Origin: an uncultured Bdellovibrionales bacterium
GTDB taxonomy: Bacteria; Bdellovibrionota; Bdellovibrionia; Bdellovibrionales; UBA1609
DNA: 42,865 bases
Direction of reading: 5' to 3'
Assembly: GCA_937936325.1 (NCBI GenBank)
Contig: CALGWV010000077.1
Location: 1 to 42,865 of the forward strand
Every line of letters begins with the position of its first letter. Position 1 is the stretch's first letter. The notes under the pieces are model-generated. The model was not told the DNA's origin. It saw only the letters and a list, made by a program, of their open reading frames with translations, and did no database searches. This document shows, piece after piece, positions 1 through 42,865 of the stretch. A program made the translations under genes and the position numbers.

Positions 1-2
1 TA

Positions 3-161
3 CTGAACATACTTAGGTTTTCCCTGTTTCTGTGGAGCGCTTTTTTGTTAAATTTAATTTGATCGCCTTCAAAATAGCTATGGCTAGTCTTTCAGGCTCA
101 CGTATCAAATTTAACTAAAAAATCACTTCCACAGAAAAAGGGAAAACCTAAGTGTGCCCAC
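3..161. repeat. TA-flanked palindromic element, copy A1
   Basis: An imperfect inverted repeat of about 159 bp fills the window's left edge, with TA on both sides (1-2 and 162-163). The arms (about 11-60 and 107-157) share CTTAGGTTTTCCC, CTGTGG/CCACAG and an AT-rich inner stem. The central loop holds a small hairpin, TAGC-CATA-GCTA, on the reverse strand. The reverse complement aligns along its whole length with the copy at 17862-18021. No coding potential is visible. The TA flanks and palindromic form are known of MITEs mobilised by IS630/mariner-type transposases; that origin is inferred here. Confidence 0.75.
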
Positions 162-216
162 TATAACTAAAGCACATCTAGTATATTGTGACTTAAAAGC
201 TTAATGAGGTCCAAAG

Positions 217-945
217 CTAAATTTTATATTTTTTAATTTTATCTAAAAAAACTATGTGTTTTGTTTCTGATCTAGAATGAGGGACATCTAATAACAGATA
301 CGGCCCGTTAGGACGTGGCACTTCGATCGTTTGCAGAATTAAATTTTTAATCATTTCAGACTTCATTAAACTCTCTGAAATACGCACATGAATATGAGTC
401 ATATTCAAAAGAACTTCTAAATTGAGTTGCTTTAAATCCATGGCCTCAAGTTGAACTAAATGTGTATCAGGATTGTAGGACCTAATACGATCTGCCATGA
501 TATCTCGCTCTAAGCTGGAACCAGTCAAACACCAAGTTGAGACCTCAAGATTGTCTAAAACCTGCAACAGTTTGTCTTTCAAGAAGATATCTACATGGTT
601 TCTAATGATTTGGGCCTGAGGACGAGATATAAAGTTTTGAAATTTCATCTCTACAGCTCCCCAAAAAGAGCCCTTAAGGATCACTGGGTAGATGAATTTT
701 TGCGCTTTTGCCAGCACAAGACCCAAGCTTTGATTCTCCAAAATAGCCTTATAAGTATTTGTATTTAAAGCATAAAGCCCGAACTGAACTTTGATTTTAT
801 GCCGCTCAAAGAGAACGGCTTTAAAATCCGCCACAATATGGCGAACCAGCTCATGCCTCATTTCTAATGGCGCAGCCGGGGTTCCAGTAAAGTTTTTTGG
901 ACTTGAGATCATTTGAGTTAAAGAGCAAACTCTATGCCAGGTCAT
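217..945 (-). CDS. Hypothetical protein, possibly a degenerate regulator
   Basis: A 242-residue protein that I do not recognise with certainty. It has no signal peptide or membrane segment, so it is probably cytoplasmic. Residues about 45-120 have the alternating pattern of a GAF-like sensory fold. Residues about 138-230 loosely resemble the start of a sigma-54 activator AAA+ domain, but the nucleotide-binding loop is absent: the sequence there is LTGSSLERD, with no GxxxxGK. This could be a decayed or repurposed regulator, which is speculative. No clear Shine-Dalgarno precedes the ATG. It lies between palindromic element A1 and a short gene remnant, so the locus looks eroded. Confidence 0.55.
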   Translation of the reverse strand: MTWHRVCSLTQMISSPKNFTGTPAAPLEMRHELVRHIVADFKAVLFERHKIKVQFGLYALNTNTYKAILENQSLGLVLAKAQKFIYPVILKGSFWGAVEMKFQNFISRPQAQIIRNHVDIFLKDKLLQVLDNLEVSTWCLTGSSLERDIMADRIRSYNPDTHLVQLEAMDLKQLNLEVLLNMTHIHVRISESLMKSEMIKNLILQTIEVPRPNGPYLLLDVPHSRSETKHIVFLDKIKKYKI

Positions 946-951
946 ATCTGA

Positions 952-1161
952 CTTGTCGCAAACTCATCAGAATTTTTTTCAGATCAAAAAAATGGAAGCA
1001 TTCAGGGCTTTGTCCTTTCTATTGAGGCTTTGTCTGGGGCACAATTATCTGATGCCTTAAAAGCATATATTTCTACATGGTGGAACAAAAGGCTCCCCAA
1101 CGGGACTCTTCTTCATACCCCTGGTGAACATTCTAAGTTTAAAGAGTTAAGTAAGATTTAA
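952..1161 (+). pseudogene. C-terminal remnant of an unknown gene
   Basis: An open frame of 69 codons runs from an in-frame TGA (949-951) to TAA at 1161 with no convincing start codon. The translation looks protein-like rather than random. It includes a segment reading GFVLSIEALSGAQLSDALK, then a WWNKRLPNGT stretch and a basic tail. It has no ribosome binding site and runs against both neighbours. I cannot name the family. The simplest reading is the surviving 3' end of a deleted gene. A chance open frame is possible. Confidence 0.35.
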
Positions 1162-1171
1162 AGAATACTAT

Positions 1172-2005
1172 TTATTTCTTTACCTCTTCAGTTAGCGGGA
1201 AAACTTGCATTTGGATTTGATAGATTTGATCACCAGGCTGGGACTCTCTTTTCATTTGAATGTCTGTCATGAGTTTTTTTCTGAATTTTCTGAGTTCGAA
1301 CTTCACAGCTTCAAACTCCTCAGCCGTTAAAGCTGCTGAAAAGCTCCCGAACTCTCTTTCGTGTATTTCATCTTTAAATAACGACTCTAAACCAAAGAAC
1401 ATCAAATCTGTCTGAAGTTTTTGAATCTCTAAAGAGCTCATCTTAGGCAGTGCGTTTCTTTTTGCAGTGGGCTCATACTTACCTGGTGAGACTTCACAGA
1501 AAGCTTGTTCTTCACATAAAGCTTTCATGGCTCTTTTTAAATCTGTTTTTTTGACTCGCCCCCTAAAGAGTTGGAGCAGACTTTCCATCTCATAAGTGAC
1601 ATTTTTTTGGTCACTTAAACTTAGAATAATGACCTTGAGCCAATTAATGTCAGACAGGCCTAAACTCTTTTTACTCTCCCTGTGCTCTTTCAAGGTTTTT
1701 AAATACTGGAACCTCTCATCAGGGGAGGTGGATTGATTATAGTGAACTAAGGTTTCAAACTCTGAAGTTTCTTGTCGATCCAACTTAAGAGCTTGGGAAA
1801 AGTTAAAGATCATTTTTTCAGACAAGTTTCTTTTGCCTTCTATAATAAGCTTTAAGTAATTTGGCGATTTAATGTCTGCAGACGCTGAGAAATCAGAATA
1901 AGAGTATTTCTTTAAGCCCTTAGAGCTTCGTCTTTTATATTTATAATACTCATTTAAAAACTCTCTGTAGTTCACATAGTCTTTAAGTCTTGGCGATTCC
2001 ATCAT
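1172..2005 (-). CDS. TIGR02147-family protein
   Basis: About 277 residues. The N-terminus (SPRLKDYVNYREFLNEYYK, then a lysine-rich stretch and SPNYLKLIIEGKRNLS) is the hallmark of the TIGR02147 family, known mainly from Bdellovibrio-like bacteria and Fibrobacter. Their role is unknown, but the N-terminal half resembles a helix-turn-helix DNA-binding fold. The C-terminal half is helical and charged. An ATG nine bases upstream (2014) is in frame. I prefer the start at 2005 because its ATG overlaps the upstream peptidase stop as ATGA, and GGGTGG precedes it. It is the second gene of a two-gene reverse operon. A DNA-binding regulatory role is inference. Confidence 0.75.
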   Translation of the reverse strand: MMESPRLKDYVNYREFLNEYYKYKRRSSKGLKKYSYSDFSASADIKSPNYLKLIIEGKRNLSEKMIFNFSQALKLDRQETSEFETLVHYNQSTSPDERFQYLKTLKEHRESKKSLGLSDINWLKVIILSLSDQKNVTYEMESLLQLFRGRVKKTDLKRAMKALCEEQAFCEVSPGKYEPTAKRNALPKMSSLEIQKLQTDLMFFGLESLFKDEIHEREFGSFSAALTAEEFEAVKFELRKFRKKLMTDIQMKRESQPGDQIYQIQMQVFPLTEEVKK

Positions 2006-2892
2006 GATTTCCACCCTGGGTTTTGCATATAAATTTCTGAACTCTTAGACAAAAAATCGGAATCATAGTTTTGCTCTTTAAGTCTCACTTTTAGTTTTTT
2101 ATAGTTCGGACAAAAAGACTCCACAAGCTTCCAAAAAACTGGCGAGTGATTCATATGTTTCAAGTGAGACAACTCATGGATCAAAACATAATCAATGATC
2201 TCGGAACTAAAAACAATGATTTTCCAATTTAAGGACACATCCCCCCGAGAGGAACAGCTGCCCCACCTCCGGTTCTGAGCTCTAAACCTAACACTCTTTG
2301 GGAATAAGCCCATGCTTGAGGCCCAAGTATCCACTCTAGAACTCAGGTAGCTTATGGCCTCACGCTTATAAAATTGCCTTAAAGCAGAGTTTAGTTTTTC
2401 TAAATTTTTCTTGTTATAAAATTTTTCTGGCACAAGGGCGCGAAGCTCATCATCTAAAAAGTCAAAATAAAAACGTGTGGTTTTAGAAAACTGAATATTT
2501 AAGGTTTTACTCTCTCCCACAAAAGGAAAGCTCTCACCCTCAGTCCATTTTTTCTGTACAAACAATGTCCTTAGGGTTTTGTTCATTCCCCACTGCTTTT
2601 GAATCCACTTCCAGTGAATAGATAGAGCTTCATGAATCTCTTTTAAACTTGTAGCTAAACCCGTGGTCACCGATAAAGTATCATTGGGTAAAACTCTAAA
2701 GCTAATGCCTTTTTGATATGCTTTTCTTTTGAGTTCGACCTGATGCTTCCCTATCACATAAACACCGTGGAGCTTCACAAGCGGGGGCACCCAATAATCT
2801 AAGGCTTTCTTTTTTTTAATGAGTTTTTTCTGAGGCCAGCCGAGGAACTCAAAGAGTTCAGCCTGGGCATTTTGGAAAACCTTTGATTTCAT
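2002..2892 (-). CDS. YgjP/DUF45-like zinc metallopeptidase
   Basis: A 296-residue protein of the YgjP/WLM metallopeptidase group. The zinc-binding HELSH sits at about residues 239-243, followed by HMNHSPVFW. Just upstream is the conserved RWGSCSSRGDVSLNWKII segment. The family is cytoplasmic, and its substrates are not well defined. The first 40 residues (lysine-rich) look lineage-specific, and there is no signal peptide. It is translationally coupled to the downstream TIGR02147 gene. It is divergent from the SRP RNA gene, from which its start is about 115 bp away. Confidence 0.85.
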   Translation of the reverse strand: MKSKVFQNAQAELFEFLGWPQKKLIKKKKALDYWVPPLVKLHGVYVIGKHQVELKRKAYQKGISFRVLPNDTLSVTTGLATSLKEIHEALSIHWKWIQKQWGMNKTLRTLFVQKKWTEGESFPFVGESKTLNIQFSKTTRFYFDFLDDELRALVPEKFYNKKNLEKLNSALRQFYKREAISYLSSRVDTWASSMGLFPKSVRFRAQNRRWGSCSSRGDVSLNWKIIVFSSEIIDYVLIHELSHLKHMNHSPVFWKLVESFCPNYKKLKVRLKEQNYDSDFLSKSSEIYMQNPGWKS

Positions 2893-3008
2893 AAGCTTTT
2901 AGTTTCTCTGATTTTCTACGCCTTGGCCAATCCTAGTCAGAGACCGATTTTAAGCTTATCGCAACGCATTAGTAAATTGGACTTAGCCCTGAATATGTTA
3001 CTTCTTAG

Positions 3009-3104
3009 GTGCCGGGACCCTTTCAATAGGTTTGCTGATCAACTCCGCCAGGTCCGAAAGGAAGCAACGGTCGTTAGCGATTTATGTGATTGGCATCCCG
3101 GCTT
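3009..3104 (+). ncRNA. ffs: Small bacterial SRP RNA (4.5S)
   Basis: The universally conserved apical segment AGGTCCGAAAGGAAGCA lies at about 3050-3066. The helix closes with GCCGGGA (3011-3017) pairing with TCCCGGC (3096-3102), giving a single hairpin of about 95-100 nt with no Alu domain. That is the 4.5S form of Gram-negative bacteria. It binds Ffh and targets nascent membrane proteins to FtsY and SecYEG. It sits directly upstream of dnaX, as in several other bacteria. A short open frame across it is not a gene. Confidence 0.95.
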
Positions 3105-3109
3105 TTTTT
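3096..3109 (+). terminator. Terminator at 3' end of SRP RNA
   Basis: The 3' strand of the closing SRP helix (CCCGGC) is followed at once by seven T residues (3103-3109). The RNA's own terminal stem therefore probably serves as an intrinsic terminator, separating ffs from dnaX. Confidence 0.7.
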
Positions 3110-3254
3110 ATTTCTCAATAAAAACCCTCCTATTTCACCAAACAAATTAAGCTCTCTCTTAAAGCTTTTTTTAGCTCTTTCCCTAGGCGTGAACACAAAG
3201 ACAGTTTAAAATAAGTGTTCTTGTCGATTTAGTCATTTTAAGGATGAATTTATT

Positions 3255-4898
3255 ATGTCTTACAAAGTTTTAGCTCTGAAATGGAGACCACAAAAGTTTT
3301 CAGATCTTGTAGGTCAAAAATCAATTCAAAAAGTGCTCACCCAGGCTCTTAAAAATGAACGCCTTCCTCAGGCTTTGATTTTTAACGGCCCCCGCGGAAC
3401 TGGAAAAACCTCAACAGCCCGTATACTTGCTAAAAATTTGCGCTGCCCTCAAGCCAAAAATTTTGAAGCCTGTGGGGTTTGTCCTGAGTGCACAGACATC
3501 GCCGATGGACGCAGCCTCAATGTTTTAGAGATTGATGGGGCCAGTAACAACGGAGTCGAGTCTGTTCGTGAGCTGCGGGAGTCCATTAAATTCCAGGCCT
3601 CTTCTGGTAAGCACAAAGTTTATATTATTGATGAGGTGCATATGCTTTCTGGCAGCGCCTTTAATGCTCTACTTAAAACCCTTGAGGAACCCCCAGAGCA
3701 CATCACTTTTATTTTAGCCACAACAGAAATTCATAAAATTCCAAAAACGATTTTATCACGCTGCCATCGATTTGATTTTAGTCGTATTAATTTAAATGAG
3801 ATTGTAGAGGCCTTAAAGAAAATCACGCTTGCAGAGTCCTATAAGGCAGATGAGTCCGCTCTTTGGACCTTGGCTCGCTTAGGAGAAGGCTCAATGAGAG
3901 ACAGCTTGAGCCTTCTAGACCAGGCTCTCACATTTTCTGAGGATAATACTCTCACTTCAGAACTTCTCCAAGAGTGCCTGGGTTTGATGGACCGCAAAGA
4001 TCTCCTTCAGCTTTTTGAAAATGTTTTGAATAATAAGGCCGACGAGGTGATTTCACAGCTTGAGCATATTTTGAGCTTTGGTATTTCAATAAAAAATTTA
4101 ATGAAAGATTTTTTAGAAGAAATTAAGTTTTTAATACTCATTAAAAATAAGACACCCACCCAATATATCCCTCTCCCTTCATTTGAAGTAGAGCATTTAC
4201 AAAAAATGGCTCCAGAGTACGAACTGGCCGATCTCCATATGATTTTTGATATGGGACTCAAGGTTCTTGAAAACTTGGCCCAACTCCCAGGAGAAGAGCG
4301 CCTCGTTCTAGAGATGGGATTTTTAAAACTATGCCACTTCAACCGTATCGAAAAAGTAATAGACTATGCCGCTTCGCAAACTCAAACTTCAGCGACATCT
4401 TCGGCTCAAGCTCCTAAAGCCCTAACTCCTAAAATGAAGCCTGCTCCTGCTGCTGAACTTCCGAAACCTGCGCCTGAAGCTCCAGCACCAAATTTGGGTG
4501 ACGACACAGCTCCTCAGTGGGAGGAGCTCATCGACCGCATTGGACGTATTAACCCCAAAATGGGCGCCGAGCTCAAAAGCTCTGCATATGTTTGGGACTG
4601 GGAACGGCGCCATTTAAGTTTAAGCTCCCCTAATGCTGAAAGCTTCTTGGTGGAGAGTTTAAATTCAGAGAAGTTCCAGAAAGCACTTCAAAATTATTTA
4701 AAAACATTTACAGGTGAAGTCTTCTCTCTTGAGATTAAGACCCAACTTCAAAGTCTTTCACCGATAGACAAAAAAAAACAAAATGATCAAAAATCATTTG
4801 AAGAACTAAAAAAAAAAGTAAAGAATCATCCCCAAGTTCTTGAAGTGGAAAAGCATTTTGATATTGAAATCAAAAGCATTGATGCTCTATCCCCATAG
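3255..4898 (+). CDS. dnaX: DNA polymerase III subunit gamma/tau
   Basis: A 547-residue clamp-loader ATPase. It has Walker A GPRGTGKT at 45-52, zinc cysteines at 64, 73, 76 and 79, Walker B DEVH at 126-129 and the sensor-1/arginine-finger segment ending SRC at 168-170. A Pro/Ala-rich linker at about 385-420 precedes the C-terminal tau-specific region. It loads the beta clamp and ties the holoenzyme together. The start has AAGGATG upstream. Near the 3' end are runs of nine A (4770-4778, Lys506-508) and ten A (4809-4818). A -1 shift at the first gives Thr-Lys then TGA at 4784-4786, so a shorter gamma-like form of about 510 residues is possible. It is followed by ybaB and recR. Confidence 0.97.
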   Translation: MSYKVLALKWRPQKFSDLVGQKSIQKVLTQALKNERLPQALIFNGPRGTGKTSTARILAKNLRCPQAKNFEACGVCPECTDIADGRSLNVLEIDGASNNGVESVRELRESIKFQASSGKHKVYIIDEVHMLSGSAFNALLKTLEEPPEHITFILATTEIHKIPKTILSRCHRFDFSRINLNEIVEALKKITLAESYKADESALWTLARLGEGSMRDSLSLLDQALTFSEDNTLTSELLQECLGLMDRKDLLQLFENVLNNKADEVISQLEHILSFGISIKNLMKDFLEEIKFLILIKNKTPTQYIPLPSFEVEHLQKMAPEYELADLHMIFDMGLKVLENLAQLPGEERLVLEMGFLKLCHFNRIEKVIDYAASQTQTSATSSAQAPKALTPKMKPAPAAELPKPAPEAPAPNLGDDTAPQWEELIDRIGRINPKMGAELKSSAYVWDWERRHLSLSSPNAESFLVESLNSEKFQKALQNYLKTFTGEVFSLEIKTQLQSLSPIDKKKQNDQKSFEELKKKVKNHPQVLEVEKHFDIEIKSIDALSP

Positions 4899-5001
4899 GC
4901 CTAGATCTGATGCCTTCAAAAGCCTCTGTACATAATACTTTGGGGCCTTTAATATGAGTGAATATTTCTTGAATGAACAGATACACTAAGGAGTTCAAAT
5001 T

Positions 5002-5322
5002 ATGAAAGGATTCGGCGGAATGCAGCAACTGATGAAGCAAGCCAATCAGATGCAAAATAAAATGAAAAAGGCCCAGGAAGAATTCAAAACCCAAGAGTTC
5101 AGTGGCACTGCAGGTGGTGGAGCTGTGAGTATCCGCATTGATGGGGATTACTTTGTTAAAGAAGTTCAGGTTTCTCCAGAGCTCCTTAAAGATTCAGATG
5201 TAGAGATGGTTCAAGACCTTATTTTAACGGCCACAAACGACGCCATGAAAACTGCTAAAGAGGCCTACAAAGAGAACATGGATAAGGTGACTGGTGGTGT
5301 GAACATCCCAGGCTTTGGTTGA
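5002..5322 (+). CDS. ybaB: YbaB/EbfC nucleoid-associated protein
   Basis: A 106-residue protein with the family pattern: a methionine- and glutamine-rich N-terminal helix (MKQANQMQNKMKKAQEE), then FSGTAGGGAVSIRIDG, and a C-terminal helix ending VTGGVNIPGFG. YbaB dimers bind DNA in the nucleoid. The gene is commonly found between dnaX and recR, as here. It has a good AAGGAG ribosome site about 8 bases before the ATG, and its stop overlaps the recR start by one base. Confidence 0.95.
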   Translation: MKGFGGMQQLMKQANQMQNKMKKAQEEFKTQEFSGTAGGGAVSIRIDGDYFVKEVQVSPELLKDSDVEMVQDLILTATNDAMKTAKEAYKENMDKVTGGVNIPGFG

Positions 5323-5939
5323 TGAGTGGCCTTCATGTTCCCTCACTGGACCGTTTAATTATAGAGCTCAGTAAGCTGCCGGGTATTGGTGAAAAAACAG
5401 CCCAACGCCTGGCTTTAAATCTGATGAAATTCAGTGATCAGGATATTTTAAACCTAAGACAATCTCTTCAAGACATAAAGACAAAGGTGAGACTCTGTGA
5501 CTCATGCTATGCCTACACCGAAGAGCTTGATCAGTGTGTTTTATGCCAAGACCCTAAGCGATCACAGAATTTAATCTGTGTGGTGGAGCAGGCTTCTGAT
5601 ATCTCCCCCATGGAAGCCTCCGGAGTTTTTAAAGGACTTTATCATGTTTTGCATGGAGTGATCTCACCCTTACATGGTATTGGGCCAGAACGCTTAAAAA
5701 TAAAAGAGCTTTTACAACGCCTTAATAATAGAGCTGCCGCAGAGCCACGCCCAGAACTTATTTTGGCTTTAGATGCAGACTTGGAAGGGGACACCACTTC
5801 TCTTTACTTGGCCAGCCAGCTAGAAGATGTGGACATTAAAATCACACGCCTGGCCCAAGGAGTCCCCATTGGCGGGCACCTTGATTACATTGACTCACGC
5901 ACTCTAGGGCGCGCCTTAGAAAATCGCACTCTATTTTAA
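5322..5939 (+). CDS. recR: Recombination protein RecR
   Basis: A 205-residue protein. A helix-hairpin-helix (KLPGIGEKTAQRLAL) at about 18-32 is followed by a four-cysteine zinc site (C59, C62, C72, C75) and a Toprim domain with VVEQ and LALDADLEGDTT. The C-terminus carries the usual RLAQGVPIGGHLDYID segment. With RecO (and RecF) it helps load RecA at gaps. I chose the ATG at 5322, which overlaps the ybaB stop (TGATG). A TTG one codon upstream is less likely. It converges with the next gene with about 20 bp between them. Confidence 0.96.
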   Translation: MSGLHVPSLDRLIIELSKLPGIGEKTAQRLALNLMKFSDQDILNLRQSLQDIKTKVRLCDSCYAYTEELDQCVLCQDPKRSQNLICVVEQASDISPMEASGVFKGLYHVLHGVISPLHGIGPERLKIKELLQRLNNRAAAEPRPELILALDADLEGDTTSLYLASQLEDVDIKITRLAQGVPIGGHLDYIDSRTLGRALENRTLF

Positions 5940-5960
5940 TAAAACTTACTGTTACTTGAG

Positions 5961-7094
5961 TTATTCATCATTAAGAATCTCATGATCTCTAGCGTTAAAT
6001 TCAATCAAAGACTTGATGACGCCATAGTTATATTCTGCCCCCCTTAGCAGGCTTCTAACAAGAGTCAGTTCATCAGGATAAGCCGCTTCATAAAAGGCCA
6101 AAGGACTTAATGGCTGGTTTTTATGACCAATAGTTAGAGCTCTTGAATGTGACAAAAAATCAATATAATTTTTCACTATAGGGTGAGCGCGAATATAAAC
6201 AATAGAATTCGTTTTTGAAGAAATCAATCCAGAATCAAAGATTATACGAATCAAACGCATTTGAGTTAAAAGTAGTATATGTGTGTGACTAAATTGGATT
6301 TTTTCATTCACATCTTGCAATCTAAAGCTAGATAATGTCTTACTGCCAGTTAGTCCAGAACTATTTAGGGCAGCAAACATCAACTGTTTTATGACTGACT
6401 CTACAGCAGATCTTTGAACTGAACCAGGCTGACTCTCATTTGCAAAACGCTCTATCGCTAGAGTAAATAATTCAAACAAAACCTTATTATAGCTTGCTGT
6501 ATTTTTTGCAAGTAAACCCGTCCTCACTGATTTTATTTCACGTCTATCATGAAAAAACAGAGCCTTTGATTCTAACAACGCATGAACTGTTTTCCTCATA
6601 AATAGAGGCAGTAATGTCACTTTTAGGTGCTCAGCCATAGTATAAAGTGATGCCCTCTGACGTTGCTCCCAAATGAAATCAAAAAGAGAGGGATAGGGGG
6701 TTTCTAGTGCCATATGATCTAATTGACCTGTAGGTTTTTTAATCATTTGCTTAAAAAACTGTGCACTCACAAATGAACCACTATCTGCCATTAATGCCTG
6801 CTTTAGGCCTGCCAGCCAAAGCTCAGGATCACGAGTAATGTTTAGTCCAATAAGTTTATCCTCTATAGGAACCCAATACTTAACTGGTGATTTCCCTGTT
6901 TTATCAGTTTGTTTTATGTAACCCCTTGTCAGTAAAGTTCGATGAATAACACCTAAACTCTGAGGGCCAGTTCTTTGCTCGGACGCCATAGGCCTAGGTG
7001 AAAATATATACTGACAAGGAGCGCTTTGAGACGAAAATGAAAAAGATGAATAGCCTAGCACTATAAAAATTATGAATGATGATGTATAAAGCAT
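5961..7094 (-). CDS. Exported hypothetical protein
   Basis: I do not recognise this protein. From the ATG at 7094 it begins with a plausible signal peptide (MLYTSSFIIFIVLGYSSFSF, then SSQSAPC), so export to the periplasm or surface is likely. The frame extends to a TTG at 7154, but that adds 20 residues ahead of the signal sequence and has no better ribosome site. The mature part of about 350 residues is helical and basic, with no visible repeats, catalytic motif or membrane segments. It stands alone, convergent with recR and divergent from the MglA-like gene. Confidence 0.65.
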   Translation of the reverse strand: MLYTSSFIIFIVLGYSSFSFSSQSAPCQYIFSPRPMASEQRTGPQSLGVIHRTLLTRGYIKQTDKTGKSPVKYWVPIEDKLIGLNITRDPELWLAGLKQALMADSGSFVSAQFFKQMIKKPTGQLDHMALETPYPSLFDFIWEQRQRASLYTMAEHLKVTLLPLFMRKTVHALLESKALFFHDRREIKSVRTGLLAKNTASYNKVLFELFTLAIERFANESQPGSVQRSAVESVIKQLMFAALNSSGLTGSKTLSSFRLQDVNEKIQFSHTHILLLTQMRLIRIIFDSGLISSKTNSIVYIRAHPIVKNYIDFLSHSRALTIGHKNQPLSPLAFYEAAYPDELTLVRSLLRGAEYNYGVIKSLIEFNARDHEILNDE

Positions 7095-7412
7095 ATTACT
7101 TAACTCGTTACTTTTATAAAATTTTAAAGTTGATGTTGAGAACTTGATATTCAAAAGTAAACCCTGGTTTATGCTAAAAATCCTAACGCCTCAATTTGAG
7201 CCTCTTGAGAGAAGCATACCTAAGTTAATCTAAGGCCAAGGGCAGCTGCATTTCTCGTATGGACAAACGAATCTTACACAGCCCTAGTATTATTCGATTA
7301 GTTTCAGTAAATCAAATTTTGCCCCTCAAATACTGCAACAGCAGCATCAAAGTGATAACGCATCATATTACCGAGGCGTGTTATAGAGGTTCTAAGCTAA
7401 CATTTATTCTCA
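7095..7412. other. Divergent intergenic region, no clear feature
   Basis: About 318 bases lie between the exported unknown protein and the MglA-like GTPase. An open frame beginning at 7259 overlaps the GTPase in another frame and has no ribosome site or family likeness, so it is not called. It should contain two divergent promoters, but I could not identify convincing -35/-10 pairs. Confidence 0.4.
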
Positions 7413-8003
7413 ATGTCATTTATCAACCACAGCTCGAAAGAGATTTTCTGCAAGATCTTATATTTTGGTCCTTCCTTAAGCGGGAAGACTACGAACCTGC
7501 AATGGATTTACCAAGAAACCCAGCAGCACAACAAAAGCGAGCTCTTCAGCCTCCCCACAGACACTGAGCGCACTTTATTTTTTGATTTTATTCCCTTTCA
7601 AGTGGGTAAGATCAATGGGTTTGATTTAAGGTTCCACCTTTATACTGTCCCTGGCCAGGTGGTTTATGAGCCTAGCCGAAGGCTCATTTTAAAAGGAGCT
7701 GATGGGCTTATTTTTGTAGCGGACTCCCAAAGAGAACGCTTAAGCGAAAACCAAAATTCACTTCAGTCCTTAAAGACCAATATTGAAAAACAAGAGAAAA
7801 GTTTGGAAAAAATGCCATTTGCCTTCCAATACAACAAGCGGGATCTCTCCAATGCGCTGCCACTTACAGAACTCCGGGCAGAACTGAATACCTGGGGAGC
7901 CCCAGACTTTGAAGCTAGAGCCCATATCGGGGAAGGGGTTTTTGATACACTGGGTTGTATCATGAAAAAAATCATAGCCTCACTAAAAAGTGGCCGGCTT
8001 TAA
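7413..8003 (+). CDS. mglA: MglA-like small GTPase
   Basis: A 196-residue Ras-like GTPase of the MglA group. The P-loop GPSLSGKT is at 19-26, the switch-2 region TVPGQ at about 79-83 and the guanine-specificity motif NKRD at about 140-143. GADGLIFVADSQ and FQYNKRDL are typical of MglA. In Myxococcus, MglA sets cell polarity and motility direction. In Bdellovibrio an MglA homologue has been linked to invasion of prey. No MglB-type GAP gene is adjacent. The length matches the family. Confidence 0.9.
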   Translation: MSFINHSSKEIFCKILYFGPSLSGKTTNLQWIYQETQQHNKSELFSLPTDTERTLFFDFIPFQVGKINGFDLRFHLYTVPGQVVYEPSRRLILKGADGLIFVADSQRERLSENQNSLQSLKTNIEKQEKSLEKMPFAFQYNKRDLSNALPLTELRAELNTWGAPDFEARAHIGEGVFDTLGCIMKKIIASLKSGRL

Positions 8004-8050
8004 AAAGTCTGTGCCCTTACCCTACATATAACGCTGCACATCCTCAGAAA

Positions 8051-8062
8051 GTGCCTGGCGCC
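8051..8062. repeat. REP-like core sequence
   Basis: GTGCCTGGCGCC upstream of nadA shares the core GCCAGGCAC (reverse strand) with the inverted repeat at 19343-19431. It may be a lone half of the same REP-like family, or chance. A TATAAT-like hexamer follows directly (8064-8069), so it also lies where the nadA promoter would be expected. Confidence 0.3.
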
Positions 8063-8075
8063 GTATAATTAGATT

Positions 8076-9059
8076 ATGACAAAAAAAGAAGAGCTGATTC
8101 GTGAAATTTCGGAGTTAAAGAAAAAACATAATGCTTTGTTGTTGTCTCATTTTTATGAAGACGATGACATACAAGATATTGCTGATGAGATTGGAGACAG
8201 TCTGTTTTTAGCTCAAAGAGGGCAACAGGCTGAAAACCCTGTGGTCTTGTTGGCTGGGGTGACGTTCATGGGTGAGAGTGTGAAAATTCTTTCTCCTGAA
8301 AAAACAGTCTTGGTTCCAGATATGGCGGCGGGTTGCTCTCTAGTTGAACAATCCCCTAAAGGCCCCTTTTTAAAATGGCGTTTGGAAAACCCCGAGGCTC
8401 TTTGTATTACCTATGTGAACAGTAGTGCCGAGGTGAAAGCCCTATCTGATGTGATCTGCACGTCATCCAACGCTGAAAAAATACTTGCAGCTATTCCTAA
8501 AGACCGAGAGATTTTATTTGCTCCTGATTACAACCTAGGAAAATGGTTAAGAAAAAACTCAGGGCGAGACATGAAGCTTTGGAAAGGAGCCTGTGAGGTC
8601 CATATCCAATTTAGTGCTGAAAAACTCATGGCTTTAAAAATGGAGCATCCCGATGCCATGGTGATCTCACATCCTGAGTGTGAAGATCCGGTTTTAGATT
8701 TATCTGATGTGATTGGGTCTACTTCTAAACTGCTTAAAACAGTGAAAGATAATCCTAATCAAAAATTTATTGTGGGCACGGAAATTGGAATCTTTTATCA
8801 AATGAAAAAACAAAACCCCACAGCCACTCTAATCCAAGCTCCTACTGATGAGCCCTGCGCCTGTAATGAATGTCCTTATATGAAACTCAATACTTTAGAA
8901 AAAATTAAAATGGCATTTAAAACTTTAAGCCCTAAGATTGAGCTTAACGAGGACCTACGCAAACTCGCGGCATTGCCCTTGCAACGAATGATGGATATTA
9001 CAGATGGACTTGAAGTCAGCTGGCCTTCAAAGTTTGAAACTCCAGCTTATTTTAAATAA
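8076..9059 (+). CDS. nadA: Quinolinate synthase
   Basis: A 327-residue enzyme. It condenses iminoaspartate with dihydroxyacetone phosphate to give quinolinate for NAD synthesis. The three [4Fe-4S] ligands are visible as C87 (MAAGCSL), C173 (WKGACEVH) and C266 (CNECPYM), with spacing normal for the family. SHPEC and the GTEIGIF segment are also present. nadB and nadC are not in the window. The stop is 7 bp from the end of the convergent MepA-like gene. Confidence 0.96.
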   Translation: MTKKEELIREISELKKKHNALLLSHFYEDDDIQDIADEIGDSLFLAQRGQQAENPVVLLAGVTFMGESVKILSPEKTVLVPDMAAGCSLVEQSPKGPFLKWRLENPEALCITYVNSSAEVKALSDVICTSSNAEKILAAIPKDREILFAPDYNLGKWLRKNSGRDMKLWKGACEVHIQFSAEKLMALKMEHPDAMVISHPECEDPVLDLSDVIGSTSKLLKTVKDNPNQKFIVGTEIGIFYQMKKQNPTATLIQAPTDEPCACNECPYMKLNTLEKIKMAFKTLSPKIELNEDLRKLAALPLQRMMDITDGLEVSWPSKFETPAYFK

Positions 9060-9066
9060 ACTTTCT

Positions 9067-11631
9067 TTATCTGTCTGTAGGCTTTGGTGTCGGCAATGGT
9101 GCTTCTTGCGGATACTTGATCCTTTTAGGGTTCAGTCTTGGAGCCGGAGCCGCATCAAGGTTTCCTTGGTGTTTAATGTAATCAGAGTTTTCTCTTTCAT
9201 AGGCAGCGATTAACTCTCTACATCCCATTTTAGAATCGCTAATAGCTGCTGTTGTGCAGTTTGGATTTGGGCTTTTAATCCCAATTCTTTTTCCACAATT
9301 AAAACGTATGTGCATATGATCTTCATGCCCTTCCCAATGCATAAACTTCTTATCTACCCAGGATTTAAACTCATGATCTGGTTCGCTTTGATATGAATCT
9401 GACAGACAAAGGCCTGTTTTAATGGCTTTATCTGTGAGAATTGCAGCTACTTTACCATCTAAACTATAGAGGCTCTTTAAATACTGATGTAAATAAGGCA
9501 AAGACCTTTCGGCTAGAGATGAAAGCATCCAAGTATTTGGAGCGACCCAGCTCTCCCCTTGCATTTTTTGAGGATTCTCTTGGTTTAAATAAGGATACGA
9601 AATATCAACATCTAATCCGTTTTGATGACTACCATGTCTCGCTAACTGACCACCATTTTTCATCGATACATCATTGATATAAAATTGTATAGAAGGTCTT
9701 GCACCTGAGATTTTACGATAAAAATCATTATGTACCCAAGTCATAGCTATTTTTGTAGATTCAGAAGCAATGTGATCTGCTCGAGAAGTTCCAGTTGACG
9801 GGACTCCCATTATTTTAGGTAGAGGAGTGGCTAATTTAGAGAGACGCCCTCTAATATGAGACCCTTTTGCATGATCAAAACAGCCCGAAACTAAATAGTC
9901 TTTATAGTAGTCCTGCAATTTGTTAAATAATCCAATAGGCAATTGTCTCACAAGATCCTCTGGAAAAAATGACACTTCATCAGGAGTAAAGTTCTTTCCT
10001 ATATTTCCAGGTAAGCAATCAATACCCTGGGGTAAACTCACTTTGATTTGTGCTTTAGGGTTTGAGCCACCAGAAATACTTAAATATTCAGGGTAGGCTG
10101 AAACAAGGGCCTTAAAATCCAGCAAAGAATCACTACCCGAATGTAAGTATTGCTGACTCGAAGCTGGGGTTGCACTTAAAAGCGATGGATTCTTCTTAAG
10201 TAGAGGTTTTTCTCTAGGAAATCTCGATGTTAAAGGGGGGTTTTGAATAACTTGAGTCGTGGTCTCAGCATTAGTACTGGTCGGAGGCATTTCAGCAGCA
10301 GCAACAGTTGTTGAAGTTGTAAGACCTGATAATCCTTTTGCTCCAGAAGCATTAGATTGAGTATCATCATTGGGTGCAGGCGGTGGTAGCATTTCTTCTA
10401 ATATCTGAGTGCCAGCTTCATAAGGTTTCACATCAATTGGCTCAAGGGCAGGAGCAGGCACTGTTTCTATAATAGTTTCACCTGAAGTATCGGAGCAATT
10501 TTTACTAAATGTTTGACACTCATACTCTTTATAAGAGCCAACGTTTTGCATACCAGGTTTTTGCTCTATCGTTTCAGGAACTAAAATTTCTCTTTGCGGC
10601 ACAAAAATGGGTTGGTGTTCTTGTACTAATGGCTCTGGATCATCTCTAAATAAATCTGGCAAAGCCACTGAAGGTGCCTCTACCCGTGGGAGTATAGGTG
10701 CCGGAAAAGACTCGGCTTGTTCTCTCCGAAGCTTAGCGGCTTCCTCAACTTCAACATAACCTTCTTGGTTTAAAGGACCCGGAATAACAAAAGTAATGTC
10801 TGACTGATCTATGACTGGAGGTTCAGTCTCTTCTTTATCATCATCATCATGAGCTGTATGTGAATGAGCGACTTGCTCCTCCTCAGCTCTTTCTTGTCGT
10901 TCTCTTTTTTTCTGAGCTTGCTCCTCAGCATAGGCTATAGAGTTCTCTTCTTTACGTGGAGCTAATCTATCCTCATCTCCTGCTGGAGTCGTTATACTAA
11001 TTGTTGTGGTTAAAACTTTTTCTAAAATGGGTTTTCCATCCTGGCCCAAAATAACATTCTTATTTGAATCTGTTTTAGGTTGTAATTTTGAGCCATTCAC
11101 ATACTGCAAAGCAATTTCTAGAGTATGACAATAGCCATTTCCATCCATCACGGTGTCACATCGAACATCAGCTCTTAAGATATGTGGCCTTGATTTATGA
11201 TTTAAGGGTGTTCCAGGATCTACGCCTTGATGACTCACTAATGGGAGTTCAAAACCTGGCGATGTATGAAGAGCCTCTAAATCTAAATTCGATTTTGAAA
11301 ATTTATGGCTGACACTTTCCCCATCAGCAAAAACATAATCGGCAATAATAGTGATCGTCCCGTTTGAAGGATCCGTGTTATCTACCTTCTCTCGAGTGTG
11401 TTTAATCTGAACACCTGTATAATCTGTGATCAATTCATTTTTTGATCTCTTGTCCAGTATTGATTTATTAAAATCTACTTCAGTCTCAAACTTAGGTGCA
11501 CATTCAGCGTCATGACATACAAAGCGCAGACCATCTACATCATAGGTGGGCGCCTTGTATGACAAATTTTGTCCCATGCCACAGCCTGAGAGGTAAAAGA
11601 ATGAAAGAGCAATAAAAATTAATTGTTTCAT
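9067..11631 (-). CDS. Large lipoprotein with MepA-type murein endopeptidase domain
   Basis: An 854-residue lipoprotein. The signal peptide MKQLIFIALSFFYLSGCGMG ends in a lipobox with the lipidated cysteine at 17. About 500 residues of low-complexity linker follow, including an Arg/Glu-rich coil and an HSHTAHDDDDKEE cluster near 250-265. Residues about 600-780 match peptidase family M74 (MepA, LAS fold). HGSHQNGLDVDI supplies the presumed zinc ligands H669 and D676, and HEDHMHIRF supplies H774. MepA cuts D-Ala-meso-DAP crosslinks. E. coli MepA is about 274 residues, so this is a much enlarged, membrane-anchored form. Self or prey peptidoglycan remodelling is inferred. Convergent with nadA. Confidence 0.88.
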   Translation of the reverse strand: MKQLIFIALSFFYLSGCGMGQNLSYKAPTYDVDGLRFVCHDAECAPKFETEVDFNKSILDKRSKNELITDYTGVQIKHTREKVDNTDPSNGTITIIADYVFADGESVSHKFSKSNLDLEALHTSPGFELPLVSHQGVDPGTPLNHKSRPHILRADVRCDTVMDGNGYCHTLEIALQYVNGSKLQPKTDSNKNVILGQDGKPILEKVLTTTISITTPAGDEDRLAPRKEENSIAYAEEQAQKKRERQERAEEEQVAHSHTAHDDDDKEETEPPVIDQSDITFVIPGPLNQEGYVEVEEAAKLRREQAESFPAPILPRVEAPSVALPDLFRDDPEPLVQEHQPIFVPQREILVPETIEQKPGMQNVGSYKEYECQTFSKNCSDTSGETIIETVPAPALEPIDVKPYEAGTQILEEMLPPPAPNDDTQSNASGAKGLSGLTTSTTVAAAEMPPTSTNAETTTQVIQNPPLTSRFPREKPLLKKNPSLLSATPASSQQYLHSGSDSLLDFKALVSAYPEYLSISGGSNPKAQIKVSLPQGIDCLPGNIGKNFTPDEVSFFPEDLVRQLPIGLFNKLQDYYKDYLVSGCFDHAKGSHIRGRLSKLATPLPKIMGVPSTGTSRADHIASESTKIAMTWVHNDFYRKISGARPSIQFYINDVSMKNGGQLARHGSHQNGLDVDISYPYLNQENPQKMQGESWVAPNTWMLSSLAERSLPYLHQYLKSLYSLDGKVAAILTDKAIKTGLCLSDSYQSEPDHEFKSWVDKKFMHWEGHEDHMHIRFNCGKRIGIKSPNPNCTTAAISDSKMGCRELIAAYERENSDYIKHQGNLDAAPAPRLNPKRIKYPQEAPLPTPKPTDR

Positions 11632-11663
11632 AACTATTACAATACAAAACTCGTACCAACTTC

Positions 11664-11682
11664 AAAAGCCCTAACCCAGGGC
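11664..11682 (-). terminator. Probable terminator after the olsF-like gene
   Basis: On the reverse strand GCCCT-gggtt-AGGGC (11668-11682) is followed by four T residues (11664-11667). It lies about 55 bp past the end of the acyltransferase gene. It probably ends the kdsA-to-olsF transcript, though the stem is only five pairs. Confidence 0.5.
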
Positions 11683-11735
11683 CTTTAAAAGTCTTAATTA
11701 AATAAAAATTATTGGTTTAATAGACTAAAACTGTC

Positions 11736-13490
11736 TCATTTTGGAACACTCTTAGTATCACTAAAAAACTTGCTCAATTTTTTTTCAGGAGACTTTGTCA
11801 GGTCCACCAAAATGAATCCATCCAGGCTTTGTCCAAAATCATAATCAATATTAAAGCCTAAGTATTTAGCGCCTAGCTCTCCATATCTTTTATAAAGTGT
11901 AGGCAGACCTTTTCTGTCGGGTTCAAAATCTTTTATAAGTTTATCTAAATCACTAATACTATGTGTAGACTCAAGAAGAGCCTCTAATGCTGAATCACTC
12001 AACGATTTTGGTTGATAGAGGCGGGTCTCACCTGTAAAATAGTTTCTTAAATTATCATCCAGTGCATGCTTTCTCATAAAGTATTGAGAAATAAGGTGTC
12101 TAGATTTTTCTGAATACTCTTTGCTCACAGACACTGTTCCGAAAAGCTTTCGGTTGTTTTTCATGGCTGCCATGTATTGGCCTATGCCTTTCCAAAGATA
12201 AAACAAGGTCCACTGCTTTTGATCATCAGCAACGATAAAGGTCCGTCCCACTTCCACAGCGGGTCGAATCATTTCATAAAATTCTTTTTTAATCGGAAAA
12301 AAGGACTGGGTGTAAAAGCCTTCGGGGCCATGATCTTTAAAAATACTTTCTGAATTGCCTATGCGGTAAGCTCCTGATATTTGTTTTTTAGTTTTATTCC
12401 AGACAAACAGATGCTCGTAAAAATTATCAAACTCATCGGTATCATAGGATTTTCCGGTGCCTTCGCCCACGGATCTGAAAGTGATCTCTCTGAGCCGTCC
12501 CAGCTCTTTAAAAAATTCTTGAGGAGCTCTACTCCCATCAAACAAATGCACACTAAAATTCTTTTTATCAATAATTAAACTTGATGGTGTCTCTTTAGAG
12601 TAATCAGAGATTATTTTTTGAATGACGTTATCTGATATAGGTTTAATAATTTTTTTCTGACCAGGGGTAAATTTAAATGGATTTAGAGTTTTAAGTTTGG
12701 ATAAGGTTTTCGTTCGCTCATCAGCTAGCAAGTACACCCTTTCTCTAAGATGTTTTAAAACCTCCGGAATACTGAGTCCTTTGAGCGTCTCTCCAGGTAT
12801 AGGGCTCCCAAAACGCACTAAAGTTGTGGATCCGATTTTTCTCACAAGCTCTCGCCCAAGAATAAGTGTGCGCAAAACTTTAAAACGACGCCCCGTGAGG
12901 CCTAAAGTTTGATAAATTCGACTATTTTGTCCTTTAAAAAAAACGGGTAAAATATCGCAACTACATCCCTTTATAATTCTGGCAACTCCAGACTTCCAAG
13001 GCATATCGATAGCTGTACCCCAAGGCACTTTGGCCAAAGACGGGGTCCCCGCGGGAAAAACAACAAGGACAGCTTTTTGATTTTCAACATAGTCAATGGC
13101 CGCTTTAACAGCAAGAGCATTACTATTAATTCTCTTTGTTCCTTTTTGATAGAGTTCTAAGTCTAAAAAATTAGGTTTTAATTCTGGGATTCTCTCCGTT
13201 AAAACATTATTGACTAACATTTTAAAGTCTTTTCTGCGTTTCTCTATCAAATGACTGAGTATGATTCCGTCTAAGGCTCCAAAGGGATGATTAGATACAA
13301 TGATCAAAGGCCCTTCTTTTGGGATCCTGAGATGTTCATCTTCAAAAAACTGTATTTTTAGTTTGAGCTCTTCACAAGCTGTGGCCCACGCACTTTGCTC
13401 CGGCAATCTTCTTTTACATTCATTATATACTGCTTTTAGACGCTTAAAACCTAAAAGTGATTCCAGCATATTGGTCAGGATTTTTGTCAT
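11736..13490 (-). CDS. olsF: OlsF-like bifunctional acyltransferase (ornithine lipid synthesis)
   Basis: A 584-residue two-domain protein. Residues about 55-260 are a PlsC-type acyltransferase with SNHPFGALDG at 66-75. The His68-to-Asp74 spacing (HX5D) is the variant seen in the 'hemolysin-like' branch rather than the usual HX4D. A later FFKGQNSRIY segment fits the same branch. Residues about 305-520 resemble the OlsB/GNAT acyltransferase. OlsF proteins join the OlsB activity (N-acylation of ornithine) with the OlsA activity (O-acylation) to make ornithine lipids at the inner membrane. The exact head-group amino acid cannot be read from sequence. It overlaps trmJ by four bases (ATGA). Confidence 0.8.
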   Translation of the reverse strand: MTKILTNMLESLLGFKRLKAVYNECKRRLPEQSAWATACEELKLKIQFFEDEHLRIPKEGPLIIVSNHPFGALDGIILSHLIEKRRKDFKMLVNNVLTERIPELKPNFLDLELYQKGTKRINSNALAVKAAIDYVENQKAVLVVFPAGTPSLAKVPWGTAIDMPWKSGVARIIKGCSCDILPVFFKGQNSRIYQTLGLTGRRFKVLRTLILGRELVRKIGSTTLVRFGSPIPGETLKGLSIPEVLKHLRERVYLLADERTKTLSKLKTLNPFKFTPGQKKIIKPISDNVIQKIISDYSKETPSSLIIDKKNFSVHLFDGSRAPQEFFKELGRLREITFRSVGEGTGKSYDTDEFDNFYEHLFVWNKTKKQISGAYRIGNSESIFKDHGPEGFYTQSFFPIKKEFYEMIRPAVEVGRTFIVADDQKQWTLFYLWKGIGQYMAAMKNNRKLFGTVSVSKEYSEKSRHLISQYFMRKHALDDNLRNYFTGETRLYQPKSLSDSALEALLESTHSISDLDKLIKDFEPDRKGLPTLYKRYGELGAKYLGFNIDYDFGQSLDGFILVDLTKSPEKKLSKFFSDTKSVPK

Positions 13491-14203
13491 GGGCCTTCTG
13501 TTCCTTCATAGGACTTCATAATTTCTATACTTTGAAAAAGAGCCTTTTTTAGAATAGACACCTCTTTCTCATTTGGCATAGAGCGTTTCAACATTTTTAA
13601 CAAAGTATCATAGGCATTCACTCGATGCGAGTCGAGCTGAAAACCCATTGTGAGCAGCCAGCTTTCAAGGACCTCTTCAGGAAACTCAGGGTGAGGCTCA
13701 TTATAATGACTCTCGTTCATATGAGGGTAATTTTGACTAAATATGTAATGTGATAGTAAAACAGCCTGGGATAAGTTAAAGCTTTGAAACTCGCCCGTGT
13801 CTGGCAAAAAAGCTGAAATATGACAATGCCTTAGATCATCTGTGTCTAAACCTGAAGCTTCAGGTCCAAATATAAGGTACAAATCTTGAAACTGACCTGA
13901 TCTCCCCATAATTTTTGCAGCTAATGATAAAGGATACGACCTACGCCTTTTACCCTTGCGCCGAGAAAGAGCAATTTTAGGACCTTTGTTTTCTTTTGAA
14001 AACTCTTCCCAGCTGGCATATACCTTCATATCGTTTAACGTTTTTTGAGCCCCTGCAGCCCCTCGGTGAGCTGCACTTCCTATCTCACATTGAGGATTAA
14101 TCAAAAACAAAGAGCCTCTCGACAGGTTGGCCATCGCTCTGGCTGAAGAGCCTATATTAGAATCATATTTAGATCGGACGAGTACGCTATGAACTTTTAT
14201 CAT
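13487..14203 (-). CDS. trmJ: TrmJ-like SPOUT RNA methyltransferase
   Basis: A 238-residue SpoU-family methyltransferase. It shows the N-terminal NIGSSARAMANL motif, the SAM-binding knot segment LIFGPEASGLD and the C-terminal FNLSQAVLL. TrmJ 2'-O-methylates position 32 of certain tRNAs. This assignment is the closest of the subfamily, but another Nm target cannot be excluded. It has an adjacent 3' extension of about 60 residues (EEVLESWLLTMGF) as TrmJ does. Gene order is kdsA, hydroxylase, trmJ, olsF on the reverse strand, with 51 bases before it and a four-base overlap after. Confidence 0.85.
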   Translation of the reverse strand: MIKVHSVLVRSKYDSNIGSSARAMANLSRGSLFLINPQCEIGSAAHRGAAGAQKTLNDMKVYASWEEFSKENKGPKIALSRRKGKRRRSYPLSLAAKIMGRSGQFQDLYLIFGPEASGLDTDDLRHCHISAFLPDTGEFQSFNLSQAVLLSHYIFSQNYPHMNESHYNEPHPEFPEEVLESWLLTMGFQLDSHRVNAYDTLLKMLKRSMPNEKEVSILKKALFQSIEIMKSYEGTEGP

Positions 14204-14254
14204 AGACTCATATTAACTTAGGAAGCTTTCAAAAAACCCCATTGAGGCAAACTG

Positions 14255-15670
14255 TCATTGATTTAAAAATTTTCTAATATCTTCTGGGTAGGGAATATTC
14301 TCAAAAGAGTGAGACATCGCATATTGCTCACAAAGCTCCCTGGTTCTGTGCATCACGAGCCAATGGGTCTCTTTGTTTAAACTCTCTTTAAATTCTTTGA
14401 ACTTCAGATCATCTCTAGTCTGGGTTAAATCTCTTAGAGTCCTAAAATCATTTTCGCGCTGGGAGGGACGACTCTGAGATGGAACTACTTTTTTAAGCTT
14501 ATACTTTTTTTGCTCTCTAAATTTTTTGTAGAGAGCCACCCCACCATAAACTGAAAGAACTTTAGCCCCTTCAGCTAGAACAACTTCAAGGGTGCTCTCA
14601 TGACTTAAACTTTGCTTAAGCAGTTCCTTATTTTTTGAGACCTGAAAAGGCCCTTGAAGTCTTAATGAAATAAGCCTTTCACCTTCAGCTCTATAGCTGG
14701 CAATCACTCCAGAGTAGGATTCGCCTGAGCTCACAACAACAGTGGACAAGGCTCTACCTTGATAGGCTTTTTCTAAAGAGGCTATGCCTCCTTTTTTGTA
14801 AGCCATTTTTTTTGAGTATTCTCTAAGAACAAATTTGAGCTCGGAAAAGCTTTTAGTAAAGTAGAGTTGGGGTTGTGGCTCTGTAATATCATATTTTTGA
14901 TCAATACATTCTAATCCAAACTCAAGTTTTTTCGGCCCTGTCTCACTTAAACAAGCTCCCCCCTCTTCTAGGGAAGAAAGAAGTCCAGCACCATATAAAC
15001 AAATTTTATTTTCATGCTCTATCAATCCGTATTCAGCAGTCCACCAGTTCATTCGAGCCAAAAGTGAGGCTTCACTTAGAAAATGTACGGATTGGTTGGC
15101 TAAATTTAACTGATACTCAAAGTTTTCCAAATCCTTAGGGTTAAAATGAGAGCTTTCTTTGAAGTCACTCAGGTTTCTGACGGCTTCATAGATTTTTAAG
15201 TCTTCTTTAGAGTAAAGGGCATGTCGAGCTAAAAGAGCATACTCGGACAGATAATCTGAATACTCAGAATCTATAAGCATCGGAGCATGGCCTGCAGACT
15301 CATGGACAATATCTGGGGCTGGAGTGTATAAGATATTTTCCAAACGTCTCATAGCCGTGGCCACAGGCAAGATTTTTTGGGCCTGAAAATCCATAAAAAT
15401 AGCAGGTGGTAAAAAGCCACTCACAGGTGCCGCTCTCCAACCATACTTTGATAACTTTTCATCTAGTTCGGTGATCTGTGGGATATGGTCTTCCGTAAAA
15501 CCTAATAGCTCTATCCCTTTTTGATGGGACGGATGAGAGAAAGGCAAAATTCTTGTTTTCATTTGCCTAAAAATAAATCTCCAGACCTCTTGATCTTCAT
15601 TTGTATAATTTAAATTCTCTTGAGGATAAATATAGTTTAATAGATGCTCTGGAATATTTTTATAATACAT
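14255..15670 (-). CDS. phhA: Long-form aromatic amino acid hydroxylase (phenylalanine 4-monooxygenase type)
   Basis: A 471-residue pterin- and iron-dependent hydroxylase. The iron ligands are H123 and H128 (VHESAGHAP) and E213 (WWTAEYGL). The first His to Glu distance is 90 residues, against about 46 in short bacterial PhhA, so about 45 residues are inserted between them. About 180 C-terminal residues (from [17 protein letters not shown]) lie outside the catalytic core and lack an obvious ACT domain. The likely reaction is Phe to Tyr, but Tyr or Trp as substrate cannot be excluded. No pterin carbinolamine dehydratase is adjacent. The start overlaps the end of kdsA by 11 bases, so the two are cotranscribed. 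Confidence 0.85.
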
Positions 15671-16487
15671 AGTCTCCCCTCTCCTTAACCACTTGATCCA
15701 GGCGCTTAACCTGAATTAGAAGCGATCTTAAATCTTTTAAATCCAGGGCTGACGGTCCATCACACAAAGCCTCATCAGGACTAGGGTGCGCTTCCAAAAA
15801 TAAAGCGCTCAACCCTAAGGCCATAGCAGATTGAGCCAATGGCAAACAATATTCCCTTCTTCCACCAGTTGAGTTTTTAAGCCCCCCTGGAAGCTGCAGT
15901 GAATGGGTCACGTCAAAACTCACAGGATATCCAAAAGACTTCATCTCACAAATTCCCAACATATCTACTATCAGGTGACCATACCCAAAAGACGTGCCTC
16001 GTTCACACAATATGATTTTGTCGTTTCCAGACTCTTTACATTTTTGAATGATATGTTTCATTTGCCCCGGAGCCAAGAATTGTGCCTTTTTAATATGAAG
16101 AGGTAAACCTGATTTAGCCATTGCGACAACAAGGTCTGTCTGCCTTGAAAGAAAAGCGGGCAATTGCAAAGCATCGACCACTTCTGAGACAGGCTTCACT
16201 TGTCCAGGTTCATGGACATCGGTTAAAACAGGCACATTAAAGCTCTCTCTCACTTCCTGCAGAATTTTTAAGGACTCATCAAATCCAAGCCCTCTATAAG
16301 AATGCACAGAAGAACGATTGGCTTTATCAAAGGAAACCTTAAAGACATAAGGAATGTTTAACTCATCTGTGACTTTTTTAAAAACCTCAGCCGTTTTCAA
16401 AAGCGAATCTCTGCTCTCAATAACATTCATTCCTCCCATCAATGTAAAAGGAGATTCATTAGACAAAGTGATATTTGCAATTTTCAT
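15660..16487 (-). CDS. kdsA: 3-deoxy-D-manno-octulosonate 8-phosphate synthase
   Basis: A 275-residue TIM-barrel enzyme. It condenses phosphoenolpyruvate with arabinose 5-phosphate to make Kdo 8-phosphate for LPS. It carries [11 protein letters not shown] near the N-terminus; Asn21 stands where metal-dependent forms have Cys, so this is the metal-independent class. Other family segments seen are [38 protein letters not shown] and [11 protein letters not shown]. It is the first gene of the reverse cluster. A likely promoter lies at 16532-16560 with a large palindrome just upstream. Confidence 0.96.
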
Positions 16488-16531
16488 GTTGGGCTTCCTG
16501 AGTGTTTTGTATTGGTTTAGCTAGTCATCAA

Positions 16532-16560
16532 TTTATAATGAGGAAGAATTTTCAGGTCAG
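16532..16560 (-). promoter_or_regulatory. Candidate kdsA promoter
   Basis: On the reverse strand CTGACC (16555-16560) and TATAAA (16532-16537) are separated by 17 bases. Transcription would start near 16525, leaving a leader of about 38 bases before the kdsA ATG. The match to sigma-70 consensus is moderate. Confidence 0.45.
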
Positions 16561-16562
16561 TC

Positions 16563-16590
16563 TATACCCAGATCCGCGGATCTGAGTATA
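16563..16590. promoter_or_regulatory. 28-bp operator-like palindrome upstream of kdsA
   Basis: CAGATCCGCGGATCTG (16569-16584) is a perfect 16-bp palindrome. TATAC and GTATA flank it symmetrically across one mismatched pair, for 26 of 28 symmetric positions. It ends three bases upstream of the candidate kdsA -35, a usual place for an activator or repressor site. It has no T-run, so a terminator for the gene ending at 16624 is less likely. Confidence 0.55.
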
Positions 16591-16623
16591 TATTGCCCAT
16601 CTTAAAACTTTTAGAAGAGAAGC

Positions 16624-17727
16624 TCAATCCCAGATTAGATGACCGTACCCACTATAAAGGCCACCACCTCCAGTGACTTGTCCTTTAAAAAAACGAGGAG
16701 CCGCCCAAATGACTTCTCCAGCTCGAACATAAACCCGCACATCATACTTCCACTTTACAGAATCATAATCAATGGCGTCTGGAGTAGCTAACTCTTGATA
16801 AAGGTAGTTTGCATTATAAATTTCCTCGAGCTTCTTTTTAGAAATACTTTTACCAGAATAAACTCCCTTGCTCCCAAAAGAATTTCGCGGCTTAAAAAAA
16901 TAGGATTTTCTAGATTTTACCAATTCTTCAAAATCTAAATTTAGGATCGAGCCTGACTTCAGAAAAAGATCTGATGAAATTTTCTCTTGTAGATAACTCA
17001 ATTGATTTTTTTCAGCCCACAAATGATAACTCACTGGGTGAGGAGATATGGTTACTTTATTTGAGAGGTACTTTTCTAAAAAGTATTTTTGATCCTCAAA
17101 ATAAAAATCTGTAGAGCGGTTATAAACATTCCTCAATTTCGTTCCAAGAGATTTGATTTTCAGAGTATCCACAAAATCAACACTGTAGCCTTCTGATTGT
17201 AGAAATTTTTGATACATTAAAAATTCAATAAACATTTTTTGATCTTTAATGTTTTCATCAACAATAGTTAAGTCTATGCTTTTAGGAAAAGCACTTTGAA
17301 ATGACGCCAACAAATGATCTTGAGCCTGAGAAATATCTTGACCAAAAAACTCTGCTAGTGCGCAAGACATTAAGTATCCAGAGGCATTAGTATTGATTTC
17401 AATAAGCTTGGCTTGATTATCTTTAGTATGAAAGTCAAAACTTGTGAGAAGACTTTCTTTTTTAGAGAGCTCAACAAACTGCTCGAAGCTCATTTCAAGA
17501 GGGAAGCTCTCATGACTCCTACGGAGATAATCATCTGATTGGATTTCTTTATAAACTTGAGACACAAACTCTTGGATATGGGCCAAGAGTTCTTTTTTGA
17601 GTCTTAGACCTAAGGGCGAAGTGATTGATTTAATATTATGGATTGAGTCTTCAAGAAAATTAAAGTGGTTTTTTTCTAACCAATTCTCAAATTCATTATC
17701 ATATTTTTTGATATTTTCTTCTGTCAC
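16624..17727 (-). CDS. ATP-grasp-like protein of unknown function
   Basis: A 367-residue protein resembling ATP-grasp ligases. It has AKLIEINTNASGYL at about 108-121, the nucleotide-binding strand YFFKPRNSFGSKGVYSGK at about 274-291, and a C-terminal metal/ATP segment with KYDVRVYVRAGEVIWAA ending in a Gly-rich tail. ATP-grasp enzymes join a carboxylate to an amine or thiol through an acyl phosphate. The substrate is unknown, and neighbours give no hint. The start is GTG with AGAGGA upstream. It is transcribed toward kdsA, with an operator-like palindrome in between. Confidence 0.65.
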   Translation of the reverse strand: MTEENIKKYDNEFENWLEKNHFNFLEDSIHNIKSITSPLGLRLKKELLAHIQEFVSQVYKEIQSDDYLRRSHESFPLEMSFEQFVELSKKESLLTSFDFHTKDNQAKLIEINTNASGYLMSCALAEFFGQDISQAQDHLLASFQSAFPKSIDLTIVDENIKDQKMFIEFLMYQKFLQSEGYSVDFVDTLKIKSLGTKLRNVYNRSTDFYFEDQKYFLEKYLSNKVTISPHPVSYHLWAEKNQLSYLQEKISSDLFLKSGSILNLDFEELVKSRKSYFFKPRNSFGSKGVYSGKSISKKKLEEIYNANYLYQELATPDAIDYDSVKWKYDVRVYVRAGEVIWAAPRFFKGQVTGGGGLYSGYGHLIWD

Positions 17728-17861
17728 AAGTCCTCTTCTTTAACTTCAGTGTGAGTTTATCCTAAATTCCTAGAAAATCGAGTACAACCGAAGGGGTAAG
17801 TGATTTATCTCAGCAATAGCCGAGAAAAGCCCATACAGCCCCATAATGACATGAATGAATA

Positions 17862-18021
17862 GTGGGTGCACTTAGGTTCTCCCTATTTCTGAGGAAATGA
17901 TTTTTGAATTAATTTTGATGGGAGAGCCTGAAATACCTGCTCTAGCACATTTGAAGCTGATCAAATTAAATTAGCTCAAAAAGCGCTCCTCAGAAATTAG
18001 GAAAAATCCAAGTGTGTCCCG
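17862..18021. repeat. TA-flanked palindromic element, copy A2
   Basis: An imperfect palindrome of 160 bp with TA at 17860-17861 and 18022-18023. Its + strand aligns end to end with the reverse strand of copy A1. Where A1 has CTGTGG/CCACAG in its arms, A2 has CTGAGG/CCTCAG. The loop keeps GAGCCTGAAA and TTTGAAG, and its inner hairpin is TGC-TCTA-GCA instead of TAGC-CATA-GCTA. It occupies most of the 365-base divergent region between the ATP-grasp-like gene and the exonuclease gene. It ends five bases before a TTGACA hexamer. Confidence 0.8.
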
Positions 18022-18027
18022 TAAAAA

Positions 18028-18058
18028 TTGACAATTTACCCATGGACCTCAGTATGAC
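18028..18058 (+). promoter_or_regulatory. Candidate promoter of the exonuclease III gene
   Basis: TTGACA (18028-18033) is a perfect -35. The best -10 is TATGAC (18053-18058) at a long 19-base spacing, overlapping a further CATAAT. The leader would be about 28 bases. The -35 begins five bases after the TA bordering element A2. Confidence 0.45.
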
Positions 18059-18092
18059 ATAATCCTGATGCAGAATCATAAGGAGGCACTTC

Positions 18093-18863
18093 TTGAAATT
18101 AGTTTCATGGAACGTAAACGGCATCAGAGCATGTCATAAAAAAGGACTCCGAGAATTTCTAGAAAAAGAAAAACCAGATGTGTTTTGCGTTCAAGAGACC
18201 AAAGCGAAGCCCGAACAACTCAAAGAAGAACTGTATACAGATCTTTTTCCCTATTCCCAATGGTCCTCATCTCAAGTACGAGCGGGTTACTCAGGCACAG
18301 CTGTACTCGCAAACACTCCTTTTTTGAACAGTTCAACAGGCATTAATATTGAAAAATACGACCAAGAAGGTCGATTCGTGATCACTCGATTTAGAGAGTT
18401 TTTACTTTATAATATATATTTTCCAAATGGAGCCGCGAGACAGGAGCGACACGACTATAAGCAAAGCTTTTTAAAAGATCTCTACGATCATCTAGCAGAG
18501 CATATTGCTGGGGGCGAGGCCATCATGGTTGTAGGAGATTATAATATTGCCCACCTCCAACAAGATGTACATGATCCCATAAGGCTCTCTAAAGTCAGTG
18601 GTTTTTTACCAGAAGAACGTGATTGGATGACTGAGTTTTTTGACCTTGGCTTTGTGGATCTCTATAGACACTTTTATCCCGAAGCCAAAGACAAGTACAC
18701 CTGGTGGTCCTACAGAGAAACAGCAAGACTCAGAAACAAAGGCTGGAGGATTGACTATATTTCAGTGACGGAAAATCTCTTACCTAGTATAAAATCCATG
18801 AACCATTTGGATCAGCAACATGGTTCAGACCATTGCCCTCTAGTTGTAGAACTCAATCTATAA
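18093..18863 (+). CDS. xthA: Exodeoxyribonuclease III (AP endonuclease)
   Basis: A 256-residue EEP-family nuclease. It shows SWNVNGIRA at the N-terminus, VQETKAKPE with the catalytic Glu, the DYNIAH segment, and RIDYISV and GSDHCPLV at the end. It repairs abasic sites by cleaving 5' to the lesion and has 3' exonuclease activity. The start is a TTG with a strong AAGGAGG ribosome site (18080-18086) seven bases before it. fxsA follows after nine bases, so they are probably cotranscribed. Confidence 0.95.
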   Translation: MKLVSWNVNGIRACHKKGLREFLEKEKPDVFCVQETKAKPEQLKEELYTDLFPYSQWSSSQVRAGYSGTAVLANTPFLNSSTGINIEKYDQEGRFVITRFREFLLYNIYFPNGAARQERHDYKQSFLKDLYDHLAEHIAGGEAIMVVGDYNIAHLQQDVHDPIRLSKVSGFLPEERDWMTEFFDLGFVDLYRHFYPEAKDKYTWWSYRETARLRNKGWRIDYISVTENLLPSIKSMNHLDQQHGSDHCPLVVELNL

Positions 18864-18872
18864 GGACAAAAC

Positions 18873-19316
18873 ATGCTGTTACTGCTCTTTATTTTTTTAC
18901 CACTCATTGAAATTTATTTTTTAATTAAAATTGGTACGGCAATTGGTGCTTTTAATACAATCCTTATAGCTGTCATTACAGCATTAGTAGGTTGGGCCTT
19001 ATTTAAAACTCAAGGCAGGCATCTTTTATTTCAAATGAAAAGCAAAGCCTCTATGGGACGGCTTTCATCTTTGATGTTTGTAGAAAGTGTCTTGGTGTTT
19101 TGCTCTGGACTTTTTTTAGTCACACCTGGATTCATCACTGACACTCTAGGTTTTTTATTTGTAATTCCTTTTACTAGAAAAAGCATTGCTCAATTAATAA
19201 AAAACTGGGCAGACAGAAAAATTAAGTCTGGACAGTTTAAAGTGTATCACTCTAGAAACACTTCACCTCAAGAGCCCCATCCAAAAATTGACACTGACTT
19301 TAGGGATGTGAATTAG
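18873..19316 (+). CDS. fxsA: FxsA family membrane protein
   Basis: A 147-residue inner-membrane protein. Three or four hydrophobic segments span residues about 1-110. LPLIEIYFLIKIG, GALLF-like GWALFKTQGR and VTPGFITDTLGFLFVIP are typical of FxsA. The C-terminal tail (KSGQFKVYHSRN onward) is polar and cytoplasmic. FxsA is known for relieving phage T7 exclusion in E. coli, but its normal role is unclear. It converges on menE across a REP-like inverted repeat. Confidence 0.88.
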   Translation: MLLLLFIFLPLIEIYFLIKIGTAIGAFNTILIAVITALVGWALFKTQGRHLLFQMKSKASMGRLSSLMFVESVLVFCSGLFLVTPGFITDTLGFLFVIPFTRKSIAQLIKNWADRKIKSGQFKVYHSRNTSPQEPHPKIDTDFRDVN

Positions 19317-19342
19317 AATCTGCTTCGGGAATAGATTTTCAA

Positions 19343-19431
19343 ATACACTTTGATGCCAGGCACCTTTTTAAGAATTTTTTTAACACTAAAGTCGCTTTGT
19401 ATTGTGAACCAAGTCTGACACCAAAGTGTAT
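19343..19431. repeat. REP-like inverted repeat between fxsA and menE
   Basis: ATACACTTTGATGCCAGGC (19343-19361) and GTCTGACACCAAAGTGTAT (19413-19431) are inverted copies matching at 16 of 19 positions. They bracket about 50 bases. The right arm ends on the menE stop codon. The GCCAGGCACC core is typical of REP sequences associated with RAYT proteins in many bacteria. No RAYT gene is in the window. At a convergent junction it may also act as a bidirectional terminator. Confidence 0.6.
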
Positions 19432-20534
19432 CAGTTGTTATAGCTAAATATTGGTTTTCCAGACTGTGTTCTTGGAATCTTTTTGTAACTAAAAAGTCCT
19501 TTTATTTTTATTTGGAATGACTCTTCAAATTTTTTGATCACTTTTGAGAGCTTGGGCTCATTTAATTTTTCTTCTGTGTGTAGATAAATCACGTTTTCTA
19601 ATTGTTTATGCTTAGCGATATTTAGGTAACTATGGCCTAGCGCTAGGCCTTGCTCAAAAAGTAGTTTTTCCCATGCTGCATAGACTTCTGACACTTTAAC
19701 TAAAACTCCTGCAATTTTGACAGACCCATCAATTCTTGTAACATCCACAATTTCACCGGCTTCATTGAATTGGAGTTTATCTTTGATGGGCCAGTATCCG
19801 TCTTTCGTTAATTGAGCTTCGTCGTAACTCAGTGTGTTTTTACCACCATTATGATGTACTTGAATATAGCCTGAGAACAAACTTGGAGTGAAAATCTGCA
19901 GATCTGAAGTGCTTTTAAAACGAACGCCTTTTAAAAGCTTTAACGAAGGTCTCTTTAATCTTTTAACATCCTCCAAACGACTTGCCGCAAATTGAGGTCC
20001 CAGTTCCGTCGCCCCATAAGACAAAACAATAGGCCAACCCAGCTTTGTCCCTTGTTCATACAAAGTAGGAGTCACTGCTCCTCCGCCAACAATAAGAAGC
20101 CTTAGGCTTGCTGGAGCTAGCAAGTGCTCATCGACAATTTGCTTCAACTGAGAGGGAATCAAAGAGCAGACAGTTATTGGATTCTCTGTAAGAGCGTTTT
20201 CAAAAGATTTAATCCTCCAGTTTGATTGAATAATTTTAGCTTTTAGAACCCCGGCTCGGACTTGAGCTCCAAGGCTTCCCATAAAATAAGGAGAAAGAAC
20301 GTCTAAAAAAATATCTGAGGGCTTTAACTCCAAGTGCTCAATCACCATATTAGCATTTATAATCAAAGCTTCTAGCCTAAGAGCAATGATCTTCGCCTTT
20401 CCGCTAGATCCAGAACTTCTAATAAAAACATGGGGCTGCTTAAAAAAAGAGACCTCTTGCACATAGTCTTCAATTTCTTTTGAAAGCTCTGGGTCACTTA
20501 TAAAAAATTGATGTTCTTTTGAAGAAATATTCAT
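19431..20534 (-). CDS. menE: 2-succinylbenzoate-CoA ligase
   Basis: A 367-residue AMP-binding enzyme, shorter than typical MenE. The P-loop is IRSSGSSGKAK at 38-48. YGATELGPQF and the TRIDGSVKIAGV hinge segment follow. The catalytic lysine is K360 in PRTQSGKP. It activates o-succinylbenzoate as the CoA thioester for menaquinone synthesis. It is the last gene of the men operon, and its ATG overlaps the menC stop by one base. Identity rests on both motifs and operon context. Confidence 0.9.
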   Translation of the reverse strand: MNISSKEHQFFISDPELSKEIEDYVQEVSFFKQPHVFIRSSGSSGKAKIIALRLEALIINANMVIEHLELKPSDIFLDVLSPYFMGSLGAQVRAGVLKAKIIQSNWRIKSFENALTENPITVCSLIPSQLKQIVDEHLLAPASLRLLIVGGGAVTPTLYEQGTKLGWPIVLSYGATELGPQFAASRLEDVKRLKRPSLKLLKGVRFKSTSDLQIFTPSLFSGYIQVHHNGGKNTLSYDEAQLTKDGYWPIKDKLQFNEAGEIVDVTRIDGSVKIAGVLVKVSEVYAAWEKLLFEQGLALGHSYLNIAKHKQLENVIYLHTEEKLNEPKLSKVIKKFEESFQIKIKGLFSYKKIPRTQSGKPIFSYNN

Positions 20535-21448
20535 TACAGGTTCACACTGAGCTTCTCATAATTAAGGGAATCTAACCTCTTTTTTAAAACCTGGCCCACA
20601 TGAGGGCGATTTTCTAAACCAGAGAACAGATCTACCCCTAAATCATCAGAGTACAAAGGTTCAAAATTTAAACCACAACTATCTAGTTTAACATTAAGAC
20701 TGCAGGCTTTTTGATAGGACAAATACTGCTCAAAAAAAGGCCCCATGCTATGAGTGGCTACAAATTTCATATTCTTTGATTTAAGCTCCTTAGCATATTT
20801 CTTTTGAGATAATTTTAAAATTTTAAAACTAAAGGTCTCTTCTCCATTTTCAAAGGGCCCCTCAAAATCACTAGCTAAAGTAAGACCCATTTTTTGAAGC
20901 TCAAGCCAATGTTCATGATTATAAGGGGTCGGGTCTTCAATGAATTCTATATTTTCAGAAATAAACTCTATTGTCTCTGAACCCAAGCTCTCATAAAACT
21001 CAAAATTTGCAGTCGCATTAAAGTCCCATCTTATTTTGTGGTTCCTGTTTTGTTCTAGAATTTTTTTTGATAGAAAGACCCTTTCATCAAAACTATCTGG
21101 TGATATTTTAATTTTAAAAACCTGTGGGGAAGTCTTAGACATGACGTCTTTAAAATTTTCTACTCTTCTTGTAAGTAGAACCTGACCTAAAACCAAATCG
21201 TTTAATAAAAAATTTTCACTCGCTAAGGAGTTAAAATGTTCTATCTTTAGGGGACAAGGAAGACTTAAAAACTTTTCCACACTGTCTTCGCCTAACTCCG
21301 TGTGAGGGTGATAGCAGGCATAAAAATTCTGCCCTTCTTTTTTAAACTGAAGGTAGAGTCCTCGAAAAGCATTGGTACCTCTTTCATTTTGTTTGACTGT
21401 GGAATTGTAATTATAAATATGATAAAAAACTTCATTCATATTAAACAC
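20534..21448 (-). CDS. menC: o-Succinylbenzoate synthase
   Basis: A 304-residue enolase-superfamily enzyme that dehydrates SHCHC to o-succinylbenzoate. Family residues can be traced in order: a KIK segment (FKIKISPDS), the metal-binding Asp in RWDFNATAN, Glu in EFIEDPTPYN, Asp in ASDFEGP and a late lysine in FKILKLS. The sequence is divergent, and the assignment is strengthened by position between menA and menE. It overlaps menA by eight bases. Confidence 0.87.
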   Translation of the reverse strand: MFNMNEVFYHIYNYNSTVKQNERGTNAFRGLYLQFKKEGQNFYACYHPHTELGEDSVEKFLSLPCPLKIEHFNSLASENFLLNDLVLGQVLLTRRVENFKDVMSKTSPQVFKIKISPDSFDERVFLSKKILEQNRNHKIRWDFNATANFEFYESLGSETIEFISENIEFIEDPTPYNHEHWLELQKMGLTLASDFEGPFENGEETFSFKILKLSQKKYAKELKSKNMKFVATHSMGPFFEQYLSYQKACSLNVKLDSCGLNFEPLYSDDLGVDLFSGLENRPHVGQVLKKRLDSLNYEKLSVNL

Positions 21449-22337
21449 TCGCCATAAAACTACGAACGCACAAAAAAAGACTTAAGACCAATGCAATTAA
21501 AAACTGAAGCTGCCCAGCAGATTTCAATAGTTTATTGTATTTTACAGAGGCTTCTTTCTTGCAAACAAACCTATATATTCCGTAGGCCCAGGGGATAAAT
21601 AAAAGTGCTGAATAATAAAAAGAACCTTCCATAAGGCCAAATATAGCAAAAACACTAAAGCTTAAAAAATATAAAACTCCCAAGAAGCTTTGCCCCCTTT
21701 TTTTTCCCAACCTGACAATAAGTGTTTTTTTATTGTGAGCTAAATCTTGATCATAATCTCTAAGATTATTGATAACCAATAGTGCATTTGCCATAAGCCC
21801 TAATGCTAGACCTAGAAAAATGGGTTTGTAGTCTAAATTTAACTGATTTAGATGAGTGGTACCCCAAGTTGGGAGAACTCCAAAAAATAGTACTACAAAT
21901 ATGTCAGCAGTCCCATTACGCGATAAAGAGAACTTCGTCCCGGTGTAGATATAAGCTAGCAAAATTCCACTCAAACCAATGAGGGCAATCGGCCAGCCCC
22001 CTTTTACTATAAGAGGAACTCCAAGAACAAAAGCTATGAAGCAAAAGAAAAGCCCTGCATAAAAAACCTGCTTAGACGTTAACAATCCACTAGAGGTCAC
22101 TCTAGTCGGGCCAAGCCTATCTTCAGTATCCATGCCGGATTTTGCATCTAGCACATCATTGAACAAGTTCACTGCAATCTGCAGGCAAAGAGCACAAAAT
22201 AAAATGTTTAAATTTAAGTATACGGATATTTCTTTTTGAGCTGAAATAGCTAATGCTACTCCTAACATTATGGGACTCACACAGAGGATCAACGTATTGA
22301 GCCTAAAGGCCTGAAGCCAAATTTTAATCTTATACAA
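21441..22337 (-). CDS. menA: 1,4-dihydroxy-2-naphthoate polyprenyltransferase
   Basis: A 298-residue UbiA-family integral membrane enzyme that attaches the isoprenoid tail to DHNA. The two Asp-rich motifs are NLFNDVLDAKSGMDTEDR (about 57-74) and NNLRDYDQDLAHNKKTL (about 190-206), with eight or nine hydrophobic helices. DRLGPTRVTSSGLL is typical of MenA. The apparent start is a TTG (22337) inside the end of menH, preceded by AGGTG. It is translationally coupled to both neighbours. Confidence 0.93.
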   Translation of the reverse strand: MYKIKIWLQAFRLNTLILCVSPIMLGVALAISAQKEISVYLNLNILFCALCLQIAVNLFNDVLDAKSGMDTEDRLGPTRVTSSGLLTSKQVFYAGLFFCFIAFVLGVPLIVKGGWPIALIGLSGILLAYIYTGTKFSLSRNGTADIFVVLFFGVLPTWGTTHLNQLNLDYKPIFLGLALGLMANALLVINNLRDYDQDLAHNKKTLIVRLGKKRGQSFLGVLYFLSFSVFAIFGLMEGSFYYSALLFIPWAYGIYRFVCKKEASVKYNKLLKSAGQLQFLIALVLSLFLCVRSFMASV

Positions 22338-22974
22338 AGATGCACCTGTGCCTTCTGTTAGGAATCTCTTTAAAATTTCGTAGCATGTCTTTGTTTATTG
22401 CCCTCTCACACTGTTTTTTGTATTTCAAATCTTGGCTACCATATATGAATTTTGTAGACCTTAAATCAATGGGGCTTTCGACATGGCTTCCTTCTTCAAG
22501 TGCCCATATGATATTATCCAAACTCCAATTAGAATCTGTATTTATGGATGGCTCTCCAGTGAAGAGCTCTAGTTGATTCCAAGCTTTAAGCCCTTCGTCT
22601 GGACCCATATTAGTGAACTTCTCTATCCAAATTTCATTAAAGTTTTTTTTATAACTGATCTCCTCTGCTTCATAATATCCCAAATGAGTTGAGACGAGCA
22701 CGACTTCATATTGAGATAAGATTTCCGGCTTTTGTTGAATCAAAGATCTCAGCAATCGCCCTCCCATAGAATAAGCTATAAGCTTTGAAGATTTTCCTGA
22801 TTTTCTTTGATTTAACCAATCATTGAGCGATATCACTAACTCCTGCCACCGGGGCCTTGAGTCTATTTTATTTTTCAAGTCAAAGGCCTCATTACAAAAA
22901 AAAGTAAGATGCTTCAAGTTGTGGCTGCCACCTAAAAAGCCAGGAATAAAATAAGTCTTCATTTTTTTTCCCAT
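22330..22974 (-). CDS. menH: MenH-like alpha/beta hydrolase (SHCHC synthase)
   Basis: A 214-residue alpha/beta hydrolase. The nucleophile elbow YSMGGR puts the serine at 69. The acid Asp182 (YGSQDLKY) and His209 (NRRHRC) complete a triad. The oxyanion region is PGFLGGSHN. MenH removes pyruvate from SEPHCHC to give SHCHC. It is short for the family, and the last residues run almost directly from the catalytic His to the stop. Overlaps menD by 16 bases and menA by eight. Confidence 0.83.
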   Translation of the reverse strand: MGKKMKTYFIPGFLGGSHNLKHLTFFCNEAFDLKNKIDSRPRWQELVISLNDWLNQRKSGKSSKLIAYSMGGRLLRSLIQQKPEILSQYEVVLVSTHLGYYEAEEISYKKNFNEIWIEKFTNMGPDEGLKAWNQLELFTGEPSINTDSNWSLDNIIWALEEGSHVESPIDLRSTKFIYGSQDLKYKKQCERAINKDMLRNFKEIPNRRHRCIFV

Positions 22975-24425
22975 GCCTGAGTTTGTTCCGGGTCCACCTT
23001 GAGCTCAATCACTTGAAGACCTGGTTTTAATTTTACTTCTTTGTAAGAATTTTCTAATTTTTGATAATCCATTTTAAAAAACTCACACCAAGACTTAAAA
23101 TCTAAAGTGTGCTCATTTCGAATTTGATTATGTGAAGAAATTTTCCTAAAAATTTGTCCGCCTTTGTTATTCACGATCACTATTTTTAAATTTTTTATTT
23201 GATCCAAATGTATGAACGGGGAATTTAAATCATAAATGGCACTCAAATCACCGACCACAACCCAGGTCATCGTCTTTTCATCACTCAGCCCTAGTGCTGT
23301 TGATATTAAACCATCAATTCCATTGAGCCCTCTATTTCCAAAATAAGTGGCTTCAATAAAGTTTGGGGTTTCATCCCATATTCGAATGGGCAAACTATTA
23401 CCTAAAAAAATTTTCACGCTGGGGTCTGAGCTTTTTTGAATTAATATTTTAAGCTCATCTATTAAACTATACTCTGCCTGATTGTAGCTTTCTTTGAGTT
23501 TATAAAATTGACTCAATTCCGCTTTAACCAAGTTATTATCAGGGTTGTTTTTAGTTAGTGTTAAAAGAGATTGTAATTCAGAGTTTATTTGACCTTCTAT
23601 TTCTAGCGGAAAAACTTCGCGCTGAGGAAGACCGGGTAATGCCACATCTGAGAAACTAATAACTTCAAGAGAAGATTTTTCTAAATCTCTCCAGAGTCGA
23701 CAAGTAGGCACTCTGCCTACACGTATCACTCGGTCAAATTGACTCTCAACTTCTGTCAGGATCAAACTTTTCTGAGGTGAAATCTGAGACAAGCTCTCAC
23801 TATAATAATCGACACTATCTAAATTGAGGTCTTTAAGTATCCCTGAGGACTCTGGGCCAAACATGAAATAATTTTTTTTATGCTCTAACTTTCTTGGAGA
23901 ATCATAACTGTAATCTTGATTCACTCTAAAACCATACTCAGTCACAGTTTTTATTTTTGAATCCATTTTCATAGCTTCATCACTAACATACTCATCTAGG
24001 TTTAAATTGATATGGGCCGGAAAACATAAATCCTCACCCCATTCTTGTGTCTCAGAGTATCTGCCGTATACAGCTTTCTGGACCATGCATTGGGGGGATC
24101 CTGTATGCTCATGAGCTACGGGACGATCTGCAGAAATTACAATTAAGGGCAGTTTTTCATAGTAGGCCTCAATCACAGCAGGGTAAACTTCAGCAACAGC
24201 AGTCCCTGAGGTTGTACACACTGCAACGGCTTTTTGCGTTTTTTTTATTAAACCCAAGGCATAAAACCCGGCACTGCGTTCGTCAAAAAAATGATGAAAC
24301 TCAAAATGAGTTTTAAACTTTTCGTAAACTTGTAAATTTCTCCCGCCACTGCAAAAGACAATATCAGAAACATTGTAACTCTTGAGTTTATGAAGAAAGT
24401 CTTCCCAGTTTTTAAAGTCAAACAT
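22959..24425 (-). CDS. menD: SEPHCHC synthase, thiamine diphosphate dependent
   Basis: A 488-residue ThDP enzyme that adds the succinyl semialdehyde carbanion from 2-oxoglutarate to isochorismate. The N-terminal half has the cofactor-activating Glu49 (HHFFDERSAGFYALG) and CTTSGTAVAEVYPAVIEA, then SADRP. The C-terminal half has WVVVGDLSAIYDLNS and IVNNKGGQIFRK, the ThDP-magnesium motif. It is about 60 residues shorter than E. coli MenD, mainly in the middle domain. Overlaps menF by eight bases. Confidence 0.93.
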   Translation of the reverse strand: MFDFKNWEDFLHKLKSYNVSDIVFCSGGRNLQVYEKFKTHFEFHHFFDERSAGFYALGLIKKTQKAVAVCTTSGTAVAEVYPAVIEAYYEKLPLIVISADRPVAHEHTGSPQCMVQKAVYGRYSETQEWGEDLCFPAHINLNLDEYVSDEAMKMDSKIKTVTEYGFRVNQDYSYDSPRKLEHKKNYFMFGPESSGILKDLNLDSVDYYSESLSQISPQKSLILTEVESQFDRVIRVGRVPTCRLWRDLEKSSLEVISFSDVALPGLPQREVFPLEIEGQINSELQSLLTLTKNNPDNNLVKAELSQFYKLKESYNQAEYSLIDELKILIQKSSDPSVKIFLGNSLPIRIWDETPNFIEATYFGNRGLNGIDGLISTALGLSDEKTMTWVVVGDLSAIYDLNSPFIHLDQIKNLKIVIVNNKGGQIFRKISSHNQIRNEHTLDFKSWCEFFKMDYQKLENSYKEVKLKPGLQVIELKVDPEQTQAWEKK

Positions 24426-25446
24426 TTAGGCTCTCTTTGATGGATTTAAATTTAAGTCTTATCTCTTCCCACTCCGTCTCAAAGTCACTTTCTGGAGTCA
24501 CTCCACCACCTGCAAAAATTTTTATTCGACCCTCTTTCCAAAAGGCTCCTCGAATTAAAACAACAGATTGCATTTCACCCTCAACTTGTATCCCTAGTGG
24601 TGCGCCGTAGGCTCCTCGTTCTAGCCCATTCCAATGTGGTTCTTGATCCTTCAACTTTATCCTAGGGAAACAGCCTAATGCCGCCGTAGGATGCAGAAGT
24701 TCAGTCCAAAGTTTCAGGTCTACATTTTTCTGATTTTGCAACTTAGCTGTGGATTTTAGATGTTTTAGACTCCCAGATGTGACTTCCACTAATTCACTCC
24801 AATTCAACTCTTGGTTTACCTGCTTTTGAATATCTTCCATAACAAGCCTATGCTCTTCGACAAGTTTTGAGTCTTCAATCATCGATTTTGTTTTATTTAC
24901 TGTTTGAGTTCCGGCTAAAGCTGTAAGAACGACACTTCTACGTTCTGTTTCAAATAAAAGTTCTGGTGTCCACCCCCAATAGCAGGAGTCTTTTGAGAAA
25001 TGAGCAAAATAAAAGGCTTCCTTATTTTTAGTCTTTAAATTATTTAAAGCTAGATTCATAAAGTTTTCTCGAGAGCATTTTGCATATATTTGAGCAAATA
25101 GAACACATTTTTTAAGCTGACCGGTCTCAAATCTCTGAAAAGCAGAGTCAAAGTGTCTTTGATATAAAGATTTGTCTGGATGCGACCATTCGGAGATAGG
25201 CTTAGCTAGTTTCTCGGGGAATAGACCCTGTGCTGTCTTTTGATTTATGGTATAAACATGACAGCTATGAAGGGCTTTGGGGTATGTTAAAAGATAGTCA
25301 TTCAAGTAGATCTGGGCCTCGTCTTTTTTCAGTTCGTTTTGACTGGATTTAGGCCATAAAAAATGATATTTTTCGGCTCCCCAATCCGAAAGGATCACTC
25401 CAAAATTTGAGAAGTCATTGAATTTAAAACTTTGACCTAAGGACAT
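24418..25446 (-). CDS. menF: Isochorismate synthase
   Basis: A 342-residue chorismate-binding enzyme, first of the men operon. It shows LTALAGTQTV, EEHRLVMEDI, LLHPTAALGCFPR, RGAYGAPLGI and the C-terminal FAGGGVTPESDFETEWEE, which carry the magnesium-binding glutamates. It isomerises chorismate to isochorismate. Its ATG lies only nine bases from the divergent DAHP synthase ATG. A TTGACC/CATAGT pair (25476-25481 and 25453-25458, spacing 17) inside that gene's start would begin transcription at about the menF ATG. Confidence 0.93.
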   Translation of the reverse strand: MSLGQSFKFNDFSNFGVILSDWGAEKYHFLWPKSSQNELKKDEAQIYLNDYLLTYPKALHSCHVYTINQKTAQGLFPEKLAKPISEWSHPDKSLYQRHFDSAFQRFETGQLKKCVLFAQIYAKCSRENFMNLALNNLKTKNKEAFYFAHFSKDSCYWGWTPELLFETERRSVVLTALAGTQTVNKTKSMIEDSKLVEEHRLVMEDIQKQVNQELNWSELVEVTSGSLKHLKSTAKLQNQKNVDLKLWTELLHPTAALGCFPRIKLKDQEPHWNGLERGAYGAPLGIQVEGEMQSVVLIRGAFWKEGRIKIFAGGGVTPESDFETEWEEIRLKFKSIKESLNV

Positions 25447-25452
25447 ACGCTA

Positions 25453-25481
25453 ACTATGAAACACTCGCCACCAGGGGTCAA
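25453..25481 (-). promoter_or_regulatory. Candidate men operon promoter inside the DAHP synthase start
   Basis: On the reverse strand TTGACC (25476-25481) and CATAGT (25453-25458) are 17 bases apart. The -10 coincides with the start codon of the divergent DAHP synthase gene. Initiation would fall near 25446, giving a leaderless menF message. Match to consensus is moderate. Confidence 0.35.
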
Positions 25482-26247
25482 TTTCGGCCTTAATAATGAA
25501 GATGACTTTTCTGCCCCCGTTATCATTGCAGGGCCTTGTTCTGTAGAAAGCTATGAGCAGTTAGATGAGGTCGCCCGCTGTCTGAAAGATAATAGCATTA
25601 CTTGGATGAGAGGGGGCGTTTATAAATTAAGAACGAGCCCGGACAGTTTCCAAGGCTTAGGCAAAAAATGTTTTGATTGGATTAAAGAAATCAAATCTAA
25701 GTATCAACTCAAATTTATTACTGAGGTGACTGACCCACGTCAAATTGAAGAACTTTTGGAGGTCGCAGATGCCCTCCAAGTGGGAACAAGAAACATGTTC
25801 AATTATGCTCTCTTGAGTGAATTGGGTCACACGAATGTTCCTATAGTTCTCAAAAGAGCTTTTGCTGCAAGAATAAAAGAACTGCTTTTAGCTGCTGAGT
25901 ATATCACTCAGCAGGGCAACCAAAATGTCATCTTATGTGAAAGAGGAATCCGCAGCTTTGAAACAGAAACCAGAAACACGATGGACCTTGGCGCAATAGC
26001 TTGGGTCAAGGCCAACACCCCTTGGACTATTTTTGCTGACCCCTCACATGGCACTGGCCTCTCTGAATTGGTCACCCCAATGGCCCATGCCTCTTTGGCC
26101 GCTGGGGCTGATGGACTCTTGGTAGAAGTCCACCCTGAACCCAAAAAAGCTTTATCAGATTCCAGACAAGCCTTAGATTTAAACCAACTGAAAATTCTCT
26201 CTGGTTTAACAAAGCAATTTACCCAATTTAAAAAGGACCACTTATGA
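25456..26247 (+). CDS. aroF: 3-deoxy-7-phosphoheptulonate synthase (DAHP synthase)
   Basis: A 263-residue type I-beta DAHP synthase. It condenses phosphoenolpyruvate and erythrose 4-phosphate at the head of the shikimate pathway. Visible are IIAGPCSVES with metal-binding Cys28, GGVYKLRTSPDSFQG, QVGTRNMFNY, VILKRAF, CERGIR, DPSHGTG and LVEVHPEP. There is no ferredoxin-like or chorismate mutase regulatory domain, so it is probably not feedback-controlled by those means. It is the first gene of a forward operon with ubiE and the Sua5-type gene, overlapping ubiE as ATGA. AAGGA lies 12 bases before its ATG, a long spacing. Confidence 0.95.
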   Translation: MKHSPPGVNFGLNNEDDFSAPVIIAGPCSVESYEQLDEVARCLKDNSITWMRGGVYKLRTSPDSFQGLGKKCFDWIKEIKSKYQLKFITEVTDPRQIEELLEVADALQVGTRNMFNYALLSELGHTNVPIVLKRAFAARIKELLLAAEYITQQGNQNVILCERGIRSFETETRNTMDLGAIAWVKANTPWTIFADPSHGTGLSELVTPMAHASLAAGADGLLVEVHPEPKKALSDSRQALDLNQLKILSGLTKQFTQFKKDHL

Positions 26248-26942
26248 AACAAGGCCCTGAATCATCAAAAATTCAAAGTCTTTTTAATAATTTGGCAGGC
26301 TCTTATGACAAAGGAAACCAATGGATCACCTTAGGCCTTGGGCAAAGCTGGAAAACCAAACTGATAAACTGGAGTGATGCCCAGCCTGGAGATCAAATTT
26401 TAGATTGTGCCACAGGAACTGGAGATTTAATTATAGGCTATTATGAAAAACTCAAGGCACAAGGACGTTTTATAGGAACTGACTTTTCGGAAAAAATGTT
26501 AGAGCATGCCCGTGTTAAAAATCATCCTGATATTGAGTTTGAGTGGGCTGATGCCACAGATTTAAAGTTTGAAGATCATAGTTTTGATATTGTGAGTATG
26601 TCCTATGGCTTAAGAAATGTAGAAAATAGATTTAAAGCAATTTTTGAAATGTCTCGGGTTTTAAAACCTGGCGGTCGCCTTATGATTTTAGAGACCGGCC
26701 CCTCTCCTTATTTTTTTATGCGCCCTTTTTTAGATTTTTATAATTCTAAGATCATGCCTCTTTTAGGCGGCTATGTGAGCCAGCAAGGCGATTCCTACAA
26801 ATACCTCTCAAGTTCAACTCAAAATTTTCCCTCTGGCAAAAAGCTTTGCAATATGATTCAAGAAAACGGTGAGTTTAAAAGTATCGAATACAAAACAATT
26901 TTTGGTGGAGCTAGCTTCATGTACAAAGCCATTAAAAAATGA
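26244..26942 (+). CDS. ubiE: Demethylmenaquinone methyltransferase
   Basis: A 232-residue class I SAM methyltransferase. Family marks are an N-terminal FNNLAGSYDKGN, the SAM loop ILDCATGTGDL, VSMSYGLRNV and LKPGGRLMILETGP. UbiE/MenG methylates demethylmenaquinone, and in ubiquinone makers also an intermediate of that pathway. With a men operon alongside and no ubi genes in view, the menaquinone role (menG) is favoured. It is coupled by four-base overlaps to both neighbours. Confidence 0.94.
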   Translation: MKQGPESSKIQSLFNNLAGSYDKGNQWITLGLGQSWKTKLINWSDAQPGDQILDCATGTGDLIIGYYEKLKAQGRFIGTDFSEKMLEHARVKNHPDIEFEWADATDLKFEDHSFDIVSMSYGLRNVENRFKAIFEMSRVLKPGGRLMILETGPSPYFFMRPFLDFYNSKIMPLLGGYVSQQGDSYKYLSSSTQNFPSGKKLCNMIQENGEFKSIEYKTIFGGASFMYKAIKK

Positions 26943-27832
26943 AAGTTAATTTTGATAAAGCTCTTAAATTGTTATCTGAAGGCCACCTGGTGGGAGTGCC
27001 CACGGAAACCGTTTATGGTTTAGCCGCCTCTATTGAACAGCCTGAGGCTATCAAAAATATTTTTAAATTAAAACAGAGGCCTTTTTTCGACCCTTTAATC
27101 GTTCATATACACAGCATGAACCAGGCACGAGAACTTGTCCTTGATGCTGATTTTGAAATCTTAGAAAAAATAGCACCTTACTTTTGGCCTGGCCCCCTGA
27201 CCGTAATTTTAAATAAAACTCAAAAAGTATCTGATGCCATTACCTCAGGGTTTCCCACTGTGGCCTTAAGGATGCCTTCCCATCCTTTGTTTTTAAAACT
27301 TTTAAAAGAATTAAATCAGCCCCTTGCCGCACCCAGCGCCAACCCCTTTACAAAAACCAGTCCAACATGTTTTGAGCACGTGGAAAAATACTTTCCTGAA
27401 TTGCCCACTTTAGATGGTGGCTCATGCAATATAGGCATTGAATCTACAATTATAGATTTAAGTTCTCCTGGGTTCTTAAGTTTATGTAGACCAGGTCAAA
27501 CTCAGTTGTCTAAAATTAAGAATAGAGTTCCTGGTCTAACTATTAAAAAAGCGACTTCAGGATCTAGCCCTGGAGATTTTAAACAACACTACCAGCCTGA
27601 AGTTCCATTATTCGTTATCTATAACATGGATGAAGTGCATCAATTTAAAGACCAAAAGTATGAACTCATAAAACTTTCAGACTCGCCAACAGATGAAGCT
27701 CGTAAACTCTATTCCTATTTTCATGATATAAAAAAAGAGACCGAAACTTTGGTTTTACTTTGGCAGCAGGATAAAAATAATGAAAATTGGGCTCCTCTAT
27801 GGAACCGAATAGAAAAAGCCAGCTCAAATTAA
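26939..27832 (+). CDS. tsaC: Threonylcarbamoyl-AMP synthase, Sua5/YwlC type
   Basis: A 297-residue protein. The N-terminal YrdC domain (about 1-190) has GVPTETVYGLAA, KLKQRPFFDPLIVHI, PYFWPGPLTV, ALRMPSHPL, APSANPFTKTSPT and IESTIIDLSS. A linker with SSPGDFKQHYQPEVP leads into a C-terminal Sua5 domain, so it is the Sua5/YwlC form rather than the short TsaC form. It makes threonylcarbamoyl-adenylate for t6A37 of ANN-decoding tRNAs. It is last in the DAHP synthase operon. Confidence 0.93.
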   Translation: MKVNFDKALKLLSEGHLVGVPTETVYGLAASIEQPEAIKNIFKLKQRPFFDPLIVHIHSMNQARELVLDADFEILEKIAPYFWPGPLTVILNKTQKVSDAITSGFPTVALRMPSHPLFLKLLKELNQPLAAPSANPFTKTSPTCFEHVEKYFPELPTLDGGSCNIGIESTIIDLSSPGFLSLCRPGQTQLSKIKNRVPGLTIKKATSGSSPGDFKQHYQPEVPLFVIYNMDEVHQFKDQKYELIKLSDSPTDEARKLYSYFHDIKKETETLVLLWQQDKNNENWAPLWNRIEKASSN

Positions 27833-27862
27833 AGCTCAATTCTAAAATATGGACTTAGTTTG

Positions 27863-27882
27863 AAGCCGCGTTGCTGCTTTTT
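27863..27882 (+). terminator. Weak terminator candidate
   Basis: AAGC and GC pair with GC and GCTT around a three-base loop, with one bulge-like pair, followed by a short T-run. It sits 30 bases after the Sua5-type gene. The structure is weak. Confidence 0.3.
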
Positions 27883-27917
27883 GATAATTAAAAAATACTC
27901 GAATGAGATGAGACAAG

Positions 27918-28583
27918 ATGAAATTAATAAATGATGATTTTTCCAGGCTTAAATATTTGAGGATAAATCCCGGTGCCGAGCAAACTATTGTGTTACTCCA
28001 TGGATATGGAGCTAATGCTTTTGACCTGAGTTCGTTAGCTCAAATTGACGCGCAAAATTATACTTGGATTTTTGTTCAAGCTCCGCTGAGTCCGCCAGAA
28101 CTTGGAGGAATAGGGTTTTCCTGGTTTGAGCTGAGGCTAAGCCAATTGGATGAATGGATGAGAGATCCACAGTTTAAAGATATTGTTTCCTGGGCTCCCC
28201 CTGAACTCTCAGAACGTTCAGAACAATTACTCAAACTCTTCCAAAGTCTTGGGTTAAATCCCAAAGAGACTCATGTAGGGGGCTTTAGCCAAGGAGCCAT
28301 GTTAGCCACTGAAGTGGCGCTTAACTCTGGGTTTAGCCCCAAAAGTCTGAGTGTCTTTTCTGGTGCTTATATTAATAAATCAGCATGGAAGAGAGGAAAG
28401 TTGGAGCTAAAAAAAGTATTTCAGTCTCATGGAGAACAAGATCCTGTTTTGCCTTTTAAACTAGCGGAGAAGCTTCAAAACTCAATTTTTCATTCAATAG
28501 AGAGCTCAAAATGGCAGCCTTTTCAAGGGGGCCACGAAATCCCTAGACAAGTTTTAAAGTCCTGGGCTGAATTCTTAGGTTAA
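27918..28583 (+). CDS. Phospholipase/carboxylesterase family hydrolase
   Basis: A 221-residue alpha/beta hydrolase of the carboxylesterase group. HGYGANAFDL at 28-37 forms the oxyanion region. The nucleophile is S124 in GGFSQGAM, with D175 (HGEQDPVLPF) and H206 (QGGHEIP) completing the triad. Members cleave short-chain esters, lysophospholipids or acyl-protein thioesters, and the substrate cannot be told from sequence. No signal peptide, so cytoplasmic. The 3' end overlaps the convergent rpsR by four bases. Confidence 0.88.
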   Translation: MKLINDDFSRLKYLRINPGAEQTIVLLHGYGANAFDLSSLAQIDAQNYTWIFVQAPLSPPELGGIGFSWFELRLSQLDEWMRDPQFKDIVSWAPPELSERSEQLLKLFQSLGLNPKETHVGGFSQGAMLATEVALNSGFSPKSLSVFSGAYINKSAWKRGKLELKKVFQSHGEQDPVLPFKLAEKLQNSIFHSIESSKWQPFQGGHEIPRQVLKSWAEFLG

Positions 28584-28861
28584 TACTCGAAAGGTGTCGG
28601 TGAAACAGGCTCACCTCTAAAGAAATTATCGTAGGCTTGTGTGCCCTGGGGTAAAAGTGCCAATTGACGAGCTTTTTTAATAGCATTTGCTAGGCTGGCT
28701 TGCTGCTTACGGCTTAGCTTGCTGACTCTTGAAGGGATGATTTTTCCACCTTCAACAAGAAAACGAGATAAAGTTGCAGGATCTTTATAGTTAAACTTAA
28801 AATCCGAAGGATAATCGGTGCGGTATCTTGCTCTAGATCTTTTGCTATCGTTAGTTTCCAT
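28580..28861 (-). CDS. rpsR: 30S ribosomal protein S18
   Basis: A 93-residue S18. The core FNYKDPATLSRFLVEGGKII is followed by PSRVSKLSRKQQ and NAIKKARQLALLPQG. No cysteine pairs are present, so it is a zinc-free form. A basic, polar N-terminus of about 20 residues precedes the core. It is monocistronic here and away from its common partners rpsF and rplI. GGAG lies upstream of the ATG. Confidence 0.96.
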   Translation of the reverse strand: METNDSKRSRARYRTDYPSDFKFNYKDPATLSRFLVEGGKIIPSRVSKLSRKQQASLANAIKKARQLALLPQGTQAYDNFFRGEPVSPTPFEY

Positions 28862-28980
28862 TATTATTTACTCCATGAAAGTAAGCACAATAAATCATTT
28901 TTTAGTTGCCAACAAGGGGTTTTTTAAGTTATTTCTATTGAGACTTCAAATTAGTTGTTTCTGATTCCTTTGAAATTTGT

Positions 28981-29057
28981 GCTCAAAATAGAGGCCCCTC
29001 GCTGGATTAAGCCAAATAGCTTAATAATGTTTGGGTTTGGTGCTTACACTTTTGAGC
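28981..29057 (+). promoter_or_regulatory. Possible structured leader of rpmB
   Basis: GCTCAAAA (28981-28988) can pair with TTTTGAGC (29050-29057), enclosing an ATTAAGC/GCTTAAT hairpin (29006-29012 with 29019-29025). It lies 83-160 bases before rpmB in the 278-base divergent region with rpsR. It may be a ribosomal-protein leader or operator. I found no convincing promoter pair in this region. Confidence 0.3.
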
Positions 29058-29139
29058 TATTATTGTTTTCAATTTCGAATCTGAAAAAATTAATTTGACG
29101 TCTTGTTTATAATTTCATGTCAAAAAGATTGGAGAAGCC

Positions 29140-29430
29140 ATGCCTCGTTGTGAACTAACTCAAAAAGGTCCTGTTGTTAAAAACCTTGTGAGTCACTCAA
29201 ACATAAAAACTAAATCTACTGCTCACCCTAATATACAGTCTAAATTTTTCATGAGTGAAACTCTTGGGGAAAAATTCAGACTTAAAGTGGCTATGAGTAC
29301 ACTTCGTACCGTTGAGCACAAAGGAAGCTTTGATTCTTTTATTCTGAAACAAGAAGATGAATCTCTTTCAAAAAGAGCACTAAAAATTAAAACACGCATT
29401 CGTAAGAAATTACGTCAAAGCCAGGCTTAG
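29140..29430 (+). CDS. rpmB: 50S ribosomal protein L28
   Basis: A 96-residue L28 of the longer type seen in Alphaproteobacteria. It begins MPRCELTQKGPVVKNLVSHS and continues NIKTKSTAHPNIQ, SETLGEKFRLKVAMSTLRTVEHKG. A single Cys near the start and no later pair make it zinc-free. GGAG precedes the ATG. It is followed after nine bases by the KOW gene and shares its terminator. Confidence 0.94.
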   Translation: MPRCELTQKGPVVKNLVSHSNIKTKSTAHPNIQSKFFMSETLGEKFRLKVAMSTLRTVEHKGSFDSFILKQEDESLSKRALKIKTRIRKKLRQSQA

Positions 29431-29439
29431 GAGTTAGAG

Positions 29440-29643
29440 ATGAAATTAAAAATAAAAAAAGGTCAGAAAGTTAAAATCACGACCGGTGCTGACAAAGGTA
29501 AAGAAGGGGAAGTCCTTCACGTGAATGCTCAAAAACTTAAAATTAAAGTTGCTGGAGTTTTCATCCAAACGCATTTTGATAAAGAGAATGGCCTGACTAA
29601 AAAAGAAGGTTACATCGACTATTCGAACGTAAAAGCTGTTTAA
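29440..29643 (+). CDS. KOW-domain protein, L24-like
   Basis: A 67-residue protein built on a KOW motif (KIKKGQKVKITTGADKGKEG, then EVLHVNAQKLKIKVAG). Its C-terminus GYIDYSNVKAV resembles the IHVSNV end of ribosomal protein L24. It is shorter than typical L24 (about 100 residues) and sits with rpmB, not in a ribosomal protein operon. It may be the organism's only L24 or a paralogue, and the window cannot decide. It has a good AGGAG site and a strong terminator downstream. Confidence 0.75.
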   Translation: MKLKIKKGQKVKITTGADKGKEGEVLHVNAQKLKIKVAGVFIQTHFDKENGLTKKEGYIDYSNVKAV

Positions 29644-29673
29644 TACAAAAATAATTAAGAGTTTTTAATTCAG

Positions 29674-29709
29674 ATACCAAACGCATTTTTTGTGTTTGGT
29701 ATTTTTTTT
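29674..29709 (+). terminator. Intrinsic terminator after rpmB and KOW gene
   Basis: ATACCAAAC (29674-29682) pairs perfectly with GTTTGGTAT (29694-29702) and runs into eight T residues. It is a textbook rho-independent terminator. Confidence 0.9.
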
Positions 29710-29733
29710 GCCTACAAATCCTAAGGACCCTTC

Positions 29734-30849
29734 ATGCCACAGTTTATTGCCCTCACCTCTAAAGGTTTAAGACCTGTTTTAAAAAAAGAACTCCAGGACC
29801 TAAACTTTAAAGTTTTAAAAGAAACTGGTGAAGGTGTCCTTTTTGATGGGAGCTGGAATGAAGCTATTCGCGCCAACCACGAGCTCAGGACTTGCACCCG
29901 GATACTTAAGCCTGTGGCTGACTTTCAAGTCTATAACGCCGACGAGCTTTATAATCATTGCAAAAAAATAGATTTCACTAAATTTTTTGATGTAGATCAG
30001 ACTTTTGCTATTAAGGTGAAAGGTCAAAGTCCTTTTTTCAATAATACACTTTATGCTGCTCAACTTATGAAAGATGCCATTGTGGATCAATTTCAAAAAA
30101 AGTACCAAAAGCGCCCCAATGTGAATAAAGAGAAACCTGCCATTGAGTTTTACTGCCGGCTTCAAGACACTCAAGTTTCTATTAGCTTGAATACATCTGG
30201 AACAAGCTTAACCCATCATGGATATAGAGACCAAAGTGTTCACGCTCCTATTCGAGAGCATATTGCTGCCGCCTTATTAAAACATGCTGGAATTGAAGAC
30301 TATGACTTAGTTTGGGATCCCATGTGTGGTTCTGGAACATTTATTTATGAGGCCCATGAAATTTTAAACGATAATTTTATACCTAGAGATCTTCCTATTT
30401 ATAAATGGAAACATTTAAAACAAATGGACTTGAAATCTCCAGAAAAAAAACACAAGGCCCCGTTAGATCATTATTACCTTGCCAGCGACGTCCATCCTGA
30501 ATCTGTTGCCGCAGCCAAAACGAACCTGGATCCTATTAGAAGCTCACACCTAAAAATTCGCCAAGGTGATTTTGAAGATGTTCCCTTTGATAAACTCGAT
30601 CTTAAATTTAAAAAAGGACTCCTTGTCATTAACCCACCTTATGCAGAAAGGCTAGGTGAAATTGAAAAGTTAAAACCCACCTATAAAAGATTGGGTGATT
30701 TTATGAAACAAAGGCTTAAAGGCTGGGATGTTTGGATCGTTTCTGGTCAGGCACAGCTGACAAAAGAGCTTCGATTAAAATCCGATCGCCAGCTCAATTT
30801 TGATAATGGTGGGATTTCTTGTCGGTGGCTTCGTTACTCTATGTACTAG
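29734..30849 (+). CDS. rlmL: THUMP-domain rRNA guanine-N2 methyltransferase, RlmL N-terminal type
   Basis: A 371-residue protein. Residues about 1-165 form the N-terminal ferredoxin-like and THUMP RNA-binding region. Residues about 170-371 form the methyltransferase, with HGYRDQSVHAPIREHIAAAL, the SAM motif DPMCGSGTF and the catalytic NPPYAERLG. It corresponds to the N-terminal half of E. coli RlmL, which makes m2G2445 of 23S rRNA. The C-terminal RlmK half is absent. AAGGA lies upstream of the ATG. Confidence 0.9.
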   Translation: MPQFIALTSKGLRPVLKKELQDLNFKVLKETGEGVLFDGSWNEAIRANHELRTCTRILKPVADFQVYNADELYNHCKKIDFTKFFDVDQTFAIKVKGQSPFFNNTLYAAQLMKDAIVDQFQKKYQKRPNVNKEKPAIEFYCRLQDTQVSISLNTSGTSLTHHGYRDQSVHAPIREHIAAALLKHAGIEDYDLVWDPMCGSGTFIYEAHEILNDNFIPRDLPIYKWKHLKQMDLKSPEKKHKAPLDHYYLASDVHPESVAAAKTNLDPIRSSHLKIRQGDFEDVPFDKLDLKFKKGLLVINPPYAERLGEIEKLKPTYKRLGDFMKQRLKGWDVWIVSGQAQLTKELRLKSDRQLNFDNGGISCRWLRYSMY

Positions 30850-30892
30850 AGACTAAGTCCCTCGCGGGACTCGTCATAGTTTCAAGCTCTAG
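30846..30892. terminator. Nested hairpin between convergent genes
   Basis: Three nested stems are visible: CTAGAG/CTCTAG (30846-30851, 30887-30892), ACTA/TAGT, and AGTCCC-TCGC-GGGACT (30856-30871). The outer stem includes the rlmL stop codon. The region is the 45-base gap between convergent genes, so a bidirectional terminator is likely despite the lack of a long T-run. Confidence 0.5.
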
Positions 30893-30894
30893 AT

Positions 30895-31257
30895 CTAAAA
30901 AGGTTTCACTGTAATGACATAAACAGTTAGGACAGCTAGAAAGCTGTAGAACAAGATCACAATTCTTGGTGACCAAAGTTTTGCAAAAAATGGAGACATG
31001 CTGAACATGATCCAAACAAAGACCTTGTAATAAAACCAAAGTGGCCATGGATGAATTTTAAGTTTAGCCATCATTCCAAATCCAGCCACAAAAACAACCA
31101 GAGCTGCAATTCCGTTTAAGGCCGCAAGAAGTTTTCGAGTGCCTCGCTGTTGAGGGTCAAAGGTGTTTTTTGGAATAAAACATAGGGCACCCAAGCTCAT
31201 CATTAAAATGAAAAGTCCTGACAAATGGAGCATTTTATAAAAGCTTAAGCTTAACAT
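30895..31257 (-). CDS. Small four-helix membrane protein of unknown function
   Basis: About 120 residues with four hydrophobic segments, in order: YKMLHLSGLFILMMSLGALC, LNGIAALVVFVAGFGMMA, WPLWFYYKVFVWIMFSMSPF and IVILFYSFLAVLTVYVITV. The frame extends to 31311, but the ATG at 31257 has GGAGG seven bases upstream and starts directly before the first helix, so I chose it. I do not recognise a function. It is divergent from the membrane pyrophosphatase gene. Confidence 0.7.
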   Translation of the reverse strand: MLSLSFYKMLHLSGLFILMMSLGALCFIPKNTFDPQQRGTRKLLAALNGIAALVVFVAGFGMMAKLKIHPWPLWFYYKVFVWIMFSMSPFFAKLWSPRIVILFYSFLAVLTVYVITVKPF

Positions 31258-31399
31258 CACTGATCCTCCACCATGACAATAGGGGGGAATATTTGACTTG
31301 TCCATGTGCATACAGAAAATTATGACATGTGTTGACGTTCTGCCTTAAGACTAAGAGTCTATTTCATTAATTATTTATTAACGAACATAAGGAGAAGAT

Positions 31400-33448
31400 A
31401 TGATAATACAGATTGGTTTAATTGCTCCAGCAATTGGAGCTGTTGGACTTTTAATAGCTTTAATGACTTACATGAACCTATTAAAACTCCCTGTCGGTAC
31501 AGAAAAAATGAAAAGCATCGGTGAAGAAATTCACAAAGGGGCTATGAGTTTTCTCAAGGCCGAGTACAAGCTTTTAGTTTTTTTCGTTATTGGTATCGCT
31601 CTACTTCTTCTTTGGCGCTTTGGAGTTCCAACTACAGCCGCTTTTATTACTGGTGCTTTTTGTTCAGGTTTGGCTGGATTTTTAGGGATGAAAGCCGCCA
31701 CTAGGACTAATGTTCGTACGGCCGCTGCCGCTAAAGACCACGGTGAAGGTAAAGCTCTCCTTACTGCCTTCCAAGGTGGAGCTGTGATGGGGCTTTGTGT
31801 GGCCAGTCTTGGCTTAATTGGTCTTGGTATTTTCTTTCATTTCTATGGACAGTATGTAGCCACTGTTGGAGTCATTTCCGGATTTTCAATGGGAGCCTCT
31901 TCAATTGCTCTTTTTGCTCGTGTTGGTGGAGGTATTTTTACCAAAGCTGCAGATGTGGGCGCTGATCTCGTTGGAAAAATCGAAGCTGGAATTCCAGAAG
32001 ATGATCCTAGAAACCCAGGAGTGATTGCCGATAATGTGGGTGACAATGTGGGTGATGTTGCAGGAATGGGTGCTGATATTTTTGAGTCCTATGTTGGAGC
32101 CATGGTGGCCTCTGTGGCCATTGCCGCCACCTTAGGTGCTGCTCAAGTCGGGGAACTGTTTACAGGGGAAAATGGACGCTTAATGCTTATGAGCCTTCCT
32201 CTGACACTTTCAGTATTGGGTTTAATATCTTCTATCATTGGTATTCAGGGGATGAATATTTTTAAAAAAATGCACCCCGCCCATGCTCTTAACATGTCTG
32301 TAATTTCAGCCACTGTGATCTTTCTGGCGCTAGCCTTGAGCGTGATGATGAGCTTTGGATATTCATTAAATCTTTTTTGGGCCATTGTTGCCGGTTCACT
32401 GGCAGGTTTAGCCATTGGACACATCACTGAATACTATACAGCTAAGGGCCCTGTCTTTAAAATTGTAGAAGCTTCAAAAACAGGACCTGCCACAAACATC
32501 ATTCAAGGTATTGCTGTAGGTTTAGAATCTTGCGCTTTACCTCTCCTTGTTATCTGTCTTGCCATTTATGCCTCTTTCACTTTTGGTGGACTTTACGGGA
32601 TCGCAATGTCAGCCGTGGGAATGTTGGCCACAGTGGGTGTCACTATGTCTGTAGATGCCTATGGACCTGTTGCTGATAACGCTGGTGGTATCTCTGAAAT
32701 GGCTGGACTTGGACCTGAAGTTCGTAAAATTACTGATGGCTTAGATGCTATCGGAAATACAACTGCTGCCATTGGAAAAGGTTTTGCTGTTGGATCTGCA
32801 GCCTTAACGGCCTTGGCTCTTTTTGTTGCTTATGGACAGAGCATTGATTTTGTTAGAGCTCAAAATAACCTTCCTCCCATTGTGATTGATATTTTAAACC
32901 CGCATGTTGTGATCGGTCTTTTTATTGGAGCTGTTATTCCTCTCCTTGCTGGAGCCATGACTATGACTTCTGTGGGTAAAGCTGCGGCACAAATGGTCAC
33001 TGAAATTCGTCGTCAGTTTAAAGAAATCCCAGGACTCCTTGAGGGAACGGGAAAACCAGACACAGTAAGGTGTGTGGAAATTTCAACTAATGCGGCCTTA
33101 AAAGAAATGATCCCACCAGGAGTTTTAGCTGCAGCGTCTCCGGTAGTTGTAGGATTCTTGCTAGGACCTGCTTCACTTGGTGGAATGTTAGCTGGAGCCA
33201 CTCTAGTTGGTGTTGTTCTCGCTCTTTTTATGTCTAATGCTGGTGGTGCTTGGGATAACGCAAAAAAAGCCATTGAAAAAGGCGATGCCAAAGGACTCAG
33301 CAAAGGAAGCGTGGCTCATAATGCTGCCGTAGTTGGTGATACTGTTGGAGATCCCTTCAAAGATACAACTGGACCTGCCATGAATATTCTTATTAAATTA
33401 ATGTCTATTGTGGCTCTTATCATTGCTCCATTGATTGCCCTAATTTAA
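31400..33448 (+). CDS. hppA: Membrane-bound ion-translocating pyrophosphatase
   Basis: A 682-residue protein with about 16 hydrophobic helices. The substrate and magnesium site is [20 protein letters not shown] followed by [16 protein letters not shown] and [14 protein letters not shown]. The C-terminal second site has [11 protein letters not shown] and [17 protein letters not shown]. It couples pyrophosphate hydrolysis to pumping of H+ or Na+. In [15 protein letters not shown] an Ala stands where potassium-independent enzymes have Lys, so the potassium-dependent class is indicated. The start has AAGGAGAAG upstream. A strong terminator follows. Confidence 0.96.
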
Positions 33449-33477
33449 AAAATTAGATTAAAAATCGATACCTTAGG

Positions 33478-33511
33478 AAAGCCAGACTCTTCATCCAGTC
33501 TGGCTTTTTTT
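33478..33511 (+). terminator. Intrinsic terminator after hppA
   Basis: AAAGCCAGACT (33478-33488) pairs with AGTCTGGCTTT (33496-33506) and continues into a T-run to 33511. The A-run on its left would let it work in both directions. Confidence 0.92.
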
Positions 33512-33608
33512 ACTTTTAATACCTGCTCCTTTATTTTATCGTCAATAAATTTTATTCTTAGGCCTATGTCTTCCAATAATGGAGGGTGAGAATTTAAGGA
33601 GTTAAATT

Positions 33609-34052
33609 ATGGGTTTTTTCGATTTTATATCTGAAAAAGGAGCACAGCTTTTTGGAATCGGTACTGCAAACGCTGATGAAAAAGCAAATAATATTGTTGA
33701 GTATGTTAACAAATTCAATTTTCCAGTTGAAAACTTACTCGTAAACGTAGAAGGCGACACCGCTGTTGTCACTGGAACTACAGATGAAACAGACACAGCA
33801 GAAAGAGTCATACTGGCAGTCGGAAACGTTGAAGGAATATCTAAAGTTGATGACCAAATCACTGTGAGAAACCCTGCTGGACAAACTCGTTTTTACACTG
33901 TTAAAAGTGGTGATTCATTATCTAAAATTTCAAAAGAATTTTACGGGGACCCTATGAAATACCCTGTGATTTTTGAGGCCAACAAACCTATGCTGACTCA
34001 TCCAGATAAAATATACCCTGGACAAGCACTTAGAATTCCATTTGAACATTAA
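33609..34052 (+). CDS. kbp: LysM and BON domain protein, Kbp (YgaU)-like
   Basis: A 147-residue protein. A BON domain at about 25-90 (NIVEYVNKFNFPVENL and GDTAVVTGTTDE) is followed by a LysM domain at about 93-146 (RFYTVKSGDSLSKISKEFYG and KIYPGQALRIP). This order and length match E. coli Kbp/YgaU, a cytoplasmic potassium-binding protein. There is no signal peptide, in keeping with that. Strong AAGGAG site. It follows the pyrophosphatase gene but has its own transcript after a terminator. Confidence 0.92.
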   Translation: MGFFDFISEKGAQLFGIGTANADEKANNIVEYVNKFNFPVENLLVNVEGDTAVVTGTTDETDTAERVILAVGNVEGISKVDDQITVRNPAGQTRFYTVKSGDSLSKISKEFYGDPMKYPVIFEANKPMLTHPDKIYPGQALRIPFEH

Positions 34053-34066
34053 TTTTGTATCTTATT

Positions 34067-34100
34067 CAACAACTACTCTATTTAAGGTTAGTAGTTGTTG
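34067..34100. terminator. Hairpin after kbp-like gene
   Basis: CAACAACTACT (34067-34077) pairs perfectly with AGTAGTTGTTG (34090-34100) around a 12-base loop. There is no T-run, but its place 15 bases after the stop suggests a terminator or mRNA 3' end. Confidence 0.5.
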
Positions 34101-34125
34101 ACTGACCAATAATGATGATTATTTA

Positions 34126-34303
34126 GGGTGTGTCGACAATTCATCTAGCTACTCCGACCTCGAGATCCTGTAATTTTGAACTGTGCTCAAGAATTTTTTA
34201 ATCAAAGTGGCCTTAGCCACGTTTCACAAAAAATTCTCTGCGCTCAACTCAAAATTTTTGGCTTTCGAGCTCTCGCTATGCCAGATGAATTGTCAACACA
34301 CCC
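34126..34303. repeat. TA-flanked palindromic element, copy B
   Basis: A 178-bp palindrome spanning its full length, with TA at 34124-34125 and 34304-34305. The outer arms GGGTGTGTCGACAATTCATCT and its inverse differ at one base. The centre is the perfect hairpin GTGGC-CTTA-GCCAC near 34215, with scattered mismatches between. Short open frames inside it are by-products of the repeat. The ends resemble those of elements C and D more than A. The stretch from 34306 to the IS holds nothing else that I can identify. Confidence 0.75.
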
Positions 34304-34632
34304 TAAAGAAACAAAAACCTGTCAAAAACTTAACATTAACCTGTTCCATGACTTTAAACTCCTTCTCTTAAATGTTTTTTGCTTTATTTTTAATCAAAAA
34401 GTGATCCGCAATTTTCATTTGCTATCTTTAAATATTTTAGAGATGAGCTTCTCAACTCACACAGGCCATTTCTTAGCACCAAACACTCATGGAATGATAT
34501 AGAGCTACAGCTCATGATATCAGCCATAAAAAATATTTATCATATAGCATGAATATATCAATTATATCTATTCGTTTAAATAATACATTCTAATGGTAAT
34601 ACTCCCATTTTTAGGAGTGAGAATGAGTAGAG

Positions 34633-35460
34633 CTATCCTGCTTGTTTAAGTTTCATGGATGGAGTAACTCCACCCAAGGCCATACTAGGTCTGTTATTAT
34701 TATATTGCCAAAGCCACTGAGTGACATAAATTTGAGCTTGATCCAAACTCTCAAATACATTCTGGTTCAGAAGCTCTCCTCTCATCGTTCGGTTAAACCT
34801 CTCAACATAGGCATTTTGCTGAGGATTTCCTGGCTGGATAAATATCAACTCAATGTTTCGATCTTCGGCCCACTTCTGAAAAGCTACGCTTATCATCTCA
34901 GGTCCATTATCACAGCGAATTTTGTCGGGCTTTCCTTTTTGCTCAATCATTTGATCAAGCTCTCTTGTAATTCTTTGACCGAGAAGTGAAAAATCAACTG
35001 CTGAGCCTACAGCCTCACGATTAAAATCATCAAGCACATTAAAAACTCGGAAATTTCGTCCACATAAAAGTTGATCATGCATAAAGTCTATCGACCAGGT
35101 CTCACAGGCCTTTTGAGGCACTTCAAGCATTTCAGGGATAAGTCTCAAAATTCTTTTTTTAGGCTTTATACGGAGGTTTAGCTCTAATTCACAATAAATC
35201 CTATAAACACGTTTATGATTAAATTTCACCCCCAATACATTTCTCATATGCAAAAAACATAGTTTAAAACCCCAATACTTATGCTCTTTGGTCAGATCTA
35301 AAAGTTTATCAGCAATAACCTGATTGTCATCGTCATTTTTCTGCTCGTAGTAAAAGCAACTCTGACTGATACCAAAAGCAGCACAGCTAAGACGAATAGA
35401 AACACCTTGAGCTTTTACAGCTTGTTTGGCCATCTTCTTCCGTGAAGATGGCTTTACCAC
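34633..35460 (-). CDS. IS3-family transposase OrfB
   Basis: A 275-residue integrase-core transposase. The DDE triad is visible as Asp in WSIDFMHD, Asp in RCDNGPE and Glu in [14 protein letters not shown]. An HTH_21-type region ([16 protein letters not shown]) precedes it. The GTG at 35460 lies at the frameshift site, so the working product is probably the OrfAB fusion rather than OrfB alone. The frame is complete and shows no inactivating change. Confidence 0.92.
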
Positions 35461-35720
35461 TTTTTTTCTAGGGCCTCCTGGACGATCTCAGCTTTAATGC
35501 GTTCTTCAGCATACATTTTCTCAAGACGCTTGTTCTCTGCTCGTAGAGCTCGAACCTCGACCATGAGTGAAGCATCCATACCAGAGTATTTTGAGCGCCA
35601 TTTGTAAAAAGTAGCATTGCTAATGTTGTGGGTGCGACACAGCTCTGTCACAGGGGTTCCAGTTTCTGCTTGCTTGAGTATCGATAATATCTGAGCATCT
35701 GTGAATTTTGACTTTTTCAT
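35454..35720 (-). CDS. IS3-family OrfA
   Basis: An 88-residue helix-turn-helix protein ([38 protein letters not shown]) with a C-terminal leucine-zipper-like helix. It has AAGGAG before the ATG. It ends with GAA AAA AAG TGG TAA, which places the classical slippery heptamer A AAA AAG in the correct frame. A -1 slip then reads GTG GTA AAG into orfB. Confidence 0.92.
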
Positions 35721-35804
35721 CCTGTTTCTCCTTGTGAAGTCTTACAGGATCTCTCTACTTTTAAACACTTCTTTTTTGTGGGGGTATTACCGGGACAGAC
35801 TCTA

Positions 35805-35985
35805 GAGAGCACTGACGTTTCGTTAAGTCATTAAAAAAACGACCTCAAGTCAAAACTAAAGTGGATGCTGCCAAAATAATCCCGACTTAGTTACGACTCA
35901 AACCTTCACTTCATTTTGTCTGTATACTCTTTACTTTCTCGTGAGCTCATTTTTTCGTTTACCTTAAAGAAACGTCAATACACCC
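35805..35985. repeat. TA-flanked palindromic element, copy C
   Basis: A 181-bp imperfect palindrome with TA at 35803-35804 and 35986-35987. The right end, inverted, reads GGGTGTATTGACGTTTCTTTAAGG. The left end reads GAGAGCACTGACGTTTCGTTAAG. Arms continue with lower identity to an inner AAGTG/CACTT stem. It starts about 13 bases beyond the IS right end and fills the gap before the ferredoxin gene. Confidence 0.6.
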
Positions 35986-36007
35986 TAGCATTTAGATAAC
36001 ATAATAA

Positions 36008-36280
36008 TTAAACTTCATTTTTCTTTTGGCGAAGGTTTACCATGATATCTTCAAGAGCATACGTTTGGCAGGAGAGTCTTTCATTTTTCTTTTTTTTACG
36101 GCCTTTCCAAAACTCTGACTCAATGGAAGTCTCTTTAGAAACTTCTCCAGATAAAATAAAAACATGACATGTCCCACAAGAGGCGTTACCTCCACACGAA
36201 GACGCAATTTCTATCTCTTTATCTTGAATTATTTCTAATATAGGCTTTGTTAAAGAGGCTTCAAGTTTTATTTTTTTCAT
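36008..36280 (-). CDS. 2Fe-2S ferredoxin
   Basis: A 90-residue plant/adrenodoxin-type ferredoxin. The cluster ligands are C29, C35 and C38 (SSCGGNASCGTCHVF) and C71 (RLSCQTY). It transfers single electrons in the cytoplasm, and the partner is unknown. A KGRKKKKNE insert precedes the last Cys. It follows the rodZ-like gene by 21 bases on the same strand, so cotranscription is likely. Confidence 0.9.
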   Translation of the reverse strand: MKKIKLEASLTKPILEIIQDKEIEIASSCGGNASCGTCHVFILSGEVSKETSIESEFWKGRKKKKNERLSCQTYALEDIMVNLRQKKNEV

Positions 36281-36301
36281 TGAGAAACAACTATATAGAC
36301 A

Positions 36302-37204
36302 CTAGCGCGCTTTAGTGAAATAGAGTCTATTTGATTTTAAAGTATTTTTTAAATTTCTAAACCCATACTTACCATACTTAACTTCAATATTTTCTGAATC
36401 AGAAAAATTGAGAATCATCTTTTTTTGGGCACTTAAAGTGATTTCTTTTTTAGCTTCTAAAGTGTAATTTTTACTCTTTGCATCTTCATCTAGCTGCACG
36501 GAAAAACTTGCTGCCTCTACAGCCCTTACAGAAACTCTTAAATTATTCAAACCAATATACTGAGTCTTAGATTGAATTAACTCTGTTTTCTCCCTCGAAG
36601 TATTTGATGAACTTAAACCTTCAGCAACTTCACCCATTTTATTTTCTAATTCCGGCTTCAAATCTAAAATTAGACTCTTGTCTGCAACTGTCTCTGGGAC
36701 TACTTTTAAGGTTTCAGTCTCTATCTTTAACGAAGATCCTCGCTCCAAAGTTTTACTCTCTATTGGAGATACTGGAGTTTTAATTTTAGAAGTAAAACTA
36801 GAGTTTAAAATCTCAGGCGTAAAAAAATACACCAATCCTATAACGACGGCCAAGCCACCTAAGACCAAAAGAGGCAAAGTTCGATTTGAAAAAGTCACAA
36901 ACGATGGGCTCTCAATAGGTTTTTCCTCAGGCACTTCACGGTTGGTAGGCTGCTGGAAGGGATCTAGCTCTTCAGATATAAATACGTTGAAGGAATGAAC
37001 TAGAGGCTCAGGTTCTATTTTTAAAAGCTCTGAGTAACTTCTTATAAAGCCTTTGACATAGACTGGGCTTGGCAACGAATCATTGTCCTCTTCCTCTATC
37101 GCCCTCAATATTGTTTTGCTTATTTTTAAATGGTTAGATATCTGCTCAATACTTAGATTTTTTTTCTGTCTTTCAATTCTTAATGTTGAACCAAACGAGT
37201 CCAT
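36302..37204 (-). CDS. rodZ: RodZ-like cell-shape protein
   Basis: A 300-residue protein with RodZ architecture. The N-terminal helix-turn-helix (about 1-70: TLRIERQKKNLSIEQISNHL, then VYVKGFIRSYSELLKIEP) is cytoplasmic. One transmembrane segment (about 110-128: LPLLVLGGLAVVIGLVYFF) follows. A linker leads to a C-terminal beta-rich domain (about 220-290). RodZ ties MreB to the membrane for rod shape. It sits between the PilF-like and ferredoxin genes, and a pilF-rodZ pairing is known in other Proteobacteria. Confidence 0.88.
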   Translation of the reverse strand: MDSFGSTLRIERQKKNLSIEQISNHLKISKTILRAIEEEDNDSLPSPVYVKGFIRSYSELLKIEPEPLVHSFNVFISEELDPFQQPTNREVPEEKPIESPSFVTFSNRTLPLLVLGGLAVVIGLVYFFTPEILNSSFTSKIKTPVSPIESKTLERGSSLKIETETLKVVPETVADKSLILDLKPELENKMGEVAEGLSSSNTSREKTELIQSKTQYIGLNNLRVSVRAVEAASFSVQLDEDAKSKNYTLEAKKEITLSAQKKMILNFSDSENIEVKYGKYGFRNLKNTLKSNRLYFTKAR

Positions 37205-37238
37205 GTTTATCCTTCGAGGTTAATGAGAGCCTAAAATT

Positions 37239-37928
37239 CTATCTATTAATTTTTTTCTTTAAAACAATCAATGCTTTTTGAGCTTTAAGTTTATCATCAG
37301 TGGCCACACAAAATTGGGAGGCCCGATTTAATAACACAAAAGATTTTTTAATTTTTTTGTTTTTATAATAAGATTTTGATAAATGATAATTAGCACCACA
37401 GTGATTTTTATCTTGAGTTAGAATTTTTTTAAAATATCTTTCAGATTCTTCTAACCTTCCAAGAGGTCCAGCAGACAAAGCCAATAAATAATGACTTTCT
37501 ATAGGCTTAGGGTATGTAAGGTCTACAACGGATTTTCTTGCTAAACGATAAGCTAGCTTATGCTGCTTTAAGCTTAAAAGTGTTTTAATAAAGTTGTTTC
37601 TAATCTCAGTACTCGTCGCATTTATTTCCAGAGCTGATTGAAAATATTTTACAGCTTGACGATAAGCTCGTCTTTCCATCAGTGCTAATGCCATTTGGTG
37701 ATGAATATCTTCGTTTAGAGGATCTAAAAGAAGAGCTTTTTTAAGCTCAGTTAAAGCTTCAGGGTTTCGATTAGACTGCAGAAGACTTTGAGCCAAATCA
37801 AGATGATGCCTGGCTGTTTTAGCTTGGTCTTTTTTAGAAGAGGCTGAATCTATACTGGCACAGCCTAGAAATAACTGCATTGTCACAAAGGAGCTAAAAA
37901 TAAAAGCTAGCTTTTTCCCATATTCCAT
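37239..37928 (-). CDS. PilF/PilW-like TPR lipoprotein
   Basis: A 229-residue lipoprotein. The signal peptide ends at lipobox FLGC (Cys about 23). About five TPR units follow (HLDLAQSLLQSNRNPEAL, HHQMALALMERRAYRQAV and others). PilF/PilW is the outer-membrane pilotin that assembles type IV pilus secretin. Similarity here is of architecture and context (next to rodZ), so a pilotin role is probable, not proved. A 34-base gap separates it from rodZ. Confidence 0.75.
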   Translation of the reverse strand: MEYGKKLAFIFSSFVTMQLFLGCASIDSASSKKDQAKTARHHLDLAQSLLQSNRNPEALTELKKALLLDPLNEDIHHQMALALMERRAYRQAVKYFQSALEINATSTEIRNNFIKTLLSLKQHKLAYRLARKSVVDLTYPKPIESHYLLALSAGPLGRLEESERYFKKILTQDKNHCGANYHLSKSYYKNKKIKKSFVLLNRASQFCVATDDKLKAQKALIVLKKKINR

Positions 37929-38189
37929 AAATTATCCCCCTCAGAATTTGGAGCATACAGTTTTCAAAAGGTATTTTTAAAAGTATATACGTAAAAAAAG
38001 GTTTATTGTAGTGCACGCACCTGTATTGAGCTTACTTTAGATTATGAACACTCGTGTTGCACAGCGATCTTTTTGATCAAATTACTTTGAGAATTTGAAT
38101 ACTTCGCAGTGCTCATTTGAATAGGAACAACTCTGATTTATGAATTCTGTTTGGTTGCAGAAAGAGTGAAGGAGTTTTTAGTAGTTACC
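37929..38189. other. Intergenic region with weak inverted similarity
   Basis: A 261-base gap between the PilF-like gene and the small lipoprotein gene. Segments near 38020-38060 and 38090-38130 show weak inverted similarity, with a small GATC-TTTTT-GATC hairpin between them. It could be a decayed palindromic element, but the match is too poor to call. Confidence 0.25.
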
Positions 38190-38642
38190 TTAATAAGAGG
38201 TCGATAGGGCCTTTTTGGCTTTATTGATCTGGTCTTGAAGACCTAAATGGTAAACTTGAGTTTGAGTCAGGTTTTTTTGGCCTGAGGTGGTATTGCTGAT
38301 GATCAAAACAACTTTCTTATACAAGGTTGAAACTTCCATAATTTCTTTATGTTCACCATCAATGAACTTTGCTCTTTTTTTAGATAACTCTATATATTGA
38401 TTCTGGTTATTTTTGCCTAGCCACCGAATCTCAATGCTCTCGACATAAGAGTTATCTTTAACGCTCACCTTTGCTTCAATTGTCTCCGAAGAAGCTGACG
38501 AAGTCAGCTTAGTCATGTCAATTCTAAAGGGAGACTTCATTTTTGAAGCTAAGTAAGATTTTTGTTTTTCAAAATTTCTATTGGACTGTGAACATGCACT
38601 AATAAAAAGTGAAAGTGAGACTAAGACTATAAACTTGAACAT
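38190..38642 (-). CDS. Small lipoprotein of unknown function
   Basis: A 150-residue lipoprotein with signal peptide MFKFIVLVSLSLFISAC, Cys17 lipidated. The mature part looks like one beta-sandwich (KVSVKDNSYVESIEIRWLGK and KKVVLIISNTT). I do not recognise a family. Its start overlaps the end of the HExxH lipoprotein gene by 16 bases, so the two are expressed together and may act together outside the inner membrane. Confidence 0.7.
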   Translation of the reverse strand: MFKFIVLVSLSLFISACSQSNRNFEKQKSYLASKMKSPFRIDMTKLTSSASSETIEAKVSVKDNSYVESIEIRWLGKNNQNQYIELSKKRAKFIDGEHKEIMEVSTLYKKVVLIISNTTSGQKNLTQTQVYHLGLQDQINKAKKALSTSY

Positions 38643-40390
38643 AAACCACTCCCCGAAATCTCCAAACTATATTCTACCACAGCTTGAAGATCTGTTAGCC
38701 CTGCAACATGAATATTGACCATATAGTTCCCAGGCTCTAAAGCCCCAATATATACAGTTTCCGACTCCAAATCCAAGGGTGCGGCCGATATATTATCCCC
38801 TTGAGATAGCCCAACAATATTTGATAAATCTCCGAGCCTATAATTTTCGCTTAAAAGGTATAAATCTAAATCTACCTTTCCACCAGAAGTGGTTTTGTGG
38901 TTCAACCTTAAAGTCAAAGGGCCACCTGTATGAGTATATAGCTTAAAATCATTGTTCTGGAGTAAATGAGCCTGACTGAATTGCCCTGTATTATTTTCAA
39001 AAAATGGGGCTTCCATATTGAAAGTTTCAGATGTGATACAACTTGAAAGCCTTTGGCCATATTGTTCACGATCAGTGAGCTGATACTCTTGGGACCTCAA
39101 TGTGGAGAGGTCATTTTCAGGTGTTGGATTGGGGTTGAGTTCTTGTTGGAATTGATGAAAGAGACTCATCGACTGAAATACAGAATCCACTTTTCCAAAA
39201 GCTTGATCTCCTGTCAGAATAGACCAAAAATTTAAAAATCCACCTTTTGTAAACTGATCGCCCACTTCAAAAGGGGTGTCATCATGATAATCCCAAAGTA
39301 ATCTAGCCACACTAAACTCTCTAAATTCACCCTCACCTGGTAGTACGGGAATATCATTTTCTTGATTCTCAAGAGAGAAGTCCGCTACTAAAGACTGGTT
39401 ACCCTGTGAATTTCCAATTGTATCTAGCACTCTATTTACTCCAAGAATAGCTCCTTGAAAAAACTGTGCGGCCCCTTCACTCCAAGCCAGCCTCGGGTCA
39501 ATGATCTCATTCCCACTATGTTGTCCACCTTGTTGGGCCAAAACACCAGTGCTATGTTCAATAAAATGAAAGTATTCATGGAGAATTATGGATTCGTCAA
39601 AATGGTCTGTATCTGAGAAATTAACATCTCCATCGACACCGCCAAGTATGAAAAGTCTTGTGGTACCTGGAACATTAAAAGATAGAATAATATTTTGAGA
39701 ATAATACACACCGGGATTAAAACCCTTTTCCCAAAAAACTTCTACTTTAGGAAGTCCCGTAGAAACATCCATACAATTAAAAAAACAACCTGAAGTTTGA
39801 GCCTTTAAGAATTCATTGGCTTTAAGAAGGGTATCCAGAATACTAAAAGCCCCGGCCTCAAGACTTCCAGTCGCTGGAGCTACAAGATTCCGTGTAACAG
39901 CACCAGATTGGCTCACAAAGCTCTGTTTAATCTCATAAACATAGTTAGTGTCAGGAGATAACATGACACTGGCTTTTAAATAATTATTGAAAGATCTTGA
40001 ATAAACCCGAACCTCATAAGATGTATTCAGAGCCGGAAGCTCTAGATCAAAATTCCCATTTTGATCTGTCTCTCCACACTGCACCTGTTGATTTGTGGCT
40101 AAATTGAACACACGTACTTCTGCATGCCGAATGGGTTTTGTCTGACTAGAAACATCGCCCAAGCCTTTAGTGCTGGCAGTATAAACCAATGGGCGAAACT
40201 GAAAACTCGCCAAACCTGTAATGCGAGCCCCTGTTCCAAAGCTAGCATTAGGTAACTGGCAGTAAGTGGCTTCAGCAGGGCCCTGGGCATAAAGAGTGGT
40301 TCTAGAATTTAAAGAGTCCAGAACATTGTTGCTGACAAAAAAGCTGCCGCACGAAGTGAGCAAAAAAAATACAGAAATTTTGACGACCAT
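38627..40390 (-). CDS. HExxH lipoprotein, putative zinc metalloprotease
   Basis: About 587 residues from the ATG at 40390. MVVKISVFFLLTSC forms a short lipoprotein signal. A GTG at 40477 is in frame but would place 29 residues before the signal. Residues about 88-130 look like a carboxypeptidase-regulatory beta-sandwich (AEVRVFNLATNQQVQCGETD). HEYFHFIEH at about 271-279 is an HExxH zinc site, and EWSEGAAQF-like SEGAAQFFQG may supply the third ligand. The last 110 residues resemble a pre-peptidase C-terminal domain. A secreted protease is likely; the substrate is unknown. Followed by a coupled small lipoprotein. Confidence 0.72.
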   Translation of the reverse strand: MVVKISVFFLLTSCGSFFVSNNVLDSLNSRTTLYAQGPAEATYCQLPNASFGTGARITGLASFQFRPLVYTASTKGLGDVSSQTKPIRHAEVRVFNLATNQQVQCGETDQNGNFDLELPALNTSYEVRVYSRSFNNYLKASVMLSPDTNYVYEIKQSFVSQSGAVTRNLVAPATGSLEAGAFSILDTLLKANEFLKAQTSGCFFNCMDVSTGLPKVEVFWEKGFNPGVYYSQNIILSFNVPGTTRLFILGGVDGDVNFSDTDHFDESIILHEYFHFIEHSTGVLAQQGGQHSGNEIIDPRLAWSEGAAQFFQGAILGVNRVLDTIGNSQGNQSLVADFSLENQENDIPVLPGEGEFREFSVARLLWDYHDDTPFEVGDQFTKGGFLNFWSILTGDQAFGKVDSVFQSMSLFHQFQQELNPNPTPENDLSTLRSQEYQLTDREQYGQRLSSCITSETFNMEAPFFENNTGQFSQAHLLQNNDFKLYTHTGGPLTLRLNHKTTSGGKVDLDLYLLSENYRLGDLSNIVGLSQGDNISAAPLDLESETVYIGALEPGNYMVNIHVAGLTDLQAVVEYSLEISGSGLCSSL

Positions 40391-40577
40391 GGAACGCCAC
40401 AAATTTTGTCCATTATATATAAGGACAGAATTTGCATTAATATAGGTTCGTAGGGACTTCACAAAAAAATATTTCACAATTATTATTCGGTATATTTGAA
40501 AAATAATCTAGAGAAAACTCAAGCTTGTTGTATCAAACTCATACAATGGAATTTAAACTTAAGGAGTGAAGTCACTA

Positions 40578-40755
40578 GGGCATGTACCAAATTCGACATA
40601 TTGGCTTAAAAATTTTAAATCCTATTCAAAGTAAATGAGCAGAGCCGAAAGAGTTTTTTTTGCGATGAGCCTACTTAAACATTTGTGAGGGCAAGCATCG
40701 CTTAGTTTGGACATGAGCTGGGTTTTTTAGCGCTTTATCGAATTTGGGACACGCC
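40578..40755. repeat. Palindromic element, copy D
   Basis: A 178-bp imperfect palindrome. The left end is GGGCATGTACCAAATTCGA after TA (40576-40577). The right end, inverted, is GGCGTGTCCCAAATTCGA, with GA instead of TA outside. Arms continue with lower identity to an inner GCGATG/CATCGC stem (about 40662-40707). It fills half of the 440-base divergent region between the HExxH lipoprotein and ftsE operons. I saw no convincing promoter pair there. Confidence 0.65.
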
Positions 40756-40766
40756 GAACAACACTG

Positions 40767-40795
40767 AGGACTTCAAAACATGGGTTTGAAGTCCT
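40767..40795 (+). promoter_or_regulatory. Perfect hairpin before the ftsE operon
   Basis: AGGACTTCAAA (40767-40777) pairs with TTTGAAGTCCT (40785-40795) around a seven-base loop. It ends 35 bases before the first gene start and has no T-run. It may be a leader structure, an operator, or a terminator for reverse transcripts. Confidence 0.45.
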
Positions 40796-40830
40796 TAAGT
40801 TATAAAAACGATCTGTAAAGGCAGGAAAAA

Positions 40831-41067
40831 TTGGAAGTAGGACAAAATAGTGACATTATCGTTGCAGGCCTGAGATACCATCTTCAGACTCAAGATTTGG
40901 GTCATTTAAAAGCTGAAGTCATCAGCCAGGTCTTTTTAAAAGGACAGATCGTAAAGACCATTTCCGTCCCATACCCTAAGGCAACCTCTCAGAATCAAAT
41001 TTTAAGTTTAGTCAGCATACAGCACAACGAGATTAAATCTCTCATACTTAGTGGAGTCCTTTCATGA
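40831..41067 (+). CDS. Small hypothetical protein upstream of ftsE
   Basis: A 78-residue protein that I do not recognise. It starts at TTG with CAGGA five bases upstream. No membrane segment or signal. Segments GLRYHLQTQDLGHLKAEVIS and VFLKGQIVKTISVPYP suggest a small alpha/beta fold. Its stop overlaps the ftsE ATG (ATGA), so it is translationally coupled to the FtsEX genes, which is the best evidence that it is real. Confidence 0.6.
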   Translation: MEVGQNSDIIVAGLRYHLQTQDLGHLKAEVISQVFLKGQIVKTISVPYPKATSQNQILSLVSIQHNEIKSLILSGVLS

Positions 41068-41729
41068 GCCTTGAAGTAAAACATCTGTACAAAAGCTTTC
41101 CCTCTGGAAAAAACATTCTAAATGGTGCTAAATTTAAAGTTGAAAAAGGCTCTTTTACTTTTATTCAGGGTGAGTCTGGCGCAGGGAAAACCACACTTTT
41201 TAGAATGCTCGCAGGCCTTATTAAACCTTCAGCAGGGCAAGTTTGGGTCGGAGGACAAAGATTAAGATTTGACAGTGAATATAGCCTCATGAAACACCGC
41301 CAAAGACTTGGGTTAGTATTTCAAGATTTTAAACTCTTAAACCACAGAAGCGTTCTTGAAAATATCTCCCTACCACTTTTAAACGTATCTGAAAAATCGA
41401 AACTTCAAGATAGAGTTCATAAAATGATTGATGAACTCAACTTAAAAGATGCCGCCGAACAAAAAGTCTCTACACTCTCAGGTGGACAAATGCAAAGAGT
41501 GGCTTTAGCAAGAGCCTTGATTCATGATCCAGATTATATTTTGGCAGATGAGCCCACAGGTAACTTAGATGCTAAACATAGTGAAATAGTTATTGAACTC
41601 CTCCATGAAGCAAGCCAAAGAGGCAAGACTGTTATGGTCGTGAGCCATGACAATGAAATGATCCATATGTTTGGTGGAGAAATTTTAACGTTAAAGGAGG
41701 GGCAAGTTGAAAACCAAGTTTATTATTAA
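41064..41729 (+). CDS. ftsE: Cell division ATP-binding protein FtsE
   Basis: A 221-residue ABC ATPase. Walker A is GESGAGKT at 36-43, the signature is LSGGQMQRVALARAL, Walker B is YILADEPTGNLD and the switch His is in VVSHD. With FtsX it forms the septal ABC complex that activates periplasmic murein hydrolases through EnvC-type partners. The identity rests on motif pattern plus the adjacent ftsX. It overlaps ftsX by 23 bases. Confidence 0.95.
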   Translation: MSLEVKHLYKSFPSGKNILNGAKFKVEKGSFTFIQGESGAGKTTLFRMLAGLIKPSAGQVWVGGQRLRFDSEYSLMKHRQRLGLVFQDFKLLNHRSVLENISLPLLNVSEKSKLQDRVHKMIDELNLKDAAEQKVSTLSGGQMQRVALARALIHDPDYILADEPTGNLDAKHSEIVIELLHEASQRGKTVMVVSHDNEMIHMFGGEILTLKEGQVENQVYY

Positions 41730-42597
41730 CGAAATCTACCAAAAATTGTTTCGACATAGTCTCCAGTCCTTGATTTATATTTGTGTTTTTATGACATTAT
41801 TCTTAATACTAGGTTTTTTTTGGATGGGTCTTTCTCATGTGGATAAAATTTACCTCAATTGGATTGGAAACGACCATAGCATTGTAGAAATAAAAAAAAA
41901 CACCTCACAAGTTGAAGTAGAAAAGTTAAAAGACAAACTCACAAAACTCCTCTCTGCTAAAGTAGAAATCCAAGACTCGAAGAAAAACATTGAAAGACTC
42001 AAAGAAAAAAATAAAAATTTTAAAATACTTGCAAAAGATTTGGACATAGACCTTTCACAAATTTTACCAACAACACTTAAAGTGAGCTTTCAATCTTCAG
42101 GAAATGTAGAAAAAGAATTAGATTCATTTAAGAAGCTTAAGGAATTTACTCGAAGTGACGCCAGAGTTTCTCAAATTTATTTGCCAGAAAGCCATCTGAG
42201 GTCGCTATCAAACTTCTATAGAAGTTATAAAAATTGGGGTTTTAGTTTTCTAATTTGGGTATGTTTTACAGTAGTTATCATACACAGCCTGCTCGTTTCA
42301 CATTTACTCACACTTCACAAAAAAGAAATGAACATCTACAAGCTCCTCGGCATTAGCCCTATTTTAGTCCAAGTCCCATACCTAATCTATACTTTTTTAC
42401 TGAGCTTAATTTCTTTTTTAGCGGCTCTAAGTATAATAATATTAGCCCAAATTTATGTTAAAAAAGCTCAATTTAGCATCGAAATTGATTTCGAAACCAA
42501 GGATTATCTTTTATTTTTTATTCTTATCCAATCTGTCTCACTCATTATCAGCGCTTTTATTACAAGATATTATCTTCTAGAATTATCTGATGAGTAG
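41707..42597 (+). CDS. ftsX: Cell division protein FtsX
   Basis: A 296-residue membrane protein with four hydrophobic helices. One is near the N-terminus (LIYICVFMTLFLILGFFW) and three are in the C-terminal half (about 178-290). Between the first and second lies a lysine-rich periplasmic loop of about 130 residues. This is the FtsX/MacB layout. The start is TTG at 41707 with a strong AAAGGAGG site. The divergent sequence is expected of FtsX; pairing with ftsE makes the call firm. Confidence 0.92.
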   Translation: MKTKFIINEIYQKLFRHSLQSLIYICVFMTLFLILGFFWMGLSHVDKIYLNWIGNDHSIVEIKKNTSQVEVEKLKDKLTKLLSAKVEIQDSKKNIERLKEKNKNFKILAKDLDIDLSQILPTTLKVSFQSSGNVEKELDSFKKLKEFTRSDARVSQIYLPESHLRSLSNFYRSYKNWGFSFLIWVCFTVVIIHSLLVSHLLTLHKKEMNIYKLLGISPILVQVPYLIYTFLLSLISFLAALSIIILAQIYVKKAQFSIEIDFETKDYLLFFILIQSVSLIISAFITRYYLLELSDE

Positions 42598-42865
42598 AAT
42601 TTGTCTCCATTTTTTAATACTGATCTTTTCTTTTACTTGCTATGGAAACAGTCTCAGTCAAAAACGCAGAACTGTTTCAAAACACAAAGCATTAATTAAA
42701 AATCATTTTAAAAAAATAAATTCGACTACAGGTTTCTTAGAAAGTCTCGACTTGAAAAAAAAAGAACTCAAAAAAGAAATTGGTGCTCTTACGTCAAAGC
42801 AGGATCTCTCACGAAAAAAGCTCAAAAAATTGCTTCCTTTATACATTTTTAATGTCTATCGACAA
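42590..42865 (+). CDS. Exported coiled-coil protein, EnvC-like, 5' part only
   Basis: The first 92 codons of a gene cut by the window end. The ATG at 42590 overlaps the ftsX stop. A signal peptide (RICLHFLILIFSFTCYG) is followed by a lysine-rich helical region (SLDLKKKELKKEIGALTSK) with coiled-coil character. A gene for an EnvC-type murein hydrolase activator often follows ftsEX, which suggests that role. The LytM domain that would prove it lies outside the window. Confidence 0.65.
   Translation, partial: MSRICLHFLILIFSFTCYGNSLSQKRRTVSKHKALIKNHFKKINSTTGFLESLDLKKKELKKEIGALTSKQDLSRKKLKKLLPLYIFNVYRQ

Follow-up and report, generated by a model that had tools for sequence, protein, structure and literature searches.

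Positions 1 to 42,865 of the stretch analysed here (the window) make up an entire contig, C77, of a draft genome (2.06 Mb, 138 contigs) of an uncultured Bdellovibrionales bacterium, and were found to carry two inverted copies, A1 and A2, of a hairpin repeat. A1 and A2 are probably copies of a non-autonomous MITE bounded by TA dinucleotides, with a strand-specific folded tip that would be needed in cis. The assignment as a MITE follows from the TA-bounded inverted repeats, the many near-identical copies, the presence of decayed copies and the exclusively intergenic positions. Judged by sequence comparison, the element is one member of a superfamily in the Bdellovibrionota in which ends and arms are unrelated and an inner core is common to all, predicted to consist of an A/T-rich helix, a ladder of tandem G.A mismatches and a short capped stem.

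Two inverted copies in the window

A1 occupies positions 1–165 on the minus strand and A2 positions 17858–18025 on the plus strand, with scores of 191.8 and 165 bits, respectively, against the full-element covariance model R1. A1, a member of a young CTGTGG subfamily, is truncated where the contig stops, and about 52 bp separate it from the 3' end of a leftward ORF (217–945). A2, a whole but partly decayed TA-bounded hairpin repeat, begins with AATAGTG, closes with CCCGTAAA, and is located within 17728–18092, flanked on one side by a leftward gene without a family assignment and on the other by an xth-like exonuclease gene (Exo_endo_phos). A previous sequence-only reading had placed A2 at 17862–18021; an element is indeed present there, and the true unit including the TA ends is slightly longer. 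The same reading had described the two copies as inverted and alignable end to end, which holds at 78–79% identity and a distance of 17,694 nt. Its stem segments were also recovered, namely CTGTGG (30–35) with CCACAG (129–134) in A1, both read on the plus strand, and CTGAGG (17889–17894, plus) in the 5' arm of A2 with its partner CCTCAG (17988–17993, plus) in the 3' arm. Both copies retain GAGCCTGAAA and TTTGAAG, and the apical stems are as it gave them.

The inner part of A2, comprising the A/T helix, the purine mismatch ladder and the tip, extends from 17898 to 17983 (plus) and matched the core model R3 with 64.1 bits (E 6.6e-11). The corresponding part of A1 (39–125, minus) scored 90.8 bits (E 1.4e-16), and its opposite strand just 18.6 bits. 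The tip of A2, GGGAGAGCCTGAAATACCTGCTCTAGCACATTTGAAGCTGATC (17920–17963, plus), is composed in order of a GA / GCCT / GAA ladder, the apical TGC-TCTA-GCA and a GA / AGCT / GA return. Elsewhere in the window, the bacterial small SRP RNA was located at 3010–3106 (plus, 53.9 bits), just upstream of dnaX.

Both copies fold better than shuffled sequences (z -11.8 for A1 and -4.8 for A2). Comparison of A1 with A2 over 66 predicted pairs showed 44 unchanged, three double-compensated (about 0.8 expected by chance), six changed on one side with the pair kept (five from Watson-Crick to G.T and one from G.T to Watson-Crick) and 13 broken or unpaired. With three compensated pairs and 13 broken ones, the two copies by themselves do not demonstrate selection. 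The paired change first noticed is real, though weak taken alone, and it is a difference between source lineages, CTGTGG versus CTGAGG; the mobile-repeat nature of the element and the relatives sharing only its core are invisible from A1 and A2.

The element as a repeat in its own genome

Searching the genome with the full-element model disclosed 35 distinct places at E ≤ 1e-5. The element is a TA-bounded hairpin of 163–167 bp with flanks unrelated between copies, and ten A1-type copies, also in unrelated flanks, share 98–100% identity across whatever part is present. Copies contain at least nine contig ends (of C2, C8, C65, C68, C77, C93, C94, C109 and C118), which is what a repeat that interrupts assembly would be expected to produce. 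Most complete copies have the ends TATACTG...CAGTATA, and the test for a terminal inverted repeat found TATACTGRRCRCACTTAGG at both ends. TA flanks most complete copies on both sides, a target duplication being inseparable from the conserved TA ends. The terminal repeats appear to reach almost to the middle of the element, so that each strand would be foldable end to end. All 54 of the 54 copies checked are intergenic. Within the own genome the upstream gene has the same orientation as the element in 10 cases and the opposite in 13, the downstream gene in 8 and 13, and no orientation bias toward neighbouring genes was seen among the checked copies.

A transposase that targets TA and is provided in trans would presumably have driven the spread within the genome; an IS630/Tc1-mariner type is a guess, none being linked to the element. 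No transposase with matching paired ends was found in the draft assembly, where multi-copy elements may be lost in gaps. In the test for an IS630/Tc1-mariner MITE the TA ends were present, and the single DDE_3 gene that the genome carries, on contig C102, was set aside as the partner transposase, no such ends lying near it. The possibility that the 3' half of the element (MREPEILALAHLKVIKLNLIKK...) is the remnant of a transposase C-terminus was likewise dismissed, as it had no Pfam or NCBIfam match and its frame is broken in relatives, which indicates that the DNA and not a peptide is conserved there.

A second, unrelated TA-flanked hairpin MITE is present in the window at 34126–34303 (TA at 34124–34125 and 34304–34305). 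It has the ends GGGTGTGTCGACAATTCATCTRGC, a fold z of -11 and approximately eight places in the genome, six of them at 91% identity or more. It was discarded as a relative of A1 and A2, since the conserved core is absent from it according to R3.

Distribution of the core

In G022, a genome of the same family but another genus, the full-element model found nine places, the elements having the ends CTAGTGTCGTAACC... and not TATACTG..., with an inner 85 nt that aligned without gaps at 69%. A pattern scan of named genomes added JAUILT01 (same family, Bdellovibrionia) and JACTMU01, a third lineage whose ends differ again. Among 141 genomes of the order, the core model R2 picked out 9. From these, R3 was built, a covariance model spanning the 88 nt of the inner part; it found the core in 19 of 144 genomes of the class and, within the phylum, in 21 of 369, most of which belong to the own class, the remaining 348 being negative. 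The elements of these relatives have other TA-flanked ends, and arms and ends are unrelated between lineages, yet every arm is paired. Several lineages carry a single copy, at unrelated loci (pth/ychF, pilM and others) with no shared neighbours.

The core seems, from its sequence contexts, to be a module that changes carriers: in G040 the same core occurs within at least two different outer ends, and in G107 and G128 two inverted cores occur within one pair of ends. The latter are composites (L214 and L225 in G107, L217 in G128) with core hairpins of opposite orientation inside long outer inverted repeats. The ends in G107, TAGGGTGTTTCCTC..., resemble those of the second MITE family of the window. 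In JACTMU01, a repeat of 46–52 nt, GGGTCAAYTTTACTGAGAATAGGTGGGTCAATTTTGCTGAGAG, is found in L103 at 3124–3175, 3807–3858 and also 50–95; it flanks one core element and resembles insertion-sequence ends.

No credible core match was obtained in the plasmid, E. coli and viral collections, and the phage collection gave only two unannotated, bacterial-looking gut scaffolds, which appear to be related, and one chance match. One scaffold, L226 (MT837857.1), was matched by blastn at E 7e-4 and by R3 at 48.1 bits; the case of the other, L230 (MT839239.1), is weaker, as it matched L226 by blastn and had no match to R3. Both records are named 'Bacteriophage sp.' (UNVERIFIED), and the neighbouring genes read as bacterial housekeeping genes (hpt, tilS, dnaB, rplI, and parE/parC or gyrase). 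By this gene content they are probably bacterial scaffolds misfiled as phage; they may be clostridial.

Structure and covariation of the core

Proceeding from the outside, TA is followed by near-perfectly paired arms of 20–35 bp, unrelated between lineages, and often by a purine-rich internal loop, recognised by eye in several lineages as GCGCAGGG...GAACAAGC. Next comes a helix starting with ATTTT/AAAA, then the internal loops GA/GAA, GC/AA, GA/GA, GA/GA and GAA/GA, split by single C-G or GC pairs, and innermost GGA-C-TAGC, a loop of 3–8 and GCTA-A-TTC.

Alignment of more copies had been proposed as the check on the paired changes, and in the resulting alignment (A7, 39 representatives from 23 sources) every stem covaries overwhelmingly. 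Paired cells account for 91.9% and all 27 pairs covary with double changes in each, counts that are flattered by the fitting of A7, like A5, to the model structure and whose cells are not independent events. The safeguards were slid and shuffled controls, with covariation scores of at most 0.147 and 0.212, respectively, against 0.755 for A7, and independent folds of each sequence.

Conservation is highest at letters that are, for the most part, unpaired purines (G34, A61 and A73, 0.97 each; G28 and G64, 0.92 each); most arm positions, the T/A run excepted, have 0.1–0.6 bits. The G.A non-pairing is itself conserved, at 34:61 in 37 of 39 representatives, at 24:73 in 32 of 38 and at 31:65 in 31 of 39. 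Five representatives, including the family of the own genome (GCCT/AGGC) and two G111 elements, have two Watson-Crick pairs in place of the middle GA/GA mismatches. Cells of the G.T type relative to the A.C type number 36:3 in the tip, where one conserved position gives 27 of the 36, 12:4 in the ladder and 27:12 in the arms, and the sense strand of the full inner part folds better in 31 of 39 representatives with RNA parameters and in 33 of 39 with DNA parameters. For the tip, these data support the earlier suggestion that a folded hairpin, of RNA or of DNA, is under selection, and they do so in a strand-specific manner; for the outer arms of the own family the evidence is not strand-specific.

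Origin of the conserved pairing

Pairing might also be kept mechanically, without any selection, if one arm is rewritten from the other by template switching or gene conversion, arm-to-arm copying being a route that the sequence-only reading had allowed. Among 22 own-genome copies, 66 compensated cells were counted against 19.9 expected under independent arms; the arms show no strand bias and those of young copies are long and near-perfect, all of which fits such copying, and template switching is a documented mechanism (PMC8794818). Either process, selection or template switching, could have produced the double changes in the arms. Against copying, compensated pairs do not lie next to one another in tracts significantly more often than expected (8 adjacent versus 5.6, p 0.18), and it leaves unexplained how mismatches on one strand stay at fixed positions through a complete turnover of the arms; alone, it would erase the conserved mismatches. 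Template switching could well be what holds the two arms to the same sequence, but fixed mismatches would tend to be lost under it, and as the whole cause of the pairing it is improbable.

That the tip is instead a host-serving RNA or cis-regulatory element riding on a repeat, for instance a small RNA, an RNase III- or CsrA-type site or a transcript end, would agree with the strong covariation, the conserved unpaired purines, the strand-specific stability and the single copies of several lineages, and MITE transcripts elsewhere are RNase III substrates or small RNAs (PMC10969869). This we consider unlikely, because the mixed orientation and unrelated loci speak against a host function site by site, and the distribution is patchy, at the 21 of 369 genomes given above. 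In addition, derived single changes in the resident copies of the own genome are near-equal in G.T and A.C types (44:36), which gives no sign that these copies are held to a one-strand fold; the older ones simply decay. Searches of Rfam 15 at gathering and relaxed thresholds returned no family and just sub-threshold chance matches, chiefly to long-hairpin miRNA models, and at A2 neither a terminator nor an excess of promoters was seen. Recognition of the element as folded ssDNA by an HUH (IS200/IS605-like) or attC-type recombinase, which would tell the strands apart by the mismatches, would account for a hairpin with strand-specific mismatches and for the greater stability of the sense strand with DNA parameters too. 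It is nevertheless very doubtful, as DNA folding of two isolated tips did not reproduce the ladder, no linked gene was found, and TA-flanked terminal inverted repeats are ill-suited to IS200/IS605 elements.

The favoured reading remains a MITE whose strand-specific tip is needed in cis. The tip would act as a folded single strand, either RNA or ssDNA during replication or transposition, and would be bound by a protein, and the element would depend on the tip in cis in order to spread or survive. Selection would operate on source copies, for spread and not for host use, with inserted copies decaying afterwards; selection on spreading copies is the simplest way to reconcile a tip kept on one strand across lineages with the decay of resident copies. 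More tentatively, the tip could be an independent G.A-ladder module that unrelated TA-inserting elements of different phyla carry and exchange, and that acts in cis as the signal for a mobilising or protecting protein.

Comparison with known elements

Correia/NEMIS membership was rejected since the host belongs to the Bdellovibrionota and not to Neisseria, and the Correia ends differ by inspection from those of the present element. Known bacterial MITEs, as described in PMC2229807 and PMC10969869, are comparable in size, TA ends, intergenic position and stem-loops. Correia/NEMIS of Neisseria, RUP and ERIC are likewise small, intergenic and multi-copy, with TA ends, no internal transposase and an end-to-end stem-loop on paper (PMC2229807); however, they are recognised by their ends and confined to related hosts, whereas the present elements have only the folded tip in common, across families and possibly phyla. 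Chunjie of Geobacter uraniireducens (178–235 bp) and the QMITEs of Coxiella (about 190 bp), compared by description only, are similar in size, copy number and decayed partial copies, and the available part of the review's account mentions no shared tip (PMC10969869). CIR elements of Caulobacter and Brucella are also intergenic and expose a conserved motif in their RNA model, but consist of two arms and a GANTC site and not of a single hairpin with a G.A ladder (PMC2229807). The intrastrand triplex motif TM/PIT is likewise a conserved intergenic purine-rich hairpin abundant in bacteria; identity with it was rejected, its consensus CCCTCNCCC...GGGNGAGGG being a different sequence (PMC4666352). 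Rickettsia palindromic elements, palindromic repeats of 105–146 bp, are often found inside reading frames (PMC2229807), unlike the copies checked here.

In the open-licence literature searched there was no family with a common folded tip and unrelated ends, a description elsewhere being possible, and nothing relevant on the core sequence or on Bdellovibrio MITEs. These hairpin elements form a widespread and apparently undescribed group. In bacteria a MITE is usually defined through the terminal sequences recognised by a transposase; in the present group those termini are completely replaced, and what persists, over class-level and perhaps phylum-level distances, is the folded tip. Since the ends are replaced while the strand-specific tip is kept, the tip must do something, and whether a MITE hairpin is under selection at all, and then as RNA or as ssDNA, becomes directly testable.
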